A DNA stretch of 55,464 nucleotides from Terriglobia bacterium (GTDB lineage Bacteria; Acidobacteriota; Terriglobia; JAIQFV01). Position 1 is the stretch's first letter; the number at the start of each line of letters is the position of its first letter. The stretch covers positions 1-55,464 of the forward strand of contig JAQUPQ010000028.1 in NCBI GenBank assembly GCA_028716525.1, written 5' to 3'. The translations under genes were made by a program, and so were the position numbers. The notes beneath the pieces are model-generated. The model made no database searches, was not told the origin of the DNA, and worked only from the letters and a program-made list of their open reading frames with translations. Below are positions 1 to 55,464 of this stretch, in pieces.

Positions 1-1
1 T

Positions 2-127
2 GCGGCCATCAAAGAATACATCCAGGAAAACAATCAGCACCCCCGAATCTTCCTCTGGACGGCGTCGGTTCATCAAATCTTGTCGAAGATCAACAAATGT
101 AAAGAAGCGTTAGACGCACTACACTAG
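2..127 (+). mobile_element. IS630-family transposase, C-terminal fragment
   Basis: An open frame enters from the left window edge and ends at TAG 125-127, giving 41 residues. The sequence around FLWTASVHQILSKI resembles the extreme C-terminus of IS630-family DDE transposases (a Phe-x-Trp-Thr motif followed by an 'ILxKIxxxxxAL' helix). Only the tail is visible, so catalytic residues cannot be checked. It runs in the same frame as, and directly abuts, a sigma-factor remnant with no room for a normal terminal inverted repeat, so this looks like a rearranged or degraded insertion rather than an intact IS end. Family assignment is by motif resemblance only. Confidence 0.6.
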
Positions 128-241
128 GAAGAGATGGCGGAAGTGCTGAAGGTGTCACTTCGGACAGTGCAACAAGATTGGCGGCTGGCCCGGCTGTGGC
201 TCTACCGGGTACTGGAGCAGGGAGAAGGCGATGACGCCTGA
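128..241 (+). pseudogene. ECF sigma factor C-terminal remnant (region 4 HTH)
   Basis: Thirty-seven in-frame codons follow the transposase stop and end at TGA 239-241. The stretch [20 protein letters not shown] followed by an ARxWLYR segment is the sigma region 4 helix-turn-helix and tail typical of the ECF-like sigma factors that sit beside Ser/Thr kinases in Acidobacteria and Planctomycetes. Everything upstream (regions 2 and the linker) is missing and replaced by the IS630 fragment. The stop codon overlaps the kinase start (ATG 231) by 11 bases, a layout that implies former translational coupling. Inferred: the sigma gene was truncated by insertion or rearrangement, leaving the kinase without its cognate upstream partner. 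Confidence 0.6.
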
Positions 242-2699
242 GCGTTGGGAGCAGGTGAGTAAACTCTGTCAGGCAGCGCTCGAACTCCAACCGGAAGAGC
301 GCCCCGTATTCCTCGACCGGGCCTGCGGGAACGATTCGGTTTTACGCCAGGAGGTGGATTCGCTGCTCGCAGTTGGAACGGAGACAGGGAGTTTTATGGC
401 GGCGGGAGCAATCCAGGATGCGGCGAAAGTGTTGGCTGAAGACAATCTCCCTTCACGGGCCGGCAAAACCCTGGGACATTATCAGCTTCTCTCCTTGATC
501 GGCGCGGGCGGCATGGGCGAAGTTTATCTGGCGCAAGATACAAAGCTGAATCGCAAAGTGGCGATCAAGTTTCTCACTCGTGCATTGGTGACCGACGCGG
601 GAGGCAAGGCGCGATTGATGCGCGAAGCACAAACCATCGCCCAGTTGGATCATCCTAACATTTGTGCCATCCATGAGGTCGGGGAAGAGAACAGCAGCTG
701 CTTTATTGTGATGCCGTATGTGGAAGGCGAGACTCTCGCCAACCGCATCCAACACGGACCCATGAAGCCGAAAGAATTTCTTGATGTGGCTATCCAAGTG
801 GCTGACGCCCTGGCGGAGGCACATTCACGAGGAATCATCCATCGAGACATCAAACCTCAGAACATTATCGTCACGCCTCGAGGACAAGCCAAAGTCATGG
901 ATTTCGGCATCGCTAAAATCGTCCAAGGAAAGTTGCCTCAAGACAACGAAGCGGAGACATTGAGCACGTTGTCTCACCGCGGACTGGTCCTGGGCACGTT
1001 TCCTTATATGTCTCCTGAACAAGTCAAAGCTGAGGGCCTGGATTTTCGCACCGACGTATTCAGTTTTGGTGTTGTGCTTTACGAGATGCTCACAGGAAAG
1101 AGTCTTTTTGCGGCGGCAAGCCGGGCGGAAACCATTTCGGCCATCTTGGTCAGGGAGCCCACCTTTTCAGGTTGTGCTCACGCCACTGAAGAGGTCAAGC
1201 GGATAATCCTCAAGTGTCTGGCCAAAGATCGTCGCCAAAGATACGCCACCATGCAGGAGTTGCTTGTTGATTTGAAAAGCGCAACATCGGGCACGCAAAA
1301 AATTTCTCCTTCGGAGAAGCTTTTGCCCTCGGTTGCTGTCCTGCCGTTCGTGAATATCAGCGCCGATTCCGACAATGAATATTTCTGCGATGGGCTGGCG
1401 GAAGAGTTGATCAATGCACTGACCCGGATCGAGGGACTGAAGGTTGCAGCGCGCACCTCGGCCTTTTCATTCAAAGACAAGAAGGTGGATATTCGCGACA
1501 TCGGGCAAAAGCTGAACGTCAGCACGGTCATGGAGGGCAGCGTGAGGAAATCGGGCGATCGCCTGAGAATTACCGCACAGCTGGTCAACGTGGCGAGCGG
1601 TTATCCTCTCTGGTCCTCGCGATATGACCGAAAGGCCAACGATGTTTTTGAGATTCAGGACGAAATCTCTATGGCCATCATCGGCGCACTCAAGGTAAAG
1701 CTTCTCAGCGATGAGAAAGACATCGTCTTGAAGCGCTATACCGAAGACGCCGAGGCTTACCATCTCTACCTCCGGGGTCGGTTTCACTTGAATCGGTTTA
1801 CCGAAGGAGGGTGGAGCAAAGCGGAAACACTCTTCCGCGAGGCCATTGAGAAAGCCCCGGATTTTGCCCTCGCTTATGCCGGACTTGCACAATATTACAC
1901 GCTGGGAGCTTTTTCTTTGCTGTCTCCGGGCGAAGCCCTGCCCAAGGCAAAAGCGGCTGCAGGAAAGTTGTTGGAGATCGATGAGGGGTTGGTGGAAGGG
2001 TACGTGTCTCTGGGGATCGTGAAAATGTATTACGACCGGGATTGGTCGGGGGCCGAGCAGGAGTTTCTCCGGGCCATCGACCTCGCTCCCGGCTATGCCT
2101 CGGGTCGAAATTGGTACGGATGGTTCCTGGGACTCTCCGGCAGGTTTGACGAGGCGCTCGTGGAACTCGATCGGGCCAGGGAACGTGACCCGTTGGATGT
2201 CAATATCAACGGGGCGATCGGGGCTTGCTTCTACTGGCGCCACCAATATCAGAAAGCCATCGAGCACTACGCAACGGCTTTGGAGCTGGATCCAAACTCG
2301 TTCATCATTCGTTCCTTTCTGATCGATGCTTTAATTCTGGACGGAAAGATAGCAGACGCCCTCGCCGAAATAGAGAAGCTGGGAGAAAGCCCCGAAAACG
2401 CTTTGATACGCATGGGCTCGCTCGCCTATGCCTTTGCGGTCTCGGGGAAAACATCTGAGGCGCACCAATTGGTGACAGAATTAATGGAACTATCGGAGAA
2501 ACGGTACATCCCCCCATACCATATCGGCATGATTCATGCGGGCTTGGGAGACAGGGAACAGGCCTTCTCATGGTTCGAGAAGGCGTTTGAAGAGAGGGCC
2601 GTGGGACTGGCGTTTCTTAAAGTTGAACCGAAGCTGGATTCACTGCGATCGGATGCCCGCTTTACGGACCTGCTTCGCCGGCTTGGATTTCCACAATGA
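231..2699 (+). CDS. Serine/threonine protein kinase with TolB-like and TPR domains
   Basis: An 822-residue signalling protein. Residues 1-75 are the N-terminal segment common to acidobacterial kinases. Residues ~84-350 are a Hanks-type kinase: glycine loop GAGGMGEVY (91-99), VAIK Lys113, catalytic HRD 204-206 and DFG 224-226, all intact. Residues ~365-500 match the TolB-like N-terminal domain found in adenylate cyclase/TPR proteins (it begins [13 protein letters not shown]). The remainder is a series of TPR helices. No obvious transmembrane segment separates the kinase from the rest, so a cytoplasmic location is likely. It would phosphorylate Ser/Thr targets selected through the TPR scaffold. 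The upstream ECF sigma gene is only a remnant, so its native co-expression may be lost. The domain assignment is firm; the target is unknown. Confidence 0.9.
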
Positions 2700-2785
2700 A
2701 ACTCTGATAGTTCCGATGGGTGGCGAAAACATGTCCGCTCCCGCGGTCTTGAGGTCGGACGTTTTCTATCGCGCCGTGATGGCCG

Positions 2786-3178
2786 TCAAAGTTGTTGTAT
2801 CCGGTCAGCGAGTGCATCTTTCACAGCTTGACTCGCTCGCAAAACGCCATGGACTTTCAAGCTCTGGATCGTGTTGAGTGCCAGATCGGACGGGATATCG
2901 CTGGAAAGATACACTCCTCCAACGACGTTAATTTCGAGCCTTTCCCCATTCTCCAAACATTTTTCCAAACTTCGTCGGCTGTATGCAAGTAGACCGATCA
3001 CGGATGCTCTCCGGGCAGCGCTTTTCTCAACGATGTCGCGGTGTACCTCCAACTCCTTTCGGATCGCGGTGCGGATGAAATCTGTCCGATTGGAGTAAAA
3101 GCCTTCCTCAGAGAGCAAGTCCATGCGGCCTAAGTCTACAGCGCTCAGATTTATTGTTATTTTTTCTGTATCTGCCAT
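2786..3178 (-). CDS. CopG-family ribbon-helix-helix transcriptional regulator
   Basis: A 130-residue protein whose first ~50 residues form a ribbon-helix-helix: beta strand KITINLSAVDL, then helices with SNRTDFIRTAIRKEL. The C-terminal ~80 residues have a predicted alpha/beta pattern and could be a dimerisation or ligand-sensing domain, as in longer CopG-type regulators, but none is recognised. It stands alone, convergent with the kinase gene. Immediately upstream of the start (3181-3226) is a nested palindrome with four ACCATC half-sites that overlaps a promoter, which strongly suggests autorepression. No toxin gene lies beside it, so a classical toxin-antitoxin role is not supported. Confidence 0.8.
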   Translation of the reverse strand: MADTEKITINLSAVDLGRMDLLSEEGFYSNRTDFIRTAIRKELEVHRDIVEKSAARRASVIGLLAYSRRSLEKCLENGERLEINVVGGVYLSSDIPSDLALNTIQSLKVHGVLRASQAVKDALADRIQQL

Positions 3179-3180
3179 AA

Positions 3181-3226
3181 ATTACCATCTTTGTACCATC
3201 TATTTAGATGGTGCAGGGATGGTAAT
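3181..3226. promoter_or_regulatory. Nested palindromic operator of the CopG/RHH regulator
   Basis: Four half-sites: ACCATC at 3184-3189 and 3195-3200, and GATGGT at 3207-3212 and 3218-3223. The outer arms ATTACCATC / GATGGTAAT (3181-3189, 3218-3226) are an exact inverted repeat, and the inner arms ACCATCTA / TAGATGGT (3195-3202, 3205-3212) are exact as well. Half-site spacings are 11, 12 and 11 bp, about one helical turn, the geometry expected for adjacent RHH dimers. It abuts the regulator start codon. Confidence 0.75.
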
Positions 3227-3248
3227 AGATATGTAGTCCTCCTGTCAA
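3222..3248 (-). promoter_or_regulatory. Candidate promoter of the CopG regulator
   Basis: On the minus strand a perfect TTGACA -35 (plus 3243-3248) is followed after 15 bp by TATTAC (plus 3222-3227). The -10 overlaps the outermost operator arm, consistent with repression by polymerase exclusion. The 15-bp spacer is short, so the exact -10 is uncertain. Confidence 0.45.
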
Positions 3249-3390
3249 GCAAATTTAAAAGTCGGCGCCCTGTTTCTCTTGGGGACTAGAAAGTCCTGTG
3301 TGTACTGATCCGAAATATGGGCCCGACCTAAGCCGGAGAGGAACACAATTCAATCAACCCAATCGATTCAGATCAGACCCTCTTTTCCAA

Positions 3391-4098
3391 TCATCGCTGC
3401 TTTTGTAACTCGGTGCGGATTTGAGTGAGGATTTCGTAATAACGCCAGGCTGCGGGAGCATTTGGCTCCTGGTGGTGATCGGGTTTGAGCACCAAGTTTC
3501 CGGTTGAAAGAAGAATGCGTTTTACTTCAGGATTCTGGCGCACTTTTTCCCAAGTGGCAGCTACAATCAAGCGGTAATGCTCTCCTGGAACTGCTGGACG
3601 GTATTCCATCTTCTTCCCTTCAAAGGTCACCCACGTAATGCCTATGCGCTTCATATTCTCTTCGGCCAAAGTGCCGGCATTCTTGGCTTCGAAGCTGGTC
3701 ATTTGAGCCACCTGCTCGCGTGTGTATTTCCACTCCAGACCGGGGAATTTGGCGCGAGCGTCATCTTGGTTCTCGGGATACAGCATCATTTGCCAAAAGC
3801 CTTCCAGGCTGGCGTAGTGTCGGCCATGAAAGACAAAGGGTATGGCCGCAAAATTGGAAAGTATGCCCAGCTCATTACGCTTGGAGAGTATGACCTCTCC
3901 GGGTCCGGCTTCCTGCGGCAGGATTTCCCAGTCCGGAGCGCCTTCCTTGGAGACGGGCGTCCACCAATGCGCAGGATAGGGCGAATGTTCTGAAATCGGG
4001 GCTGGGTTGGAAGTCACAGGAGGGGGCGATGAATGGCAAGCGCCCAACGAGATCGTGACGAGGCCGGCGGCGATGTAGAAATAATTCATTTTGGACAT
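3391..4098 (-). CDS. NADAR-domain (YbiA-like) lipoprotein
   Basis: The C-terminal ~170 residues match the NADAR fold (YbiA/RibX-like N-glycosidase family): LSNFAAIPFVFHGRHY, the LEGFWQ helix, an ATWEKVRQNPEVKRILLSTG helix and a terminal WRYYE. Family members hydrolyse N-glycosidic bonds of riboflavin intermediates or ADP-ribose-type adducts. The start was placed at Met 4098 (235 aa) because a typical lipoprotein signal follows: hydrophobic YFYIAAGLVTISLGAC with lipobox LGAC. The frame stays open back to 4254, but that extension translates a tandem repeat. An exported, lipid-anchored NADAR domain is unusual, since known members act in the cytoplasm. It is monocistronic. Domain call good; substrate unknown. 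Confidence 0.75.
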   Translation of the reverse strand: MSKMNYFYIAAGLVTISLGACHSSPPPVTSNPAPISEHSPYPAHWWTPVSKEGAPDWEILPQEAGPGEVILSKRNELGILSNFAAIPFVFHGRHYASLEGFWQMMLYPENQDDARAKFPGLEWKYTREQVAQMTSFEAKNAGTLAEENMKRIGITWVTFEGKKMEYRPAVPGEHYRLIVAATWEKVRQNPEVKRILLSTGNLVLKPDHHQEPNAPAAWRYYEILTQIRTELQKQR

Positions 4099-4118
4099 GC
4101 GATGATGCATGGAGTATC

Positions 4119-4168
4119 GGTCTGTCCGGTCTATCCGGTCTATCCGGTCTGTCCTGTCTGTTCTGTCA
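4119..4168. repeat. Short tandem repeat, 9-bp unit
   Basis: About five degenerate copies of GTCTRTCCG / GTCTGTCCT lie in the leader of the NADAR gene. Read through in the lipoprotein frame they would encode an Asp-Arg-Thr/Ile repeat, which is why the longer start is not used. Confidence 0.7.
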
Positions 4169-4420
4169 GCACTTGCGTCCCCAAGAACTTTGGAGGATTC
4201 AATCTTTCCAATCCCTTTAGTCTGTCCAATCAGGTGAATTTGAGTTCGGACCAAGATGCGTTTCCTTCTTGACGTGAATGGTCCTTATTGTTTCGGCAAT
4301 TTTAGATTCAGTGGGCATAAAGATCGAGCACTTCCGAAAATTGTGTGTGTCGCTTCAACGTACAAGAGTTTGCAAGCAGTCGTTTGCTAAAAACCAGTCC
4401 GCCTTGTGCGGACGAGATGA

Positions 4421-4714
4421 TCGTAGCCTGAGGCGCAAGCCTCAGGTATGGGCACATCCTCAAAACAGCAATCAGCCCCCTGGGGGGCATAAGGCAAGGA
4501 GCGAGCCTCGCGATATTTCTGGGTCTTCGCCGAGCGGTCTTGGTGAGGATGGGAGCAACCAACGAAATTCAGGGATCCCTCAACCGCCGAGCAATTCAGC
4601 AGAGCAGACGGAGAATTCAAAAATGAATTGTGCACAACTCTCTGTCGCCCCTACCGGGGCTTAACCGTGTTGCGGCCCCGCCGGTTCCCCTGAGGCTTAC
4701 GCCTCAGGCTACGA
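4421..4714. repeat. Inverted pair of palindromic repeats in intergenic region
   Basis: The gap between the NADAR and beta-lactamase-like genes holds no convincing gene. Two 26-bp arms, 4421-4446 and 4689-4714, are inverted copies with one mismatch. Each contains its own hairpin of the type CCTGAGGC...GCCTCAGG. A further palindrome AGCCCGATAAATCGGGCT lies at 4722-4739. These look like REP/BIME-type elements. Confidence 0.65.
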
Positions 4715-4824
4715 TTATTCCAGCCCGATAAATCGGGCTTGGACCCAGGCTGGGTCAACCTCGGATGGCATCTACTACGGTCCTGACTCCCTGCCGGCAA
4801 AGCATACGAAAGCCAAGAGCGTCG

Positions 4825-6414
4825 TCATTTCTTTTGGGCCACCGGTATGAACAACAAATCCTGAAAGTCGTAGCTGAAGTCGGTGAGCGGTGAAACGGGA
4901 ACCATCTTCATTTGTTCGACAGACCCGTCCGGTTTGAGCGAAAAATAAACGTAGGCGTCGGCGAACAGCGAGCGATCGCGCCATCGGGAAACGAAGGTGT
5001 CGTACTGCCAATGCTCCAGATCTCCGACCAGACCCGGGGAGTGAGCAAACCGCAAAACCAGGTGCCCATTCTCAAGGGCCAGTGTGACATCGCCCAACCA
5101 GGCATCATGGTAGCGACCGGCATATTTTTCCAGAGGCAAAGAAGGTTTGGAATCCTTGTTGCGCCCCGCCGTCTGTTTGCTGACGGTTTCTTCGGCGCGG
5201 TTTTCAGAAAGTTTTTTGGCATCCAGATACGCTTGCACCCAGTCGGTGGCTGGTGCGCCCAGATAGGCATCAAGAATATGGTAGGTGATGGCTTGGAATG
5301 CGCCGCCCTCCTCGGCGTTGGTCAACACCACGATCCCGAGTTTGAGATCGGGCACCAGCGTGACCCGCGACACCAGTCCCGCCAAGCCGCCGGTGTGAGA
5401 GACAATTTTCTTGCCACGATAATCCGTGAGTCCCCATCCCAGACCATACGCTGAGAAATTCGGGCGCAATGCGGCCAGCGGAGGTGGCGGGTCGCCGATC
5501 GGAACAATCGTCTGCGCCGACCACATTTCGCGGCTTTGTCGCTCGCTGAACAACCGCTCCTCGCCCGTTGAGGTCTTGCGGAGGAGTCCATGGTTCAGTT
5601 GCACGATCAGCCACTTCGTCATGTCATTGACACAGGAATTGAGCGCTCCCGCCGGGGCGTTGTTGTCGAGGTTGTTGTAGGAGATGGCGGTGAGCTTTCC
5701 TTCAACCTTGGCATGAGGCGCGGCAATGTCGTCGCCGGGGCGAAAGGCCGCCACGCTGGTATTGCTGTGCACCATCCCCAGGGGATCGAGGAGGCGTTCT
5801 TTGATGAACTGTTCCCAGGGTTTTCCCGTGACCGCCGGGATAATCTGTCCCGCCACAAGGTACAACACGTTGTCGTAGGCGTAATGGCTGCGGAAACTTG
5901 TGGCCAGTTTGACGTAGCGCAGATTGTGAATGATTTCGCCGCGCGTGAAATCGGTGTGAGGCCAAAACATTAAATCGCCCGCACCGAGTCCCAAGCCGCT
6001 GCGGTGAACCAGCAAATCGCGCACCGTCATCTCACGAGTCACATAAGGATCGGACATCTGAAAATTCGCCAGGTGATCGATGACGCGGTCGTCCCAGCGA
6101 AGCTTTCCTTCATCGACCAGAATAGCCAGCGCGGCGGCCGTGAAGGCTTTGGTGTTGGAAGCAATGCCAAAGAGGGTGTTGGCGTCGACCGGCGTAGAGT
6201 CCCCAAGCTTCCGGACCCCGTAGCCCTTCGCCATAACAACCTGACCGTCTTTAACGACGGCCACGGCAATGCCGGGAACCTCAAACGCCTGGCGCGTGTG
6301 TTCCACAAATGAATCAAGATCGGAAGGAACGCTCGTTTGCGCTTGAATCAAGGAGCCAAGGGAGAGCAGAAGTGCCAGCGGAAGAAGTCGACGCATTGGA
6401 TGCAGGTGATTCAT
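4825..6414 (-). CDS. Serine beta-lactamase-family hydrolase (class C / PBP-like), secreted
   Basis: A 529-residue exported protein. A signal peptide (MRRLLPLALLLSLGSLIQA) is followed by the beta-lactamase/transpeptidase-like fold with all three active-site motifs: SNTK (Ser86, Lys89), YDN (Tyr180) and HTGG (His340). The C-terminal ~110 residues resemble the beta-rich DUF3471-type domain often appended to these enzymes. The start was chosen at 6414 because AGGAGA lies six bases upstream; an ATG at 6429 is possible. Members include esterases, D-aminopeptidases and lactamases acting in the periplasm, so substrate cannot be assigned. It is followed upstream by a secreted alpha/beta hydrolase on the same strand. 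Confidence 0.88.
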   Translation of the reverse strand: MNHLHPMRRLLPLALLLSLGSLIQAQTSVPSDLDSFVEHTRQAFEVPGIAVAVVKDGQVVMAKGYGVRKLGDSTPVDANTLFGIASNTKAFTAAALAILVDEGKLRWDDRVIDHLANFQMSDPYVTREMTVRDLLVHRSGLGLGAGDLMFWPHTDFTRGEIIHNLRYVKLATSFRSHYAYDNVLYLVAGQIIPAVTGKPWEQFIKERLLDPLGMVHSNTSVAAFRPGDDIAAPHAKVEGKLTAISYNNLDNNAPAGALNSCVNDMTKWLIVQLNHGLLRKTSTGEERLFSERQSREMWSAQTIVPIGDPPPPLAALRPNFSAYGLGWGLTDYRGKKIVSHTGGLAGLVSRVTLVPDLKLGIVVLTNAEEGGAFQAITYHILDAYLGAPATDWVQAYLDAKKLSENRAEETVSKQTAGRNKDSKPSLPLEKYAGRYHDAWLGDVTLALENGHLVLRFAHSPGLVGDLEHWQYDTFVSRWRDRSLFADAYVYFSLKPDGSVEQMKMVPVSPLTDFSYDFQDLLFIPVAQKK

Positions 6415-6499
6415 GGTGGGTCTCCTCATGGAAGGATGGATTTCACCGGCAAGAGAAAAATAATTCTAATCGCCTTCGCGCGGATCCGCAATCGGAGGG

Positions 6500-6560
6500 C
6501 AGGGGACAGGCACCATGGGCTGCAGTCACTGTCACACCAACGACCGGTAGGTGCCTGTCC
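6500..6560. repeat. Palindromic GGTGCCTGTCCCC-type repeat
   Basis: GGGGACAGGCACC (about 6502-6514) and GGTGCCTGTCCCC (about 6549-6561) face each other as an inverted repeat between two hydrolase genes. The related motif GGTGTCTGTCCCC recurs in tandem at 44.3 kb. The form resembles repeats associated with REP-type transposases. Confidence 0.6.
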
Positions 6561-6565
6561 CCATC

Positions 6566-7468
6566 TCAGATGTGTGCTTTGATGAACTCCATGGCGTGCT
6601 GAATGATCTCGCGGCTGCGGGCGTCGTCATTGCGGATGTCGAAGGCGTGCACGCCCTCGGGATGGTTGCTGACATCAATCATAAGATTTTTCTTCATTGC
6701 TTCCGCTATGAATGCGTCGATGGTGGAATTGAGCATGGCATTGTCCAAGCCTGCCCGCCCGATTAGAATCGGAGGAATGTTTCCTCTTGATTCCGTAAGC
6801 GCCAACACCGGCGAAAATTCATCCAGTGTTTTTTCAGACAGCCCCGGTGATTCAGCGCGTGACGGACGCACATCCAGAAGCGTGTAGAACGCCACGATGC
6901 AACGGATGTCGGGGTCCGGCTCCCGAAGAAAGTGGCTCAGGAACGGCCCGCCACCTGAGAAGCCCCACAGGGCAATGTGGTGGGGATCGACACCCAGCAC
7001 ATCAGCGTGACTGCGCACGTATTGAAGTGCGGCGTCAATGTCGCTTTGGGCATCCATGATTTTCTCGGGACTGTGAAATCGATGATTAAAAGTGACGCCG
7101 ATGAGACCTGACGCGGCAGCGTATTGCCCGTAAGAGACAAACACACCCCACTCTCTCGGTGGAAGCGGAAAGCTTTCCGGCAGGGGACCTCCGTGAATGA
7201 AAAGAATGGCCGGCAGTTTGGAGGCGCGAGGCGCCGGAGGCGAGTACACGTCCATCTTCAACACTTCGCCGTCGACGCGTTTGTACACAATGTCTTTTTG
7301 AACCTTCGCCCTCTCCATGCCGGGAACCGAGAGGACAATTCGCTTCGACCTCAATTGTTCTGCAGAGGGCGGCTGAGGTGGTTTGTTGCCGGAGGGGTTT
7401 TGAGCCATAGTGCTGATGCTCCAGAGTGTGACTAATGAAAGGACGGACACTTTGAAATAGTTCTTCAT
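6566..7468 (-). CDS. Secreted alpha/beta hydrolase (dienelactone hydrolase / BD-FAE-like esterase)
   Basis: A 300-residue protein with an N-terminal signal peptide (hydrophobic VLSLVTLWSISTMA), then an alpha/beta-hydrolase fold. The oxyanion HGG is at 92-94 and the nucleophile elbow GFSGGG has Ser171. A late His in HPEGVHAFDI is the expected catalytic base, with Asp upstream in ILIGRAGLDN. Length and layout fit esterases/lipases of the carboxylesterase-type subgroup. It probably acts on small ester substrates outside the cytoplasm. It lies 151 bp upstream of the beta-lactamase-like gene on the same strand, separated by a palindromic repeat, so operon membership is uncertain. Confidence 0.85.
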   Translation of the reverse strand: MKNYFKVSVLSLVTLWSISTMAQNPSGNKPPQPPSAEQLRSKRIVLSVPGMERAKVQKDIVYKRVDGEVLKMDVYSPPAPRASKLPAILFIHGGPLPESFPLPPREWGVFVSYGQYAAASGLIGVTFNHRFHSPEKIMDAQSDIDAALQYVRSHADVLGVDPHHIALWGFSGGGPFLSHFLREPDPDIRCIVAFYTLLDVRPSRAESPGLSEKTLDEFSPVLALTESRGNIPPILIGRAGLDNAMLNSTIDAFIAEAMKKNLMIDVSNHPEGVHAFDIRNDDARSREIIQHAMEFIKAHI

Positions 7469-8166
7469 TTGGGGCCCTTGGTGTTCAATCGCCTTACGTC
7501 GAAAAGAAGGCTTGAATTCAAGCCTAGTCTAATCGATTGGGTTTGGAATTTAAATCAATGTGGAATGGAGAACAGCGGCAGACACCTAGTACTTGTCGGT
7601 TTCCTTGGTAACAGGCCGTCGGTGTCTGCCTCGAAAATAGATCGTATCTTGAGATAAAGTATTCTGTCGTCCCGGGGGGCGGGACTCATTCCTCGTATCA
7701 ATCCCTTGCCCGGCACTCACGTGCCGGGCTAAAGATCTTTCGCCCTGACGGGCTAGGGACGTGCCAATACATGATATTTTCATGCCCTTGGATGCCCCGA
7801 TGCATCGGGCATGAGAAACTGCTACGAAAATATGGACGAATTTCAACGAGGGGACCTCTGTCGCCCCCTTAAAGGGGGCTTGGTTTAATCATCGTACCAT
7901 ACCCCACCCTCGCTCCACAGAAGGCGTGGAGCTTCGGATGGGGCTACCTTCTGACCGGCCCTCCGGGCCTGCAATTTGAGCAACCCGGTGATTTTCACGC
8001 CTTTGGGTCCGCCTTCTCTCGCTCGCGTCCCCGGGGTTCTTGGGGATTGGCAGATGAGTCACTGATCCGAAAAAGATAGGATGGGACTGCTCTGCGCGGC
8101 TCGGAGTTCTCTGCGTCTCGGCGGTGAGGGCATCGGCCACTGGCCCCCGGGAGTTACGGCAGGCCG
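7469..8166. repeat. 700-bp intergenic region filled with dispersed repeats
   Basis: No credible gene is seen. It contains, in order: an inverted pair GGCAGACACC / GGTGTCTGCC (about 7574-7630); a ~93-bp element (7662-7754) repeated inverted at 29093-29185; palindrome GCCCCGATGCATCGGGC (7794-7810); hairpin GCCCCCTT/AAGGGGGC (7863-7879); one copy of an ~50-bp element also at 13.3 and 36.9 kb (8006-8055); and a GCCGAGACGCAGAG-type repeat (8094-8129, minus orientation). Confidence 0.7.
7662..7754 (+). repeat. 93-bp dispersed repeat, copy 1
   Basis: From TTCTGTCGTCCCG through the hairpin GCCCGGCACTCACGTGCCGGGC and AAAGATCTTTCGCCCT to GGGCT. It aligns along its whole length with the reverse complement of 29093-29185, with scattered mismatches. 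Confidence 0.7.
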
Positions 8167-9453
8167 TCAGGCTCTAATGAAATTCCGGAATTTACCCGGC
8201 GAAGCGTCGTAGCCCGGAAAGACCCGGCTCAGGTTGGTGCAGCCGAGATGTTTGGAGACGATTTCCGAGAAGACATCGCGGAAATCCGTGGTCAGCGCCA
8301 GGTCGCGGTTTTCATAGAGCTGGCGTTCATCAAGACCCGGCCATTGGCCGTAGACTTTGCCGCCCTTCACATTGCCGCCCAGCACGAACATGCAATTGGC
8401 GTGACCGTGATCGGTGCCGCGATTGCCGTTCTCGCGCGTGGTGCGTCCGAATTCCGACATCGTCAGGATAACGATATCCTCCATACGGTCGCCGAGATCG
8501 GTATACAACGCCGCGATGGCTTGGCTGAACTCCCGCAAGCGATTTGCCAGCTGTCCCTGCACGTTGCCCTCGCCGACGTGATGATCCCATCCGCCGATGT
8601 CTGTGAAGGCAATTTCCATTCCCACGTTGGATTTGATGAGCTGGGCAATCTGTTTGAGGCTGTTGCCCAACGGTCCGTTCGGATACACGGCGCCGTTTTC
8701 AGGCTGAAATTGCTGGGGATTCGCTTTTTTCAAGAATTGAACCGCCTCGAAACTTTCGGCTCCGGTGGCGCGGACCGCATCTTGAGAATTGCCCGCGTAG
8801 AGCGTCTCGAACGCTTCGGTCATGGCATCGGTGAACTTGCCGGCGCGAATTCCAAAATCGTTCACATTGGCGAGCGCGACGGTGGGCGCGGAACCATACA
8901 GGCTGCGCGGCATTTGGGGACTCAAGGCAATTCCTCGAAACGGAGTGGCGCCGGATTCGCGTTGCGTCTGCATAATGCGATTCAACCAGCCGTCGGGTGT
9001 CGATTTAACCCCGGGTGTGCCCGACTCCATGAAATCCTGGGCGTCGAAATGCGAGCGAGTGTTATCGGGAGAGCCGGCCGCATGGATGATGGCGAGGTGC
9101 TTGGCATCATAGAGGGGTTTGAACGCCTCCAACGACGGATGCAGGGCAAAAAACCCATCCAAGTCAATGGCCGTCGTGGCATCGCCGGCCTTGGGCGCGG
9201 GAATCGCGATAGTGGGACGCAGGCGATAATAATTTTGCTCGGCGAACGGCACAACGATGTTCAAGCCGTCGGCAGCGCCGCGTTGAAAGATGGCAATAAG
9301 AATCTTGCGTTTTTGTGAGGCGCTGAGATTGGAGTCCAGCGCATCACGCAGCGAGGACGCCCGCAAAAGAAATTTGGGCATGGAAGTCAGGCTGGCCAAA
9401 CTGGCGGCCGCCAAACCGCTCGATTTCAAGAAAAAGCGCCGTGACATGGCCAT
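8167..9453 (-). CDS. DUF1501 protein with Tat signal
   Basis: About 428 residues. The N-terminus SRRFFLKSSGLAAASL is a twin-arginine export signal. The body matches DUF1501 (sulfatase-like fold seen in many Planctomycetes and Acidobacteria): RSHFDAQDFMESG, the DIGGWDHH segment, and MSEFGRTTRENGNRGTDHGH near the end. The biochemical role is not established. The start at 9453 is chosen to leave a short n-region before the Tat motif; 9447 is equally possible. It lies 24 bp downstream of the DUF1800 gene and is almost certainly co-transcribed. The two families are habitual neighbours, so a joint exported function is inferred. Confidence 0.88.
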   Translation of the reverse strand: MAMSRRFFLKSSGLAAASLASLTSMPKFLLRASSLRDALDSNLSASQKRKILIAIFQRGAADGLNIVVPFAEQNYYRLRPTIAIPAPKAGDATTAIDLDGFFALHPSLEAFKPLYDAKHLAIIHAAGSPDNTRSHFDAQDFMESGTPGVKSTPDGWLNRIMQTQRESGATPFRGIALSPQMPRSLYGSAPTVALANVNDFGIRAGKFTDAMTEAFETLYAGNSQDAVRATGAESFEAVQFLKKANPQQFQPENGAVYPNGPLGNSLKQIAQLIKSNVGMEIAFTDIGGWDHHVGEGNVQGQLANRLREFSQAIAALYTDLGDRMEDIVILTMSEFGRTTRENGNRGTDHGHANCMFVLGGNVKGGKVYGQWPGLDERQLYENRDLALTTDFRDVFSEIVSKHLGCTNLSRVFPGYDASPGKFRNFIRA

Positions 9454-9494
9454 GGCAAATACCCCCGCCAAAATGAATTTAAAGTATCACCCCT

Positions 9495-11291
9495 TCACCG
9501 CCGCTGAAATTCCGGTGATCCCATAATCAATCCCGCCACTTCCACCGGCAGCGCCCGTGTCTGTGTATCCTGAGGCGTGTCCGGCGGAATCATTTGTGTG
9601 TTGGTGGCTTCGAGTTTGCCGGCGTCTTTGTTGAGAGCTGCCCGCGTCGTATCGCTCAACTGTCCATTCAGGTACACACGAACCAATTGCGTACGAACCG
9701 CTTCCGCTTGCGAAGGATCGATTCCCTTCAAGAGGTTCAGGAGGTCGACATTCGTGCCGGGAATCTTGTTGGCGGCCAGCGCCATCGCAAAATTCAAGCG
9801 CGTGAGAAGTGTTCCGCTGTTCAACCACTCATCGGCGCGGTCCGGATAGCCGGTGGGCGCCTGGTACTGGAACAACGGCTGGCCCATGCGGGCAATCAGC
9901 TGCAACAGCGCCGGTGAAGCCGTAGTGTCGCCTCCCGAGGTCCGGATGGCGCTGACCACCAGCTCGAACGGCGATTTCACCTTGGCGCGGTAAGCGTCTT
10001 TGGAATTGAATTCCGGCGAATAAAAGATGGTGCGCAACATCTCGCGGATGTCGCCGTCGGTCTTCAGATAGGTTTGCGCCACACGATCCACCAGCGAGGC
10101 CGACGGCGTGTCGGATACGAAGCGGGTCACGAGTTTTTTGGCGATGAAGTGGGCCGTGGAGGGATGATGCACCAGGATGTTGATGACCTCTTCGCCGTCC
10201 TGTTCGCCGTGGTTGTGAATGGTATGGCCCAACACGACCTTGGTTCCGTTGTCATGCAGGCGCGGGTTGAAGAAGAAATCGCCGCCCTGCCGGGGATTTC
10301 GAATGGTCCAACCGGTAAAACAGCGGGCCACTTCGGTGACGTCCTTTTGCGTGTAACCGCCGTCGACCCCCAGGGTGTGGAGTTCCATCAGTTCACGCGC
10401 GTAGTTTTCATTTAATCCACGGCGGGCTAGGTTCGCCTGTTGTTGAGGGCGAGCGGACGGGATCGGCTGCCCGAAGCGGCCAAATCGCCGAACATTTCGC
10501 GGATGCGGGTTGTCGAGGCGCGCGTTGGGATCCACGCTCAACCAATTGTCGAGATAAAACATCATGGCGGGTGAGTGGGCAGTCGCTTCGACCAAATCCT
10601 TGAATTTGCCCAGGGCGTTGGGGCGGATGACGTCACGATCGTATTCCGTGAGCAACCAGCGGTCGGCGCCTTTGCCGGCAAAAATATTGAAATGGTTTTC
10701 CCAGAAGTTCACCATTTCTTCATCGAGCTGCCGTTCGCTGTAGACGGCGCGCAGCACTTCGGATTGTTGTAACTGCCGGATGACTTCCTGAGGATTACGA
10801 AACTGCATGTCGGGATTCTGAGCCGCCAGGGCTTCCATGATTTCCAGGCGCCGTTGTTGAGCTTTCTTCAAGGCCCCGGGAGAGCCCGCGGGCTCCTGGC
10901 CTGCTTCTCCGGCCATCTTGTCTTCCGTTGCCGCCATGGCTTGTTGAATCTGTTTGATGACGTTGGGCGGCGGAAATATGGCCGCCAGTTCGAGAGAACC
11001 CATCGAGAGGGTGTCGAGGCCGGAAAGTTTTTGCGCCACCTGGGAATCGGCAATAGATTCGGGATGCAGTTGTTGTTCGATGAAATTTTTCAGGCCCGTC
11101 TCCTGGACGCGCTCCACATCGCCGGGGCGAATGCCGTAAGTCAGGCGATTGAGAACATGGATGATCTGCTCGTTGCCGCTGAGCGTGTTCGAAGATAAGG
11201 CGGTCTCGGATGCCGCAACGCTTTGAAGGAGCGGCATGAAGGGGTCAAGTACGAGGCCGGCCAAAACAAGTAAACGCAGCAGTGAATTCAT
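9495..11291 (-). CDS. DUF1800 protein, secreted
   Basis: A 598-residue protein with a signal peptide (LLRLLVLAGLVLDPFMPLLQS). DUF1800 hallmarks are present: NRLTYGIRPGDVERV near the start, a conserved ENYARELMELHTLGVDGGYT segment, and EVARCFTGWTI following it. Function in the family is unknown. The start has AAGGTGGA upstream. It is the first gene of a two-gene operon with the DUF1501 gene. A Gln/Ala-rich stretch around residues 120-155 may be a linker or coiled region. Confidence 0.88.
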   Translation of the reverse strand: MNSLLRLLVLAGLVLDPFMPLLQSVAASETALSSNTLSGNEQIIHVLNRLTYGIRPGDVERVQETGLKNFIEQQLHPESIADSQVAQKLSGLDTLSMGSLELAAIFPPPNVIKQIQQAMAATEDKMAGEAGQEPAGSPGALKKAQQRRLEIMEALAAQNPDMQFRNPQEVIRQLQQSEVLRAVYSERQLDEEMVNFWENHFNIFAGKGADRWLLTEYDRDVIRPNALGKFKDLVEATAHSPAMMFYLDNWLSVDPNARLDNPHPRNVRRFGRFGQPIPSARPQQQANLARRGLNENYARELMELHTLGVDGGYTQKDVTEVARCFTGWTIRNPRQGGDFFFNPRLHDNGTKVVLGHTIHNHGEQDGEEVINILVHHPSTAHFIAKKLVTRFVSDTPSASLVDRVAQTYLKTDGDIREMLRTIFYSPEFNSKDAYRAKVKSPFELVVSAIRTSGGDTTASPALLQLIARMGQPLFQYQAPTGYPDRADEWLNSGTLLTRLNFAMALAANKIPGTNVDLLNLLKGIDPSQAEAVRTQLVRVYLNGQLSDTTRAALNKDAGKLEATNTQMIPPDTPQDTQTRALPVEVAGLIMGSPEFQRR

Positions 11292-11480
11292 AGTTCCACC
11301 TTCAAAGCGGATCAGTTGCTTTTCAGGAGTTCTGTCTTACCACTCCCGGGTTTTCAAATGTCTTGTTGGACTGCTGTGAGATTAGACCACAAATGGCCGA
11401 AAAAGGTTTATTTGTCGGACGCCGGGCTTCGAAAAGAGGGCGAGGCGAGTTGTTCAAGCGCGGATGAGATCCGATGTAAA

Positions 11481-12041
11481 TCAAATCAACTTTTGAATTT
11501 GGAGGGCGACTTTTTTCATCAGGCTGGGAGAGTAGCCGGGATACTCCTGCACGATGTTTCCGTTGCGATCCAGCAGAAAGCTTGTGGGAAATCCCGTGAC
11601 GTTATATTCATCGGAGATTTCACCGGGATCGATCACAATGGGATAACCCATTCTCTTTTCGGTCACAAAACTTTTGATGTCCTTGAGATCGCTGTTATCG
11701 GAGATTCCCAGGACAACAAAACCCTTGTCGCGATACATATTATAGAGGTCGACCAGCTCAGGAACTTCCACGTTGCAGGGGCCGCACCACACCGCCCAGA
11801 AATTAACCAACACCACTTTGCCGCGAAAATCGCTGAGTTTCACATCCTTGCCGTCCAGGTTCTTTGCCGTGAAATCCGGCGCCGGCGCTCCCTGGGTCGC
11901 CGCTTGCTTGGATTCGGCGGTGGGTTTGGAGTACCGGCTGCATGCTTCCGGCGCCATCAACAAAGAGCCCAACACAGCCAACGACAGCGTGGCCTTCAAG
12001 AATTCCTGCCGACGACCATTGGATTCCATACCCGGGCCCAT
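11481..12041 (-). CDS. TlpA/ResA-like thiol-disulfide oxidoreductase
   Basis: A 186-residue exported thioredoxin-fold protein. The N-terminus has a twin-arginine-like NGRRQEFLKA followed by a hydrophobic stretch ending near EACSRYS. A Cys is there, but the preceding residues are not a clean lipobox. The thioredoxin-like domain spans ~50-185: APDFTAKNLDGKDVKLSDFRGK, active site WCGPC, and a TGFPTSFLLD cis-Pro loop. The family reduces apocytochrome c or other envelope disulfides, receiving electrons through CcdA. It follows ccdA by 44 bp on the same strand, supporting that pathway. Confidence 0.88.
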   Translation of the reverse strand: MGPGMESNGRRQEFLKATLSLAVLGSLLMAPEACSRYSKPTAESKQAATQGAPAPDFTAKNLDGKDVKLSDFRGKVVLVNFWAVWCGPCNVEVPELVDLYNMYRDKGFVVLGISDNSDLKDIKSFVTEKRMGYPIVIDPGEISDEYNVTGFPTSFLLDRNGNIVQEYPGYSPSLMKKVALQIQKLI

Positions 12042-12085
12042 AAATCCTGCTTACCTTTCTTTTACCGCGTTCATGTCGGCAGCGC

Positions 12086-12817
12086 TCACAGCGCGAACCG
12101 ATTCAGGAACGAAAATTTTTGTGCCAGCCAGTTCAGGTTGTTGGTCAGAATCAACGCCCCGATGGCAATGAGCAGAATGCCGCTGACCACTTCGACCACG
12201 CGCAAGTGTTTCTTGAAGGCATTGTAAAAGCTCATGAACTTGTTGAGACTTAATCCCACAATCAAAAACGGCAGACCGAGTCCCAATGAATATATGGTCA
12301 GGAGCCACACTCCCTGCCACACACTGTTGCGTGTTGCGGCAATGGTTAAGATGCCGGCCAGGATGGGACCGATGCAGGGCGTCCATCCAAACGCAAAGGC
12401 CAGACCGATAAGAAACGATCCACCGATGCCCGCTCCTCCGGCGTTTTGAAATCGTTTTTCTCGATAGAGCAGGCCGATCTTGAACAGCCCGATCAAGTGG
12501 AGGCCGAACACAATAATAATGATGCCGGCAATCTGCAGAAAAAGGCGATGGTGGCGGTGGATGGCGCGTCCGGCAGAGGTGGCGGAGGCCCCCAAAGCCA
12601 CAAACACAACCGTGAAGCCGAGCACGAACATCAGGGAGTGGATCAGCAAGCGACCCATACGGCCCTTGCCGGCGGTCTCTTCCTCACGAATGTCCTGAAC
12701 GGAGACCCCGGTGATATACGACAGGTAGGCGGGCACCAGCGGCAGCACACACGGGGAGAGAAACGAAACAATCCCCGCGACAAATGCTGTAATCAAACCA
12801 ATATTAGAACTTTCCAT
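12086..12817 (-). CDS. ccdA: CcdA-type thiol-disulfide transporter
   Basis: A 243-residue polytopic membrane protein with about six transmembrane helices. The first helix region has SFLSPCVLPLVPAYLSYITG with the conserved PC-x-LP motif, and the fourth has FGWTPCIGPILAGIL with its matching Pro-Cys. These two Cys are the redox pair of CcdA/DsbD-type transporters, which carry reducing equivalents from cytoplasmic thioredoxin to the outside. It is the first gene of an operon with a TlpA-like partner. Length and topology fit CcdA rather than full DsbD. Confidence 0.9.
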   Translation of the reverse strand: MESSNIGLITAFVAGIVSFLSPCVLPLVPAYLSYITGVSVQDIREEETAGKGRMGRLLIHSLMFVLGFTVVFVALGASATSAGRAIHRHHRLFLQIAGIIIIVFGLHLIGLFKIGLLYREKRFQNAGGAGIGGSFLIGLAFAFGWTPCIGPILAGILTIAATRNSVWQGVWLLTIYSLGLGLPFLIVGLSLNKFMSFYNAFKKHLRVVEVVSGILLIAIGALILTNNLNWLAQKFSFLNRFAL

Positions 12818-12999
12818 ATCGAAAGGGAGCCCCTGCGCTGGTCGTGGCTGGAGTGGCTATGATAGCATACGGTTTTTGGATTTCCAGCCTCGACTCCCGG
12901 CGGTCGGCGCTACTCGTGATTCAGAACCTCCCGGTGGAGCGCAGCGCCCGGCGGGCGTTCGGCGCCGCTCGACGGAACTTCGTTGATTCCATTGCTTTG

Positions 13000-13212
13000 A
13001 TGAGAGTTTTAATAGGTAAATTCACCAAGATCTTTGTCGCCGTCATCGGCGGCAATGCCCTCTACTACATTTTTGAAGACAACCTGCCCGCAGTTTTCCG
13101 TCACCGCATCTTTGCCCTGGATTGGGGATTGCTGCTGGACCTGTGGATCTGCATTCTGTGCTGGTTGCTACTGGATTTCTCGAGCAAGCTGATTCAGCGC
13201 AGGCGAAGATAG
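13000..13212 (+). CDS. Small membrane protein, unknown function
   Basis: A 70-residue protein starting at ATG 13000 (MRVLIGKFTKIFVAVIGG), with two hydrophobic segments (about 7-25 and 43-62) and a basic C-terminal tail RRRR. The frame is open further upstream, but the upstream translation is not protein-like. There is no recognised family and no operon partner: it is divergent from ccdA and convergent with the next gene. Plausible but unproven. Confidence 0.45.
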   Translation: MRVLIGKFTKIFVAVIGGNALYYIFEDNLPAVFRHRIFALDWGLLLDLWICILCWLLLDFSSKLIQRRRR

Positions 13213-13321
13213 CACGCCCCCTCAGTGTTCCCGTGTAATTTTTTGTAATAGACAGTCTACGGATTATTTTTGCTGGCCGCGTGTAGAACTTCTCCCCGTC
13301 ACCCGAATCCTGGCACCCGAC

Positions 13322-13372
13322 ATCCGCCAATCCCCTAAAAATCTGGGAGACGCAAGCGAACCCCGGCGGACC
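13322..13372 (-). repeat. ~50-bp dispersed element, copy in minus orientation
   Basis: Reverse complement of the element at 36896-36946: GGTCCGCC, then a TCGCTTGCGTC core, then GGGGATTGGCGGAT. It is flanked by CACCCGGCACC-type decamers, as is the 36.9-kb copy. Confidence 0.65.
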
Positions 13373-13397
13373 TTCGGCCCGGCACCCGGCACCTGTT

Positions 13398-14594
13398 CTA
13401 CCGTGCCCACTTTTCCAACCAGGGTTTCAATTCCGGAAAACTTAAGCCCTCGCCCCGCCAAGCGTACTCACTCAATCCATCCATGGCGGTCCAGGTGGGG
13501 TGGTAGCGGGCGTAAATATCCTTTTCGGTGGGATCGCCCCAACTGCCGTCGGGATTTTGATGTGACAGAAGATACTCCATGCCGGCTCGGATTTCGGGGT
13601 CGTCGTTGGTCATACCGAAAGATTTCAGAGAGTCCAAAATTTCTCCCAGCATTTCGCTGTCGTCCGTCGCAATAGCGTCTTTCACACTGGATTTCAGGAA
13701 CCTGAATTCTTGCGGGAGCAGGGCGGGTGAAAGTTTATAAATGCTGTAATCGTTGAGTGTGTAGACGACGTGGGCCACGGCGAAGACGGAGTCGTAAAAG
13801 TCGGAATTATTGCCGTCCTCACGCCCGCGATAAGGTCGCATGCGGGGCAGCCATTTCAGGACGTCGGCATAATGGGCTCCCAGCTTGACGCCATATAGAT
13901 CGCCCGACCACGTCGCGATGAGCGCCTCGTACCAGACGCCATATCGGCTCATCATTTCGAGCGGAGTTTTGCACACCGTGCACACGGTGACCCCTCGTGA
14001 ATTGTATGCGCCGCATTTCGGGCACACGGCAGGCACATCACTCGGAGGCGGTTCGGTGATGGGATCAAAATTCAGGTAATCACGCGCTGTGAACCGCGCG
14101 GCGGCCAAGGCAATCTCTTTTTTGATCCGGGCATCAGCGAAACCTAATTCTCCGACCGTCTGATTTCCGAACGCCAGAAGCTCGACGGTGTCCACATCGG
14201 CGTTGCGCGGAACCGAAGGATGCCGGGCGCGCCAGCGACGGGCCAGTTCGACACCCATCCGCCAAGCTGTCCGCCTCAGTTTTTCATCCTTCATGGCCTC
14301 CGCCGTCGTGTAGAAACACCACAAGTAATCATGCCCGTGGTCGGAGAAGTTCCTCGGATTCCGGGCCGTGTGATAGATGAACCGAAGAGCACGATGAACC
14401 GCTCGATCGCGATCTTCTTCGGTAAATCGAGAGCCCGGCCAGAGAGGGTGCCGAGGTGCGGCTGTCGCGACGCGGTTGCGGGCTACTGGCCTCTTGTTCG
14501 GTTCCTGCTTCGCAGTGTTGGAAGCCAGGTGCGACACACCGAACCCCAAGGCGAAGGTCAGCAACAAGCCTGAATAAAGTGTCTGGACTCGCAT
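13398..14594 (-). CDS. Secreted alpha/alpha-toroid-like protein with zinc ribbon
   Basis: About 398 residues from ATG 14594 (AAGGGGAGA upstream). A signal peptide (SGLLLTFALGFGVSHLAS) is followed by helical repeats. A CPKC...CTVC pair (about residues 175-195) would bind one zinc. Near the C-terminus GMEYLLSHQNPDGSWGDPT is a QW-type motif of the prenyltransferase/squalene-cyclase-like alpha/alpha toroid. No DxDD motif for cyclase chemistry is seen, so enzymatic activity is doubtful. It could be a binding or surface protein. The combination with a zinc ribbon in an exported protein is odd. Family not recognised beyond the toroid repeat. Confidence 0.6.
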   Translation of the reverse strand: MRVQTLYSGLLLTFALGFGVSHLASNTAKQEPNKRPVARNRVATAAPRHPLWPGSRFTEEDRDRAVHRALRFIYHTARNPRNFSDHGHDYLWCFYTTAEAMKDEKLRRTAWRMGVELARRWRARHPSVPRNADVDTVELLAFGNQTVGELGFADARIKKEIALAAARFTARDYLNFDPITEPPPSDVPAVCPKCGAYNSRGVTVCTVCKTPLEMMSRYGVWYEALIATWSGDLYGVKLGAHYADVLKWLPRMRPYRGREDGNNSDFYDSVFAVAHVVYTLNDYSIYKLSPALLPQEFRFLKSSVKDAIATDDSEMLGEILDSLKSFGMTNDDPEIRAGMEYLLSHQNPDGSWGDPTEKDIYARYHPTWTAMDGLSEYAWRGEGLSFPELKPWLEKWAR

Positions 14595-14689
14595 GGTTCT
14601 CCCCTTTCGTTCCGGCAAAACCCCGGCCGCGGGGACTTTATCGTACACCAGACGGTTGGAGGTGCTGCCAAAAAATTTAAGGGTTGATT

Positions 14690-14706
14690 TTCGCCATTTG
14701 TTCGCC
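14690..14706 (+). promoter_or_regulatory. Direct repeat TTCGCC-N5-TTCGCC ahead of lexA
   Basis: Two TTCGCC hexamers 11 bp apart sit ~75 bp upstream of the lexA start, in the divergent region. This is a possible LexA operator by position and phasing only; LexA boxes of Acidobacteriota vary and this motif is not seen ahead of the pol IV gene. Confidence 0.25.
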
Positions 14707-14779
14707 TATGATGTTATTCCGTATTCCTGATTGTTCTGAAAGCGATCTCGGCACATCTTCGATTGGGAAGGGAACCCCC

Positions 14780-15460
14780 ATGCCGCTCACCAAGCGCCAA
14801 TATGAAGTCTTAAGATTCATCCAGTCATTTTTGCGGAAAAAGAAATATGCGCCCAGTTTCGATGAGATTCGAAAAGGCATGAAGCTGGGCTCGCTGGCGA
14901 CGGTGCACAAGCACATCAACACGCTGGAGCGCAAGGGCTGCCTGGCGCGCGATTACAATCGCAGCCGTTCGCTGCAGGTGGTGTCGATGCAGCCGCGCGG
15001 TGAAGCGCATGGTCGGACCGCGCCCCAGCCTGAGATGAGAGACGCGATTCAACGCCTGACGGTTCCCAGTTTGCGAACGCCCCGATTCGAGCTTCCGCTG
15101 TTGGGTCGCATCGCCGCCGGAAAACCCATTGAGGCCGTGCCGACCGATGAAACCATTTCGTTGGCGGATTTTGTCGGCAGCAAAAACGTTTTTGTGTTGA
15201 AGGTGCGGGGTGATTCCATGATCGACGATCACATCTGCGACGGCGATTTTGTGGTGGTCGAAAGCGTGGCGGACGCCCTCAACGGAGAAACGGTGGTGGC
15301 TCTGGTCAATAACTCCGATGCCACATTGAAACGGTTTTATCGCGAGAAGAACGGCAGAATCCGGTTGCAACCCGCCAATCCCTCGATGTCGCCCATGGTG
15401 TATGAGGCCGCAGAGGTTAAGATTCAGGGACGCGTGGTGGGAGTGTTGAGGAGATTCTGA
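14780..15460 (+). CDS. lexA: LexA repressor
   Basis: A 226-residue SOS repressor. The N-terminal winged HTH (residues 1-65: PLTKRQYEVLRFIQSFLRKK, SLATVHKHINTLERKG) is followed by a longer than usual linker and an S24 peptidase-like domain. The self-cleavage bond is Ala113-Gly114 in GRIAAGKPIEA. The catalytic dyad is Ser146 (GDSMIDDHI) and Lys184 (DATLKRF). The start is placed at ATG 14780 after GGGAAGGGAA; the frame is open further upstream but homology begins here. A DNA polymerase IV gene lies ~0.5 kb downstream, consistent with a damage-response neighbourhood. Confidence 0.95.
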   Translation: MPLTKRQYEVLRFIQSFLRKKKYAPSFDEIRKGMKLGSLATVHKHINTLERKGCLARDYNRSRSLQVVSMQPRGEAHGRTAPQPEMRDAIQRLTVPSLRTPRFELPLLGRIAAGKPIEAVPTDETISLADFVGSKNVFVLKVRGDSMIDDHICDGDFVVVESVADALNGETVVALVNNSDATLKRFYREKNGRIRLQPANPSMSPMVYEAAEVKIQGRVVGVLRRF

Positions 15461-15718
15461 GGTCAGCCGTCAGCTATCAGCTTTCAGTCATCAGCCTTCA
15501 ACGCGGAGTTTACTATGCAGGCTCATTGGTCCGACTGTCCTGATGCATTGGGCCTGCAGTCTGATGTCGGGTGTCAGCGTTGTCCTAATAGGGAAGGCGA
15601 TCAGGGCGAGGGATCGTGCTACGTGGCTGCTTTGGAGATACCTCCGGTTGAATCACCTCGAACAGCGGTGCAAGCGGCAATTGTGGCGGACACCAAATCT
15701 GTATAACGAACACGCGAA
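15461..15718. other. Intergenic region without a convincing gene
   Basis: It begins with degenerate decamers (TCAGCTATCAGC, TCAGTCATCAGC) of the kind found elsewhere in the window. A 63-codon frame (15515-15706) has no recognisable protein character. Confidence 0.5.
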
Positions 15719-15919
15719 ATGAATATCAATCGACTGGGGCTGTCTGCTTTGGTGATCCTCGTCTGCGTCATCCTCCTCTGTCTCTACCTTTTCTTTCATG
15801 TCCTAATGAGAATAGTCTTCGGCCAGTATCCAGGTCCGTTCGCTGCTGTTATTCTCTTGTCCGCATTGTTTTATTTGATTGTGTCAATGGTAAAGCGGAG
15901 ATTCAGAAATCCAAATTAG
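15719..15919 (+). CDS. Small hydrophobic protein, unknown
   Basis: A 66-residue frame starting at ATG 15719 with two clear transmembrane stretches (about 8-30 and 38-57) and a basic tail VKRRFRNPN. There is no clear ribosome binding site and no recognised family. It lies just ahead of the pol IV gene on the same strand. The membrane-protein composition supports it being real, but weakly. Confidence 0.4.
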   Translation: MNINRLGLSALVILVCVILLCLYLFFHVLMRIVFGQYPGPFAAVILLSALFYLIVSMVKRRFRNPN

Positions 15920-15955
15920 GACAACGCCCGGGTGTCTCATCATTTGACTTTCTCG

Positions 15956-17476
15956 ATGCTCTCCTCCCGCATCTTTCACGTCGACATGGATGCCTTCTTC
16001 GTTTCAGTCGAAGAATTGCTGGATCCTTCACTCCAGGGAAAACCAGTGGTTGTAGGTGCGCAGCCGGGGCATCGCGGAGTGGTCGCGGCAGCTTCCTACG
16101 AAGCCAGAAAATTTGGCGTGCATTCGGCCATGCCGGTTTCAGAGGCGGTACGGCTTTGTCCTCACGCCATTTTTCTTCCCGGGCATTCCAGTCTTTATTC
16201 GAAATATTCCAAGCAGGTTTACGAAGTCTTGTGCCGATATTCTCCGGTTGTGGAGATGGTTTCGATCGACGAGGGCTACTTGGATATGACCCGAACAGAA
16301 CGCATGTTCTTCACTTCCACGCGCGATATGAAATCTCGGGAGTACGCGCCTGATCCGGAAGCGGGGGAGTGGGAGTCTTCGGCCGAGTTTGAAGCAGAAC
16401 GCCCGCAGCGAGAGGGCCAGCGGGCGCGTCCGCTCTCCATGAAATTGGATCCCCGTAATCTTTTAGGTATCTCCATCGCCTCTCCGACGGCCCCCTCCGC
16501 CGGTCATTCCCGATACGCCTACAGTGATGATGCGGGACTGATCGCTGAACCGGAGAAAGGAACGCCGCCTCAAGTCAAGGAATCGATCGCTGCTCCGCTG
16601 AAGAAGTCTGCACTGCCTGAAGTGCGAGGCTCGGCGGAGTCGGAGTTTTTCATGATGTCGGTGGCCGCGCGTCTGCGCGAAGAAATCCGATTGACCACGG
16701 GTTTGAGCGCTTCCATCGGCATTGGCACTTCCCGATTGGTGGCCAAAGTGGCCTCCGACATGGCCAAACCCCGCGGCATCCTTTTTGTGGCCCCCGGTCA
16801 CGAGGCCGCTTTCCTGGCGCCGCTGAACATTCGTCGCATTCCCGGCATTGGACCCAAGACGGAGGAGCGCTTAAACCAGTTGGGGGTTCACACCGTCGGG
16901 CAACTCCAAAAGCTTGATGAAGACTTTTTGAAGGAACAATTTGGCGCCTGGGGAGAATCCTTGGCGATCAAGTCCCGCGGCGGAAGCGATTGGAGATACT
17001 CCGGCGAAGAGGATCCGAAATCCATCAGCCACGAGAATACATTTTCCCGCGACACCACCGACCGCGAGGAAATTGAATCGACGCTCGTGTACTTGATTCA
17101 ACGGGTCGGCAAGCGCCTGCGCGACCACGGCCTCTACGCTTCCACCATTCAGCTGAAGCTGCGCGATCAAAAATTTCGAACCATCACGCGAGCCGTTACA
17201 CTTTCTGAACCGACCGAGGTGGACGCCATCATTCTCAGGAATGCTCTGGTCCTGTTACGGGAAAACTGGAACGGCAAAACACCCATTCGCCTGGTGGGCG
17301 TGGCCGTCAGCCATTTGGGAGAAGAAGCCCCGCCCGCACATTTGATCGATGTCGAAAAGACAGACCGGCTGGAAAAACTTTATCGAGCCGCCGATACGAT
17401 CCGTGAGAAGTATGGATTTGACTCGCTCAAAGCAGCCCGAGGTGGCGGCAGAAAGAAGCGCGAAAGGGAGAAGTGA
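15956..17476 (+). CDS. dinB: DNA polymerase IV (Y family) with a large palm insertion
   Basis: A Y-family translesion polymerase of ~506 residues, against ~350-400 for typical DinB. Motifs: FHVDMDAFFVSVEE (metal-binding Asp), the steric-gate region, and SIDEGYLDM with Asp105/Glu106 as catalytic carboxylates. Later come TGLSASIGIGTSRLVAKVASD, a helix-hairpin-helix IPGIGPKTEERLNQLG, and the little-finger domain. Between YLDM and the LREEIRLTTG helix lies an extra ~105-115 residues (about 115-230) rich in Glu/Arg/Pro/Ser and probably disordered. An upstream GTG (15932) is possible, but conservation starts at 15956. Located near lexA. Catalytic residues are intact, so it is presumably active. Confidence 0.92.
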   Translation: MLSSRIFHVDMDAFFVSVEELLDPSLQGKPVVVGAQPGHRGVVAAASYEARKFGVHSAMPVSEAVRLCPHAIFLPGHSSLYSKYSKQVYEVLCRYSPVVEMVSIDEGYLDMTRTERMFFTSTRDMKSREYAPDPEAGEWESSAEFEAERPQREGQRARPLSMKLDPRNLLGISIASPTAPSAGHSRYAYSDDAGLIAEPEKGTPPQVKESIAAPLKKSALPEVRGSAESEFFMMSVAARLREEIRLTTGLSASIGIGTSRLVAKVASDMAKPRGILFVAPGHEAAFLAPLNIRRIPGIGPKTEERLNQLGVHTVGQLQKLDEDFLKEQFGAWGESLAIKSRGGSDWRYSGEEDPKSISHENTFSRDTTDREEIESTLVYLIQRVGKRLRDHGLYASTIQLKLRDQKFRTITRAVTLSEPTEVDAIILRNALVLLRENWNGKTPIRLVGVAVSHLGEEAPPAHLIDVEKTDRLEKLYRAADTIREKYGFDSLKAARGGGRKKREREK

Positions 17477-17582
17477 TTCATCGAAATCTGTAGTCCCAGC
17501 CTCTGAAATCGAGAAAAGGTCATTCTTCAGAAGATTGGCAGTGGCTCATTTTCGATTTCGAGAAATCCCAAGGGCCATTTAA

Positions 17583-17625
17583 ACCGCAGAGATCGCAAAA
17601 CATTCGCAAAGGGCGCCGAGGGATG
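17583..17625 (+). repeat. ACCGCAGAG...GCGCCGAG dispersed repeat
   Basis: This degenerate repeat also occurs at 8094-8129 (inverted), 28830-28869 and 44128-44155. It lies in the 234-bp gap after dinB, which shows nothing else. Confidence 0.5.
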
Positions 17626-17710
17626 GTTCCAATTCCAAGAGGCTCTCTGGGCCTTCTTGCCGTCCTTTGCGATTACGTCGAAAAACGAGCTACCACCGGA
17701 GATTCTATCT

Positions 17711-18187
17711 ATGAACCTGACCGTGGATCAATTGCTGGAAACTTGGCGCACGAACAATCGCATCAATCTCTTCCTGATCGATCACATCAGCAATGAAGGA
17801 ATGAAATGCACGCTGTCGAAGCGCGGCGGCCGAAATGTCGTCCGGCAATTCGCCCATCTCCACAATGTGCGTTTGTGGCACCTGGAGACCAGAGCCAGGG
17901 ATCTTTCAAAAGGTTTGCGCAAATTTGAAACGCACGACGAACCCGACAAGAAGACTTTGAAGCAGTCATTGGAAGACTCCGGCCGGCGCATTGAAACTTT
18001 TCTCGAACAATGCGCCGCGGGGATGTCCAAACGCCGCCCCTCGAAAAAGGGGGTGATTGCCACTCTCGGATATCTGATCGCTCACGAAAGCCATCATCGC
18101 GGCAGCATTTTGTTGACGCTCAAGGAGTGTGGGCACAATTTGGATCAGTCAGTCCGTTATGCCATCTGGGATTGGGACAGGATGTGA
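17711..18187 (+). CDS. DinB-fold (DfsB/DinB_2) putative metalloenzyme
   Basis: A 158-residue four-helix-bundle protein. Helix 1 is VDQLLETWRTNNRINLFLID; a His occurs in RQFAHLHNVRLWHLE; and a HESHHRG motif in the last helix supplies two more likely metal ligands. Together these give the three-His site of the DinB/DUF664-like superfamily, whose members include thiol-dependent transferases and stress-induced proteins. The name is a historical coincidence with polymerase IV. Start ATG 17711. It follows the pol IV gene by 235 bp on the same strand. Substrate unknown. Confidence 0.8.
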   Translation: MNLTVDQLLETWRTNNRINLFLIDHISNEGMKCTLSKRGGRNVVRQFAHLHNVRLWHLETRARDLSKGLRKFETHDEPDKKTLKQSLEDSGRRIETFLEQCAAGMSKRRPSKKGVIATLGYLIAHESHHRGSILLTLKECGHNLDQSVRYAIWDWDRM

Positions 18188-18234
18188 GAACCGTGGTCGG
18201 AGATTTACCTTTTGGTGAGAAGGGTTGCGAGGGA

Positions 18235-19506
18235 CTACCGGGCTATCCAAAGAAGAGGAGTCAGTCCCAGTGCCGCCAAGGAAAGCAGCAGGGCCAGAGT
18301 TTGAGGGCCGGCTTGACGTCGCGACAAGCCGTATGCATAAACGCCTTTCACCATGTTGTTACTGGCGGCGGCGATCATGATGCTGGCGGCGGCAACCTGC
18401 AACGGGGTGAGCGAACCGGCGGCTTGGGTCATTCCCAAGATGAAGGGATCAACGTCGGTAACCCCCATAATGGCGGCCAAAGAAAACACCCCGGCACGTC
18501 CCAGGTAAACAACCGCGAAGTGCGTGATCACCAGCAGGAGCACAAACAAAAATGCGAAGAAGAACGCCGCCCGCAATTCCAAAGGATTCTTGACCTCAAA
18601 TTCCCGCTTGATTTCTTTGGAAGTGGGATCCGGTCGGCGTGACCATAACCAACCCGCACCCAACGCCAGTGCGGCCAGCACCAAAAAAGCCGGAGCCAGA
18701 ATAGCCATGAGTTGACGATTGAAAAGACCCACCAGAGCCACCAATCGCAGATACATCATTCCGGAAGCAATCAGAATTCCTCCGGCAAACAGATGGGGAC
18801 GCGTTTCCTGATTGGAGCGCCGCGACAGGACCACCGTCGTCACGGTCGATGAGTAAGCTCCGCCGAGCAGGGCCGCCAGCAACACTCCACCCTGTCCGCT
18901 GGTCAGACGCTGCAGCACATAGCTGCCATAGGAAATCGCGCTGACAGCGACCACCACAAGCCAGGTCTTGAAAGGGTTGATTTGATAGGTTCCGAAGGCC
19001 CGGTTCGGCAGAATGGGCAAAATAACGGCGGTGAGCAGAAGGAATTTTGTGAAGGTCAGAATTTCATCGGGGGCGATGCGTTTAGTCAAACCTTCCAAGG
19101 CGCTTTTCAATTCCAACAATAAAACGTTGGCGACGCAGAGTGTGGTCGCGATCCAAAAATGGTCGTAGTAGACCATCGCGCCCACCAAATAAGTGGTGAG
19201 CCCCGACATTTCCGAGGTCACGCCGGCCATTTGCGGCGACGCCAGCTTACGCCAATACGACAACATCAAAAATCCGCCCACCACCGCAAATCCGATGAAC
19301 ACGGGAACCAGTTGTCCGCGGGCCAGAAAGGCAATGGCGAACCCAATGAGGCCGATCAAGGGAAACGTCCGCACTCCGCCGAACAGATAGTGTTCGGCGC
19401 CTGCCTTGCGCTCCTCGCGTTCGATTCCGACCAAAAACGACAAAAAGAGCACCAGGACAATCTTCACACCGTCGGGGGGCAACCACTGGTATAACTGCGT
19501 CAACAT
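18235..19506 (-). CDS. MgtC/SapB-DUF4010 family membrane protein
   Basis: About 423 residues with ~12 hydrophobic segments. The N-terminal domain shows the MgtC signature FLVGIEREERKAG followed by GGVRTFPLIGLIGF. The C-terminal half is the DUF4010 membrane domain, including SGQGGVLLAALLGGAYSSTVTT and AASIMIAAASNNMVKG. Located in the cytoplasmic membrane. MgtC-type proteins are linked to Mg2+ homeostasis and ATP synthase control, but function for this two-domain form is unknown. Start at 19506; the upstream frame extension is not conserved-looking. It is convergent with the DinB-fold gene. Confidence 0.85.
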   Translation of the reverse strand: MLTQLYQWLPPDGVKIVLVLFLSFLVGIEREERKAGAEHYLFGGVRTFPLIGLIGFAIAFLARGQLVPVFIGFAVVGGFLMLSYWRKLASPQMAGVTSEMSGLTTYLVGAMVYYDHFWIATTLCVANVLLLELKSALEGLTKRIAPDEILTFTKFLLLTAVILPILPNRAFGTYQINPFKTWLVVVAVSAISYGSYVLQRLTSGQGGVLLAALLGGAYSSTVTTVVLSRRSNQETRPHLFAGGILIASGMMYLRLVALVGLFNRQLMAILAPAFLVLAALALGAGWLWSRRPDPTSKEIKREFEVKNPLELRAAFFFAFLFVLLLVITHFAVVYLGRAGVFSLAAIMGVTDVDPFILGMTQAAGSLTPLQVAAASIMIAAASNNMVKGVYAYGLSRRQAGPQTLALLLSLAALGLTPLLWIAR

Positions 19507-19750
19507 CGGAATATATCCTCTTGAACCATGGACGATCACGGTGTCCAAGAAGGCGCAACAAGAAAAGTAGACCAGGGAATTCTATCGAGAAATTGAAATC
19601 AAAGCCAATCGGAAACTTGAGCCGCGATTTGAGGGCCACCGCACGTTCTCTCAACAGGGCGCCGCGCGCAGACGCTCGTTGCATGTATGCGGGCCTTCCG
19701 GGAGGCGGGCCCACTTTGACATTGCACTCCACTCTGTCGCCCTGCGCACA

Positions 19751-19766
19751 CCCCGATAGATCGGGG
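19751..19766. repeat. REP-like palindrome CCCCGATAGATCGGGG
   Basis: A perfect 16-bp palindrome, the same class as those at 4722-4739, 7794-7810 and 39959-39978. Confidence 0.6.
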
Positions 19767-19804
19767 TATACGCCACCCGTCCGGTTCTGTGCTACATTTT
19801 TCCC

Positions 19805-20323
19805 ATGGCGGTCATTCATATTATGGGATTGCCGGGCGCCGGAAAAAGCACCTTGGCTCGGCGGCTCCTGACGCATTTGGATTGGAGTCGAAGCTTTCGG
19901 ATGGGTAGCTATCACAAACGCTTTCCGGAAACCGAGGAGGGCGACCGCCAAGCGTGGGGCCAAATGCTGGCCGAAATGGAAGCGGCTCGTTGGGACAATT
20001 TGATCTGTGAATCGACGGGCCTGAACGATCGATGGAAAGAAGTTTTCTCGCGCTGCCCCCAGGATGGTTTCGTCACGTTCAAGCTGGAATGCAGACGGAA
20101 AGAACTTCTTCGACGCATTGCTTTGAAGTCTCCCGAGGACCGGACACACGGGGATTGGTGGCCGCCTTCTCTTTTTCACAGCAAAATTGAATTTGTGGAG
20201 TCCGTCTACGATGATTTTCGAAGCCGCACGGCGGAATGCGTTTTGGACACCACCCGAGCTTCGTGCGATGAGGTGTTTAACCTCGCCACGCGTTATCTTT
20301 CGGCGCGTTGGAGAAAACCATAA
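19805..20323 (+). CDS. Small P-loop NTPase / kinase-like protein
   Basis: A 172-residue protein starting with MAVIHIMGLPGAGKSTLARRLL, a perfect Walker A (GLPGAGKST). The size and single-domain pattern fit the nucleoside/adenylylsulfate-kinase-like P-loop group. There is a possible lid region rich in Arg (ECRRKELLRRIALKSPEDR). The phosphate acceptor cannot be named. It sits 24 bp ahead of the tRNA nucleotidyltransferase gene on the same strand and probably shares its transcript. Confidence 0.7.
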   Translation: MAVIHIMGLPGAGKSTLARRLLTHLDWSRSFRMGSYHKRFPETEEGDRQAWGQMLAEMEAARWDNLICESTGLNDRWKEVFSRCPQDGFVTFKLECRRKELLRRIALKSPEDRTHGDWWPPSLFHSKIEFVESVYDDFRSRTAECVLDTTRASCDEVFNLATRYLSARWRKP

Positions 20324-20347
20324 GTCTTCTCATGAGCAGATTTTTTC

Positions 20348-21862
20348 ATGACTGACCCGCCATTCCATCTCGATACGCCACTTCTTCGGACCGCTAAATC
20401 CCTTGTTGAAAAACTGCGCCAAGGCGGATTCATGGGCTACTTTGTTGGCGGGGGAGTTCGCGATCTGGTGATGGGGAATACGCCCAAAGATGTCGATATC
20501 GCCACCGATGCCACGCCCGATCAAATCGAAGCGCTGTTTCCGAACACGATCGGCGTGGGGGCGCTCTTTGGAGTGATGCTGGTGATCGTCGACAACGTTC
20601 GATATGAAGTCGCGACCTTTCGCTCGGAATCCTCCTACCGTGACGGGCGTCATCCCGAGGTCGTTGATTTTGCGTCCACTCCGGATGAGGATGCCCGGCG
20701 GCGCGATTTCACGCTCAATGCGCTTTATTACGATCCGGTGGAGATGGAGCTGCTCGATTTCTTTGGCGGGCAGCGGGATATCGAACAGAGAATTATTCGG
20801 GCCATCGGCGTTCCCGGCGAGCGTTTTAACGAAGACAAGTTGCGTTTGATGCGTGCCGTTCGCTTTGCAGTTCGCTTTGGTTTTGAAATTGAAGCGAAGA
20901 CAAAACAGGCGATTTGTGAGTGGGCCCACAAAATCAACCAGGTGAGCGCCGAACGGCTTCGGGATGAATTAAGCCGCATTCTTACAGAGGGCCACAGCGA
21001 AGCTGGTTTTTTGCTGCTGGATGAACTCGGGCTGCTTCAGCCGATTCTTCCGGAGCTCCTCGCCATGAAGGGAGTGGATCAGCCCCCGGAATTTCATCCC
21101 GAAGGCGATGTGTGGACGCATACGATGTTGCTGCTTCGCGGAATGGACGAACGAAGGCGCGAGGTGCGAGAGGCAGGTATCAGGAATCAGGTGTCAGGTG
21201 TCGGGGGTCCCGGGCCCGTTCCCGAAGCGAAGCGCCGGGGCGGGCAGGGGTCAGGGGTCAGGGACCAGACCGGTCGGATTGGTATGACCTCCGACACCCG
21301 GCACCCGGCACCCGACACCTATCCCTCCCCCGTGCTCGCTTGGGCGGTGTTGCTTCACGATATCGGCAAGCCGGGAACGTTCGAGCGGGCTCCCGATCGC
21401 ATCCGCTTCAACGGTCACATGGAGCTGGGCGCCAAGATGGTGCGGACGATCGGGCGGCGACTGCGTTTTTCAAACGAAATGATTGAGGCGGTGGCGGAGT
21501 TGGTCTTGGATCATCTGAAGTTCAAAGATGTTCGCAAGATGAAGCTTTCCACTCTAAAGCGATTTGTGCGGAGGCTGCATTTTGCGGAACACCTGGAATT
21601 ACATCGATTGGATTGTCTGGCTTCGCACGGGGATTTGGACGCGTACCAGTTTACGCGGGAATTTGCAGAAAGTTTGGAACCGGAGCAAGCCCGTCCGCCC
21701 CGACTTCTGAACGGCCATGATCTGATCGAATTGGGCTACACGCCCGGGCCCGAGTTCAAAAAGATTCTGGCGGCATTGGAAGATGCTCAATTGGAGAATC
21801 AAATCGCCGACCGCGAGGCTGCGCTCGATTTCGTCGCACAACGGTTTCCAAGTAGATCCTAA
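20348..21862 (+). CDS. cca: tRNA nucleotidyltransferase / poly(A) polymerase family with HD domain
   Basis: A 504-residue class II nucleotidyltransferase. The head domain has YFVGGGVRDLVMGNTPKDVDIATDA (GG...R and the DxD carboxylates). It is followed by the RRDFTLNAL motif, the LMRAVRFAVRFGF basic motif, and an HD domain: WTHTMLLL, then LLHDIGKP at residues 336-343, NGHMELG, and a distal D. Such proteins add or repair the 3' CCA of tRNA. Residues ~273-327 are an odd Gly/Pro/Arg-rich insert encoded by the GTGTCAGGTGTCGGG repeat family, lying between two HD-domain helices. Frame and flanking motifs are preserved, so function is probably retained. Confidence 0.9.
   Translation: MTDPPFHLDTPLLRTAKSLVEKLRQGGFMGYFVGGGVRDLVMGNTPKDVDIATDATPDQIEALFPNTIGVGALFGVMLVIVDNVRYEVATFRSESSYRDGRHPEVVDFASTPDEDARRRDFTLNALYYDPVEMELLDFFGGQRDIEQRIIRAIGVPGERFNEDKLRLMRAVRFAVRFGFEIEAKTKQAICEWAHKINQVSAERLRDELSRILTEGHSEAGFLLLDELGLLQPILPELLAMKGVDQPPEFHPEGDVWTHTMLLLRGMDERRREVREAGIRNQVSGVGGPGPVPEAKRRGGQGSGVRDQTGRIGMTSDTRHPAPDTYPSPVLAWAVLLHDIGKPGTFERAPDRIRFNGHMELGAKMVRTIGRRLRFSNEMIEAVAELVLDHLKFKDVRKMKLSTLKRFVRRLHFAEHLELHRLDCLASHGDLDAYQFTREFAESLEPEQARPPRLLNGHDLIELGYTPGPEFKKILAALEDAQLENQIADREAALDFVAQRFPSRS
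21173..21325. repeat. Decameric repeat element inside the cca coding sequence
   Basis: The left arm has GTATCAGG, ATCAGGTGTCAGGTGTCGGG units; the right arm has CCGACACCCGGCACCCGG units, forming a loose inverted repeat. The same decamers occur between genes at 13.3, 23.7-23.95, 36.85 and 52.13 kb. The length is compatible with the reading frame. Confidence 0.7.
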
Positions 21863-21864
21863 AA

Positions 21865-22278
21865 CTAACTCCTCTTCGTATCCCGTTTCATCTGCATGCG
21901 CTTTTCAAACCGCCCCAGGTCCACCGGGGCACGGCGGTGCGTACCCTCACCGATTTTTTCGAGCCCGTCATGGGCCGTGACTGCAAAGGTCACGCCCTCG
22001 TTGTCGACCGACACCACGGTCGATTTCGCCGTCACCGTGAAGCCCACCGGAGTCGCGGCCAGGTGATTGATTTCCACGCGGGTTCCCACTGAAGCCCAAC
22101 CCGGCGGTAAGAAGGGTTGAATAGCCTCGGCGGAGGCCGTTTCCATCAGATAGATCATGAACGGGGTTCCATACACCTCGGGCATTCCAGAATGAAAATG
22201 TGCCACGGTCAGGTCGCGGGTGACCGTGATGGAACGTGTGGCGGTGGTTCCGACGGGAATTTGAAAAGGATGTGACAT
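21865..22278 (-). CDS. FlK-like thioesterase (hotdog fold)
   Basis: A 137-residue hotdog protein similar to fluoroacetyl-CoA thioesterase-like enzymes. It has VYGTPFMIYLMETAS (catalytic Thr/Glu region), SVGTRVEINHLAATPVGF (catalytic His), and a terminal IGEGTHRRAPVDLGRFEKR. The family hydrolyses acyl-CoA thioesters; most members do not act on fluoroacetyl-CoA, so substrate is left open. It ends 2 bp from the end of cca in convergent orientation. Likely cytoplasmic. Confidence 0.85.
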   Translation of the reverse strand: MSHPFQIPVGTTATRSITVTRDLTVAHFHSGMPEVYGTPFMIYLMETASAEAIQPFLPPGWASVGTRVEINHLAATPVGFTVTAKSTVVSVDNEGVTFAVTAHDGLEKIGEGTHRRAPVDLGRFEKRMQMKRDTKRS

Positions 22279-22366
22279 GCGAGCTCCATGAATGACCGGT
22301 TTTAATCGAATTCCAGTTCCACACGAGTCTAAGACCTGACGCCTGCAGAATCAAGCACCGGGCGGT

Positions 22367-22395
22367 TTGACTTCATGTTCACTCGAATCTACAAT
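22367..22395 (+). promoter_or_regulatory. Sigma-70-type promoter for the VWFA gene
   Basis: TTGACT (22367-22372), a 17-bp spacer, then TACAAT (22390-22395), lying 86 bp ahead of the VWFA start in the divergent gap. Near-consensus in both hexamers and spacing. Confidence 0.6.
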
Positions 22396-22480
22396 CGGGG
22401 TTCACATATAGGCGCTCGGCGGGACAACGCAAACTCCCAAGAAACAATCTAAGATTGAAGATTTGAAAGGGTTCCAAAAA

Positions 22481-23707
22481 ATGAAGAAGAGAGTGAATTT
22501 TCCAAGGATCATGCTGTTCCTGGGCATGGCGGCATTTGTGTGGGTCAGTGTGGCTTTGCTGACGAACAGCCGATGGCTGGGGAATATCGATTTTTTGGCG
22601 GCGCAGAATCCTCCCCCCAATCCTCAACCCACGGCCCCACCCGAGCAAGCGACGCCCCAGAATCCCAACGAAGGCCCATCACAACAGCCCGGAGAAGGAG
22701 CCATCAAAGGCCCCAAGAAAAAACCCAAGCCGCAACCGTCCCAGAGAATCAGCGAAAGTCCCGGGAATATTGCCCGCATCGCCGTGAACGTCAACCTGGT
22801 GCGGCTCGATGTGGTAGTGACCGACGGCCATGGCACGCCTATTCCCAATCTCGGCGAGAAAAATTTCAAGGTGTTTGAAGAGAAGGTGGAGCAACCCATC
22901 TCCATGTTCCAACCCACCCAGGCGCCCATTACCACGGTCTTGTTGATGGAGTTCAGCAATGCCACCTGTGGGTTGATGTACAACTTGTGCGGCAATGGCT
23001 ACTACACCCTGGCTTCCGATGCCCGACAACTCGCCAACATGTTCTTTCAAGGGCTTCGACCGGATGATTGGGTGGCCGTGGTGGCCTACGATATTCGACC
23101 CGAAATTTTGTCGGACTTTACCCAGGACAAACGCAATCTCTATGACGCCTTGCGTCGCATGAACATCCCGGCCTGGAGTGAGGCCAATATGTTCGATGCC
23201 TTGACGGATACCTTGAACCGTTTGGACGAAGTAGAAGGGAAGAAAGCCATCCTGCTGTTCACGACAGGAATTGATACCTTCAGCAAAACCAATTTCGACA
23301 AGACCCTCAAAAAAGCTCAAAACACCGATGTCAGTATTTACGCCGTCAGTTTTGGAGCGGCGCAGCGCATCATGTCTGATCCCTACATGTCGTCGGAACG
23401 TCGCATGGATTTTCTGCAGGCGGACAACCAGCTGAATGCCTTCGCTCGAGACACCGGCGGCAAAGCGTATTTCCCCCGGTTTGAAGGCGAATGGCCGGGA
23501 ATCATTCAAGACGTTATGGCCAATCTGAGGAGTCAGTATTCTATCGGATATACGCCCACCAACCCGGCTCACGATGGGAAATTCCACAAAGTGAAAGTGG
23601 AACTGGTTGCGCCCGACGGCGGTCCATTGACAATCAAGGACCAACACGGCAAGACCATCAAAGCGGAATTGCGTTATCGTGCCGGTTACCTCGCGCCGAA
23701 AGGGTAA
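22481..23707 (+). CDS. VWFA-related acidobacterial secreted protein
   Basis: About 408 residues from ATG 22481 (AAAGGG upstream). An N-terminal hydrophobic anchor or signal (ILFLGMAAFVWVSVALL-like segment) is followed by a Pro/Gln-rich low-complexity linker (about 40-85). The von Willebrand factor A-related domain typical of Acidobacteriota follows: VNLVRLDVVVTDGHGTPI, LGEKNFKVFEE, and a central VVAYD...LSDFTQDK segment. The canonical MIDAS DxSxS is not evident (LLMEFSNAT stands in its place), as in many members of this family. It probably acts as an envelope binding protein. A single gene with its own promoter. Confidence 0.85.
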   Translation: MKKRVNFPRIMLFLGMAAFVWVSVALLTNSRWLGNIDFLAAQNPPPNPQPTAPPEQATPQNPNEGPSQQPGEGAIKGPKKKPKPQPSQRISESPGNIARIAVNVNLVRLDVVVTDGHGTPIPNLGEKNFKVFEEKVEQPISMFQPTQAPITTVLLMEFSNATCGLMYNLCGNGYYTLASDARQLANMFFQGLRPDDWVAVVAYDIRPEILSDFTQDKRNLYDALRRMNIPAWSEANMFDALTDTLNRLDEVEGKKAILLFTTGIDTFSKTNFDKTLKKAQNTDVSIYAVSFGAAQRIMSDPYMSSERRMDFLQADNQLNAFARDTGGKAYFPRFEGEWPGIIQDVMANLRSQYSIGYTPTNPAHDGKFHKVKVELVAPDGGPLTIKDQHGKTIKAELRYRAGYLAPKG

Positions 23708-23711
23708 AGAA

Positions 23712-23950
23712 CAGGTTTCGGGTGTCAGGTTTCAGGTGCCGGGTGTCGGGTGCCAGGTGTGACGAGACCAGAAACCAGAGGCCAGAAGCCGGATGCCTGA
23801 TATCTGGCCTCTTGCTTCTGGCTTCTCTTCTTCTCAACCCTCGCACCTCAAATCCTCTGCGGCGGACGTCCAGTCTGACTCCTGATCCCCGACACCTGAT
23901 CCCTGACACCCGACACCTGACACCCGACACCCGACACCCGGTACCTGTCC
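23712..23950. repeat. Degenerate decamer repeat region (GGTGTCAGGTGTCGGG type)
   Basis: The left side carries GGGTGTCAGG/GGTGCCGGGTGTCGGG units; the right side carries CCGACACCTGACACCC units, making a large imperfect inverted repeat (a possible cruciform) between the VWFA and methyltransferase genes. No gene is seen in it. Confidence 0.7.
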
Positions 23951-23952
23951 CC

Positions 23953-25110
23953 ATGCCCATCGACACTCCTCTCGCCAAGCTCATCGCTGAACAAATCCGC
24001 GAAAGCGGGGCCATTTCGTTTCGTGATTTCATGGAACTGGCCCTCTACCATCCCGGGCTTGGCTACTACACCCGACCTCAAGCGCGCATTGGAACAAAAG
24101 GAGATTTTTATACGGCTTCCCAAGTCGGCCCGCTCTTCGGCTGGACCGTCGCGCATGCCATCGAAAAGACCTTTGACGAGAGTGAAAGCTCCGCCCCAGT
24201 TCTCAAAGGTCGTAAGCCGGCTCGTTCGGCACTCACAGTCATAGAATTCGGCGCCGGGGAAGGGTTTCTGGCTCGTGACATCTTGGAATACTTTCAATAC
24301 CAAAACGCCGATTATTTCGAGCGATTACGTTACATCATCGTGGAAGAGAGCGGCTCCTTTCGGAAGCGCCAGCGTGGAGTGCTGTCCGAAGAGGCGAAAT
24401 TCCTGAAACACGTCGCCTGGTCGTCTGCCGAAAACCTGGAACAGATCGACGGGATAATTTTGGCAAATGAGTTCGTGGATGCGTTGCCCTTCCATCGCGT
24501 GGTTCGTGCGGAGGAAACATTTCAAGAAATTTTTGTCGATGTGACGGAAGATTTTTGCGAACGCCGGACGGACATCACATCACCACGACTGGCCGAATCC
24601 GTCGCCGGGCTGGTTGCTGATTGGGAAGAGAAGGCGGGAGAATCGTGGCCCGTCAATCAACAATTGGAGTTTTCCATCGGAGCCGTCGATTGGATTTCCT
24701 CGTTGGCGGGCATTTTGAACAAGGGAACAGTTTTCATCCTGGATTACGGAGCCAATGCGGCCGAACTTTATCGAATTGGAACCCGCGGTACGGCCAAGGC
24801 ATTTTACCGCCATCAATTGAGCGAGAATTTTTACGAACACATCGGCGAGCAGGACCTGACGGCGGATGTCAATTTCACAGCTCTTGCTTCGGCGGCTCGA
24901 GCCGCCGGCTTTCACGTTGAACCCCTTAGAACGCAAGCCGAATTTTTGCTTTCAAATGAGATTGAGAAGGTGGTTCAATGGCGCGCGGAGGCGTTGAAAC
25001 TGGATGATGAATCGGCCCGGCGATCACGCCGCCAGATCTTAAATCTAATCCTTCCGGAAGCGATGGGAACGCGATTTAAAGCCCTTGTTTTGAGATCGCG
25101 GGTCGATTGA
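23953..25110 (+). CDS. MidA/NDUFAF7-family protein arginine methyltransferase (SAM-dependent)
   Basis: A 385-residue protein. N-terminal TPLAKLIAEQIRESGAISFRDFMELALYHP...GYYT is the hallmark of the MidA/NDUFAF7 (former DUF185) family. SAM-binding motif I is VIEFGAGEGFLARDIL (residues 97-110). Later ILANEFVDALPFHRV is conserved in the family. Human NDUFAF7 symmetrically dimethylates an arginine of complex I subunit NDUFS2, the NuoD homologue. Here the gene lies 98 bp ahead of nuoC-nuoD, which supports an analogous complex I assembly role (inference). Start ATG 23953; the frame is open upstream through repeat DNA and was trimmed. Confidence 0.88.
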   Translation: MPIDTPLAKLIAEQIRESGAISFRDFMELALYHPGLGYYTRPQARIGTKGDFYTASQVGPLFGWTVAHAIEKTFDESESSAPVLKGRKPARSALTVIEFGAGEGFLARDILEYFQYQNADYFERLRYIIVEESGSFRKRQRGVLSEEAKFLKHVAWSSAENLEQIDGIILANEFVDALPFHRVVRAEETFQEIFVDVTEDFCERRTDITSPRLAESVAGLVADWEEKAGESWPVNQQLEFSIGAVDWISSLAGILNKGTVFILDYGANAAELYRIGTRGTAKAFYRHQLSENFYEHIGEQDLTADVNFTALASAARAAGFHVEPLRTQAEFLLSNEIEKVVQWRAEALKLDDESARRSRRQILNLILPEAMGTRFKALVLRSRVD

Positions 25111-25135
25111 CTTTTGAGGATTGCTATACTATCAT
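25107..25135 (+). promoter_or_regulatory. Candidate promoter of the nuoCDHI cluster
   Basis: TTGACT (25107-25112, overlapping the methyltransferase stop), a 17-bp spacer, then TATCAT (25130-25135), 74 bp ahead of nuoC. The same -35 hexamer and spacing as the VWFA promoter. Confidence 0.45.
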
Positions 25136-25208
25136 CGCGGTCTTTGTGTGAAGACACGCCGCAGTGCACCGCTAGGTTCAATCGTTTAACACCTCTGTGT
25201 GAGCCACC

Positions 25209-25826
25209 ATGCCCGACGAGATTAAGAAAGATCCACCTGCGACACCGCCCGGCGGAGCCGGCCCGGGACATCCTTCGGTCAGCGAGAAGAGACTCGCCAC
25301 CAAGGCCGCGGCCGCAGCTTCGACGCCGTGGACGTCTCCGCTGGTTGAGGAATTGCAGAAGCAATTTCCCGGCGTGGTGATTGAAGCGCACACCATGGTG
25401 AGCCAGAGCGTTGTGGTGGTGCAGTCGGCCGCGATTCTTCAAGTCGCCTCCTTCATGCGAACGAACGCCCTTACCCCTTTTGATTACTTGGTGGATGTGA
25501 CGGCGGTCGATTATCCCGACCGTGAAAAACGCTTTGATCTTGTGTACGTCCTGCATTCCTTTGAAAAAAATGAACGGGTGCGCTTGAAAATGTACGTCGG
25601 AGAGAACGAAGAAGTGGCCAGCGTAACCGGAATTTGGCCGACCGCCGACTGGTTGGAACGCGAAGTCTTCGACATGTTCGGCGTGCGATTTTCCGGGCAT
25701 CCCAATTTGACGCGCATTTTGCTTCCGGAAGGATGGAAAGGCCATCCCCTGCGGAAGGATTATCACATCCAGCAGATGGACGACGACTGGGTGCGCGCCA
25801 ATTTGAACATCGAGACCGGACAATAG
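25209..25826 (+). CDS. nuoC: NADH-quinone oxidoreductase subunit C
   Basis: A 205-residue peripheral-arm subunit. Residues 1-40 are a Pro/Ala-rich extension absent from many homologues. The core 30-kDa domain then runs to the end: FDYLVDVTAVDYP, a long beta/alpha segment, ASVTGIWPTADWLEREVFDMFGVRFSGHP and LLPEGWKGHPLRKDY, the family signature. It is separate from nuoD rather than fused. First nuo gene in the cluster; nuoA and nuoB are not adjacent upstream. Confidence 0.95.
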   Translation: MPDEIKKDPPATPPGGAGPGHPSVSEKRLATKAAAAASTPWTSPLVEELQKQFPGVVIEAHTMVSQSVVVVQSAAILQVASFMRTNALTPFDYLVDVTAVDYPDREKRFDLVYVLHSFEKNERVRLKMYVGENEEVASVTGIWPTADWLEREVFDMFGVRFSGHPNLTRILLPEGWKGHPLRKDYHIQQMDDDWVRANLNIETGQ

Positions 25827-25917
25827 CGAAACAGCCAAGATCTCTTCCCGCTGCACGTTTCGGCTACACAGGCGCTCCGCCGGTTTTTGAGATTCTTGTG
25901 GGTTTTTGAGATTGCTC

Positions 25918-27066
25918 ATGCCAGACCTTGAAGAAAAAATTGTCGCCGCACCGCATACCCACGACACCTTCCTGGATTCCAGCGAACTGATCATCAACAT
26001 GGGTCCGCAGCATCCCGCCACACACGGGGTGTATCGCGTCCGCCTGCATTTGGATGGGGAAAAGGTGCTGGATGCGGAATCCTTCATCGGCTACCTGCAT
26101 CGCGGCGTGGAAAAACTGGGCGAACACGGCGACTACCGGCACTACGGACCCATCCTCGACCGCATGGACTATGTGGCCTCGGTTTCGAACAATCTGGGAT
26201 ACGTGGAAGCGGTCGAAAAATTATTGAACGTGACCGTGCCCCCGCGGGCGCAGTACCTGCGCGTGATCCTCACCGAGCTGCAGCGCATCGCCAGCCACCT
26301 GTTGTGGCTGGGCACTCATGCGCTCGACATCGGGGCCATGACGATTTTTATGTACTGCTTCCGGGAGCGCGAACACGTCCTCAACATTTTTGAGAAATAT
26401 TTCGGCGCCCGCCTGACCACCAACGCATTCCGTATCGGAGGCTTGCAGTTCGATACCTACGAAGGCTTTGAAGCCGAGGTGCTGGCGTTTTGCGAGGATT
26501 TGCCCGGCCGCATTGCCGACTATGAACAGATTCTCACGGAAAATCGCATTTGGATCGGACGAACGCGCGGTGTGGGCGTCTTGACCGCCGAAGACGCCAT
26601 TGCCTTCGGTGTGACGGGACCGGTCCTCCGCGCCTCCGGAGTGAAGTTTGACATCCGAAAGGCCTTCCCCTACGAATGCTATGCCGATTTGGATTTCGAT
26701 GTTCCCATCGGCGAGCAGGGCGACACCTACGATCGTTACCTTGTGCGCATGGAAGAAATGCGTCAATCACGGCGCATCGTGATGCAGGCGGTTGAAAAAC
26801 TCCCCGACGGACCCATCATGGGCAAAGTCACGCGGGTCATCCGCCCGCTGGCCGGCGAGGTGTATCACGCCATCGAAGCGCCCAAGGGCGAGCTGGGCTT
26901 CTTCATCGTCAGCGATGGGACCACCACTCCTTACCGCACCCGCATCCGCCCGCCTTCCTTTGTGAATTTGCAGGCGCTGCCGAAAATGGTCAAGGGTCAA
27001 CTGGTGGCCGACGTCATTGCCATTATCGGCACGCTCGACATCGTGCTGGGCGAGATTGACCGCTGA
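25918..27066 (+). CDS. nuoD: NADH-quinone oxidoreductase subunit D
   Basis: About 382 residues, the 49-kDa subunit next to cluster N2 that lines the quinone site. Signatures: [57 protein letters not shown] and a C-terminal [19 protein letters not shown]. The conserved [10 protein letters not shown] arginine lies in the region modified by NDUFAF7 in mitochondria, and a homologue of that enzyme is encoded just upstream. Start at ATG 25918. Confidence 0.96.
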
Positions 27067-27134
27067 GGGGTGGTGTCAGAGTTTTTCAGGATTGGCTTTC
27101 TTAACCGGTTTGTAATTTTCGACACGAAACGCTC

Positions 27135-28160
27135 ATGGTTGAATATTTTGTAATTCCTGCCGTTCAAATCGTGGTGGTTTTCCTGGCGGTTTCGGTGATG
27201 GTCGCCTACATGACCTACCTCGAGCGCAAGGTGGTGGCCTTCATGCAGGCCCGCCTGGGTCCGATGCGGGTGGGTTACTGGGGCTTGCTGCAGCCCATCG
27301 CGGACGCCGTCAAACTGATGATCAAGGAAGACATCATTCCCGCGGGCGCCGACAAGTTGATTTTCACGTTGGGGCCGGTGATTACGTTGATTCCGGCCTT
27401 CGCCGTCTTTTCCGTGATTCCGTTCAGCGGCAGTCAGTTCAGCGTCTTCGGCTACAAGGTTCACCTCTACATCACCGATGTGAACGTGGGCATTCTGTTT
27501 ATTTTGGCGCTGTCGTCGATTGGCGTGCTGGGAATCATTCTGGGAGGCTGGTCGTCGAATTCCAAGTACCCGTTGCTCGGCTCGCTGCGTTCGGCTGCAC
27601 AGATGGTGAGTTATGAAGTGGCCATGGGATTTTCTGTCGTCAGCGTGTTGCTGTATACCCACACGCTTTCGATGGTCCAGATTGTGGAAGCCCAAAAGAA
27701 CATGGGCTGGTGGTTTGCCGTCATTCAACCTATCGGATTCATAATCTATCTGATTTGCGGCGTCGCGGAAACCAATCGCGCCCCCTTCGACCTGCCGGAA
27801 GCTGAATCGGAACTGGTGGCCGGTTTTCACACGGAGTACAGCGGCTTCCGCTTCGCCCTTTATTTCCTGGCGGAATACGCCAACATGATTTTAATCTCGT
27901 CGATCGCCGTCACCCTGTTCTGGGGCGGCTGGCTGGCGCCGTTCCCCAACGTGAAGGCCTTGGCCTTCCTGCAAGTCATTCCGGGATTGATTTGGTTTCT
28001 CCTGAAGGTTTATTTCTTTCTGTACCTTTATATTTGGCTGCGCGCCACGCTGCCGCGCTTCCGCTATGACCAGTTGATGCGGGTGGGCTGGAAGTTTTTG
28101 ATCCCCGTGGCCATGGCCAATGTGATTTTGACCGCGGTTCTTCGGTTATACTTGAAGTAG
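27135..28160 (+). CDS. nuoH: NADH-quinone oxidoreductase subunit H
   Basis: A 341-residue membrane subunit with eight or nine helices that contacts the quinone site. Conserved segments: YLERKVVAFMQARLGPMRVG, VKLMIKEDIIPAGAD, YEVAMGFSVVSV, AETNRAPFDLPEAESELVAGFHTEYSG and a terminal LRATLPRFRYDQLMRVGWK. All acidic loop residues expected near the quinone channel appear present. It follows nuoD by 68 bp. Confidence 0.97.
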   Translation: MVEYFVIPAVQIVVVFLAVSVMVAYMTYLERKVVAFMQARLGPMRVGYWGLLQPIADAVKLMIKEDIIPAGADKLIFTLGPVITLIPAFAVFSVIPFSGSQFSVFGYKVHLYITDVNVGILFILALSSIGVLGIILGGWSSNSKYPLLGSLRSAAQMVSYEVAMGFSVVSVLLYTHTLSMVQIVEAQKNMGWWFAVIQPIGFIIYLICGVAETNRAPFDLPEAESELVAGFHTEYSGFRFALYFLAEYANMILISSIAVTLFWGGWLAPFPNVKALAFLQVIPGLIWFLLKVYFFLYLYIWLRATLPRFRYDQLMRVGWKFLIPVAMANVILTAVLRLYLK

Positions 28161-28230
28161 CAGGATCGAGGGTGAGGAAATAAGAACAGGTTTCCCGCTT
28201 TCGAAGAAGTAGAGCTTTGAAGGAATTCTT

Positions 28231-28713
28231 ATGTATCGCTTGACTACATTTCGTCCGAAAAGTTTTTTTGCGGAGTTCTTTAAGTCGTTGTTTTTCGTGG
28301 ATCTGATCAAGGGCCTGATCGTTACTTTCTATTATCAGAAACCCAGCGAAAACATCACGGAGCAATACCCCAAGGAGCGTCCGCGTGTGGCGGAGCGTTT
28401 TCGCGGGGCCCCGCGCTTGAACAAAGACCCGGAAACAGGGGAGACGTTGTGCATTGCTTGCAAGCTGTGCCAGCTGGCTTGCCCCATCGACTGCATTGAA
28501 GTGGGTTCCGAAAAGGTCGAGAAGAAAAACGTTTTGACGACCTTTACTTACGATATCGGTCACTGCATGTATTGCGGCCTGTGTGAAGACGCCTGCCCGA
28601 CGCCGGCCTTGGAACTGACTCAGGATTTTGAATTGGCTTCCTACAACCGCGATTTCATCTGGGATCGCACGCGTTTGGAAAACGGTCCCGAAATCGTGAA
28701 ATATAAGAAGTAG
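28231..28713 (+). CDS. nuoI: NADH-quinone oxidoreductase subunit I
   Basis: A 160-residue iron-sulfur subunit with two 4Fe-4S motifs: CIACKLCQLACP and CMYCGLCEDACP, each followed by the expected distal Cys/Pro. These carry clusters N6a and N6b on the path to N2. The N-terminal segment forms an amphipathic membrane-associated region. It is followed not directly by nuoJ but by a 534-bp repeat-rich spacer. Confidence 0.96.
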   Translation: MYRLTTFRPKSFFAEFFKSLFFVDLIKGLIVTFYYQKPSENITEQYPKERPRVAERFRGAPRLNKDPETGETLCIACKLCQLACPIDCIEVGSEKVEKKNVLTTFTYDIGHCMYCGLCEDACPTPALELTQDFELASYNRDFIWDRTRLENGPEIVKYKK

Positions 28714-29247
28714 CGGCGACCGGTGGCCCACACTGCAAGGGCTGCACGGATGAGATTTTTCGGGGCAGTCTCTCATGGACCGTGGGGCACTCAGGAGCCT
28801 GAAAATGATTCGGCATTTGGACGACCGTTCACCGCGGAGACGCTGAGGTCGCCGAGGTTGCGCAGAGAATCTTCCGGCAATTTTCGGGGCAGTTCTTCAT
28901 GCGCCGGAGTCGCACCCAAGGGGATGAAAATGATTTACTTCGCGGGCCTTTCGGCACGGCAGGCAAGAGCCCCCGGCCTAAATCCGCCACGGCGGAGGCC
29001 GGGGCTACCAGAGCCATTTTCGGGGCAGTCGCTCAATACCGTGATGGGTCGGAGTACTGAAGCAGAAGGAATCCTGACCCTGCTCCGTAACAAGCCCGGT
29101 AGGGCGAGAGATCTTTAGCCCGGCACGTAAGTGCCGGGAGACGGATCGCGAGGTGGAAGGAGTCCCGCACCGCGGGACGGCAGAACTTTTTGTGGGCGTT
29201 GACGATTCCTCTGGGGGCTCCGTCGGAACGTCGGCGACATTAAATTA
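28714..29247. repeat. 534-bp repeat-filled spacer inside the nuo cluster
   Basis: No convincing gene. Three direct copies of TTTTCGGGGCAGT-N3-TCA lie at 28757-28776, 28881-28900 and 29017-29036. Also present: an ACCGCGGAGACGCTGAG repeat (28830-28869), a strong hairpin CCCCGGCC/GGCCGGGG with inner stem CCGCC/GGCGG (28971-29004), and the inverted 93-bp repeat (29093-29185). Such a spacer probably weakens or ends read-through, so nuoJKLMN may need its own promoter. Confidence 0.7.
29093..29185 (-). repeat. 93-bp dispersed repeat, copy 2 (inverted)
   Basis: Reverse complement matches 7662-7754 along its full length. Core hairpin GCCCGGCACGTAAGTGCCGGG, with AGATCTTT and CCCGCACCGCGGGAC flanks. 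Confidence 0.7.
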
Positions 29248-29781
29248 ATGATGACCTTCGATCAAATTTTATTCTATGCCCTGGCGGTGATTGCGGTGCT
29301 CTCGGCCATTATGGTCATCACCCGCCGCAACCCCGTGCACAGCGCCTTGTTTCTTATTACCACCTTGTTTTGCGTGGCGGGGATTTACTTGCAACTGCAT
29401 GCGGAATTTCTGGCGGCGGTGCAGGTGATTGTTTACGTCGGCGGCATCATGGTGCTGTTCTTGTTTGTCATCATGTTGGTGAACCTGGAAACGCTCTCCC
29501 AGGAGCGGCGCTTCAATCGCCAATGGCACATCGCCATTTTGGTAAGCGTGGTGTTGCTCGTCGAGTTCGGAACCATCATTTGGCGCGGCAAGGCGGCGCT
29601 TCAGCTTCCGGCCAACCAGCCCCTGATGGATACGCTCACCACGAACAACTCGGAGCAACTGGGCGTGGTGTTGTACCAGCAATACATGCTGCCCTTCGAG
29701 ATTGCTTCGTTTCTGCTGCTGGTGGCGATTATCGGCGCCGTCATTCTGGCGAAGCGGCGTTTGTCTTCGGACGGCAAATAG
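29248..29781 (+). CDS. nuoJ: NADH-quinone oxidoreductase subunit J
   Basis: A 177-residue membrane subunit with five helices. Conserved N-terminal TRRNPVHSALFLITTLFCVAGIYLQLHAEFLAAVQVIVYVGGIMVLFLFVIMLV is the family core, including the pi-bulge helix region with the QVIVYVGGIMVLF signature. It begins the second half of the nuo cluster, after the repeat spacer. nuoK follows by 51 bp. Confidence 0.95.
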   Translation: MMTFDQILFYALAVIAVLSAIMVITRRNPVHSALFLITTLFCVAGIYLQLHAEFLAAVQVIVYVGGIMVLFLFVIMLVNLETLSQERRFNRQWHIAILVSVVLLVEFGTIIWRGKAALQLPANQPLMDTLTTNNSEQLGVVLYQQYMLPFEIASFLLLVAIIGAVILAKRRLSSDGK

Positions 29782-29832
29782 ATTTTCGGCGTAATTTCGG
29801 CGCGCCTTTGTAGCGGAAGGAAGAAATAATTC

Positions 29833-30135
29833 ATGGTCGGCACAGGCGATTATCTGATCTTGGCGGCGGCGCTGTTCACGATCGGTGTCATCGGGGTTCT
29901 GACCCGCCGGAACATCATCATTATTTTTATGTCCATCGAGTTGATCCTGAATGCCGTCAACATCAACTTGGTGGCTTTTTCGATGTACTGGCAGCATTTC
30001 ACGGGACAGATTTACGCCCTCTTCGTGATCACGGTGGCGGCGGCGGAGGCGGCGGTGGGGTTGGGGATTATCATCGCCTTGTTCCGGAATAAGGAAACCA
30101 TCAACGCCGACGAAATCGATTTGCTGAAGTGGTAG
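29833..30135 (+). CDS. nuoK: NADH-quinone oxidoreductase subunit K
   Basis: A 100-residue, three-helix antiporter-like subunit. It has the two conserved membrane glutamates: [20 protein letters not shown] and [20 protein letters not shown]. Length and motifs are exactly those of the family. The start has GGAAGGAAG upstream. Confidence 0.96.
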
Positions 30136-30181
30136 TCCGGCGCCCCGCCCGGAGCGGGATCGAAATTCTTCTTAATTTTTT

Positions 30182-32254
30182 ATGAACTTTCTCAAGTATC
30201 TCTGGCTGATTCCTCTGTTTCCGCTCATCGGATCCGTCGTGAACGGGGTCTTCGGGCGGCGTTTTTCGAAAGCCCTGGTGAATGTGTTCGCCCTGGCCAC
30301 AACCGGGGCATCCTTTTTGTGGGCCGTCGGAGCGGTGTGGCAGCTCGCGCGCCTGCTTCCCGAAGAGCGCATTTTCAATCAAAATCTTTTTGAATGGATT
30401 CCAGGGGGCGCCGCTTTGACCGCCCAGGGATTTTCTCACTTCAGCATCCCCTGGGGTTATCGGCTCGATCCTCTGTCCGGCGTGATGATTCTGGTTGTGA
30501 CCGGCGTGGGTTTCCTCATTCACATCTATTCCACCGGTTACATGGCCCATGAACACGGCCCCAACTTCGGCGGCTATTATCGCTTCTTCTCCTACCTCAA
30601 CCTCTTCATGTTTTCCATGCTGACGCTGGTGCTGGCGAACAATTTTGCCTTGATGTTTGTCGGCTGGGAAGGCGTGGGCTTGTGTTCTTATCTGCTGATC
30701 GGATTTTATTTCTTCAAGAAAAGCGCCGCCGATGCCGGCAAAAAAGCGTTCATCGTCAACCGCATCGGCGATGCCGGTTTTATGTTGGGAATGTTTTTGA
30801 TCTTCCAGGCGTTCGGGTCGTTGGATTTTTCCACGGTTTTTTCGAAAGCGGCTGCAGCCCCGGTGGAGGCGTTGGGCCACGTGGGCGTGATGACGGCCAT
30901 CGGACTGCTCCTGTTTCTCGGCGCAACGGGGAAATCGGCGCAACTTCCCCTCTTCACGTGGTTGCCTGATGCCATGGAAGGTCCCACCCCGGTGAGCGCG
31001 TTGATTCACGCCGCCACCATGGTCACCGCGGGTGTCTACATGGTGGCCCGGAGCAGCGCCATTTACACGCATGCTCCCACGGCCATGCTGGTCGTCGCCA
31101 TTGTGGGCGCCCTGACGGCGATTTTTGCGGCTTCGATCGGGTTGGTGCAAAACGATATCAAACGCGTCCTGGCGTATTCCACGGTCAGCCAACTCGGCTA
31201 CATGTTCCTGGCCTGCGGTGTCGGCGCATATTTCGCCGGGATTTTCCATTTGATGACCCACGCATTTTTCAAGGCCCTGCTCTTCTTGGGTTCCGGCTCG
31301 GTGATTCACGCCCTCAGTGGTCAGCAGGACATGCGGTCCATGGGCGGACTGAAGAGCAAGATTCCGAAAACTTATTGGACCATGTTTGTGGCCACGGTGA
31401 CCATCGCGGGTATTCCGCCTTTCGCCGGGTTTTTCAGCAAGGATGAGATTTTGTGGCAGGCTTATTCCAGCGATCACGGACGCTGGTGGCTGTGGTTGAT
31501 CGGCATTGTGGCCGCCTTGATGACGGCTTTCTACATGTTTCGTCTGATTTACCTGACCTTTTTCAACGAATCGCACGTCGATGAAGAAACCGAGCACCAC
31601 ATCCACGAATCGCCTTCCAGCATGATCGTGCCGCTGCAGATTCTGGCGGTACTGTCGGTCGTTGGAGGGTTTGTGCAGATTCCCAAGTTCTTGGGAGGCT
31701 ATGACGGTTTTGAGCGCTGGCTGGAACCGGTCTTCAAGCCCGGGGCCGTAGAAGCCGGTTCAGCGGCGGTGGAGCACGCTGCGATTCATGGGGTGGGAAC
31801 GGAAGCAGCTTTCGCCGTGCTGTCCGTGATGGTGGCGCTGCTGGGAATTTTTGTGGCTTATCGGTTTTATTTCAAACCTTCATCCGGTCCGGACCGCATG
31901 GTCAGCTTTGCGCCGGGCGTGTACAACACGCTGCTCCATAAATACTATGTCGACGAAATTTACGACGCCCTGATCGTCAATCGAGGCAAAGACCTCGGCA
32001 ATGCCCTGTGGGCGTTCGATCGCACCACCATCGATGGGGGCGTCAATGGCAGCGGTTGGCTGACGCGTTTCATGGCCGATGTTTCCTGCTGGTGGGACAA
32101 GTGGGTGGTCGACGGATTGGTCAACGTCGTCGGCATCACCGTCAAGATATTCAGCTATCCGTTGCGCATTATTCAAACCGGCTTTGTTCAGTCCTACGCC
32201 TTCTTCATGGTGTTGGGTTTGATTCTACTGATTTGGGTTTATGCCTTGAAGTAA
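30182..32254 (+). CDS. nuoL: NADH-quinone oxidoreductase subunit L
   Basis: A 690-residue proton-pumping subunit with ~16 helices. It has the antiporter-like core LMFVGWEGVGLCSYLLIGFYF (conserved Glu), LFTWLPDAMEGPTPVSALIHAATMVTAGVYM (Lys/His network nearby), IGLVQNDIKRVLAYSTVSQLGYM and AFFKALLFLGSGSVIHAL. The C-terminal amphipathic lateral helix and final TM are present. It lies 46 bp after nuoK. Confidence 0.97.
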   Translation: MNFLKYLWLIPLFPLIGSVVNGVFGRRFSKALVNVFALATTGASFLWAVGAVWQLARLLPEERIFNQNLFEWIPGGAALTAQGFSHFSIPWGYRLDPLSGVMILVVTGVGFLIHIYSTGYMAHEHGPNFGGYYRFFSYLNLFMFSMLTLVLANNFALMFVGWEGVGLCSYLLIGFYFFKKSAADAGKKAFIVNRIGDAGFMLGMFLIFQAFGSLDFSTVFSKAAAAPVEALGHVGVMTAIGLLLFLGATGKSAQLPLFTWLPDAMEGPTPVSALIHAATMVTAGVYMVARSSAIYTHAPTAMLVVAIVGALTAIFAASIGLVQNDIKRVLAYSTVSQLGYMFLACGVGAYFAGIFHLMTHAFFKALLFLGSGSVIHALSGQQDMRSMGGLKSKIPKTYWTMFVATVTIAGIPPFAGFFSKDEILWQAYSSDHGRWWLWLIGIVAALMTAFYMFRLIYLTFFNESHVDEETEHHIHESPSSMIVPLQILAVLSVVGGFVQIPKFLGGYDGFERWLEPVFKPGAVEAGSAAVEHAAIHGVGTEAAFAVLSVMVALLGIFVAYRFYFKPSSGPDRMVSFAPGVYNTLLHKYYVDEIYDALIVNRGKDLGNALWAFDRTTIDGGVNGSGWLTRFMADVSCWWDKWVVDGLVNVVGITVKIFSYPLRIIQTGFVQSYAFFMVLGLILLIWVYALK

Positions 32255-32324
32255 CGCGGTGCGCGAGTTGCTCTGGGGCGCGGTTGCTTTCACGTCTTGC
32301 GATTCATTGAGGAGTCATCTGATC

Positions 32325-33977
32325 ATGGATTTCTTTCGCCAGCACATATTGTCCATCATCACCTACACGCCGCTGGTGGGCGCTTTTCTCCTGTTGTTCA
32401 TCGACAAAGAGAAGAAGGACGCCATCCGCTGGGTCGCCAACATCGTCGGCTTTGTAGGATTGATTGTGTCCCTGCCGCTGTGGTTCTGGTACAACCGCGC
32501 GGACGGCGGCTTCCAGTTTCTGGAACAACATGAATGGATCCAAGCCATCGGCGCGACCTACCACTTCGGCGCCGACGGCATTTCGGTGCTCCTCATTCTG
32601 CTGACCACGGTGCTGGGCGCCATTGCCATCCTGTCGTCGTGGACCGCCATTCAGAACCGCGTCAAAGAGTATTACATCTTTCTGCTGCTGCTTCAGGTCG
32701 GGATGTTGGGCGTGTTCTGTGCGTTGGATTTCTTCTTGTTCTACGTGTTCTGGGAAGTCATGTTGGTGCCGATGTATTTCTTGATTGGAGTGTGGGGCAG
32801 CGATCGGCGGCTCTATTCGGCCATCAAGTTCTTCCTTTACACCTTGGTCGGTTCGGTGGTCATGCTGTTGGGCATCCTGGTGCTCTATTTCCATATGCCC
32901 GAGGGCCAGCGAACGTTTGATTATGTGGCCATGATGAATTTTCTGCACGCTTCGCCGCTCGCCAGCAACGTGGCCCGCTTCGTGTGGCTGGCCTTCTTCC
33001 TGGGATTTGCCATCAAGGTGCCCATGTTTCCGTTCCACACCTGGTTGCCCGACGCGCACACCGACGCCCCGACGGCGGGTTCAGTCATCCTGGCCGGCGT
33101 TCTCTTGAAGATGGGAACATACGGTTTCATTCGTTTCTCCCTGCCGCTCTTGCCGCATGAGTCGGCGTATTTCAAAGGAATGATCGCCGTACTGGCGATT
33201 GTGGGCATCATTTACGGTGCTCTGGTCGCCATGATGCAAAAAGATTGGAAGCGGCTGGTCGCCTACTCCTCCGTCAGCCACCTGGGATTCGTGATGCTGG
33301 GCATGTTCTGCTTCAATCCCAACGGAGTGAATGGCAGCGTTCTGCAAATGATCAACCACGGAATATCCACGGGCGGACTCTTCTTGATCGTGGGTCTGGT
33401 TTATGAACGCCGCCACACGCGTTTGATCAGCGAGTACAGCGGTTTGTCGCACGTCATGCCGGTCTACGCGACGTACTTCATGATCATCATGCTGTCGTCC
33501 TTGGGCCTGCCGCTGCTGAACGGGTTCATCGGCGAATTCACGATTTTGCAGGGCGCATTTCAAGTGAGCCACGTCTGGGCCGCCTTTGCCGTGTTGGGAA
33601 TTATTTTGGGAGCGGCCTATTTGTTATGGCTCTACCAGCGCACCATGTTCGGTGAGATCACGAACGAGAAGAATCGAACGCTGAAGGATCTGAATTTTCG
33701 AGAAGTGGCCACGTTGTTGCCTTTGGTCATTCTGGCTTTTTGGATTGGGATTTATCCGCGGCCGTTTTTCCGCATTCTGGAGAAGCCGGTCAACCGCGTG
33801 GTGGCGACCGTCCAGCCCGACAAATTTGCACTTGATGCCGACGGAAACCTGGTGCCGGCGAATGTGAATCCCGCTCCAGCGGCGCCCGCGGCGGCGATGA
33901 CGAATTCTGCCGCGCCGACTCCCGTTCCGTTGGCGGTGAGCGCGACCACGTCCGTACCGGTGCCGGGGAACAAGTAG
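32325..33977 (+). CDS. nuoM: NADH-quinone oxidoreductase subunit M
   Basis: About 550 residues, an antiporter-like subunit with 14 helices. Conserved: FYVFWEVMLVPMYFLIG (Glu), FLGFAIKVPMFPFHTWLPDAHTDAPTAGSVILAGVLLKMGTYGF, MMQKDWKRLVAYSSVSHLGFVMLG. Start at ATG 32325 after GAGGAGT; the frame is open further upstream. Residues beyond ~490 form a ~60-residue Pro/Ala/Thr-rich tail with no hydrophobic helix, longer than usual and probably disordered. Confidence 0.96.
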   Translation: MDFFRQHILSIITYTPLVGAFLLLFIDKEKKDAIRWVANIVGFVGLIVSLPLWFWYNRADGGFQFLEQHEWIQAIGATYHFGADGISVLLILLTTVLGAIAILSSWTAIQNRVKEYYIFLLLLQVGMLGVFCALDFFLFYVFWEVMLVPMYFLIGVWGSDRRLYSAIKFFLYTLVGSVVMLLGILVLYFHMPEGQRTFDYVAMMNFLHASPLASNVARFVWLAFFLGFAIKVPMFPFHTWLPDAHTDAPTAGSVILAGVLLKMGTYGFIRFSLPLLPHESAYFKGMIAVLAIVGIIYGALVAMMQKDWKRLVAYSSVSHLGFVMLGMFCFNPNGVNGSVLQMINHGISTGGLFLIVGLVYERRHTRLISEYSGLSHVMPVYATYFMIIMLSSLGLPLLNGFIGEFTILQGAFQVSHVWAAFAVLGIILGAAYLLWLYQRTMFGEITNEKNRTLKDLNFREVATLLPLVILAFWIGIYPRPFFRILEKPVNRVVATVQPDKFALDADGNLVPANVNPAPAAPAAAMTNSAAPTPVPLAVSATTSVPVPGNK

Positions 33978-34010
33978 TTTGCGGTTGGGTTTCGACTTGG
34001 GCTTCTAAAC

Positions 34011-35468
34011 ATGTTCAATCAATATTTTCAGCCGAACGACATTCTGATCATTTACCCGGAACTCTTGCTGGCGTTGTTTGCCATGGGCGTGATGATCATC
34101 GATCTGTTTCTCGACCGCGCCTGGAAAGTGTTGAATGCCTTCACGGCGTTGGTGGGGATTGCCTATGCCGCCTATGCGCTTTATCGGTTGAAGAGCAACG
34201 CCTTGAACCTGAGCGGTTACAACCACGCCATCCTGAACGATTCCTTTGCCATCTATTTTCAGTTTGTCTTCTTGATTGCCACCGCGTTGGTGATTTTGAT
34301 TTCGGCACGATATCTTTCCATCGAAGGGGAAAATCGCGGCGATTATTACGCCTTAATTCTTCTGTCGTTGATTGGAATGAATTTCATGGTGATGGGCATC
34401 GATCTCATCACGCTGTACATCGCGCTGGAGCTGATGGCGGTGTCGGAATACATCCTGGTCGGCTACCTGCGCACCAACCGGCAATCCAACGAAGCCGCCA
34501 TGAAGTTTTTCCTGCTGGGGGCCTTCTCTTCCGGAATTCTGCTGTACGGCATTTCGCTGCTGTACGGTATCAGCGGCTCGACGGATCTGCGCGTGATCGC
34601 GCAGCGGCTGGCGGAGCGTCCTTCACACGACCCCATCGCTTTGGTGGCGGTGGTCACGCTGACCGCCGGCTTATTGTTCAAAATCGGCGGAGTGCCGTTC
34701 CATCAATGGTTGCCCGACGCTTATGAAGGCGCGCCCAGTACGATCACGACATTTATTTCCGTGGCGCCCAAAGCGGCGTCGTTTGCGCTTATCCTGCGCA
34801 TCTTCATTGTCGGTTTGAAACCGTTGGAAACGAGTTGGGTGCCGGTGTTATCGGTGGTTTGCGTTTTGACCATGACGCTCGGCAACATCACCGCCATTTC
34901 ACAATCCAATATCAAGCGTCTGCTGGCCTATTCCTCCATCGCCCATGCCGGGTATCTTCTGCTCGGACTTATCGCCGGCAATGAGTATGGAATTACCGGA
35001 ATTGCCATTTACTTTTTGGTGTATGCCTTTATGAACATCGGCATATGGACGCTGGTGGTCGCCATGCGGCGGAAGGATTTGATTGGAGATCAAATACAAG
35101 ACATGGCCGGCATGATTTATAAAAACCCCGGCGCCGCCGTTCTCATGCTGGTGTTCCTGCTTTCGCTGGCCGGCATTCCACCGACCGCGGGCTTTATTGG
35201 AAAGTATTATTTGTTCGCCTCCGTCATTCAAACTCATCATTACGTTCTGGCCGTCATTGCCGTTCTGAACGCCGCCATTTCGTTGTATTACTATTTCCGC
35301 GTGGTGGTCGTCATGTTCATGAGCGAAAAGACGGACGAGGAAAAGATGACGCTCTCCCCGGGCGTCCTGACCAGCCTCGCCGTCACTTTGGTGTTCACTC
35401 TTCTGATCGGCATCTATCCCGAACCCTTCATTCGGTTTGCGCAGAATTCCCTGTCGCTGTTTCAATGA
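34011..35468 (+). CDS. nuoN: NADH-quinone oxidoreductase subunit N
   Basis: A 485-residue antiporter-like subunit with ~14 helices. Conserved: LYIALELMAVSEYILVGYLR (Glu), LFKIGGVPFHQWLPDAYEGAPSTITTFISVAPKAASFAL, ISQSNIKRLLAYSSIAHAGYLLLGL, SLAGIPPTAGFIGKYYLF. Last gene of the visible nuo cluster; genes for NuoE, F and G do not follow. Confidence 0.97.
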   Translation: MFNQYFQPNDILIIYPELLLALFAMGVMIIDLFLDRAWKVLNAFTALVGIAYAAYALYRLKSNALNLSGYNHAILNDSFAIYFQFVFLIATALVILISARYLSIEGENRGDYYALILLSLIGMNFMVMGIDLITLYIALELMAVSEYILVGYLRTNRQSNEAAMKFFLLGAFSSGILLYGISLLYGISGSTDLRVIAQRLAERPSHDPIALVAVVTLTAGLLFKIGGVPFHQWLPDAYEGAPSTITTFISVAPKAASFALILRIFIVGLKPLETSWVPVLSVVCVLTMTLGNITAISQSNIKRLLAYSSIAHAGYLLLGLIAGNEYGITGIAIYFLVYAFMNIGIWTLVVAMRRKDLIGDQIQDMAGMIYKNPGAAVLMLVFLLSLAGIPPTAGFIGKYYLFASVIQTHHYVLAVIAVLNAAISLYYYFRVVVVMFMSEKTDEEKMTLSPGVLTSLAVTLVFTLLIGIYPEPFIRFAQNSLSLFQ

Positions 35469-35859
35469 CCGCGCGATTTCGCCGCAACCCCCTCGGGGTT
35501 TGCGTGGCATGATGCGATTCATGTCCCAGGGTAGCTCTCCACAGTGCGGAGAGCTAACCCTGGGCTGGAGGCTGTCGCCTCTTCTAGGCAGCCCATCGTG
35601 AGGCCTGAACTGCGCCAAGGGCGCTGTGCCTCAAAGCCCAATGTTGCTCTGATCCGGCACGGATCAGAGCAACGTTGGGAAATGGGTTTGAATCGATTTC
35701 AGAAATGGATTGCGGAATCAAATTTACAATCCCAGCGGGATTGTGGCATTGTTAGTATCCCCCCAATTAATTCCCCCCGCGCGAACCATGCAATGTAAAT
35801 TGTTTACTTTGGACTTCTGATCGTGGATTGAGGGATATTATGCAAGAACACAACGATGG
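35469..35859. repeat. Intergenic region with hairpins after nuoN
   Basis: It holds CTCTCCACAGTGCGGAGAG (about 35526-35545), a TAACCCTGGGCTGGAGGCTG-type element, and an inverted repeat TGCTCTGATCC/GGATCAGAGCA around 35645-35675 that could act as a terminator-like stem without a T-tract. The downstream 130 bp is AT-rich. No gene is recognised. Confidence 0.5.
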
Positions 35860-36828
35860 GTGAGGGCGGCATTTTGGAGTCAAGATGAGCAGGACAGAAT
35901 TGACGAGGATGCTTTGAAAGCGCCGCTTCCAATAGTCGACGGAGTCGCCCCCTCTTGCCGCTGGCTTCCGCCGGGTCCCTGGAAAACAGCTCTCGATTTT
36001 CTGATCGAAAGATACCCCGGAGTTGAAGCCGCAACCTGGCTGTCGCGGATGGCCAAAGGGGAGGTGGTGGATGAAACCGGGCTTCGCCTGAACTCAGAAA
36101 CTCCTTACCGAGTTGGAGCCTGCGTTTTTTACTACCGCAACCTCGAATCGGAAATCATCATCCCCTTTGCGGAGACCATCCTTTATCAAGACGAACATCT
36201 TCTGGTTGTTGATAAGCCTCATTTCTTGCCCGTGCTCCCTTCCGGGCGATTCCTTCATGAAACGCTTCTTGTCCGCTTGAGAAAAAAGGGGGAGCCCGCG
36301 CCGCTGGTCCCCATCCATCGCATCGACCGGGAAACGGCAGGGGTCGTCCTGTTTTCTCGCAATCCGGAAACCCGAAGTCAATACGCAACGCTTTTTCAGG
36401 ATCGGAAAGTGAAGAAGGTGTACGAAAGCCTTGCGCCCACGCATCCAGGGCTCAGTTTTCCCGTGACGCGACACAGTCGAATGGTGGCCGGAGAACCTTT
36501 TTTTCGAATGAAAGAAGTGGAAGGAAAACCGAACTCCGAGACCACCATTGCGGTGCTCCAGGTATTGAGCGGCACGACTCGCTTTCAGATCATTCCCGTT
36601 ACCGGCAGAAAACACCAAATCCGCCTGCATATGTCGGCGTTGGGGATCCCGATTCTTAATGACACACTTTACCCTGAGATGAGATCCTTCGAAGACGACG
36701 ATTTTTCCCATCCTCTCCAACTGTTGGCGAAGTCCGTGTCCTTTCAGGATCCGTTGACCGGGCGAGAACGCTATTTCGAGAGCAGTAGAAAGCTAGAGTG
36801 TGGCGAGGTGACGCTAAACGCTGTTTGA
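35860..36828 (+). CDS. RluA-family pseudouridine synthase
   Basis: A 322-residue RNA-modifying enzyme. The N-terminal ~90 residues include an S4-like segment (ALDFLIERYPGVEAATWLSRM). Catalytic core: ILYQDEHLLVVDKPHFLPV, active-site Asp in HRIDRETAGVVLFS, VKKVYESLAP, and the C-terminal ITGRKHQIRLHM-type motif (VTGRKHQIRLHMSALGIPI). It isomerises specific uridines in rRNA or tRNA; the target cannot be told from sequence. The start is a GTG at 35860 with a weak upstream site, so the N-terminus is uncertain. It may be horizontally mobile: it sits at the border of the repeat-rich accessory region. Confidence 0.88.
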   Translation: MRAAFWSQDEQDRIDEDALKAPLPIVDGVAPSCRWLPPGPWKTALDFLIERYPGVEAATWLSRMAKGEVVDETGLRLNSETPYRVGACVFYYRNLESEIIIPFAETILYQDEHLLVVDKPHFLPVLPSGRFLHETLLVRLRKKGEPAPLVPIHRIDRETAGVVLFSRNPETRSQYATLFQDRKVKKVYESLAPTHPGLSFPVTRHSRMVAGEPFFRMKEVEGKPNSETTIAVLQVLSGTTRFQIIPVTGRKHQIRLHMSALGIPILNDTLYPEMRSFEDDDFSHPLQLLAKSVSFQDPLTGRERYFESSRKLECGEVTLNAV

Positions 36829-36895
36829 TGCAGCCATGCGCCCTGCTGAAGAAGGTGTCGGGTATCAGGTGTCAGGGGCCAGGTGTCAGGCCGAA

Positions 36896-36946
36896 GGTCC
36901 GCCAGGGTTCGCTTGCGTCCTCCAGATTTTTGGGGGATTGGCGGAT
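36896..36946 (+). repeat. ~50-bp dispersed element, copy in plus orientation
   Basis: GGTCCGCC...TCGCTTGCGTC...GGGGGATTGGCGGAT. Related copies are at 8006-8055 (plus, more diverged) and 13322-13372 (minus). Confidence 0.65.
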
Positions 36947-36989
36947 ATCGGGTGTCCGGTTAAATTCTTACTGATCATCAAGTCCGGCT

Positions 36990-37026
36990 GGGTGACGCAT
37001 ACATCGCGCTTTTTGCGATGTGTGCG
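36990..37026 (+). repeat. Island repeat, half copy (left hairpin only)
   Basis: GGGTGACGCATACATCGC then a GCTTTTT loop and GCGATGTGTGCG. This is the left end of the element found complete at 37957, 39805 and 40356, with one stem mismatch. Confidence 0.6.
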
Positions 37027-37530
37027 ACGGGTCTCACCTGACCACTTCCAAATTTCAGTGAGCGATGGAGTCTTCAGCAAATACGTCCCTGAAAGGGACA
37101 TCTTCAATAGCCTAGGGTTGCGTGCTTTGCAACCCTAGGTAGGGAATTGCATCGCGGTTCTAACCCTGAAGGGGTTATCTAAGGCACCAATTGTGAAAAC
37201 TCTGTCGTCCCCGTGATTCACAATCCCAGATCCCTTCTAATGTATGAGGCAATACCTTCCCGGCCTTGACGCGGTTTTTCGGGCGTCGTATAGTCCGGCA
37301 TGTATTTCGGCCCCGCATTGATGTTCCGACGCCACGTCGGATGGATGGCTTTATGATCCCGAATGTTTCCAAACCATCAAAGTTTCCACTTCGACAAAAC
37401 GGCACACGTCGATACAGAAGGTGATTTCATGTTTGAGCTGACATGCGAGGAGATCATGAGGGTATCACAATCTGTGACATCCTCATCCACTACGGAGTTG
37501 GCTGGAGTGGACGTTAGGCCGAGGTAGCAA

Positions 37531-37848
37531 ATGGCCGAGGAACAAGATCACGATCCCTTTGAGGACTGGCGGGAATGGTTGGATCACCGTTACGACCCGG
37601 GTTACTTTTTGGGGGGTCGGATCCATCCCATGTTTCGAGTGAAGCGACCCAGTCCGTTCGGTTGGATATTTCTGGTATTTGGCGCATTTTCTCTGGCGTC
37701 CAGTATTGTAGCCCTCAGAGAGATTTCGTATCTCGCTATCCCATCGGTTGCGATGAGTTTTCTTTGGATTCTTGCTGGCTCGGCTATGCTTACGGAGGAA
37801 AAGCGCCGCAGTCGCGATGAAACAGGACATCATGGACAAAGCGAATAG
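37531..37848 (+). CDS. Small two-helix membrane protein, unknown
   Basis: A 105-residue protein starting at ATG 37531 with GAGG nine bases upstream. The acidic N-terminus (AEEQDHDPFEDWREWLDHRY) is followed by two hydrophobic helices (about 43-62 and 68-88) and a charged tail. No family is recognised. It lies between two copies of the island repeat and reads in the same direction as the other island genes. Confidence 0.55.
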   Translation: MAEEQDHDPFEDWREWLDHRYDPGYFLGGRIHPMFRVKRPSPFGWIFLVFGAFSLASSIVALREISYLAIPSVAMSFLWILAGSAMLTEEKRRSRDETGHHGQSE

Positions 37849-37956
37849 AGGCTGTAGTGTTTGACGTCAGTTGCATTCTGTCGAGTGTCCAGATCTCGCC
37901 ATTTCCTGTTCCCGCGGACGAGCGCTACTGTTGGGCTGATTAGAGCTCTGTAGGCT

Positions 37957-38151
37957 GGGTGGCGCAGACATCGTGTTCTGTACGATGTCTGCGATGAAAG
38001 GCCATGAGTCTCTTTAAGTGGAAAATATGGTTCGTGAAAAGAAGCGTTGTTTGGGCAGAGCATATTTGGTTTTGAAGGTTTCACATCATCAATGCAAACC
38101 CAAAGATTTTCTATCGCAGACATCTCGCAAGTCTCGATGTCTGCGCCACCC
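37957..38151 (+). repeat. Island repeat, copy A (195 bp, hairpin-ended)
   Basis: Ends are a perfect 17-bp inverted repeat: GGGTGGCGCAGACATCG (37957-37973) and its complement (38135-38151). Each end also folds on itself: left hairpin 37963-37993 with a perfect 12-bp stem, right hairpin 38115-38145 with a 10-bp stem. The ~120 bp between them is conserved with copies B and C. Confidence 0.85.
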
Positions 38152-38508
38152 GTCCGACGTCCTCCGTCGGATGGATGGCTTTATGATTGCCCACGTTCCC
38201 CGTTCGGCAGGCGCTTTCTCTCAAGAAAAGCCCGCAGCTTTCTCATGTCCTCAATCGAGGACCGGCTGGCGTTCGCAGCCCTGTAGACGGGATTTGAACA
38301 CCCTCAATGAAGTTGTGTTATGCCGATTCCCATAAGATGTCGTGAAGAACTGCCGGACAGGAAGCAAGCAATTGAAAGCAAAGGTGCAAATATGCCTTCG
38401 GCAAGACATTCAAAAGCGTATTATACGGACAGGGAACGAGAACTCCGCGTCTTACGCGGATCAGTCTAATTGCTGTTGGGCAAAGAACAACAAAAGAAAG
38501 AGAAACAC
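38152..38508. other. Leader region of the wHTH/HEPN gene pair
   Basis: Begins with the CGTCGGATGGATGGCTTTATGAT repeat (38165-38187). On the minus strand ~30 codons after it read as possible coding remnant (IEDMRKLRAFLERKRLPNG). The last 200 bp are AT-rich and likely hold the promoter of the downstream genes; no clear hexamers were fixed. Confidence 0.4.
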
Positions 38509-39048
38509 ATGCCAAAGGCTACGGTAACACTCGCGAGTGGCGCGGTAGTTAATATCGAGGGGGCGACAGCTGAGGTTAAGGACCTCTTGGCGTACTACGG
38601 TGGAGCCACTTCTGACAAACAAGAAAAGCAGAAGGCCGCTCCTGCCCCGAGGTCAGCGGGAAAGCCTACTGAAAAGCCGCAGACTGACGATCTGTCAATT
38701 AGTGAGATCGTGAAGCACGTCAAAGACTGCGACGAGGCGGACGACATTGAGTCGCGAATCCTAGACACGACGAGTCAGGTCAATCGCATTCTTCTACCGC
38801 TTTTCGTTGTGCAGAAGTACATGGGCGGCTCCCACGGTTTGACAACTGGTGAGATCAGCGCCGTCACAAAGGATCTCGGCATTCCCATTCACGTGGCCAA
38901 TGTGTCAAACGCCCTTAAGGGGAGCGCGGCCCGCTACGTTATCGGAGACAAGGTCCGCCGGAAGGGACAGCCTGTTCGGTATTCGCTCTCTCGTCGCGGA
39001 CTCAAGTACATCGAAAACGTGATCAAGGGCAAGAGCGATGGCGAGTAG
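38509..39048 (+). CDS. wHTH-like protein, first gene of a coupled pair, unknown function
   Basis: A 179-residue protein not matched to a named family. Residues 1-32 look like a small beta-beta-alpha unit (TVTLASGAVVNIEGATAEVK); 35-60 is a Lys/Pro/Ala linker; ~62-92 is an acidic helix. Residues ~93-175 have the pattern of a winged helix-turn-helix: LLPLFVVQKY, GLTTGEISAVTKDLGI, HVANVSNALKG, then a wing VRRKGQPVRYSLSRRGLKYI. DNA binding is therefore likely. It ends in ATGGCGAGTAG, overlapping the next gene's start by 11 bases. Flanked by island repeats A and B. Possibly the regulator or antitoxin of a two-gene module (inference). Confidence 0.65.
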   Translation: MPKATVTLASGAVVNIEGATAEVKDLLAYYGGATSDKQEKQKAAPAPRSAGKPTEKPQTDDLSISEIVKHVKDCDEADDIESRILDTTSQVNRILLPLFVVQKYMGGSHGLTTGEISAVTKDLGIPIHVANVSNALKGSAARYVIGDKVRRKGQPVRYSLSRRGLKYIENVIKGKSDGE

Positions 39049-39772
39049 GAAGCAATTCGCAAAGGGTCTTGCACGGCTTGGGCTTTCGCACGTTGACCGA
39101 GCAATAGCATTGCTTTGGTATTATCGCGAAACCCAACTGTTTGATGAACGTTCCCCATCGGAACTCGCCGCCGACTTGCACGAAGAGGACTTCCCAAAGC
39201 CAAATGTCACACGTCTCGGTCAAGAGCTGAGACAAAGTCGATACACCATTGGCGGCAAACGAAAGGGAACTCTCCAGCTTGATGCACGCAAGGTCGACGA
39301 ACTGAACACGAAGTACCTACTCCTGCTGGGCCTCCCAGACGTTCAGGTGAGGGGGGAATACTTGCCTCCTGAATGGACGAACGGAACGCGAAAGTATCTG
39401 GAACAACTCGTTCGTCAGCTCAATGGATGCTACGAGGCAGGCTTCTACGATGCTTGTGCAACGCTATGCAGACGATTGATGGAGTCCTTGATAATCGAGT
39501 GCTACGTAGCAGCTGGGCGACCGCACGAAATCCAGAAGAACGGAGTATTCGTGATGTTGGATGCCCTCGTTTCTACTATCACCACAGATAAGTCAATTCT
39601 GGTTGGCAGAAATACTCCTCCGACGATGCGCGACGTCAAGACTTTGGGCGATACTGCTGCGCATGATCGGACGTATATCACACCCAAACTCGATCTTGAC
39701 GACCTCCGATTGCGTTACAGGCACATGATTCAGGAACTACTGGGGAAAGCCGGGATCAAGCCAAAGCAGTGA
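39038..39772 (+). CDS. wHTH plus HEPN/DUF4145-like protein, second gene of a coupled pair
   Basis: A 244-residue protein. Residues 1-95 again resemble a winged helix domain (HVDRAIALLWYYRETQLFDE, SPSELAADLH, NVTRLGQELRQ). Residues ~115-235 form an all-helical domain with the DUF4145/HEPN-clan look: EAGFYDACATLCRRLMESLI, then MRDVKTLGDTAAHDRTYI with His209, and a terminal DLDDLRLRYRHMIQELL helix. HEPN domains are often RNases in toxin-antitoxin and defence systems, but the strict Rx4-6H motif is not clearly met here. Its start overlaps the upstream stop, so the two proteins are made together. Inferred: an undescribed regulator/effector pair. Confidence 0.65.
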   Translation: MASRKQFAKGLARLGLSHVDRAIALLWYYRETQLFDERSPSELAADLHEEDFPKPNVTRLGQELRQSRYTIGGKRKGTLQLDARKVDELNTKYLLLLGLPDVQVRGEYLPPEWTNGTRKYLEQLVRQLNGCYEAGFYDACATLCRRLMESLIIECYVAAGRPHEIQKNGVFVMLDALVSTITTDKSILVGRNTPPTMRDVKTLGDTAAHDRTYITPKLDLDDLRLRYRHMIQELLGKAGIKPKQ

Positions 39773-39804
39773 ACTGCCCAACCAGACGGTCGAGCGAACC
39801 GGTG

Positions 39805-39983
39805 GGGTGGCGCAGACATCGTGTTCTGTACGATGTCTGCGCGGAAAGGCCTGAATTTCTTTTACTCGACAATATAGCTGGTGAAACAAAGTTGTTTTGA
39901 GCAGAGCTTGTCTGCTTCGCTTTAGAAGTTGTCAATGCAAACTCGAACAATCTCTATCGCCCCGATACATCGGGGCGCCACCC
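39805..39983 (+). repeat. Island repeat, copy B (179 bp, swapped right hairpin)
   Basis: The left hairpin is identical to copy A. The right hairpin is replaced by the palindrome CGCCCCGATACATCGGGGCG (39959-39978), yet the terminal GCGCCACCC is kept. It follows the wHTH/HEPN pair by 32 bp in the same orientation as copies A and C. Confidence 0.8.
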
Positions 39984-40016
39984 ACCGAAGTTTTACAAGG
40001 GGAAAGGAGAATACCG

Positions 40017-40304
40017 ATGCCCAATTATGGTTTTGAAGCGACAAGAGGTTCTAACGGTCAGCCAATAATGGGAGTTACAATTAGACATAATCCTGCTGTA
40101 TGCAATGCTAATGGACTTGTTTGTACAGCACCAGTTTTAACAACCAACACACGACCTTCAGCTCTGGCAACAATGAATGTTCCAGGAGAGATAGCTCATT
40201 ATTTTACTGCGTCATACCCCGGACAGCCGAACGTAGTTGAAAATCAGTATACACTTGGAATGAACCAGGCAAGGTATGTTGAGTTTGTTTTTCCGGGATT
40301 ATAG
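40017..40304 (+). CDS. 95-aa orphan protein between two island repeats
   Basis: Starts at ATG 40017 with a strong GGGGAAAGGAGA ribosome binding site. It is rich in Asn/Thr/Pro (GVTIRHNPAVCNANGLVC, TTNTRPSALATMN) with two Cys close together, and no transmembrane segment. Base use is clearly more AT-rich than the surrounding genes, suggesting recent acquisition. It fills exactly the space between copies B and C. No family recognised. Confidence 0.6.
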   Translation: MPNYGFEATRGSNGQPIMGVTIRHNPAVCNANGLVCTAPVLTTNTRPSALATMNVPGEIAHYFTASYPGQPNVVENQYTLGMNQARYVEFVFPGL

Positions 40305-40355
40305 TGCGATATAAGAGGGTGAGACTGGATCAGATCTCTCCGAGAAAGGGAGGCG

Positions 40356-40552
40356 GGGTGCATACAACGTGTTCTGTACGATGTCTGCGATGAAAGACCC
40401 TGAATTTCTTTTAGTCGAGAATATGATTTGTGGAAAGAAGCGTCGCTTGGGCAAAGCTTGTCTGTTTGATTTTGAAGGGTGACACGTCGCGAACGAATGC
40501 CCGAACATAATGTATCGGAGACATCTCGCACGACTCGATGTCTGCCCCACCC
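40356..40552 (+). repeat. Island repeat, copy C (197 bp)
   Basis: Left end GGGTGCATACAACGTGTTCTGTACGATGTCTGCG with a decayed left stem; the right hairpin GAGACATC...GATGTCTGCCCCACCC is retained. The interior aligns with A and B. Same orientation. Confidence 0.8.
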
Positions 40553-40580
40553 GTCCCAAATCTAGGAGGCAATGCCAAGG

Positions 40581-40710
40581 TTTGGAGTGCGGCGACTATG
40601 GCGCCGCTTTGGATTTTCGCATAGAAAGATGTCACGGCCGAAACAGCGGGGTTACTAAGCTCATCCAAAGCGCCGCCTCAGGCGGCGCACTCCAAGTGTC
40701 TGCGCCACCC
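40581..40710. repeat. TTTGGAGTGCGGCG palindromic element plus island-repeat right end
   Basis: TTTGGAGTGCGGCGAC...GCGCCGCTTTGGAT faces ATCCAAAGCGCCGCC...GGCGGCGCACTCCAA (to 40695). It is followed directly by TGTCTGCGCCACCC (40697-40710), the right terminus of the island repeat, so the element appears inserted into a further island-repeat copy. Related element at 43511-43640. Confidence 0.65.
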
Positions 40711-40762
40711 GTCATTCCGTGAGGCGTCGAATCAATCCTTTTCTTGCTTGAGGAGGCTGTGT

Positions 40763-41812
40763 GTGCGGCGTATTGTCGCGATCTTTTTAATGATGTTGTT
40801 CTGTGGTTCGATGCTAAGTGCGGTTTCTTTGCCGAAACCAGAGCGAGACCCCGTTCCACCCACCGAAGCACAAATCCTTTTGATTAAGGAGGGGGTGCGA
40901 TTTCACGATCAAGGCGACTTTGAGAAGGCCATTGCCAATTATCAGGAAGCCCTCAAGATCAACCCCGATGTCGTAGAAGCCCTTTATGAGCTCTCTTTTT
41001 CTCAGTTTGCGAAAGGGGATTACTCTGAGTCGCTGGCGACAGCCTTAAAAGGGGCTGAATATCGATCCAAGCTGATCGATCAATTATATCTGCAGATAGG
41101 GAATTGTTTGGACAGTCTTGGAAGGACGAAGGAAGCGATTGATGTTTATAAGAAAGCCATGAAAGGCAGTCCGAGTGATTCGCTCCTCTATTTCAACCTT
41201 GCCCTTGCTCAGCAAAACCTGGCGAAAACGAAGGACGCCGAGAAGAGCTTTGAGCGAGCGCTGGTGCTCAATCCCAACCATCCTGGGTCGCACCGGTCAT
41301 TGGGTGGTTTGTATCTGAAGTCCGACCGCAAGATCTCAGCAATGTTGGCCTATCTTCGATTTCTGGTTCTGGAACCGCGATCCTCTCGGGCGGATCAGTT
41401 GTTGCCGACTGTAGAAGATCTGCTGGGGGCCGGTGTCACTCAAACAGGTGAGAATCAGATCGTAATTCCTATCGCCATTGGCAGCGGTAAGAACAAGCTA
41501 TCAGGGATTGATGACATGGGACTTTCGCTCTCGATCGCCCGTGGGGCAGTGTTCATAAAGAAAGAGGGAAAGGAGACGCCAACCGGAATTCAAGCCATCG
41601 CTCAGGAACTCTCCACATTTTTTGCCATAATGGGAGAAAGCTCGGGTGCTAGGAACAAGAGCTTCGTGTCAACTTACTACGTCCCCTACTTCGTCGAGCT
41701 CGGAAAGAAGAACATGGTTGAGCCGTTCTGTTATTTTATTTTCCAAAACAAAAAGGACGCGGACATTTCGCAGTGGCTGAATAGTCACTCGCAAGAAGTT
41801 CAAAGCTTTTAA
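40763..41812 (+). CDS. Secreted TPR-repeat protein
   Basis: About 349 residues. The GTG start at 40763 is set by AGGAGG six bases upstream. A signal peptide (IVAIFLMMLFCGSMLSAVS) is followed by four or more TPR units: GVRFHDQGDFEKAIANYQEALKINP, LYLQIGNCLDSLGRTKEAIDVYKKAM, LAKTKDAEKSFERALVLNPNHP. The C-terminal ~130 residues (from about 220) are a different, unrecognised domain. It probably acts as an envelope scaffold. It lies in the accessory island, on the same strand as its neighbours. Confidence 0.8.
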   Translation: MRRIVAIFLMMLFCGSMLSAVSLPKPERDPVPPTEAQILLIKEGVRFHDQGDFEKAIANYQEALKINPDVVEALYELSFSQFAKGDYSESLATALKGAEYRSKLIDQLYLQIGNCLDSLGRTKEAIDVYKKAMKGSPSDSLLYFNLALAQQNLAKTKDAEKSFERALVLNPNHPGSHRSLGGLYLKSDRKISAMLAYLRFLVLEPRSSRADQLLPTVEDLLGAGVTQTGENQIVIPIAIGSGKNKLSGIDDMGLSLSIARGAVFIKKEGKETPTGIQAIAQELSTFFAIMGESSGARNKSFVSTYYVPYFVELGKKNMVEPFCYFIFQNKKDADISQWLNSHSQEVQSF

Positions 41813-41888
41813 GAATGGTCTAGAAATTATACTTGGCCGAAGGACTAGCAGCTTTAATGGAATCTCCATTGGGTTGGGTGATGCATCC

Positions 41889-42215
41889 ATGAGCTTTGAC
41901 CGAATTGTGCTTGTGTGGGTTTTATGGGTGTTTGGAACGCTGCTGTTGTTGTTTTGCGGTTTGATGTCGATGGCACCGCAGGTCTCCTTGTGGTTTTTTT
42001 TGATATTTCTGTTACTTGCCACGCTTCTGCTCGCGCTGACGATTTGGTTGGGGCAGTCTCAATGGCAAAGCACTGGCGGACAGAACGGCACGGGCAGGGT
42101 GGTACGCGAACGCTCTCGATCTGTGCGCGTCATAGTGGCCCTCGCCGGATTGGAGTTAATAGTGTTTATAGCGTGGTTTTGCCGGTTGCTCGATTTTTCC
42201 TGGCTTGGACTTTGA
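41889..42215 (+). CDS. Small membrane protein, unknown
   Basis: A 108-residue frame starting at ATG 41889 with three hydrophobic segments (about 4-26, 31-52 and 83-103) and a basic loop between the second and third. No family is recognised and no strong ribosome binding site is visible. It is preceded by GGTTGGGTGATGCATCC, which weakly recalls the island-repeat left end, and followed by another half copy. Confidence 0.4.
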   Translation: MSFDRIVLVWVLWVFGTLLLLFCGLMSMAPQVSLWFFLIFLLLATLLLALTIWLGQSQWQSTGGQNGTGRVVRERSRSVRVIVALAGLELIVFIAWFCRLLDFSWLGL

Positions 42216-42224
42216 GAGGAGGTG

Positions 42225-42241
42225 GGGTGGCGCATACATCG
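42225..42241 (+). repeat. Island repeat, degenerate left end
   Basis: GGGTGGCGCATACATCG matches the left terminus of copy A with one mismatch; the rest of the element is not recognisable. Confidence 0.5.
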
Positions 42242-42490
42242 TGGCGTGTGGTGAAGGACTGGCTTGGTAACATGTCTTGGCCTCATCCTTTCCTCGTGGA
42301 ACAAGCATTCCTGATTTAGAGATTTGTGATACGCTCTTCAACGCGGACATCGAAAGGAAGTTGATGCCGCTCTATCCGTCTGCCGGCTTAAAGAACAGCC
42401 GGTGCTACCCGCAAAATCTGCCAACCCTTCGACCCCACCGAGATTGATGGTTTTGGTTGGGTCACCAGGTGAAAGAAAGGCGGCACGAAC

Positions 42491-43354
42491 ATGGGACTTT
42501 TAACCAATGTGGTCGGAAACGAGACGCAGGAGGAAAAGATCAACCGTTTATGGGAGAGTGCCAAGAAGCTCGACTGGTCGGATGCCGAGCGGCAGAAAGC
42601 TGTGGGCATCTATACAGAACTGCTGGGAATGATCGATGAGAGTACACCCTCCTTTAACGTGTGTGCCATTTTTCGCAACCGCGGTATTTCATATCGCCAC
42701 CTCAAGAATTACGACGCGGCACTTCAGGATTTTGCCCGGGAGCTCGAGATTGCCCGACGGCGCGACGATCAGATGCGCGTCATGGAATGCCAGAAAATTA
42801 CCGAGGAAACCCAGGAACAGAAGAGAAAAGCCGAAATCGAGGCGGGCGGAGGTGAGAAAGCCGCAAAGCTTCGGGCCATGGCCGATCTTGAGATGAACCT
42901 CTGGGGCAACACGCCCGACGCGGGGAGGGCCTTCGAAAGTCTCTTTGCCGATCTGGAGAATGAGGATGCGGATGTCCGCGCCGAGGCCTCGCGGCTGTTG
43001 GCGGATCCGCCGAAATCAGCCCAGAGATTGATTGCCGTTTTTGAAGAGTGCCGGGAAACGAATCCCTATCGGTCACAGCTCGCGGGACGGGTGCTCGGAC
43101 GCAAAATTACCAAAGGAATGGATCACACGATTCATTCCCAGATCGCGCGGATGATGTATGGATTGAATATTTCGTTCATCCCCTGCGGTTGCGTCCATTG
43201 CGGCTTTTTCAACAAAGGAATTGCCGCTCCGCCCAATGGTCCCATGATGGCTTACTATCATCAGGTGGATGACAAGGGCGCTTACGCTATACCGGTACTG
43301 TGTGATCGGTGCGGAAAGAAGTTCTTCGTGGTGTGGGACAGCAATCCCCTTTGA
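42491..43354 (+). CDS. TPR/HEAT-like protein with C-terminal zinc ribbon
   Basis: A 287-residue protein, ATG 42491 after GAAAGG. Residues ~20-100 form a TPR-like pair (ERQKAVGIYTELLGMID, RGISYRHLKNYDAALQDFA), followed by a charged coiled-coil-like helix (~100-125). Residues ~135-200 form a HEAT-like segment (LENEDADVRAEASRLLAD). The C-terminal ~70 residues hold CGCVHCG and CDRCGKKFFVVWD, a probable zinc ribbon. No named family. The mosaic suggests a cytoplasmic adaptor with nucleic-acid or protein binding. Last clear gene of the island run before the MITE at 43.5 kb. Confidence 0.6.
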   Translation: MGLLTNVVGNETQEEKINRLWESAKKLDWSDAERQKAVGIYTELLGMIDESTPSFNVCAIFRNRGISYRHLKNYDAALQDFARELEIARRRDDQMRVMECQKITEETQEQKRKAEIEAGGGEKAAKLRAMADLEMNLWGNTPDAGRAFESLFADLENEDADVRAEASRLLADPPKSAQRLIAVFEECRETNPYRSQLAGRVLGRKITKGMDHTIHSQIARMMYGLNISFIPCGCVHCGFFNKGIAAPPNGPMMAYYHQVDDKGAYAIPVLCDRCGKKFFVVWDSNPL

Positions 43355-43463
43355 GGAGCCGGGACTGGACGTGATGCGGAGCATCTTGTGCGACAGCCGC
43401 GCATCCGCTTCCAGCTCCGAAAGCGACTAAGGCCTCTGCCGCTCTTAATGGGGCGGCCTCATC

Positions 43464-43663
43464 CTAGGAAGTTGCTGAAAAACTGAATTTCCAGTGAGAC
43501 GATGGGCCATTTTGGAGTACGGCGCCATCGGCACCGTTTTGGATAGGTCGCAAAATATCCAATTCTTGGGTCTTAACTTCACTCCGCATCCAAAGCGGCG
43601 TCGCGTCCGCCTTCAGCGGACTTGCCGCCGCACTCCAAAATCTGCTTTTCAGCAACCTGCTAG
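43464..43663. mobile_element. 200-bp MITE-like element
   Basis: Terminal inverted repeats CTAGGAAGTTGCTGAAAA (43464-43481) and TTTTCAGCAACCTGCTAG (43646-43663) match at 16 of 18 positions, with CTAG at both outer ends. Inside is a TTTGGAGTACGGCGCC...GCCGCACTCCAAA palindromic element (43511-43640). No transposase is encoded, so it would be non-autonomous. Confidence 0.65.
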
Positions 43664-43748
43664 GCGCCGCGTAACATTTCCCGATCCTCCGTTGTCCGCC
43701 GATCCGACCTGTTCGGGTAATCCGTGATGCCTGTTTCAGGAATTATGC

Positions 43749-43778
43749 TTTACAATGCAAAGTTCTTTTCATTACAAT
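43749..43778 (+). promoter_or_regulatory. Candidate sigma-70 promoter
   Basis: TTTACA (43749-43754), an 18-bp spacer, TACAAT (43773-43778), 51 bp ahead of the next gene start. Confidence 0.45.
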
Positions 43779-43829
43779 AATCCATATCTTTTTGGCTTCG
43801 AACACAAATCCCGTTCAGAGGGTGGTCGG

Positions 43830-44120
43830 ATGGATCTTTCAACACTCAAAAAGCCCAGCGCTCTGCTTCCTATCGGAATGTCGTTGGCCGCGTTGGCCGT
43901 TGTCGGCGTTCACATTGTTCTTTACGGAACGGCCCGGGCGGCTGACGAGGGCACGGCGGCACATCTGTGGCAGATCCTCATGGCCGGTCAGCTGCCGATC
44001 ATGCTGTTCTTCGCCTTCAAGTGGCTGCCCCGATCTCCCAAACCGGCACTCTTGGTCGTGTCTCTGCAAATCCTGGCCGCTTTAGCGGCGGCCGCGCCCG
44101 TTTACATTTTTAGTCTTTAG
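43830..44120 (+). CDS. Small three-helix membrane protein, unknown
   Basis: A 96-residue protein from ATG 43830 with GAGGGTGG upstream. Hydrophobic segments at about 13-33, 45-63 and 72-94, with short charged loops. The frame continues upstream but crosses the candidate promoter. No family is recognised. It lies alone between a MITE and a tandem repeat. Confidence 0.55.
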   Translation: MDLSTLKKPSALLPIGMSLAALAVVGVHIVLYGTARAADEGTAAHLWQILMAGQLPIMLFFAFKWLPRSPKPALLVVSLQILAALAAAAPVYIFSL

Positions 44121-44127
44121 AAGCTCA

Positions 44128-44155
44128 CCGCAGAGGCGCCGAGGGCGCTGAGCGG
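44128..44155 (+). repeat. ACCGCAGAGGCGCCGAGGGC dispersed repeat
   Basis: The best preserved copy of the family also seen at 8.1, 17.6 and 28.8 kb. Confidence 0.5.
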
Positions 44156-44231
44156 TGGTAGCGCCGGCCGTTCTTTCAGCCGGCGGCTTTTGGGGGGGGA
44201 TCGCCCCGCCCTGGAGAACGGGCTGCGAGAA

Positions 44232-44384
44232 AATGGGGACAGACACCGGCTGCACAATAGTTCCACGAGATGCCAAGCGTTAGGTGTCTGTCCCCATTCA
44301 AGTCCACGAGATGCCAAGCGTTAGGTGTCTGTCCCCATTCAAGTCCACGAGATGCCAAACGTTAGGTGTCTGTCCCCATTCGAG
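44232..44384. repeat. 41-bp tandem repeat, three units, with inverted flank
   Basis: Units 44262-44302, 44303-44343 and 44344-44384 differ at only two or three positions. Each contains GGTGTCTGTCCCCATT. An inverted single copy AATGGGGACAGACACC lies at 44232-44247. The array ends exactly at the stop codon of the GAF-domain gene. Confidence 0.85.
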
Positions 44385-44834
44385 TCAAAACCTTGTTGCC
44401 AATAATTCAGCAACGGATTCGAGGAGCACCTGGTCGGCGCCACGGAAGGCCGAGGGAGCATCGCTGTCGATATCGATTTCCCCAACAATGCGCTTGTCAC
44501 AGCGGATGGGAACCACAATTTCAGAGCGCGTCTCGAGCGAACAGGCCAAGTAGCGGGAATCGGCGTTCACATCGGACACGTTGATGGTGTGCCCCTCGGC
44601 AGCCGCGGCGCCGCATATTCCTTGACCAATGGCGATGCGGACGTGCGGCGAGGGTCGACCCAGGTAGGTCTTCAACACCAAATCCTTGCCTTCCACCAGG
44701 TAAATGCCGACCCAGGTGAAATGAGCAAAGTTTTCTTTCAATAGCCGCACGGTTTCGTCGAACACGCGATCATTGCTGGCTTGTGAGGAAACCAGAGCTT
44801 CGATGGATTCAAGAACGGGTGTGGATGAGGTCAT
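44385..44834 (-). CDS. GAF-domain protein similar to free methionine-(R)-sulfoxide reductase
   Basis: A 149-residue single GAF domain. The pattern matches fRMsr: WVGIYLVEGKDLVL, IGQGICGAAAAEG (Cys74), VSDVNADSRYLACSLETRSEIVVPI (Cys98), IVGEIDIDSDAPSAF. fRMsr enzymes use up to three Cys; the first, in the loop before the VRIAIG strand, is absent here (the sequence is GRPSPHVRI). It may therefore be a two-Cys reductase or a non-catalytic sensor. It is the last of a minus-strand redox group (redoxin, thioredoxin reductase, Rieske), though not tightly spaced. Confidence 0.75.
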   Translation of the reverse strand: MTSSTPVLESIEALVSSQASNDRVFDETVRLLKENFAHFTWVGIYLVEGKDLVLKTYLGRPSPHVRIAIGQGICGAAAAEGHTINVSDVNADSRYLACSLETRSEIVVPIRCDKRIVGEIDIDSDAPSAFRGADQVLLESVAELLATRF

Positions 44835-44889
44835 GTGGAATTAATGATTTTTTTTGTTGCGCGATTTCGCGATTGAGCGAATTGAAGAC

Positions 44890-45000
44890 CCCGCACCAAA
44901 GACAGCAAACAAAAGCTATAAGCCCCAAGCCTTAAGCGAGAAGACCGGGCCCCAAGACCCAAGACCCAAGACCAAAACAAAGACTCAGTGGAGCATATTC
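44890..45000. repeat. Low-complexity AAGCCCCAAGACCCAAGACC-type repeats
   Basis: Short imperfect repeats (CCAAGACC, AAGCC) in the gap between the GAF and redoxin genes; similar low-complexity DNA lies at 45550-45750. No gene. Confidence 0.45.
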
Positions 45001-45045
45001 ACTAATTTGAAGATAGCGCCGACGGCGCTAGGCATTTTTAGAGCT

Positions 45046-45540
45046 TCAGCCAGGCTTGTAATCCGGCACGTCGTCTTTCTTGGTGAACACCGGAGCCGCC
45101 GGCAGACCGGTGCGTTGCGCGATCTCCTTCGAAAGATCGATAAGACCCTGCTTATCGAACCCCACCATGGTTTGAAGAATTTTCCCGTCGTGATCAATCA
45201 AAAAAATCGAGGGGACGTTCGTCAACCGGTATTTCGCAGAAACAGAATAGGGGTGATCGTCAAGCGCAACGGGAAACGTCAATCCGTACTCCGAGGCGAA
45301 ACGTTTTGCCTCCTCGGCGTCGTTCTCTGCAATTCCCAGCATTTCGACAGGCGCATCCTTATAAGCACCATGAATCTTCTCTAGAAACGGTACCGTCAAC
45401 TGGCAGATGGGGCATTCCTTCTTGAAGAACGCCGCCACAACGAGTTTTGACTGTCGCTCCGCCTCGAGTTGATGCTTCTTGCCGTCCGTTCCTTCCAATG
45501 AAAAATCAGGAGCAATGGTTCCTGGAGATAAAGCGGGCAT
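45046..45540 (-). CDS. Thioredoxin-like redoxin with CPIC motif
   Basis: A 164-residue protein of the AhpC-TSA/TlpA-like superfamily. APDFSLEGTDGKKHQLEAE opens the fold; FFKKECPICQLTVPFLEKI carries a CPxC redox site; NVPSIFLIDHDGKI is the cis-Pro loop. There is no signal peptide, so it is probably cytoplasmic, where it could act as a thiol peroxidase-like or thioredoxin-like reductant. A thioredoxin reductase gene lies 236 bp upstream on the same strand, which fits a shared electron path (inference). Confidence 0.85.
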   Translation of the reverse strand: MPALSPGTIAPDFSLEGTDGKKHQLEAERQSKLVVAAFFKKECPICQLTVPFLEKIHGAYKDAPVEMLGIAENDAEEAKRFASEYGLTFPVALDDHPYSVSAKYRLTNVPSIFLIDHDGKILQTMVGFDKQGLIDLSKEIAQRTGLPAAPVFTKKDDVPDYKPG

Positions 45541-45614
45541 AAAAGAAGACCCTCCAAACAGATATCAGACTTCAGACATCAGACTTCAGACTCAAGACCC
45601 ATGACTCAAGCCAA

Positions 45615-45742
45615 AAGCCATAAGCTTCAAGCCCCAAGCGCTATGATCCAAGACATGGAGCTTAGGCATGCAGGCTGCTGGATTTTCGAGTTTTGGCATT
45701 GAGCCTTGTGTCTTATAGCTTTGGGCTTGAAGCTTATGGCTT
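45615..45742. repeat. 20-bp perfect inverted repeat, 88-bp loop
   Basis: AAGCCATAAGCTTCAAGCCC (45615-45634) and its exact reverse complement (45723-45742), between the redoxin and trxB genes. The loop is low-complexity. It could form a cruciform or an RNA hairpin. Confidence 0.75.
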
Positions 45743-45776
45743 CTGCGTCTTGTTGCATAATTCTTATGATGCCGTA

Positions 45777-46709
45777 TCATGAATGTTCGTTCAAAAAATG
45801 TTCGGCGTCGATGGCGGCCATGCAGCCGGAGCCCGCAGCGGTAATGGCTTGGCGATAGACATGGTCCTGGACGTCGCCCGCCGCAAACACCCCGGGCACA
45901 CTGGTGTGAGTGCTTCCCTGCTTGGGAATAATATACCCGGCCTTGTCCATTTCAAGCTGGCCTTGAAACAGTTTGGTATTAGGCTCATGCCCGATGGCGA
46001 TGAAGAGCCCGTCACATTTAAAATCGGACTCCTGACCCGTTTTCAAATTCTTCAAACGTACTCCCTTGACTTCATTAGCTTGGACGTCGTGAACATCGCT
46101 GACCGTGGAGTCCCAAATGAACTTGATTTTCTCATTCTTAAAGGCGCGGTCTTGCATGACTTTGGAGGCGCGCAGGGAGTCGCGGCGATGCACAATAGTC
46201 ACCTGGTTTGCATATTTCGTCAGAAACGTTCCTTCTTCGATCGCGGAGTCGCCGCCGCCCACCACCACCACTTCCTTGCCGCGGTAGAAGAAGCCGTCGC
46301 ACGTAGCGCATGTGGATACGCCATGGCCCATAAGTTTTCGTTCCGATTCCAGGCCCAGCAGCCGCGCCGAGGCGCCGGTTGCGATGATCAGAGTTTTGGT
46401 TTGAAAGGTCCGATTTTCATCCAGGAAAACCTGAAAAGGACGCTTGGAAAGATCAACCTTCTGGACGGCGCCTTGCAGAACATCCGCCCCGAAGCGTTTG
46501 GCCTGCTCCCGCATGTCGTCCATGAGCTGTGGACCCATGATGCCGTCTCGAAAGCCCGGAAAGTTTTCAACCATGGTCGTGAGCGTGAGCTGTCCTCCGG
46601 CTTCGTAACCTTCCACGACCAAGGGATGCAGGTTTCCGCGGGCAGCGTAGACGGCGGCCGTGAGACCGGCGGGTCCGGAACCGATGATGAGAACGTTGCG
46701 AATGTCCAT
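45777..46709 (-). CDS. trxB: Thioredoxin reductase
   Basis: A 310-residue FAD/NADPH flavoprotein. FAD motif [17 protein letters not shown] (residues 8-24), redox-active CATC (Cys134, Cys137) in [19 protein letters not shown] motif [12 protein letters not shown], and a C-terminal [13 protein letters not shown]-binding segment. It reduces thioredoxin-type partners in the cytoplasm. Length and all motifs are standard. GGAG lies just upstream of the start. Neighbours (CPIC redoxin, GAF/fRMsr-like protein) suggest an oxidative-stress repair set. Confidence 0.96.
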
Positions 46710-46836
46710 AATGACTCCGAGTGAAGACTATAAGTGCACTTTCTATCCTGCCACACTTGTCAAGTGGGAGCGAGGATTTGTTTCCATGAAATTGTTCAAG
46801 GGAAACTTGCGGTGCGACCACAAAGCCGGGAGAAAT

Positions 46837-47145
46837 TCAATCCAGTGCAACCTTGATATCTTCTCCCTCCACGGTGACGGGATAGGCCTTCACGGTGATT
46901 TGAGGATTGAACAAAGATTGACCGTTCACGACATCCCACTGCCACCCATGCCACGGACAGGTAACGATGTTGTCGTCGACCATGCCGTCGCCCAGCGGCC
47001 CGCCGCGGTGGGCACAGGTGTTGTCGAGGGCATAGAACTTTCCGTGAACGTTGAAAAGGGCGATGGCCTTTCCGTCGACCTCGATTGCCTTTCCCGTTCC
47101 CTCGGGGATTTCATGGCTTGCAGCTACCTTGACAAAATTCGGCAT
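46837..47145 (-). CDS. Small Rieske-type [2Fe-2S] ferredoxin (NirD-like)
   Basis: A 102-residue Rieske protein. Cluster ligands are Cys44/His46 in CAHRGGPL and Cys63/His66 in CPWHGWQW. The beta-strand framework (AIALFNVHGKFYALDN, VKAYPVTVEGEDIKVAL) matches soluble Rieske ferredoxins such as the ferredoxin components of dioxygenases or NirD. The start at 47145 is set by GGAGGAGA upstream. It is the first of the minus-strand redox genes; its redox partner is not known. Confidence 0.9.
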   Translation of the reverse strand: MPNFVKVAASHEIPEGTGKAIEVDGKAIALFNVHGKFYALDNTCAHRGGPLGDGMVDDNIVTCPWHGWQWDVVNGQSLFNPQITVKAYPVTVEGEDIKVALD

Positions 47146-47526
47146 AGAAATTCTCCTCCGGGCAAATGCAAAATGGTCGTTCTCGAGCTGGGGATGTGGA
47201 TGCGCTAAGTTTAAGAAATTACTTAATTCTTGGAAGGGTGTCAAACAAAACTTGAAGGTAGGAAACATGCCGAATTCTTTCGGCCGGCAATTGGAAATTC
47301 GCATAAGTGATCTGTCACGGGGGATAAAAAAACATGTCACCACCTCCTTGACTTGGGCTGTCAAAGTCTCTTGGATTGGAGGGTCGTACCGTGTTCGGTC
47401 TGTGTTATATTTGGGCCGAAATTTTGGTTGTTCTGGTCCCCTTACTCGAAAAATTGATTACTGATATCGAGGGGCCGCGGGCTCTTCGCCAGGGGAATAT
47501 CCAGTCTTCATGAGGTGGAAGAAGTG
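47146..47526. other. Divergent intergenic region, Rieske gene / Oar-like receptor
   Basis: A 381-bp gap containing the promoters of both neighbours. TTGACT occurs at about 47348-47353 and TTGACA on the opposite strand at about 47370, but no -10 at proper spacing could be assigned. No gene is seen. Confidence 0.4.
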
Positions 47527-50508
47527 ATGTGGTTTGCCGGTAGCCGAGTGCGACTGTGTGAATTGTTCTTCTGTGTTATTTGGCTGACGGGGGTGGTTTG
47601 GGCCCAAAGTCCGGAAGGGGCATTAGTCGTCGTTGTAAATGACAGTAATGGAGGGCGGGTGCCCGGCGTTTCAATCAGTGTGCAAGCGATGGGATTCAAA
47701 CTCGAACGGACCGCGGCCACCAATTCCATCGGAGAGGTTCGATTGGAATCGCTTCCGCCTGGAGCTTACACGGTTCGGGCAGATGCCCGGGGGTTCAAGT
47801 CGGAAACTCGTGAAATCAAGATCGAAGTCAGTTCTTTGCCGACGCTTTCGTTCATTTTGACTCCGGCCTCGGTGAGCCAGGCCATCCAAGTGCGTGCCTC
47901 AGGGACTTCGCTTGTCAATCAACCCATCGAGACCACCAGCAGCATTGAGAAATCCACGATCGGGACCGACGATCTCGAAGAGCTGCCTTTAGCGGCGCGG
48001 AGTTTTGCCAACATCGCTTACTTGAGTCCCATGACCGAACCGGTGGAGCCGTCGGATCCGACCAAAGCGCGCATTACCGCGGTTTCATTCCATGGAAGCT
48101 CCGGATTGAATGTGGATCTGTCGGTGGATGGCGGCGACAACAACGACGATTACATCGGCGGCTTCCTGCAAAACTTTTCTCCGGTGGCGATCGAGGAATT
48201 CACCGTCCGTACGGCCCAGTACGACGCCGACACCGGCCGCACCGCCGGCGGTTCCATCATCATCAGCACACGGCGGGGCTTGGACCTGTGGCATGGAGAT
48301 GGCGATTTTTACTATCGCGGCAAAAACCTCAATGCCCGCAATGGGCTCGACAATCCGGAACCCAATCCGAAACAACCGTTTTCACGGAGCAATGAGGCCT
48401 TCGCCTTGGGCGGTCCCATCAAGAAGGATCGGCTGTGGTTTTTCTCTTCGATGGAATATGTCCGGGAAAACGCCAGCGTGGCTTACAGCCAGAACAGCCT
48501 TGACGAATTCAAGGCGCTTTCCCATTTGGCCTCCTCCGGGAACATTCCAGGCGTCCGTTCCATTGCGGTGCCCACCTCGGTACCGGTTCCGTTTCGTGAT
48601 CTGTTGCTGTCTTCGCGCGTGGACTGGACTCAATCGCAACGTTCCGGGTGGTTTTTCAGATTGGGTTTGGATCGGAACCATACCGACAACAATCTCATCC
48701 AGCAGGGGTCGCTACCGTCCACCGGGGCTTTGACCGACACGAACTATGCCAGCCTGCTGGTCAGCAATGCCTTTCAATTTTCGACATCCTGGTTGGGGAA
48801 TCTGGTTTTACAGGGGGCGGGTTTCAAGCTGACGGAGTCGCGCAATTCGAATTTGGGATTGGCCCTGGCGTTTCCTTTCACGAGCACGGTATTGACCACC
48901 TCAGGACTCGAAACATTCGGGGACAACCAATTCATCACGGGAATAACCAACTTTCCGGTTCTTCGCGAGCAGCAGAAATATCAAATCCGCTACGACGTGT
49001 CGCACGCCACCGGCGGTCACGCACTCAAGTTTGGAGTCAATTTCATTCACGAACCGGTGCTGAGCGGCGCCTTGGCGGGCAGCGCCGAGACGTTGGTCGA
49101 ATTTCCGCACGATCCGACATTCTATGCTGCCCACCCGGCCCAGTTCGTTGCCGACTTCAATAATTTCAGCAGGTTCACGCCGGCGGCGGATCACAGTTTT
49201 TCCCAAAGCGTCCGACGGTTGGGTTTCTACGTTCAGGACTCTTGGCGTGTACGGCCGAATTGGACCCTGAATTATGGGGTTCGATACGACACCACATTCG
49301 GTCTCTTTCAGGCCGAGGGGCGTGACCAGAGCCAGAACATCGCGGTAATCACCGTCAATCGCTTGGGTCTGCCTCTGTCACCCGGCCTCCCGCATGATTA
49401 TCGCAAGGCTTTCTCACCTCGCCTGGGTTTGGCGTATTCCCCCGGCGGTTCTCAACGATTCGTGATCCGGGCCGGCGCCGGGATCTATTACAACGATCTG
49501 GCTCAGAACGGTTGGGTCGAGGCCTTTCAAGCCGTCAATGCGCCCCTTCCGCAAAATCCACAGCTTCTCGGCCGGGGCGACCCCGGTTTTTTGATCGATC
49601 CGTTCTATAAAACTCCCTATGCATTTCAGGCCAGCATGGGTATGGAAAAAACCATTGGCGAAAATTGGAAGATCGATATTCATTTCGAGCATGTCAAGGG
49701 AGTGCATCAATACCGCAGGTACGAGTACATCGGCGGCGTGACGCTTCCTGACAACGCCCCTGACCTCTCCGTATTTCGAACCGACAACCGTTCGCGCTAC
49801 GATGGCCTGACTTTTTTGGTGCAGCACCAGCTCTCCAACCGCTTCACGTTGTCGGCGCACTATACGTTGGCCAGCGCCGCCACCTGGGGAGCGACGGTGG
49901 GAGAGCTGTTCGACTATGTGAACGGAGTCTCCGATGTCCGCCACCCTTTCGGGCCGGGAGATTATGGACCGTCCGGCGAAGACGTCCGCCATCGCCTGGT
50001 GGTTGCGGGGACTCTCCAACTCCCGCTTCATTTCATGGTTTCGACGCTCTCTCAATTCGAAAGCGCCCGTCCTTTCACGCTGACCACTCCCGTCGATGTG
50101 AATGGCGATGGACTGTCAACCGATGACCGTGCCATCATCAATGACGCGCAGACGAAGCTCGATCAGTTTCGTGGCGCGCCTTTCTACCAGGTGGATATGC
50201 GCGTCACCCGCCGATTTAATTTGGGAGAGCGGTTGACTGCCGATGTGTTTGCAGAGTTTTTCAATCTCTTGAACCGCAGCAACCCCGGCAATAACTTTGT
50301 CACAGATATTTCCGCCCTGCCGGTGCCGCCCAACGAACTTTCGAACGTAACCCATCTCTGCCTGAATGCGGCTTGCACGAGTCAAACGCCCCTCCACAGC
50401 CTCGATCAACTCAAACAACCCGCGGGCGCGCTGGGTGATTTTTTTGGCCCGGGAACCACCGTCGGCATACCCTTTGCCGCCCAGATCGGTGTTCGGGTCT
50501 CCTTCTAA
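47527..50508 (+). CDS. Oar-like TonB-dependent outer-membrane receptor
   Basis: A 993-residue protein. A signal peptide (ELFFCVIWLTGVVWAQ) is followed by a carboxypeptidase-regulatory-like Ig-type domain (about 27-110; GRVPGVSISVQAMG, IGEVRLESLPPGAYTVRADA). The TonB plug follows (about 125-240; DDLEELPLAARSFANIAYLSP, LSVDGGDNNDDYIGG, TGRTAGGSIIISTRRG), then a beta-barrel ending in the aromatic AQIGVRVSF terminal strand. This architecture is expanded in Acidobacteriota and related to Myxococcus Oar; cargo may be peptides, proteins or polymers. It is a single gene with GAGGTGG ahead of the start. The barrel is complete. Confidence 0.92.
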   Translation: MWFAGSRVRLCELFFCVIWLTGVVWAQSPEGALVVVVNDSNGGRVPGVSISVQAMGFKLERTAATNSIGEVRLESLPPGAYTVRADARGFKSETREIKIEVSSLPTLSFILTPASVSQAIQVRASGTSLVNQPIETTSSIEKSTIGTDDLEELPLAARSFANIAYLSPMTEPVEPSDPTKARITAVSFHGSSGLNVDLSVDGGDNNDDYIGGFLQNFSPVAIEEFTVRTAQYDADTGRTAGGSIIISTRRGLDLWHGDGDFYYRGKNLNARNGLDNPEPNPKQPFSRSNEAFALGGPIKKDRLWFFSSMEYVRENASVAYSQNSLDEFKALSHLASSGNIPGVRSIAVPTSVPVPFRDLLLSSRVDWTQSQRSGWFFRLGLDRNHTDNNLIQQGSLPSTGALTDTNYASLLVSNAFQFSTSWLGNLVLQGAGFKLTESRNSNLGLALAFPFTSTVLTTSGLETFGDNQFITGITNFPVLREQQKYQIRYDVSHATGGHALKFGVNFIHEPVLSGALAGSAETLVEFPHDPTFYAAHPAQFVADFNNFSRFTPAADHSFSQSVRRLGFYVQDSWRVRPNWTLNYGVRYDTTFGLFQAEGRDQSQNIAVITVNRLGLPLSPGLPHDYRKAFSPRLGLAYSPGGSQRFVIRAGAGIYYNDLAQNGWVEAFQAVNAPLPQNPQLLGRGDPGFLIDPFYKTPYAFQASMGMEKTIGENWKIDIHFEHVKGVHQYRRYEYIGGVTLPDNAPDLSVFRTDNRSRYDGLTFLVQHQLSNRFTLSAHYTLASAATWGATVGELFDYVNGVSDVRHPFGPGDYGPSGEDVRHRLVVAGTLQLPLHFMVSTLSQFESARPFTLTTPVDVNGDGLSTDDRAIINDAQTKLDQFRGAPFYQVDMRVTRRFNLGERLTADVFAEFFNLLNRSNPGNNFVTDISALPVPPNELSNVTHLCLNAACTSQTPLHSLDQLKQPAGALGDFFGPGTTVGIPFAAQIGVRVSF

Positions 50509-50666
50509 AGTGACTGAAATCCGGGTGAGTGACACCTCTAAATCCCAGCTTCCGATCATGGAGCCGCCGAGGCGTCCCGCCATGGCCTAAAATCCCTTGT
50601 CGCCTGCTGCAAGTTCGGATAAGATGCTGTGCTTTATTTGGGAAAAAGTTCTCAAGGTGGGGCATC

Positions 50667-50948
50667 ATGGCACGCAAGGACCGAAGGGAACGAAGCGAAT
50701 TACTGGCGCTTTCCTCGGTCGGTTTGATGTTTCCTCTTTGCATTGCCATCGGGTACTACATCGGCAGTACCCTGGATCGATGGTTTGGAACCGGCACGAA
50801 GTTAATGATGTTGTTTGTTGTGCTTGGAATCGTGGCCGCCTTTCTGAACCTCTTCAAAGAAGTCGCCAACTACAATCGAGCCACGCAGCAGGATAAAGAC
50901 AAAGACCAGAAGCCGGGAGACGAAGGACCTCATGAGTCTCAAAAGTGA
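50667..50948 (+). CDS. AtpZ/AtpI-family ATP synthase accessory protein
   Basis: A 93-residue protein from ATG 50667 (AAGGTGGGG upstream). Two hydrophobic helices (LSSVGLMFPLCIAIGYYIGS and LMMLFVVLGIVAAFLNLF) and a GYYIGSTLDRWFGT linker match the AtpZ/AtpI family. A charged tail of Asp/Lys follows. Such proteins precede F-type ATP synthase genes and are thought to aid c-ring assembly or Mg2+ supply. It overlaps the next gene by 17 bases, indicating coupling. Confidence 0.8.
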   Translation: MARKDRRERSELLALSSVGLMFPLCIAIGYYIGSTLDRWFGTGTKLMMLFVVLGIVAAFLNLFKEVANYNRATQQDKDKDQKPGDEGPHESQK

Positions 50949-51372
50949 GATGTCAGCGCCTTTTCCGGACCGGCATTTCTTCAATCAGCTTCTTGAGAAT
51001 TCGGCAGTTCTTTTGGTGATTGCCCTGCTTGTTTTTGCCGCCAGACGGGATGTTTTGGGAGCGGGAAGCTGGGTGCTGGGAACGGTGCTTTCAGCGGCCA
51101 ATTTCTGGTTGCTGAGTCTCAGCATCCCGAAGCTGCTGCGGCCCGCCGGGACGGAGGCCGCCACACAGCATGCGCGGCGAGCCGTGCGTCGAGCTTTGTT
51201 CGAGTTCGTGATCCGGTATGTGGCCGTGGGCGTGGTGGCTTACTTTGCCATTCACGGAGGTTGGGTCCGGCTCGAACCGTTTGCCCTGGGGCTGTCGCTG
51301 CCGATTTTCGCGCTCATGATTCAAGCCGTGCGTCTCACGGTGGAAGGCCTGCGGTCTGATTCGACCTCATAA
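50932..51372 (+). CDS. ATP synthase subunit I-like membrane protein
   Basis: A 146-residue protein with four hydrophobic helices (about 24-40, 45-62, 89-107 and 115-135). Size, topology and position immediately before atpB fit the AtpI / 'ATP synthase I' group. It is translationally coupled to the upstream atpZ-like gene. Probably assists Fo assembly (family inference). Confidence 0.75.
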   Translation: MSLKSEMSAPFPDRHFFNQLLENSAVLLVIALLVFAARRDVLGAGSWVLGTVLSAANFWLLSLSIPKLLRPAGTEAATQHARRAVRRALFEFVIRYVAVGVVAYFAIHGGWVRLEPFALGLSLPIFALMIQAVRLTVEGLRSDSTS

Positions 51373-51386
51373 TTTGGACGGAAAGC

Positions 51387-52124
51387 ATGGAAGAGCAACC
51401 CTTACTCATTACCCTGTGGGTGAATAAGCTTCTGGGACCCTCGGTGGCTCGGGGCCTGGCCTTGTTGGGCATTCACCATGAGGGGACAAGCCCGATCATT
51501 CCCGATCATGTCGTCATGACGGCGGTGATCGTTCTGTTGACGATCTTGATCCTGGCAGCCATCCGACGCAGTCTGAAAATGATCCCGAGCGGCGGACAGC
51601 ATCTGCTGGAGCTTTTGTACGAATATCTTAAAGAACTCGTGGAAGACAACATCGGCCACAAAGGGTTGAAGTTTTTGCCGCTCATTGCCACACTGGCAAT
51701 CTTCATTTTCCTGAGCAACATGGCGGGCTTGGTGCCGGGATTGAAATCTCCCACTTCCAACTTGAATGTCACGGTGGCCTGCGCCCTGATCGTGTTCCTC
51801 TATTACAACTATCAGGGAATTCGAGAACACGGACTACTGCGCTATCTGAAGCATTTTTGCGGACCGGTGTGGTGGCTGGCGCCGCTGATGTTTCCGGTGG
51901 AGATTGTCAGCCATTTGGCGCGGCCGCTGTCGCTCAGCGTGCGTCTGTTTGGAAATATTTTCGGCGAAGACATGATTGTGCTGGTGTTCTTCGGCTTGGT
52001 TCCCTTGTTGGTGCCGCTGCCCATCATGGCGCTTCAAATTTTCACAGCCATCATCCAGACCCTGGTGTTTGTTCTGCTGACCATCATGTATCTGGCGGGC
52101 GCGGTCGCGAGTGAAGAGCATTGA
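51387..52124 (+). CDS. atpB: ATP synthase Fo subunit a
   Basis: A 245-residue membrane protein. The essential arginine is in LSVRLFGNIFGEDMI. Conserved segments LKFLPLIATLAIFIFLSNMAGLVPG and NLNVTVACALIVFLYYNYQGI are present, and a C-terminal helix pair forms the exit half channel. It lies 14 bp after the subunit I-like gene. Confidence 0.95.
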   Translation: MEEQPLLITLWVNKLLGPSVARGLALLGIHHEGTSPIIPDHVVMTAVIVLLTILILAAIRRSLKMIPSGGQHLLELLYEYLKELVEDNIGHKGLKFLPLIATLAIFIFLSNMAGLVPGLKSPTSNLNVTVACALIVFLYYNYQGIREHGLLRYLKHFCGPVWWLAPLMFPVEIVSHLARPLSLSVRLFGNIFGEDMIVLVFFGLVPLLVPLPIMALQIFTAIIQTLVFVLLTIMYLAGAVASEEH

Positions 52125-52125
52125 T

Positions 52126-52160
52126 CAGGGGTCAGGTGTCGGGTGTCAGGGGTCAGGGCG
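52126..52160 (+). repeat. GGTCAGGTGTCGGGTGTCAGG decamer repeat
   Basis: Three or four decamer units between atpB and atpE, of the same family as the 21.2, 23.8 and 36.85 kb repeats. The 197-bp gap it sits in is unusually long for a/c subunit genes. Confidence 0.6.
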
Positions 52161-52321
52161 GATTGAAGAGTCAAGGTCTTCGGCCTGATCGTCAAGAGTT
52201 CTTGCACGGCAGATTTTATCAGCGTGAGGCGGACTGTACGAGGGATGTTCCGCAACCACCCACTGATAAATGTTCATAATCGGCGGTGACAGTGTCTCAC
52301 CGCTTCCTTAAGGAGAGTGTC

Positions 52322-52633
52322 ATGAAGAAAGCGCTTTTGATTGGTTTGTTGCTGTTGATGGCCACCACGGTGGCATTCGCGCAGGGCACGGGACAAGCAA
52401 AGACCACGTTCGGCCAATATGGGGGCGTCATCACGGCGGGTTTTGCTTTGGGTATTGCGGCCGCGGCCTGCGGTATCGCCCAGGGGAAAGCCGTCTCATC
52501 AGCGTGCGAGGGAGTGGCTCGCAATCCCGGTGCCGCCAAGACCATTCAGTTATTTATGATTTTGGGTTTGGCGTTCATCGAGTCGTTGGTTCTCTACGTC
52601 TTGCTGATTGCCTTCCAAGCATTGAAGATGTAA
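52322..52633 (+). CDS. atpE: ATP synthase Fo subunit c with signal-like N-terminus
   Basis: A 103-residue c-ring subunit, longer than the usual ~80 because of an N-terminal signal-like stretch (KALLIGLLLLMATTVAFA) before the two-helix hairpin. Helix 1 ends GIAQGKAVSSACEGVARNP; the loop Arg is R67. Helix 2 carries the ion-binding Glu87 in GLAFIESLVLYVLL. Gln54, Glu87, Ser88 and Tyr92 occupy the positions of the Na+ ligands Gln32, Glu65, Ser66 and Tyr70 of Ilyobacter tartaricus c, counted from the conserved Arg. AAGGAGAG precedes the start. No F1 genes follow, so the operon is split. Confidence 0.95.
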   Translation: MKKALLIGLLLLMATTVAFAQGTGQAKTTFGQYGGVITAGFALGIAAAACGIAQGKAVSSACEGVARNPGAAKTIQLFMILGLAFIESLVLYVLLIAFQALKM

Positions 52634-52651
52634 TTCCCATCCCACAGCCGG

Positions 52652-52686
52652 GACGGGGACCTCACTGAATTCTTGGAGTCCCCGTC
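52652..52686 (+). terminator. Hairpin after atpE, possible terminator
   Basis: GACGGGGAC (52652-52660) pairs with GTCCCCGTC (52678-52686) across a 17-base loop, 19 bp after the stop. No T-tract follows, so intrinsic termination is uncertain. Confidence 0.4.
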
Positions 52687-53053
52687 TCGTGCTGCATTGC
52701 CACAAGCCGCAGAAACTTCCTTTTCATCAGAGGAGTTAGTCCAAGGCGCATGTGGCTTTTCTACCCACAGACCCAATTTGGGACATTTTTCTTTGTAATA
52801 ACCGTTGTAGGCACTCCAAAAAATACTTTCATCAAGCTCATTTATAAAGAGTTAATTTTATATCGTAAATTGTATACTTTTGGGCCAATAAGTGCTTTAA
52901 GTAAGAGTGCATAAAAGCATTGTATATGTTGCGCTCAAGATTTTCGGATTGAGGGTTGATGGCTGTACGGGCTGGTTTTGCCGCAGTTGGCCCTCGAGGT
53001 TGGCGCGGCAGGCAGTCGATCATTAATCCACTGGATGATGGGAGTGCAGGATC
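52687..53053. other. AT-rich intergenic region before the response regulator
   Basis: It contains TTTATAAAGAGTTAATTTTATATCG and a TATACT hexamer around 52874-52880, plausible promoter DNA, but a matching -35 was not fixed. No gene is seen. Confidence 0.4.
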
Positions 53054-53470
53054 GTGGATGACAAAAAGAAAAAGATTTTGATTGCGGATGACGATAAAAC
53101 CACTCGCGATCTTTTGCGGGAGGTGTTTGAAGATCAGCAATACGCAGTGTTCACGGTGAGTGACGGGCGGCAAGCCGCGGAATGGTTGGAACGGGAGGAG
53201 TGTCATGTCCTTCTCGCGGATTTGCGCATGCCCTATTTAAGCGGGCTGCAGTTGTTCCAGGGAGTCAAGAAATCCCATCCCGGGGTGCATTGTGTGTTGA
53301 TCACCTCATGCATCGACAATGAAGTCCGGGAGCACGCGGAGGCCATTGGCATTGACCGCATGTTTGAGAAGCCGGTCAACATGGAGCAGCTTTTGAATTG
53401 CGTGGCCACCTTGGTTTCGGCGCAAGCCTCGCCGGGGGTTTTGAAAAGCGAACCGGCTTTTCCCGCCTGA
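53054..53470 (+). CDS. Single-domain response regulator
   Basis: A 138-residue CheY-like receiver domain from GTG 53054. ILIADDDKTT has the acidic cluster; the phosphoacceptor Asp is in VLLADLRMPYLSG; a Thr/Ser switch is in VLITSC; the Lys is in MFEKPVN. No output domain is attached, so it may act by protein contact or in a phosphorelay; its kinase is not nearby. It lies 66 bp ahead of the acyl carrier protein gene and may be co-transcribed with it. Confidence 0.85.
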   Translation: MDDKKKKILIADDDKTTRDLLREVFEDQQYAVFTVSDGRQAAEWLEREECHVLLADLRMPYLSGLQLFQGVKKSHPGVHCVLITSCIDNEVREHAEAIGIDRMFEKPVNMEQLLNCVATLVSAQASPGVLKSEPAFPA

Positions 53471-53536
53471 GGGTGGGGAAAACCGAATACCCCGACTGCA
53501 TCATCAAAACGAGAAAGGAGCAGGAGGAGAAAAACG

Positions 53537-53848
53537 ATGACCATCGAAGAGCGAGTGATCAACGTGATCACACGAGAGCAGCACTTGGAACCCGGGAAGG
53601 CGACCATCGATTCGACCTTTACTGAATTGGGAATCGACTCCTTGGACGGCGTGAACATCATGTTCGCATTGGAAGAGGAATTTAACATTTCCATTCCGGA
53701 TTCCATTGCCCGGCAGATGAAGAGCATCCGTCAAGTGGTGGACGATCTGACGCGTTACATAGAGAACCCGGATGCTTTCAAGTCGCAATTACTGAGCACT
53801 AATGTCGCTGTCGAAGAATCTGGGACACCGGTAGGAGGGGTGCAGTGA
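53537..53848 (+). CDS. Acyl carrier protein
   Basis: A 103-residue ACP. The phosphopantetheine attachment site is Ser35 in LGIDSLDGVNIMFALEEEF. It is preceded by GAAAGGAGCAGGAGG and followed by an extra ~20-residue C-terminal tail beyond the four-helix bundle. Its stop overlaps the GTG start of the ketosynthase gene, indicating coupled expression. This could serve primary fatty acid synthesis or a dedicated acyl product; the tight pairing with one KS and a response regulator favours the latter (inference). Confidence 0.9.
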   Translation: MTIEERVINVITREQHLEPGKATIDSTFTELGIDSLDGVNIMFALEEEFNISIPDSIARQMKSIRQVVDDLTRYIENPDAFKSQLLSTNVAVEESGTPVGGVQ

Positions 53849-55089
53849 GAAGAGTTGTTGTCACCGGCTTGGGAGTCATCTCGGCGGTGGGCAACACGGT
53901 GGAAGATTTCTTTAAGAACCTCGTGGCTGGCGAGTCGGGCATCGGCACTATTTCGCAGATTGACAACTCCAACCTCACCGTGAAGATCGCAGCCGAGGTC
54001 AAGAACTACGACCCCAATCAATTCTTTCCGCCCAAACGGCAAGACTACCTCGATCGTTTTGCTCAATTTGCCATCATCGCAGCGACACAGGCGCTCAAAG
54101 ACTCGGGGTTTACGCCCACCGAGGAGGAGCGCTACCGCTTTGGTGTGCTCATTGGGACGGGAATGGGCGGTGCGGAAACACTGGATCTCAGCTACAAGAA
54201 TCTCTATCAAAAGAACTCCCAACGGATGCATCCCTTCACGATTCCGAAGCTGATGCACAATGCCGCGGCCAGCCATGTCTCCATGGAGTTTGGCTGCAAA
54301 GGTCCGTCGATGAGCTTTACGACCGCCTGTTCTTCGGCGGCGCATGCCATCGGCGAGGGATTTCATTTGGTAAAGTATGGCATTGCGGACACGGTTTTGG
54401 CGGGCGGAAGTGATGCCCCCATTGCCTACGGAATTCTGAAGGCCTGGGAAGCCATGCGCGTCATGGCCATGGGGAACGGCGACCCTAAAAAAGCCTGCCG
54501 GCCGTTCAGCAAAGACCGCGATGGCCTGGTGCTCGGCGAAGGCGCCGGCATTTTGCTATTGGAAGAGTATGAACACGCCAAAGCCCGGGGCGCCAAAATC
54601 TACGCTGAAATTGCCGGCTTCGGCATGACCTCCGACGCCGACCATCTCACGCATCCCACTTGCGAAGGACCGGCCCGGGCCATGAAACTGGCGCTCGAAG
54701 AAGCCAAAATCAATCCCGAAGAAATCGATTACATCAACGCCCACGGAACGGCGACGCCCACCAACGATGTCAATGAAACGCGAGCCATCAAACTGGTGTT
54801 TGGCGAAAAGCCCAACTTGGTCGTGACCTCGACCAAATCCATGCACGGGCATGCCATGGGCGCCACCGGAGCTATTGAAATGATCGCCACCCTCATGGCG
54901 ATTGATCGATGTGTTATTCCGCCGACCGCCAACTATTCGATACCGGACCCGGAATGCGATTTGGATTACTCACCCAACCAGGCGCGCCAACGGTGCGTAA
55001 ACGCCGCCCTGTCCAATTCCTTTGCGTTTGGCGGATTGAATGCCGTGCTGCTGGCCAAGAAGCCCGATTTTGCTTCGCAGCGAGTATAG
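53845..55089 (+). CDS. Beta-ketoacyl-ACP synthase II (FabF-like)
   Basis: A 414-residue condensing enzyme. The catalytic triad is intact: Cys162 in TTACSSAAHAIG, His300 in NAHGTATPTND and His336 in KSMHGHAMGATGA. It begins RRVVVTGLGVISAVGNTVEDF, typical of KAS II. It starts at GTG 53845 with GGAGGGG upstream, overlapping the ACP stop. It extends acyl-ACP with malonyl-ACP in the cytoplasm. A dedicated fabF symbol is withheld because paralogues of this type also serve specialised lipids. Confidence 0.92.
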   Translation: MRRVVVTGLGVISAVGNTVEDFFKNLVAGESGIGTISQIDNSNLTVKIAAEVKNYDPNQFFPPKRQDYLDRFAQFAIIAATQALKDSGFTPTEEERYRFGVLIGTGMGGAETLDLSYKNLYQKNSQRMHPFTIPKLMHNAAASHVSMEFGCKGPSMSFTTACSSAAHAIGEGFHLVKYGIADTVLAGGSDAPIAYGILKAWEAMRVMAMGNGDPKKACRPFSKDRDGLVLGEGAGILLLEEYEHAKARGAKIYAEIAGFGMTSDADHLTHPTCEGPARAMKLALEEAKINPEEIDYINAHGTATPTNDVNETRAIKLVFGEKPNLVVTSTKSMHGHAMGATGAIEMIATLMAIDRCVIPPTANYSIPDPECDLDYSPNQARQRCVNAALSNSFAFGGLNAVLLAKKPDFASQRV

Positions 55090-55230
55090 CCCCGCTCTTC
55101 CTCGCAGTCTGATGCTTCAAATCCCGGGATGCACGGAAGCTGGTCATCGTGGGAGAGTCTGTCGAGCGGCTGAAATGAGCGGAACGAAGGCGGTCTGAGC
55201 GAATCACCGGGTGAACGGATTGGAAGTTAA

Positions 55231-55464
55231 ATGATGAATCCCTTGTCGAATGGCTGTTGGGATGTGGAAACGCTGATTGCGGGCGGAGCCTTGCAAGCCA
55301 CCGTCACCTTGGCGCGAAATTCCAGCGAAGTGCTGCTGGTCGACACGGGATATCCTCGCCAGGAAAAGCAGTTGTTGGCGGCCTTGGAACAGCGCGGACT
55401 TGGGCCGCGGGATGTGACCCACGTTTTGAACACGCATTTGCACTTCGATCACTCCCACAACAAC
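55231..55464 (+). CDS. Metallo-beta-lactamase-fold hydrolase, N-terminal part
   Basis: Starts at ATG 55231 and runs past the window end, so only 78 residues are visible. VLLVDTGYPRQEKQLLAALE is followed by the metal motif HLHFDH (HxHxDH) in VTHVLNTHLHFDHSHNN, which binds two zinc ions in this superfamily. The substrate cannot be told from the N-terminus. It follows the KS gene by 141 bp on the same strand. Confidence 0.85.
   Translation, partial: MMNPLSNGCWDVETLIAGGALQATVTLARNSSEVLLVDTGYPRQEKQLLAALEQRGLGPRDVTHVLNTHLHFDHSHNN

Follow-up and report, generated by a model that had tools for sequence, protein, structure and literature searches.

Hairpin-ended repeats between small genes

Within the 55,464-nucleotide window (the whole stretch of Terriglobia bacterium DNA that was analysed), small genes between positions 36990 and 42241 are interspersed with copies of a repeat that ends in hairpins, raising the question of whether the repeats are sites of gene capture or members of an ordinary repeat family. 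An earlier note had read the region as a cassette-like accumulation site, driven either by REP/MITE recombination or by an undescribed system of folded-site gene capture. We find that the element has REP anatomy with conserved pairing, that its hairpins are dispersed on both strands of the genome, and that genes for RAYT (REP-associated tyrosine transposase) adjoin them in related genomes. With a probability that we put at about 0.88, the element is a REP doublet (BIME or REPIN) belonging to a REP family of the Acidobacteriota. Of the earlier inference, the REP/MITE half is thus borne out by dispersal and by the RAYT link, and the gene capture half is not.

The repeats themselves are real and comprise three diverged copies of ~195 bp, a solo hairpin and fragments, all within 36990-42241. 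A full end consists of GGGTGG followed by a hairpin, CGCAGACATCG-loop-CGATGTCTGCG, and the two ends of an element are inverted to each other. Copy 1 (37957-38151, plus strand, 195 bp) has a REP at 37957-37999 (plus), a linker and an inverted REP at 38109-38151 (minus); its inverted ends extend over 46 nt, are 78% complementary and also fold individually, and its folding energy lies far below that of shuffled sequences (z = -6.8). Copies 2 and 3, both on the plus strand, are 76-78% identical to copy 1. In copy 2 (39805-39983) a REP at 39805-39847 (plus) is paired with a right end at 39953-39983 (minus) in which the GGGTGG foot is retained and the stem is another one (CGCCCCGATACATCGGGGCG), and in copy 3 (~40353-40552) a degenerate left REP at 40353-40395 (plus) that barely folds is paired with a right REP at 40510-40552 (minus). 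The earlier description of the element was largely right, including the positions of all three copies, of which only the third needed adjustment, its start moving from 40356 to ~40353; the claim that inverted ends each fold into their own hairpin holds for copy 1.

Two further sites had been listed as half copies. The first, at 36990-37032 (plus), is instead a complete solo REP with a GGGTGA foot and a perfect 13-bp hairpin (51 bits with covariance model R1; fold of -20.9 kcal/mol), and the second, at 42225-42241 (plus), is indeed partial, being a REP remnant of foot and left arm without a hairpin (12 bits with the covariance model). Absent from the earlier list were an inverted REP fragment (GGGTGGCGCAGACA...) at 40689-40710 on the minus strand, which is a weak covariance-model match, and an unrelated hairpin-bearing repeat, TTTGGAGTGCGGCG...GGCGGCGCACTCCAA, which was read directly in the sequence at ~40578-40697 and adjoins copy 3. 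Another short repeat, CCGACG..CGTCGGATGGATGGCTTTATGAT, occurs at 37325-37370, upstream of 37531, and at 38155-38200, adjoining copy 1.

Six hairpins in the window scored strongly with a covariance model built from the GGGTGG-hairpin ends, and each of them lies inside the 36990-42241 region; Rfam gave no match within 34000-46000. Across 14 ends from the window genome, 93% of cells were paired in the true register, as compared to 8-56% when the register was slid. Stem pairing in these ends is kept through compensatory changes, with 10 cells changed on both sides, a count reached by none of 500 shuffles, although it serves as supporting evidence only because the ends were picked by their similarity to the motif. 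The linkers of the three full copies share one orientation, as had been reported, but this agreement would arise by chance one time in four and carries little weight.

The hairpin family is dispersed on both strands

A REP doublet does not move autonomously; a cognate RAYT (TnpA-REP, HUH/Y1) transposase is believed to copy it, as a single strand, into intergenic DNA. The presence of such a RAYT in the same genome is a usual trait of a REP, BIME or REPIN, not an obligatory one. Published descriptions of a REP specify a hairpin preceded by a GT[A/G]G foot (PMC6006769, PMC8266576), and a REP with an inverted REP around a linker constitutes a BIME or REPIN (PMC8266576, PMC6006769, PMC3116915). The window elements conform to these descriptions, with a palindromic unit of the specified 20-50 nt that bears a GT[A/G]G-type foot and occurs both as inverse pairs around a linker and as singlets.

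The family is also multicopy and dispersed on both strands. In the window genome (G000; 4.2 Mb in 104 contigs, 96% complete), the core pattern had 78 forward and 67 reverse matches with three or fewer mismatches, as opposed to 17 and 18 for a reversed-pattern control. On about 20 contigs the covariance model recovered hairpins at E <= 0.001, at least 56 in all, a lower bound since only 150 candidates were scored. Two genomes of the same family (G001 and G002) hold about 50 hairpins each, and seven other genomes of the class hold none at E <= 0.001. A search of related acidobacterial genomes, as the earlier note had proposed, found the exact hairpin in 51 loci, all in records named Acidobacteria or Terriglobia and many of them inverted doublets that span 80-140 bp. 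No copy of the full 195-bp linker type turned up outside the window cluster.

The window cluster has a counterpart on contig C5 (42000-59900), where similar hairpin blocks are repeated in one orientation; two such blocks of 184 nt, for example, are 90% identical and lie 7.6 kb apart. There the blocks separate ordinary large genes in both orientations, encoding a MacB-like permease, phospholipase B, an M20 peptidase, an FAD-dependent oxidoreductase and NrfD. The directly oriented layout that the earlier note described is thus not specific. Random scatter of the copies in both orientations, with no tie to gene presence or absence, was the outcome that the note had reserved for an ordinary REP family; the scatter is what we observe, and that outcome is largely borne out.

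Alternatively, the element might be a MITE belonging to a DDE-type transposon, its GGGTGG... ends acting as terminal inverted repeats and the internal hairpins incidental. Such a reading would suit a non-coding element of 195 bp whose 46-nt inverted ends are 78% complementary, and MITEs that carry REP pairs of this kind do exist in the window genome. However, each end is a hairpin of its own with a REP foot, the GGGTGG-hairpin unit also occurs as solo hairpins and as singles flanking RAYT genes, the outer terminal repeat of those MITEs was not found in the window, and no target duplication was evident on inspection, which together make this reading improbable.

The REP-bearing MITE of the window genome has terminal repeats GGTAGTGACTCATTTTGAAT, contains two inverted REPs of this family at its centre and is present in about 18 copies (loci L025, L027, L028, L031, L035 and others). 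Some REP doublets of G021 likewise lie inside another inverted repeat, such as ATTACTTTGTTAAGTT in locus L131, and the nesting of REP pairs within MITEs may recur. With about 18 dispersed REP pairs residing inside a different MITE, part of the family's dispersal need not be RAYT-driven.

RAYT genes lie beside the repeat in related genomes

The association of this REP family with RAYT genes was found in five other genomes, two of which are of the same family as the window genome. Y1 transposases were taken from genomes with REP-adjacent pieces of RAYT, and a group was defined by a 183-aa query, P0001, together with genes 50-61% identical to it. P0001 scores 101 bits against a cut-off of 80 for the NCBIfam REP-associated tyrosine transposase equivalog and has both the HUH (HFH) and Y (YMHHNP) motifs. 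The group comprises eight full-length or nearly full-length genes, in G001, G002 (three), G021, G022 and G025 (two). Each of them has a REP at most about 125 bp away that is either a family member or a close variant; the variants are those of G025, with a GGCTGG foot, and of locus L234 in G002, with a GGGTGC foot. REPs flank the gene on both sides in seven of the eight (in six of them at 145 bp or less from either end), the exception being locus L229 of G001, where REPs were seen on the 3' side only. Several of the 51 exact-hairpin loci carry pieces of RAYT directly next to the REP, among them L114, where a RAYT begins about 20 bp past a REP, and L115, which has the end of one. At about 50 REPs in 6 Mb, density alone would rarely bring one to within a few hundred bases of any particular gene.

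The window genome itself yielded no P0001-type RAYT, and the window no RAYT remnant, so that the REP copies there look orphaned. With an assembly of 104 contigs at 96% completeness, the gene may be absent from the assembly only. REP-bearing species whose REPtron was eliminated by deletion have been published (PMC3733652), and the missing cognate RAYT accordingly does not disqualify the element as a REP.

The window genome encodes ten Y1 transposases. The most RAYT-like of its genes, at C6:54394-54786, falls under the curated cut-off and is flanked by GGTGTCTGTCCCC repeats, which belong to a different repeat family. Three 41-bp tandem copies containing the same GGTGTCTGTCCCC motif are present in the window at 44262-44384. 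As a candidate RAYT beside this REP we also considered the nearest Y1 transposase, found on contig C3 at a distance of 2 kb from a REP pair; it has other repeats at its own flanks and was rejected.

Genes between the copies

The gaps between the elements hold plus-strand genes, a regularity that carries little information since between 30182 and 52633 almost every gene is encoded on that strand. An overlapping pair (38509-39048 and 39038-39772, plus strand) lies between copies 1 and 2, a 95-aa ORF (40017-40304, plus strand) with a G+C content of 42%, compared to 54% for the window, lies between copies 2 and 3, and a gene for a TPR-repeat protein (40763-41812, plus strand) lies downstream of copy 3. 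Gaps between gene and element range from about 10 to 360 bp, with several genes beginning or ending 10-50 bp from an element. The 95-aa ORF had no family match and no match in plasmids or viral contigs, and PADLOC and PHROGs gave nothing specific for defence or phage origin among the intervening genes. Among 249 other genomes of the class, distant homologues of gene 39038 occur patchily, in 5 (6 of 250 including its own), and the flanks examined in those five carry no such REP hairpin. Same-family genomes, the closest compared, share rluA alone with the window locus, and the surroundings are not syntenic.

REP doublets of this family could also serve as recombination points that gather foreign genes locally, with RAYT or homologous recombination between same-orientation copies exchanging the genes in between. 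We regard such exchange as very unlikely.

Also very improbable is folded-site capture of the integron type, in which the elements would be recombination sites and the genes between them exchangeable cassettes. The local layout, with several genes 10-50 bp from an element, the low G+C of one intervening ORF and the patchiness of gene 39038 all speak for it. Against it, a search of the plus strand over 36900-42300 found no attC core pair (RYYYAAC and GTTRRRY spaced by about 55-140 bp), and no integron integrase scored above the curated cut-off in the genome, in agreement with the earlier note, which had seen neither attC sites nor an integrase. Furthermore, the element ends are spread genome-wide on both strands, homologues of gene 39038 elsewhere lack the element, and the C5 cluster separates ordinary large genes. 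The integrase family search did return one fragment, the C-terminal part of an integron-type integrase (locus L246, G000:C2:189279-189572; 142 bits over 98 positions in a frame of 113 aa), apparently a remnant.

It is likewise very improbable that these are regulatory or terminator hairpins, locally duplicated, immobile and kept between genes for expression. In favour of this reading are strong hairpins in intergenic gaps and the confinement of three diverged long-form copies to one place; against it, no run of T was read behind the hairpins in the sequence, and the GGGTGG-hairpin unit is spread over unrelated sites and genomes and attached to RAYT genes. The hairpins may nonetheless affect expression as a side-effect.

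On the REP doublet reading, a unit is a GTGG-type foot followed by a hairpin, with two units inverted around a linker. A RAYT would have moved the window copies, the window genome may have lost its cognate enzyme, and local multiplication of the 195-bp linker subtype could have produced three copies in the same orientation. As for the small genes, they are probably no more than bystanders, set in intergenic DNA that is rich in repeats. Against the REP/RAYT account stand the lack of a P0001-type RAYT in the window genome, the residence of about 18 REP pairs in a different MITE, the three same-orientation copies, which it does not explain in detail, and the confinement to this cluster of the 195-bp linker subtype, whose mobility is putative.

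Comparison with known systems

With integron cassette arrays (attC/IntI) the locus shares layout only, small genes in one orientation with folded sites between them; unlike those arrays, it has no attC cores and no intact IntI, and its elements are dispersed and RAYT-linked. An integron-like suspicion is thereby settled as an ordinary REP family.

Closer parallels come from the Acidobacteriota themselves. The TIRYT/TIRtrons and RAYT-associated repeats of acidobacteria are tyrosine transposase genes flanked by inverted, partly self-complementary repeats (PMC3733652 figure 9; PMC6006769 class 3), and some of the flanking repeats are members of repeat families arranged as dimers or clusters (PMC3733652; PMC6006769). 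By description the present family resembles these repeats; identity of its GGGTGGCGCA hairpins with the TIRs of Koribacter and Terriglobus (PMC3733652 figure 9) would be conjecture. REP/RAYT biology in Acidobacteriota has so far been described only in part, and a GGGTGG-hairpin family of many uncultured members is now tied to RAYT genes. Moreover, the apparently orphaned REPs of the window genome, set against same-family genomes that keep the RAYT, offer a possible natural test of REP persistence without the enzyme.

The REPINs and BIMEs of Pseudomonas and Escherichia (Bertels and Rainey 2011, PMC3116915; PMC8266576) differ from the element in having a GTAG rather than a GTGG foot and doublets of 71-110 bp, in contrast to the longer linker of the 195-bp element; the long perfect stem of about 11-13 bp and the failure to find a cognate RAYT in the window genome also set the acidobacterial element apart. 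Like them, however, it is an inverted REP pair around a linker in which each REP is a 4-base foot with a hairpin, and its family is dispersed in both orientations, forms singlets as well as clusters, and lies next to a RAYT gene, here in other genomes.

Follow-up and report, generated by a model that had tools for sequence, protein, structure and literature searches.

A transferred winged-helix/HEPN gene pair from a Terriglobia bacterium as a candidate mobile conflict module with exchangeable partners

The window analysed here, a 55,464-nt stretch of contig JAQUPQ010000028.1 from a Terriglobia bacterium, carries two overlapping genes, A and B, that were transferred as one unit and whose products are predicted to combine winged helices with an HEPN domain. 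The reading favoured here, to which a probability of about 0.6 is given, is that A-B constitutes a mobile two-gene conflict module of the abortive-infection or toxin-antitoxin type, in which A would restrain or steer the HEPN effector B. Both the toxin-antitoxin and the defence roles are suggested by the genomic context of the family. The original prediction had proposed two genes overlapping by 11 bases, and the ORFs agree with this layout:

38509..39048, + strand, gene A, predicted winged-helix protein of 179 aa
39038..39772, + strand, gene B, predicted winged helix plus DUF4145-type HEPN protein of 244 aa
39038..39048, + strand, A/B overlap of 11 nt, from the ORF coordinates

The mechanical ORF start of gene A is a TTG at 38470, upstream of 38509. 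Overlaps were also observed in relatives of the pair, spanning 11 nt in locus L003, 8 nt in L014, and 4 nt in both L004 and L005. Both genes are under purifying selection, with synonymous change dominating in the comparison with L003 (dN/dS of 0.077/0.56 for gene A and 0.042/0.55 for gene B).

It had also been proposed that the pair is a mobile cassette bracketed by repeats, and both parts of this claim were borne out. Both genes, again with an 11-nt overlap, are present on a contig from a Lac Pavin MAG that bears the title Proteobacteria (B at 91% and A at 85%), and nothing in the rest of this contig aligns to the window outside 38474-39772. In the contig-to-window alignment, the shared segment extends from 35 nt before A through the stop codon of B, and it is flanked in the window by repeats:

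38474..39772, + strand, transferred cassette, the sole stretch of the window common to the Lac Pavin contig (86.2% over 1299 bp)
37957..38156, no strand assigned, repeat copy 1, about 200 bp with inverted ends (repeat comparison)
39805..39960, no strand assigned, repeat copy 2, partial, 76% (repeat comparison)
40357..40556, no strand assigned, repeat copy 3, 79% (repeat comparison)

A-B is therefore regarded as one unit, since the 86% DNA identity is confined to precisely 38474-39772, purifying selection acts on both genes, and the pair is enclosed by repeats at both sites. The three near-full repeat copies lie within 2.6 kb, no others being found in the 4.2-Mb assembly, and the 13-mer at the repeat tip occurs six times in the window against 0.10 expected. 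Between copies 2 and 3 there is a 95-aa ORF (40017-40304) with no Pfam family, which resembles a second small cassette. In L003, the pair is bounded by perfect 26-nt inverted repeats (1679-1704 and 3083-3108) that differ from those of the window, and the 26-nt repeats at 607-632 and 1679-1704 flank a Y1 transposase gene. It is plausible that the cassette was moved by an element of the REP/Y1 type. An alternative in which A and B are simply genes of the host that dispersed repeats happen to surround would fit the lack of a mobility gene in the window and the GC content, which is 0.535 in the pair and 0.544 in the window. However, such an explanation is very improbable given the sharp homology boundaries against another lineage, the restriction of the repeat copies to the window locus, and a patchy distribution, in which a full-length B was found in only two genomes besides the window's own among the 396 searched in its phylum.

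In the phylum of the Lac Pavin MAG, a profile search recovered B relatives in 10 of 395 genomes. An alignment-based search of viral contigs returned four B loci (L023-L025 and L035); a scan of viral contigs with a single B sequence gave no match, and phage and plasmid records gave none for the B proteins tried. The window's own genome contains a second, more distant B relative, L002 (hhalign probability 82.6, E 9.6e-6). On this contig (C34), three tandem short winged-helix-like genes precede a winged-helix/HEPN gene that contains LGDTAAHN, with a serine recombinase as neighbour, so that the genome of the window holds a second, larger arrangement akin to the pair.

The linkage of the two genes was found to be general in the family, and homologues occurring only as unlinked single genes, which would have spoken against the original prediction, were not what was observed. 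In all 16 loci in which B is complete and the upstream DNA readable, B is preceded by a small gene on the same strand, the end of which falls anywhere from 35 nt within B to 17 nt ahead of it. This count excludes L020, at a contig start, and L022, a fragment close to the end of its contig, because they offer no complete B with readable upstream DNA, as well as the weak partial matches L006 and L007. Generic DUF4145 genes from related genomes differ from B in this respect, since an overlapping upstream gene was present in none of the ten that were counted from a set of 12 loci (L055 and L060 had no readable ORF), and a non-overlapping ORF lay 12-57 nt upstream in five of the ten.

The upstream genes themselves belong to at least three groups, and no profile link was found between them. 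The first, of the window kind, comprises those of the window, L003, L014, L004, L005, and L023, in which the very divergent L004 gene is placed by its position and its beta-rich N-terminus. The second corresponds to DUF5343, ends in a strand-helix tail, and is found in L015-L019, L024, and L035; the L015 gene scores 27.1 bits against the 27.0-bit Pfam cut-off, PADLOC PDC-M34A, listed as a defence candidate, matches the upstream genes of L015 and L035, and the other members were assigned by alignment A6. The third is a short helix plus winged-helix-like gene, recognized by eye in L021 and L025 and, as three tandem copies, in L002. In L014, another winged-helix-like gene at 2799-3419 (-) precedes A and B, adjoining a phage integrase (L026), which suggests that three-gene versions exist. 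Homology of the window A to the DUF5343 genes and to those of the third group was considered and rejected, with hhalign probabilities of 0.2 and 1.8, respectively, in low-depth tests. Because A shows no profile similarity to either group, its "swapping" rests on gene position and on the shared B family.

Partner swapping was also observed from the side of DUF5343. A PDC-M34A search in the phylum of the Lac Pavin MAG matched 9 of 297 genomes, and the next gene was HEPN-like at all nine matches. These partners comprised four members of the B family, two HEPN_Swt1 and two Hypoth_Ymh proteins (Pfam), and that of L042, recognized by its RNECAH motif only. PDC-M34B belongs to the Swt1-type HEPN proteins and accompanies DUF5343 in L039, and no profile relation was found between this Swt1-like partner and B. 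Since HEPN genes of the Swt1 and Ymh types also occur as partners of DUF5343, winged-helix and HEPN genes are recombined combinatorially. In the window's phylum, 16 of 212 genomes matched PDC-M34A. Four of the five strong matches (E <1e-20) had a partner with an HEPN motif (L062, L063, L064, and L066), and L065 had no intact one. None of the 11 weak matches was followed by an HEPN-like gene, as far as the sequence was readable; eight of them share another helical partner, L074 is ambiguous, and L075 and L077 show none. These eight (L067-L073 and L076) present a conserved operon in which the first gene encodes a DUF5343-like winged helix that ends in a strand-helix tail and the second a helical partner starting with SEKNFLE, which is not HEPN by eye. 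As the weak matches have no HEPN partner, the association of DUF5343 with HEPN is strong only among close DUF5343 relatives; partner swapping is real within this group and should not be generalized to the whole family.

Neighbourhood conservation in defence islands had been named as a check of the original prediction, and conflict or defence genes do accompany the family at many loci, according to Pfam/PHROG-supported calls. Phage integrases are neighbours in L024, L025, L026, and L035, a terminase large subunit was found at L023, a single-strand annealing protein at L032, a serine recombinase at L002, and a Y1 transposase at L012/L003. Restriction genes comprise HsdM, HsdS, and HsdR, which flank the pair on either side in L027, an NgoMIV restriction enzyme with a methylase in L028, and an Eco57I-type methylase in L024, and ParE is found at L030. 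Altogether, a mobility, phage, or restriction gene is placed near 10 of the 16 loci, or 11 when ParE is counted; no such neighbour was seen by eye in the window, L010 (L004), L011 (L005), L029 (L017), and L031 (L019). These mobile and restriction neighbourhoods are suggestive of a role in conflict. In L030, the winged-helix/HEPN pair is immediately preceded by the gene of a second HEPN-like protein (9722-10429, - strand; RNQLYH by eye, no Pfam family), which has a DUF5655 protein and the ParE toxin gene as neighbours. A defence role is also weakly backed by sequence matches in PADLOC, in which the Ymh partner of L044 matches PD-Lambda-3_B (3.5e-18) and the B protein of L024 weakly matches part of PD-Lambda-5_A (E 2.8e-4). 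The PD-Lambda-5 system of E. coli has been validated, and PMC9519451 presents it as a compacted RM+Abi prophage system.

The domain architecture was derived from AlphaFold2 models, built with family alignments for B (mean pLDDT 89.5) and with a family alignment of five sequences for A (pLDDT 71.7):

38515..38598, + strand, N-terminal beta-beta-alpha piece of A, aa 3-30 (predicted secondary structure, modest confidence)
38599..38694, + strand, low-confidence linker of A, aa 31-62 (pLDDT <50 over aa 32-60)
38776..39027, + strand, predicted C-terminal winged helix of A, about aa 90-173 (predicted structure and structure matches)
39047..39328, + strand, predicted winged helix of B, about aa 4-97 (predicted structure and structure matches)
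39392..39748, + strand, predicted all-helical HEPN domain of B, aa 119-237 (predicted structure and structure matches)

These models bear out the folds that had been read from the sequence, namely a winged helix in A and a winged helix followed by an all-helical DUF4145/HEPN-like domain in B, and the outcome in which neither fold would be predicted did not occur. The helical domain of B matched 2hsb best (Z 14.3, rmsd 2.3, 119 aa), followed by 1ufb, 2q00, and HepT, and by its predicted fold B belongs to the HEPN superfamily. At the sequence level, Pfam DUF4145 (PF13643) reached E 0.0044 and 17.5 bits in the window B, under the 23.1-bit cut-off, which was exceeded by its relatives in L014, L015, and L021 (25.7, 25.5, and 27.8 bits). 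Beyond this, only noise was obtained for B in Pfam, NCBIfam, PADLOC, and PHROGs. A sequence search of the PDB gave only chance-level matches, and a viral structure library gave no match at E <=0.001. For gene A, nothing rose above noise in Pfam, NCBIfam, PADLOC, and PHROGs. Among the VIA structure matches shown for the predicted A model, about aa 72-179 were aligned with Z 8-9.5, and most of these matches were winged-helix DNA binders, such as PadR, AspA, and MarR.

The part of the original prediction that was not supported concerns B as an active RNase. The LGDTAAHDR sequence, which had drawn attention to this domain, corresponds to aa 203-211 of B and overlaps the conserved motif of the family:

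39638..39664, + strand, KTLGDTAAH motif, K201-H209 (alignment and motif count)

Canonical HEPN RNases carry an Rx4-6H motif, as stated in the HEPN census (PMC3710099). The window B presents instead K-x7-H with G at -5. Among the 16 B proteins, Rx4-6H is found at the conserved His only in that of L021 and is missing in the other 15, so that RNase activity is left unsupported by the motif. Counted from this His, G is found at -5 in all 16 proteins, D/N at -4 in 15, and K/R at -8 in 15, and the G and the A-H of the G-[D/N]-x-x-A-H face are kept in 16/16. R145, R146, E149, C140, N129, Y120, and R228 are invariant in the 14 aligned B proteins, and K201, D205, and H209, spaced by four residues, would sit on one helix face. 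As R at -8 is also common among generic DUF4145 proteins (6/10), B conforms to the pattern of these proteins. R-x4-H is retained in the Swt1, Ymh, and L042 partners that are linked to DUF5343.

This departure from the canonical motif is the ground of the rival that we rank first, in which the HEPN domain of B would be non-catalytic and the pair would be a winged-helix regulator or a DNA/RNA-binding scaffold controlling its carrier element. Besides the absence of Rx4-6H in all but one of the B proteins, the presence of two winged helices in the pair, and of four by eye in the L002 operon, accords with such a function, and MtlR, an HEPN protein without the motif, offers a comparison; according to the HEPN census, some motif-less HEPN domains, MtlR being named, probably bind RNA without cutting it (PMC3710099). 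However, the kept G-[D/N]-x-x-A-H face together with R145, R146, and E149 exceeds what a bare scaffold would need, and the restriction and mobile neighbours also weigh against this explanation, which we consider unlikely. Other noncanonical HEPN enzymes are active. The HEPN protein of the type IX retron also lacks the canonical motif, and the sequence-distant H64 and R122 are needed for defence, according to PMC13405049. Since this noncanonical HEPN works, the missing motif lowers, but does not abolish, the chance that B cuts RNA.

Several known systems resemble the window pair in part. Its identity with PDC-M34 was rejected, as no PADLOC family matched the window proteins at E 1 and no PDC-M34B match was obtained in G000. 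Both have a winged-helix gene followed by an overlapping HEPN gene, and genes of the PDC-M34 A family are also found ahead of short proteins of the B family, but the HEPN subfamily is different and the beta-alpha piece of the window A is N-terminal rather than C-terminal. A type IX retron was likewise rejected, for there is no reverse transcriptase: the corresponding motif had no plausible match in ORFs of at least 150 aa in the 22 sources scanned, scanned ORFs at window-family loci included. Rfam gave no match at 36000-42000. With this retron (retron-Kva2), the pair shares adjacent winged-helix and HEPN genes, the latter without the canonical motif, and a winged-helix protein with a noncanonical HEPN forms there a real anti-phage tRNase system (PMC13405049). 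B also shares the HEPN fold and the K/R-xx-G-[DN]-xx-A-H pattern with DUF4145 HEPN proteins, including BxaP, which has a HEAT-like part where B has its winged helix; BxaP, with an N-terminal DUF4145, protects against T4 (PMC10799925). As in HEPN-MNT, there are two genes with an HEPN member, and the B model matches HepT 6m6w (Z 9.8), but the partner A is a predicted winged helix with no Pfam family and not a nucleotidyltransferase. In the Csm6/Csx1 group, a winged helix is joined to HEPN, and the predicted HEPN domain of B matches Csm6 6tug (Z 9.4); unlike these proteins, B consists of a winged helix and HEPN only, leaving no room for a CARF domain. Two-gene modules also swap partners in the promiscuous antitoxin networks of Panacea/NetFlax (PMC10440598), but no Panacea domain is claimed here and the effectors are all HEPN. 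The literature search, whose scope left most subscription journals outside, found no description of the A-B pair and no mention of DUF5343, nor of PADLOC together with PDC-M34; in the extracts available, PMC12839542, PMC13092281, and PMC9519451 do not describe a pair of the window type.

The pair is also similar to type II toxin-antitoxin systems in being a small overlapping two-gene operon with the regulator first. In a classical system of this type, A would be an autoregulating antitoxin and B the toxin, kept mainly for maintenance and not for defence, to which the small upstream gene with a predicted DNA-binding fold, the overlapping toxin-like HEPN gene, and the mobility of the pair would conform. 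This reading is nevertheless improbable, considering that B has its own predicted winged helix and that L014 and L002 carry extra winged-helix-like genes, unlike a minimal pair.

In the preferred reading of A-B as a conflict module, A would be made first and B in step with it through translational coupling, and the two proteins would form a complex. The winged helices may bind DNA, either their own promoter, invader DNA, or both, and the complex would keep the HEPN dimer formed by B from acting. B would then be released or re-oriented upon infection or when A is lost, and the freed HEPN domain would attack RNA, leading to growth arrest and, possibly, to protection against phage. A broader proposal, put forward tentatively and with more doubt than confidence, is that winged-helix/HEPN immune modules free of reverse transcriptase form a large and combinatorial class, in which unrelated winged-helix sensors have been recombined with at least four HEPN families, and that the window HEPN would cut RNA via a displaced site (K201/D205/H209 plus R145/R146) upon the sensing of invader nucleic acid by the winged helices.

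In many immune systems, HEPN domains act as the executioners, and their infection sensors or restraints are usually unknown. In the type IX retron, the HEPN dimer has recently been reported to be kept inactive in a complex with the reverse transcriptase, the winged-helix protein, and msDNA, and a reverse-transcriptase-free version would comprise a simpler system for testing this logic. Such a version would also serve to test for RNase activity in HEPN proteins that lack the classical motif. If the partner-swapping winged-helix/HEPN format is true, it would suggest winged-helix proteins as a general family of sensors or inhibitors for HEPN effectors.
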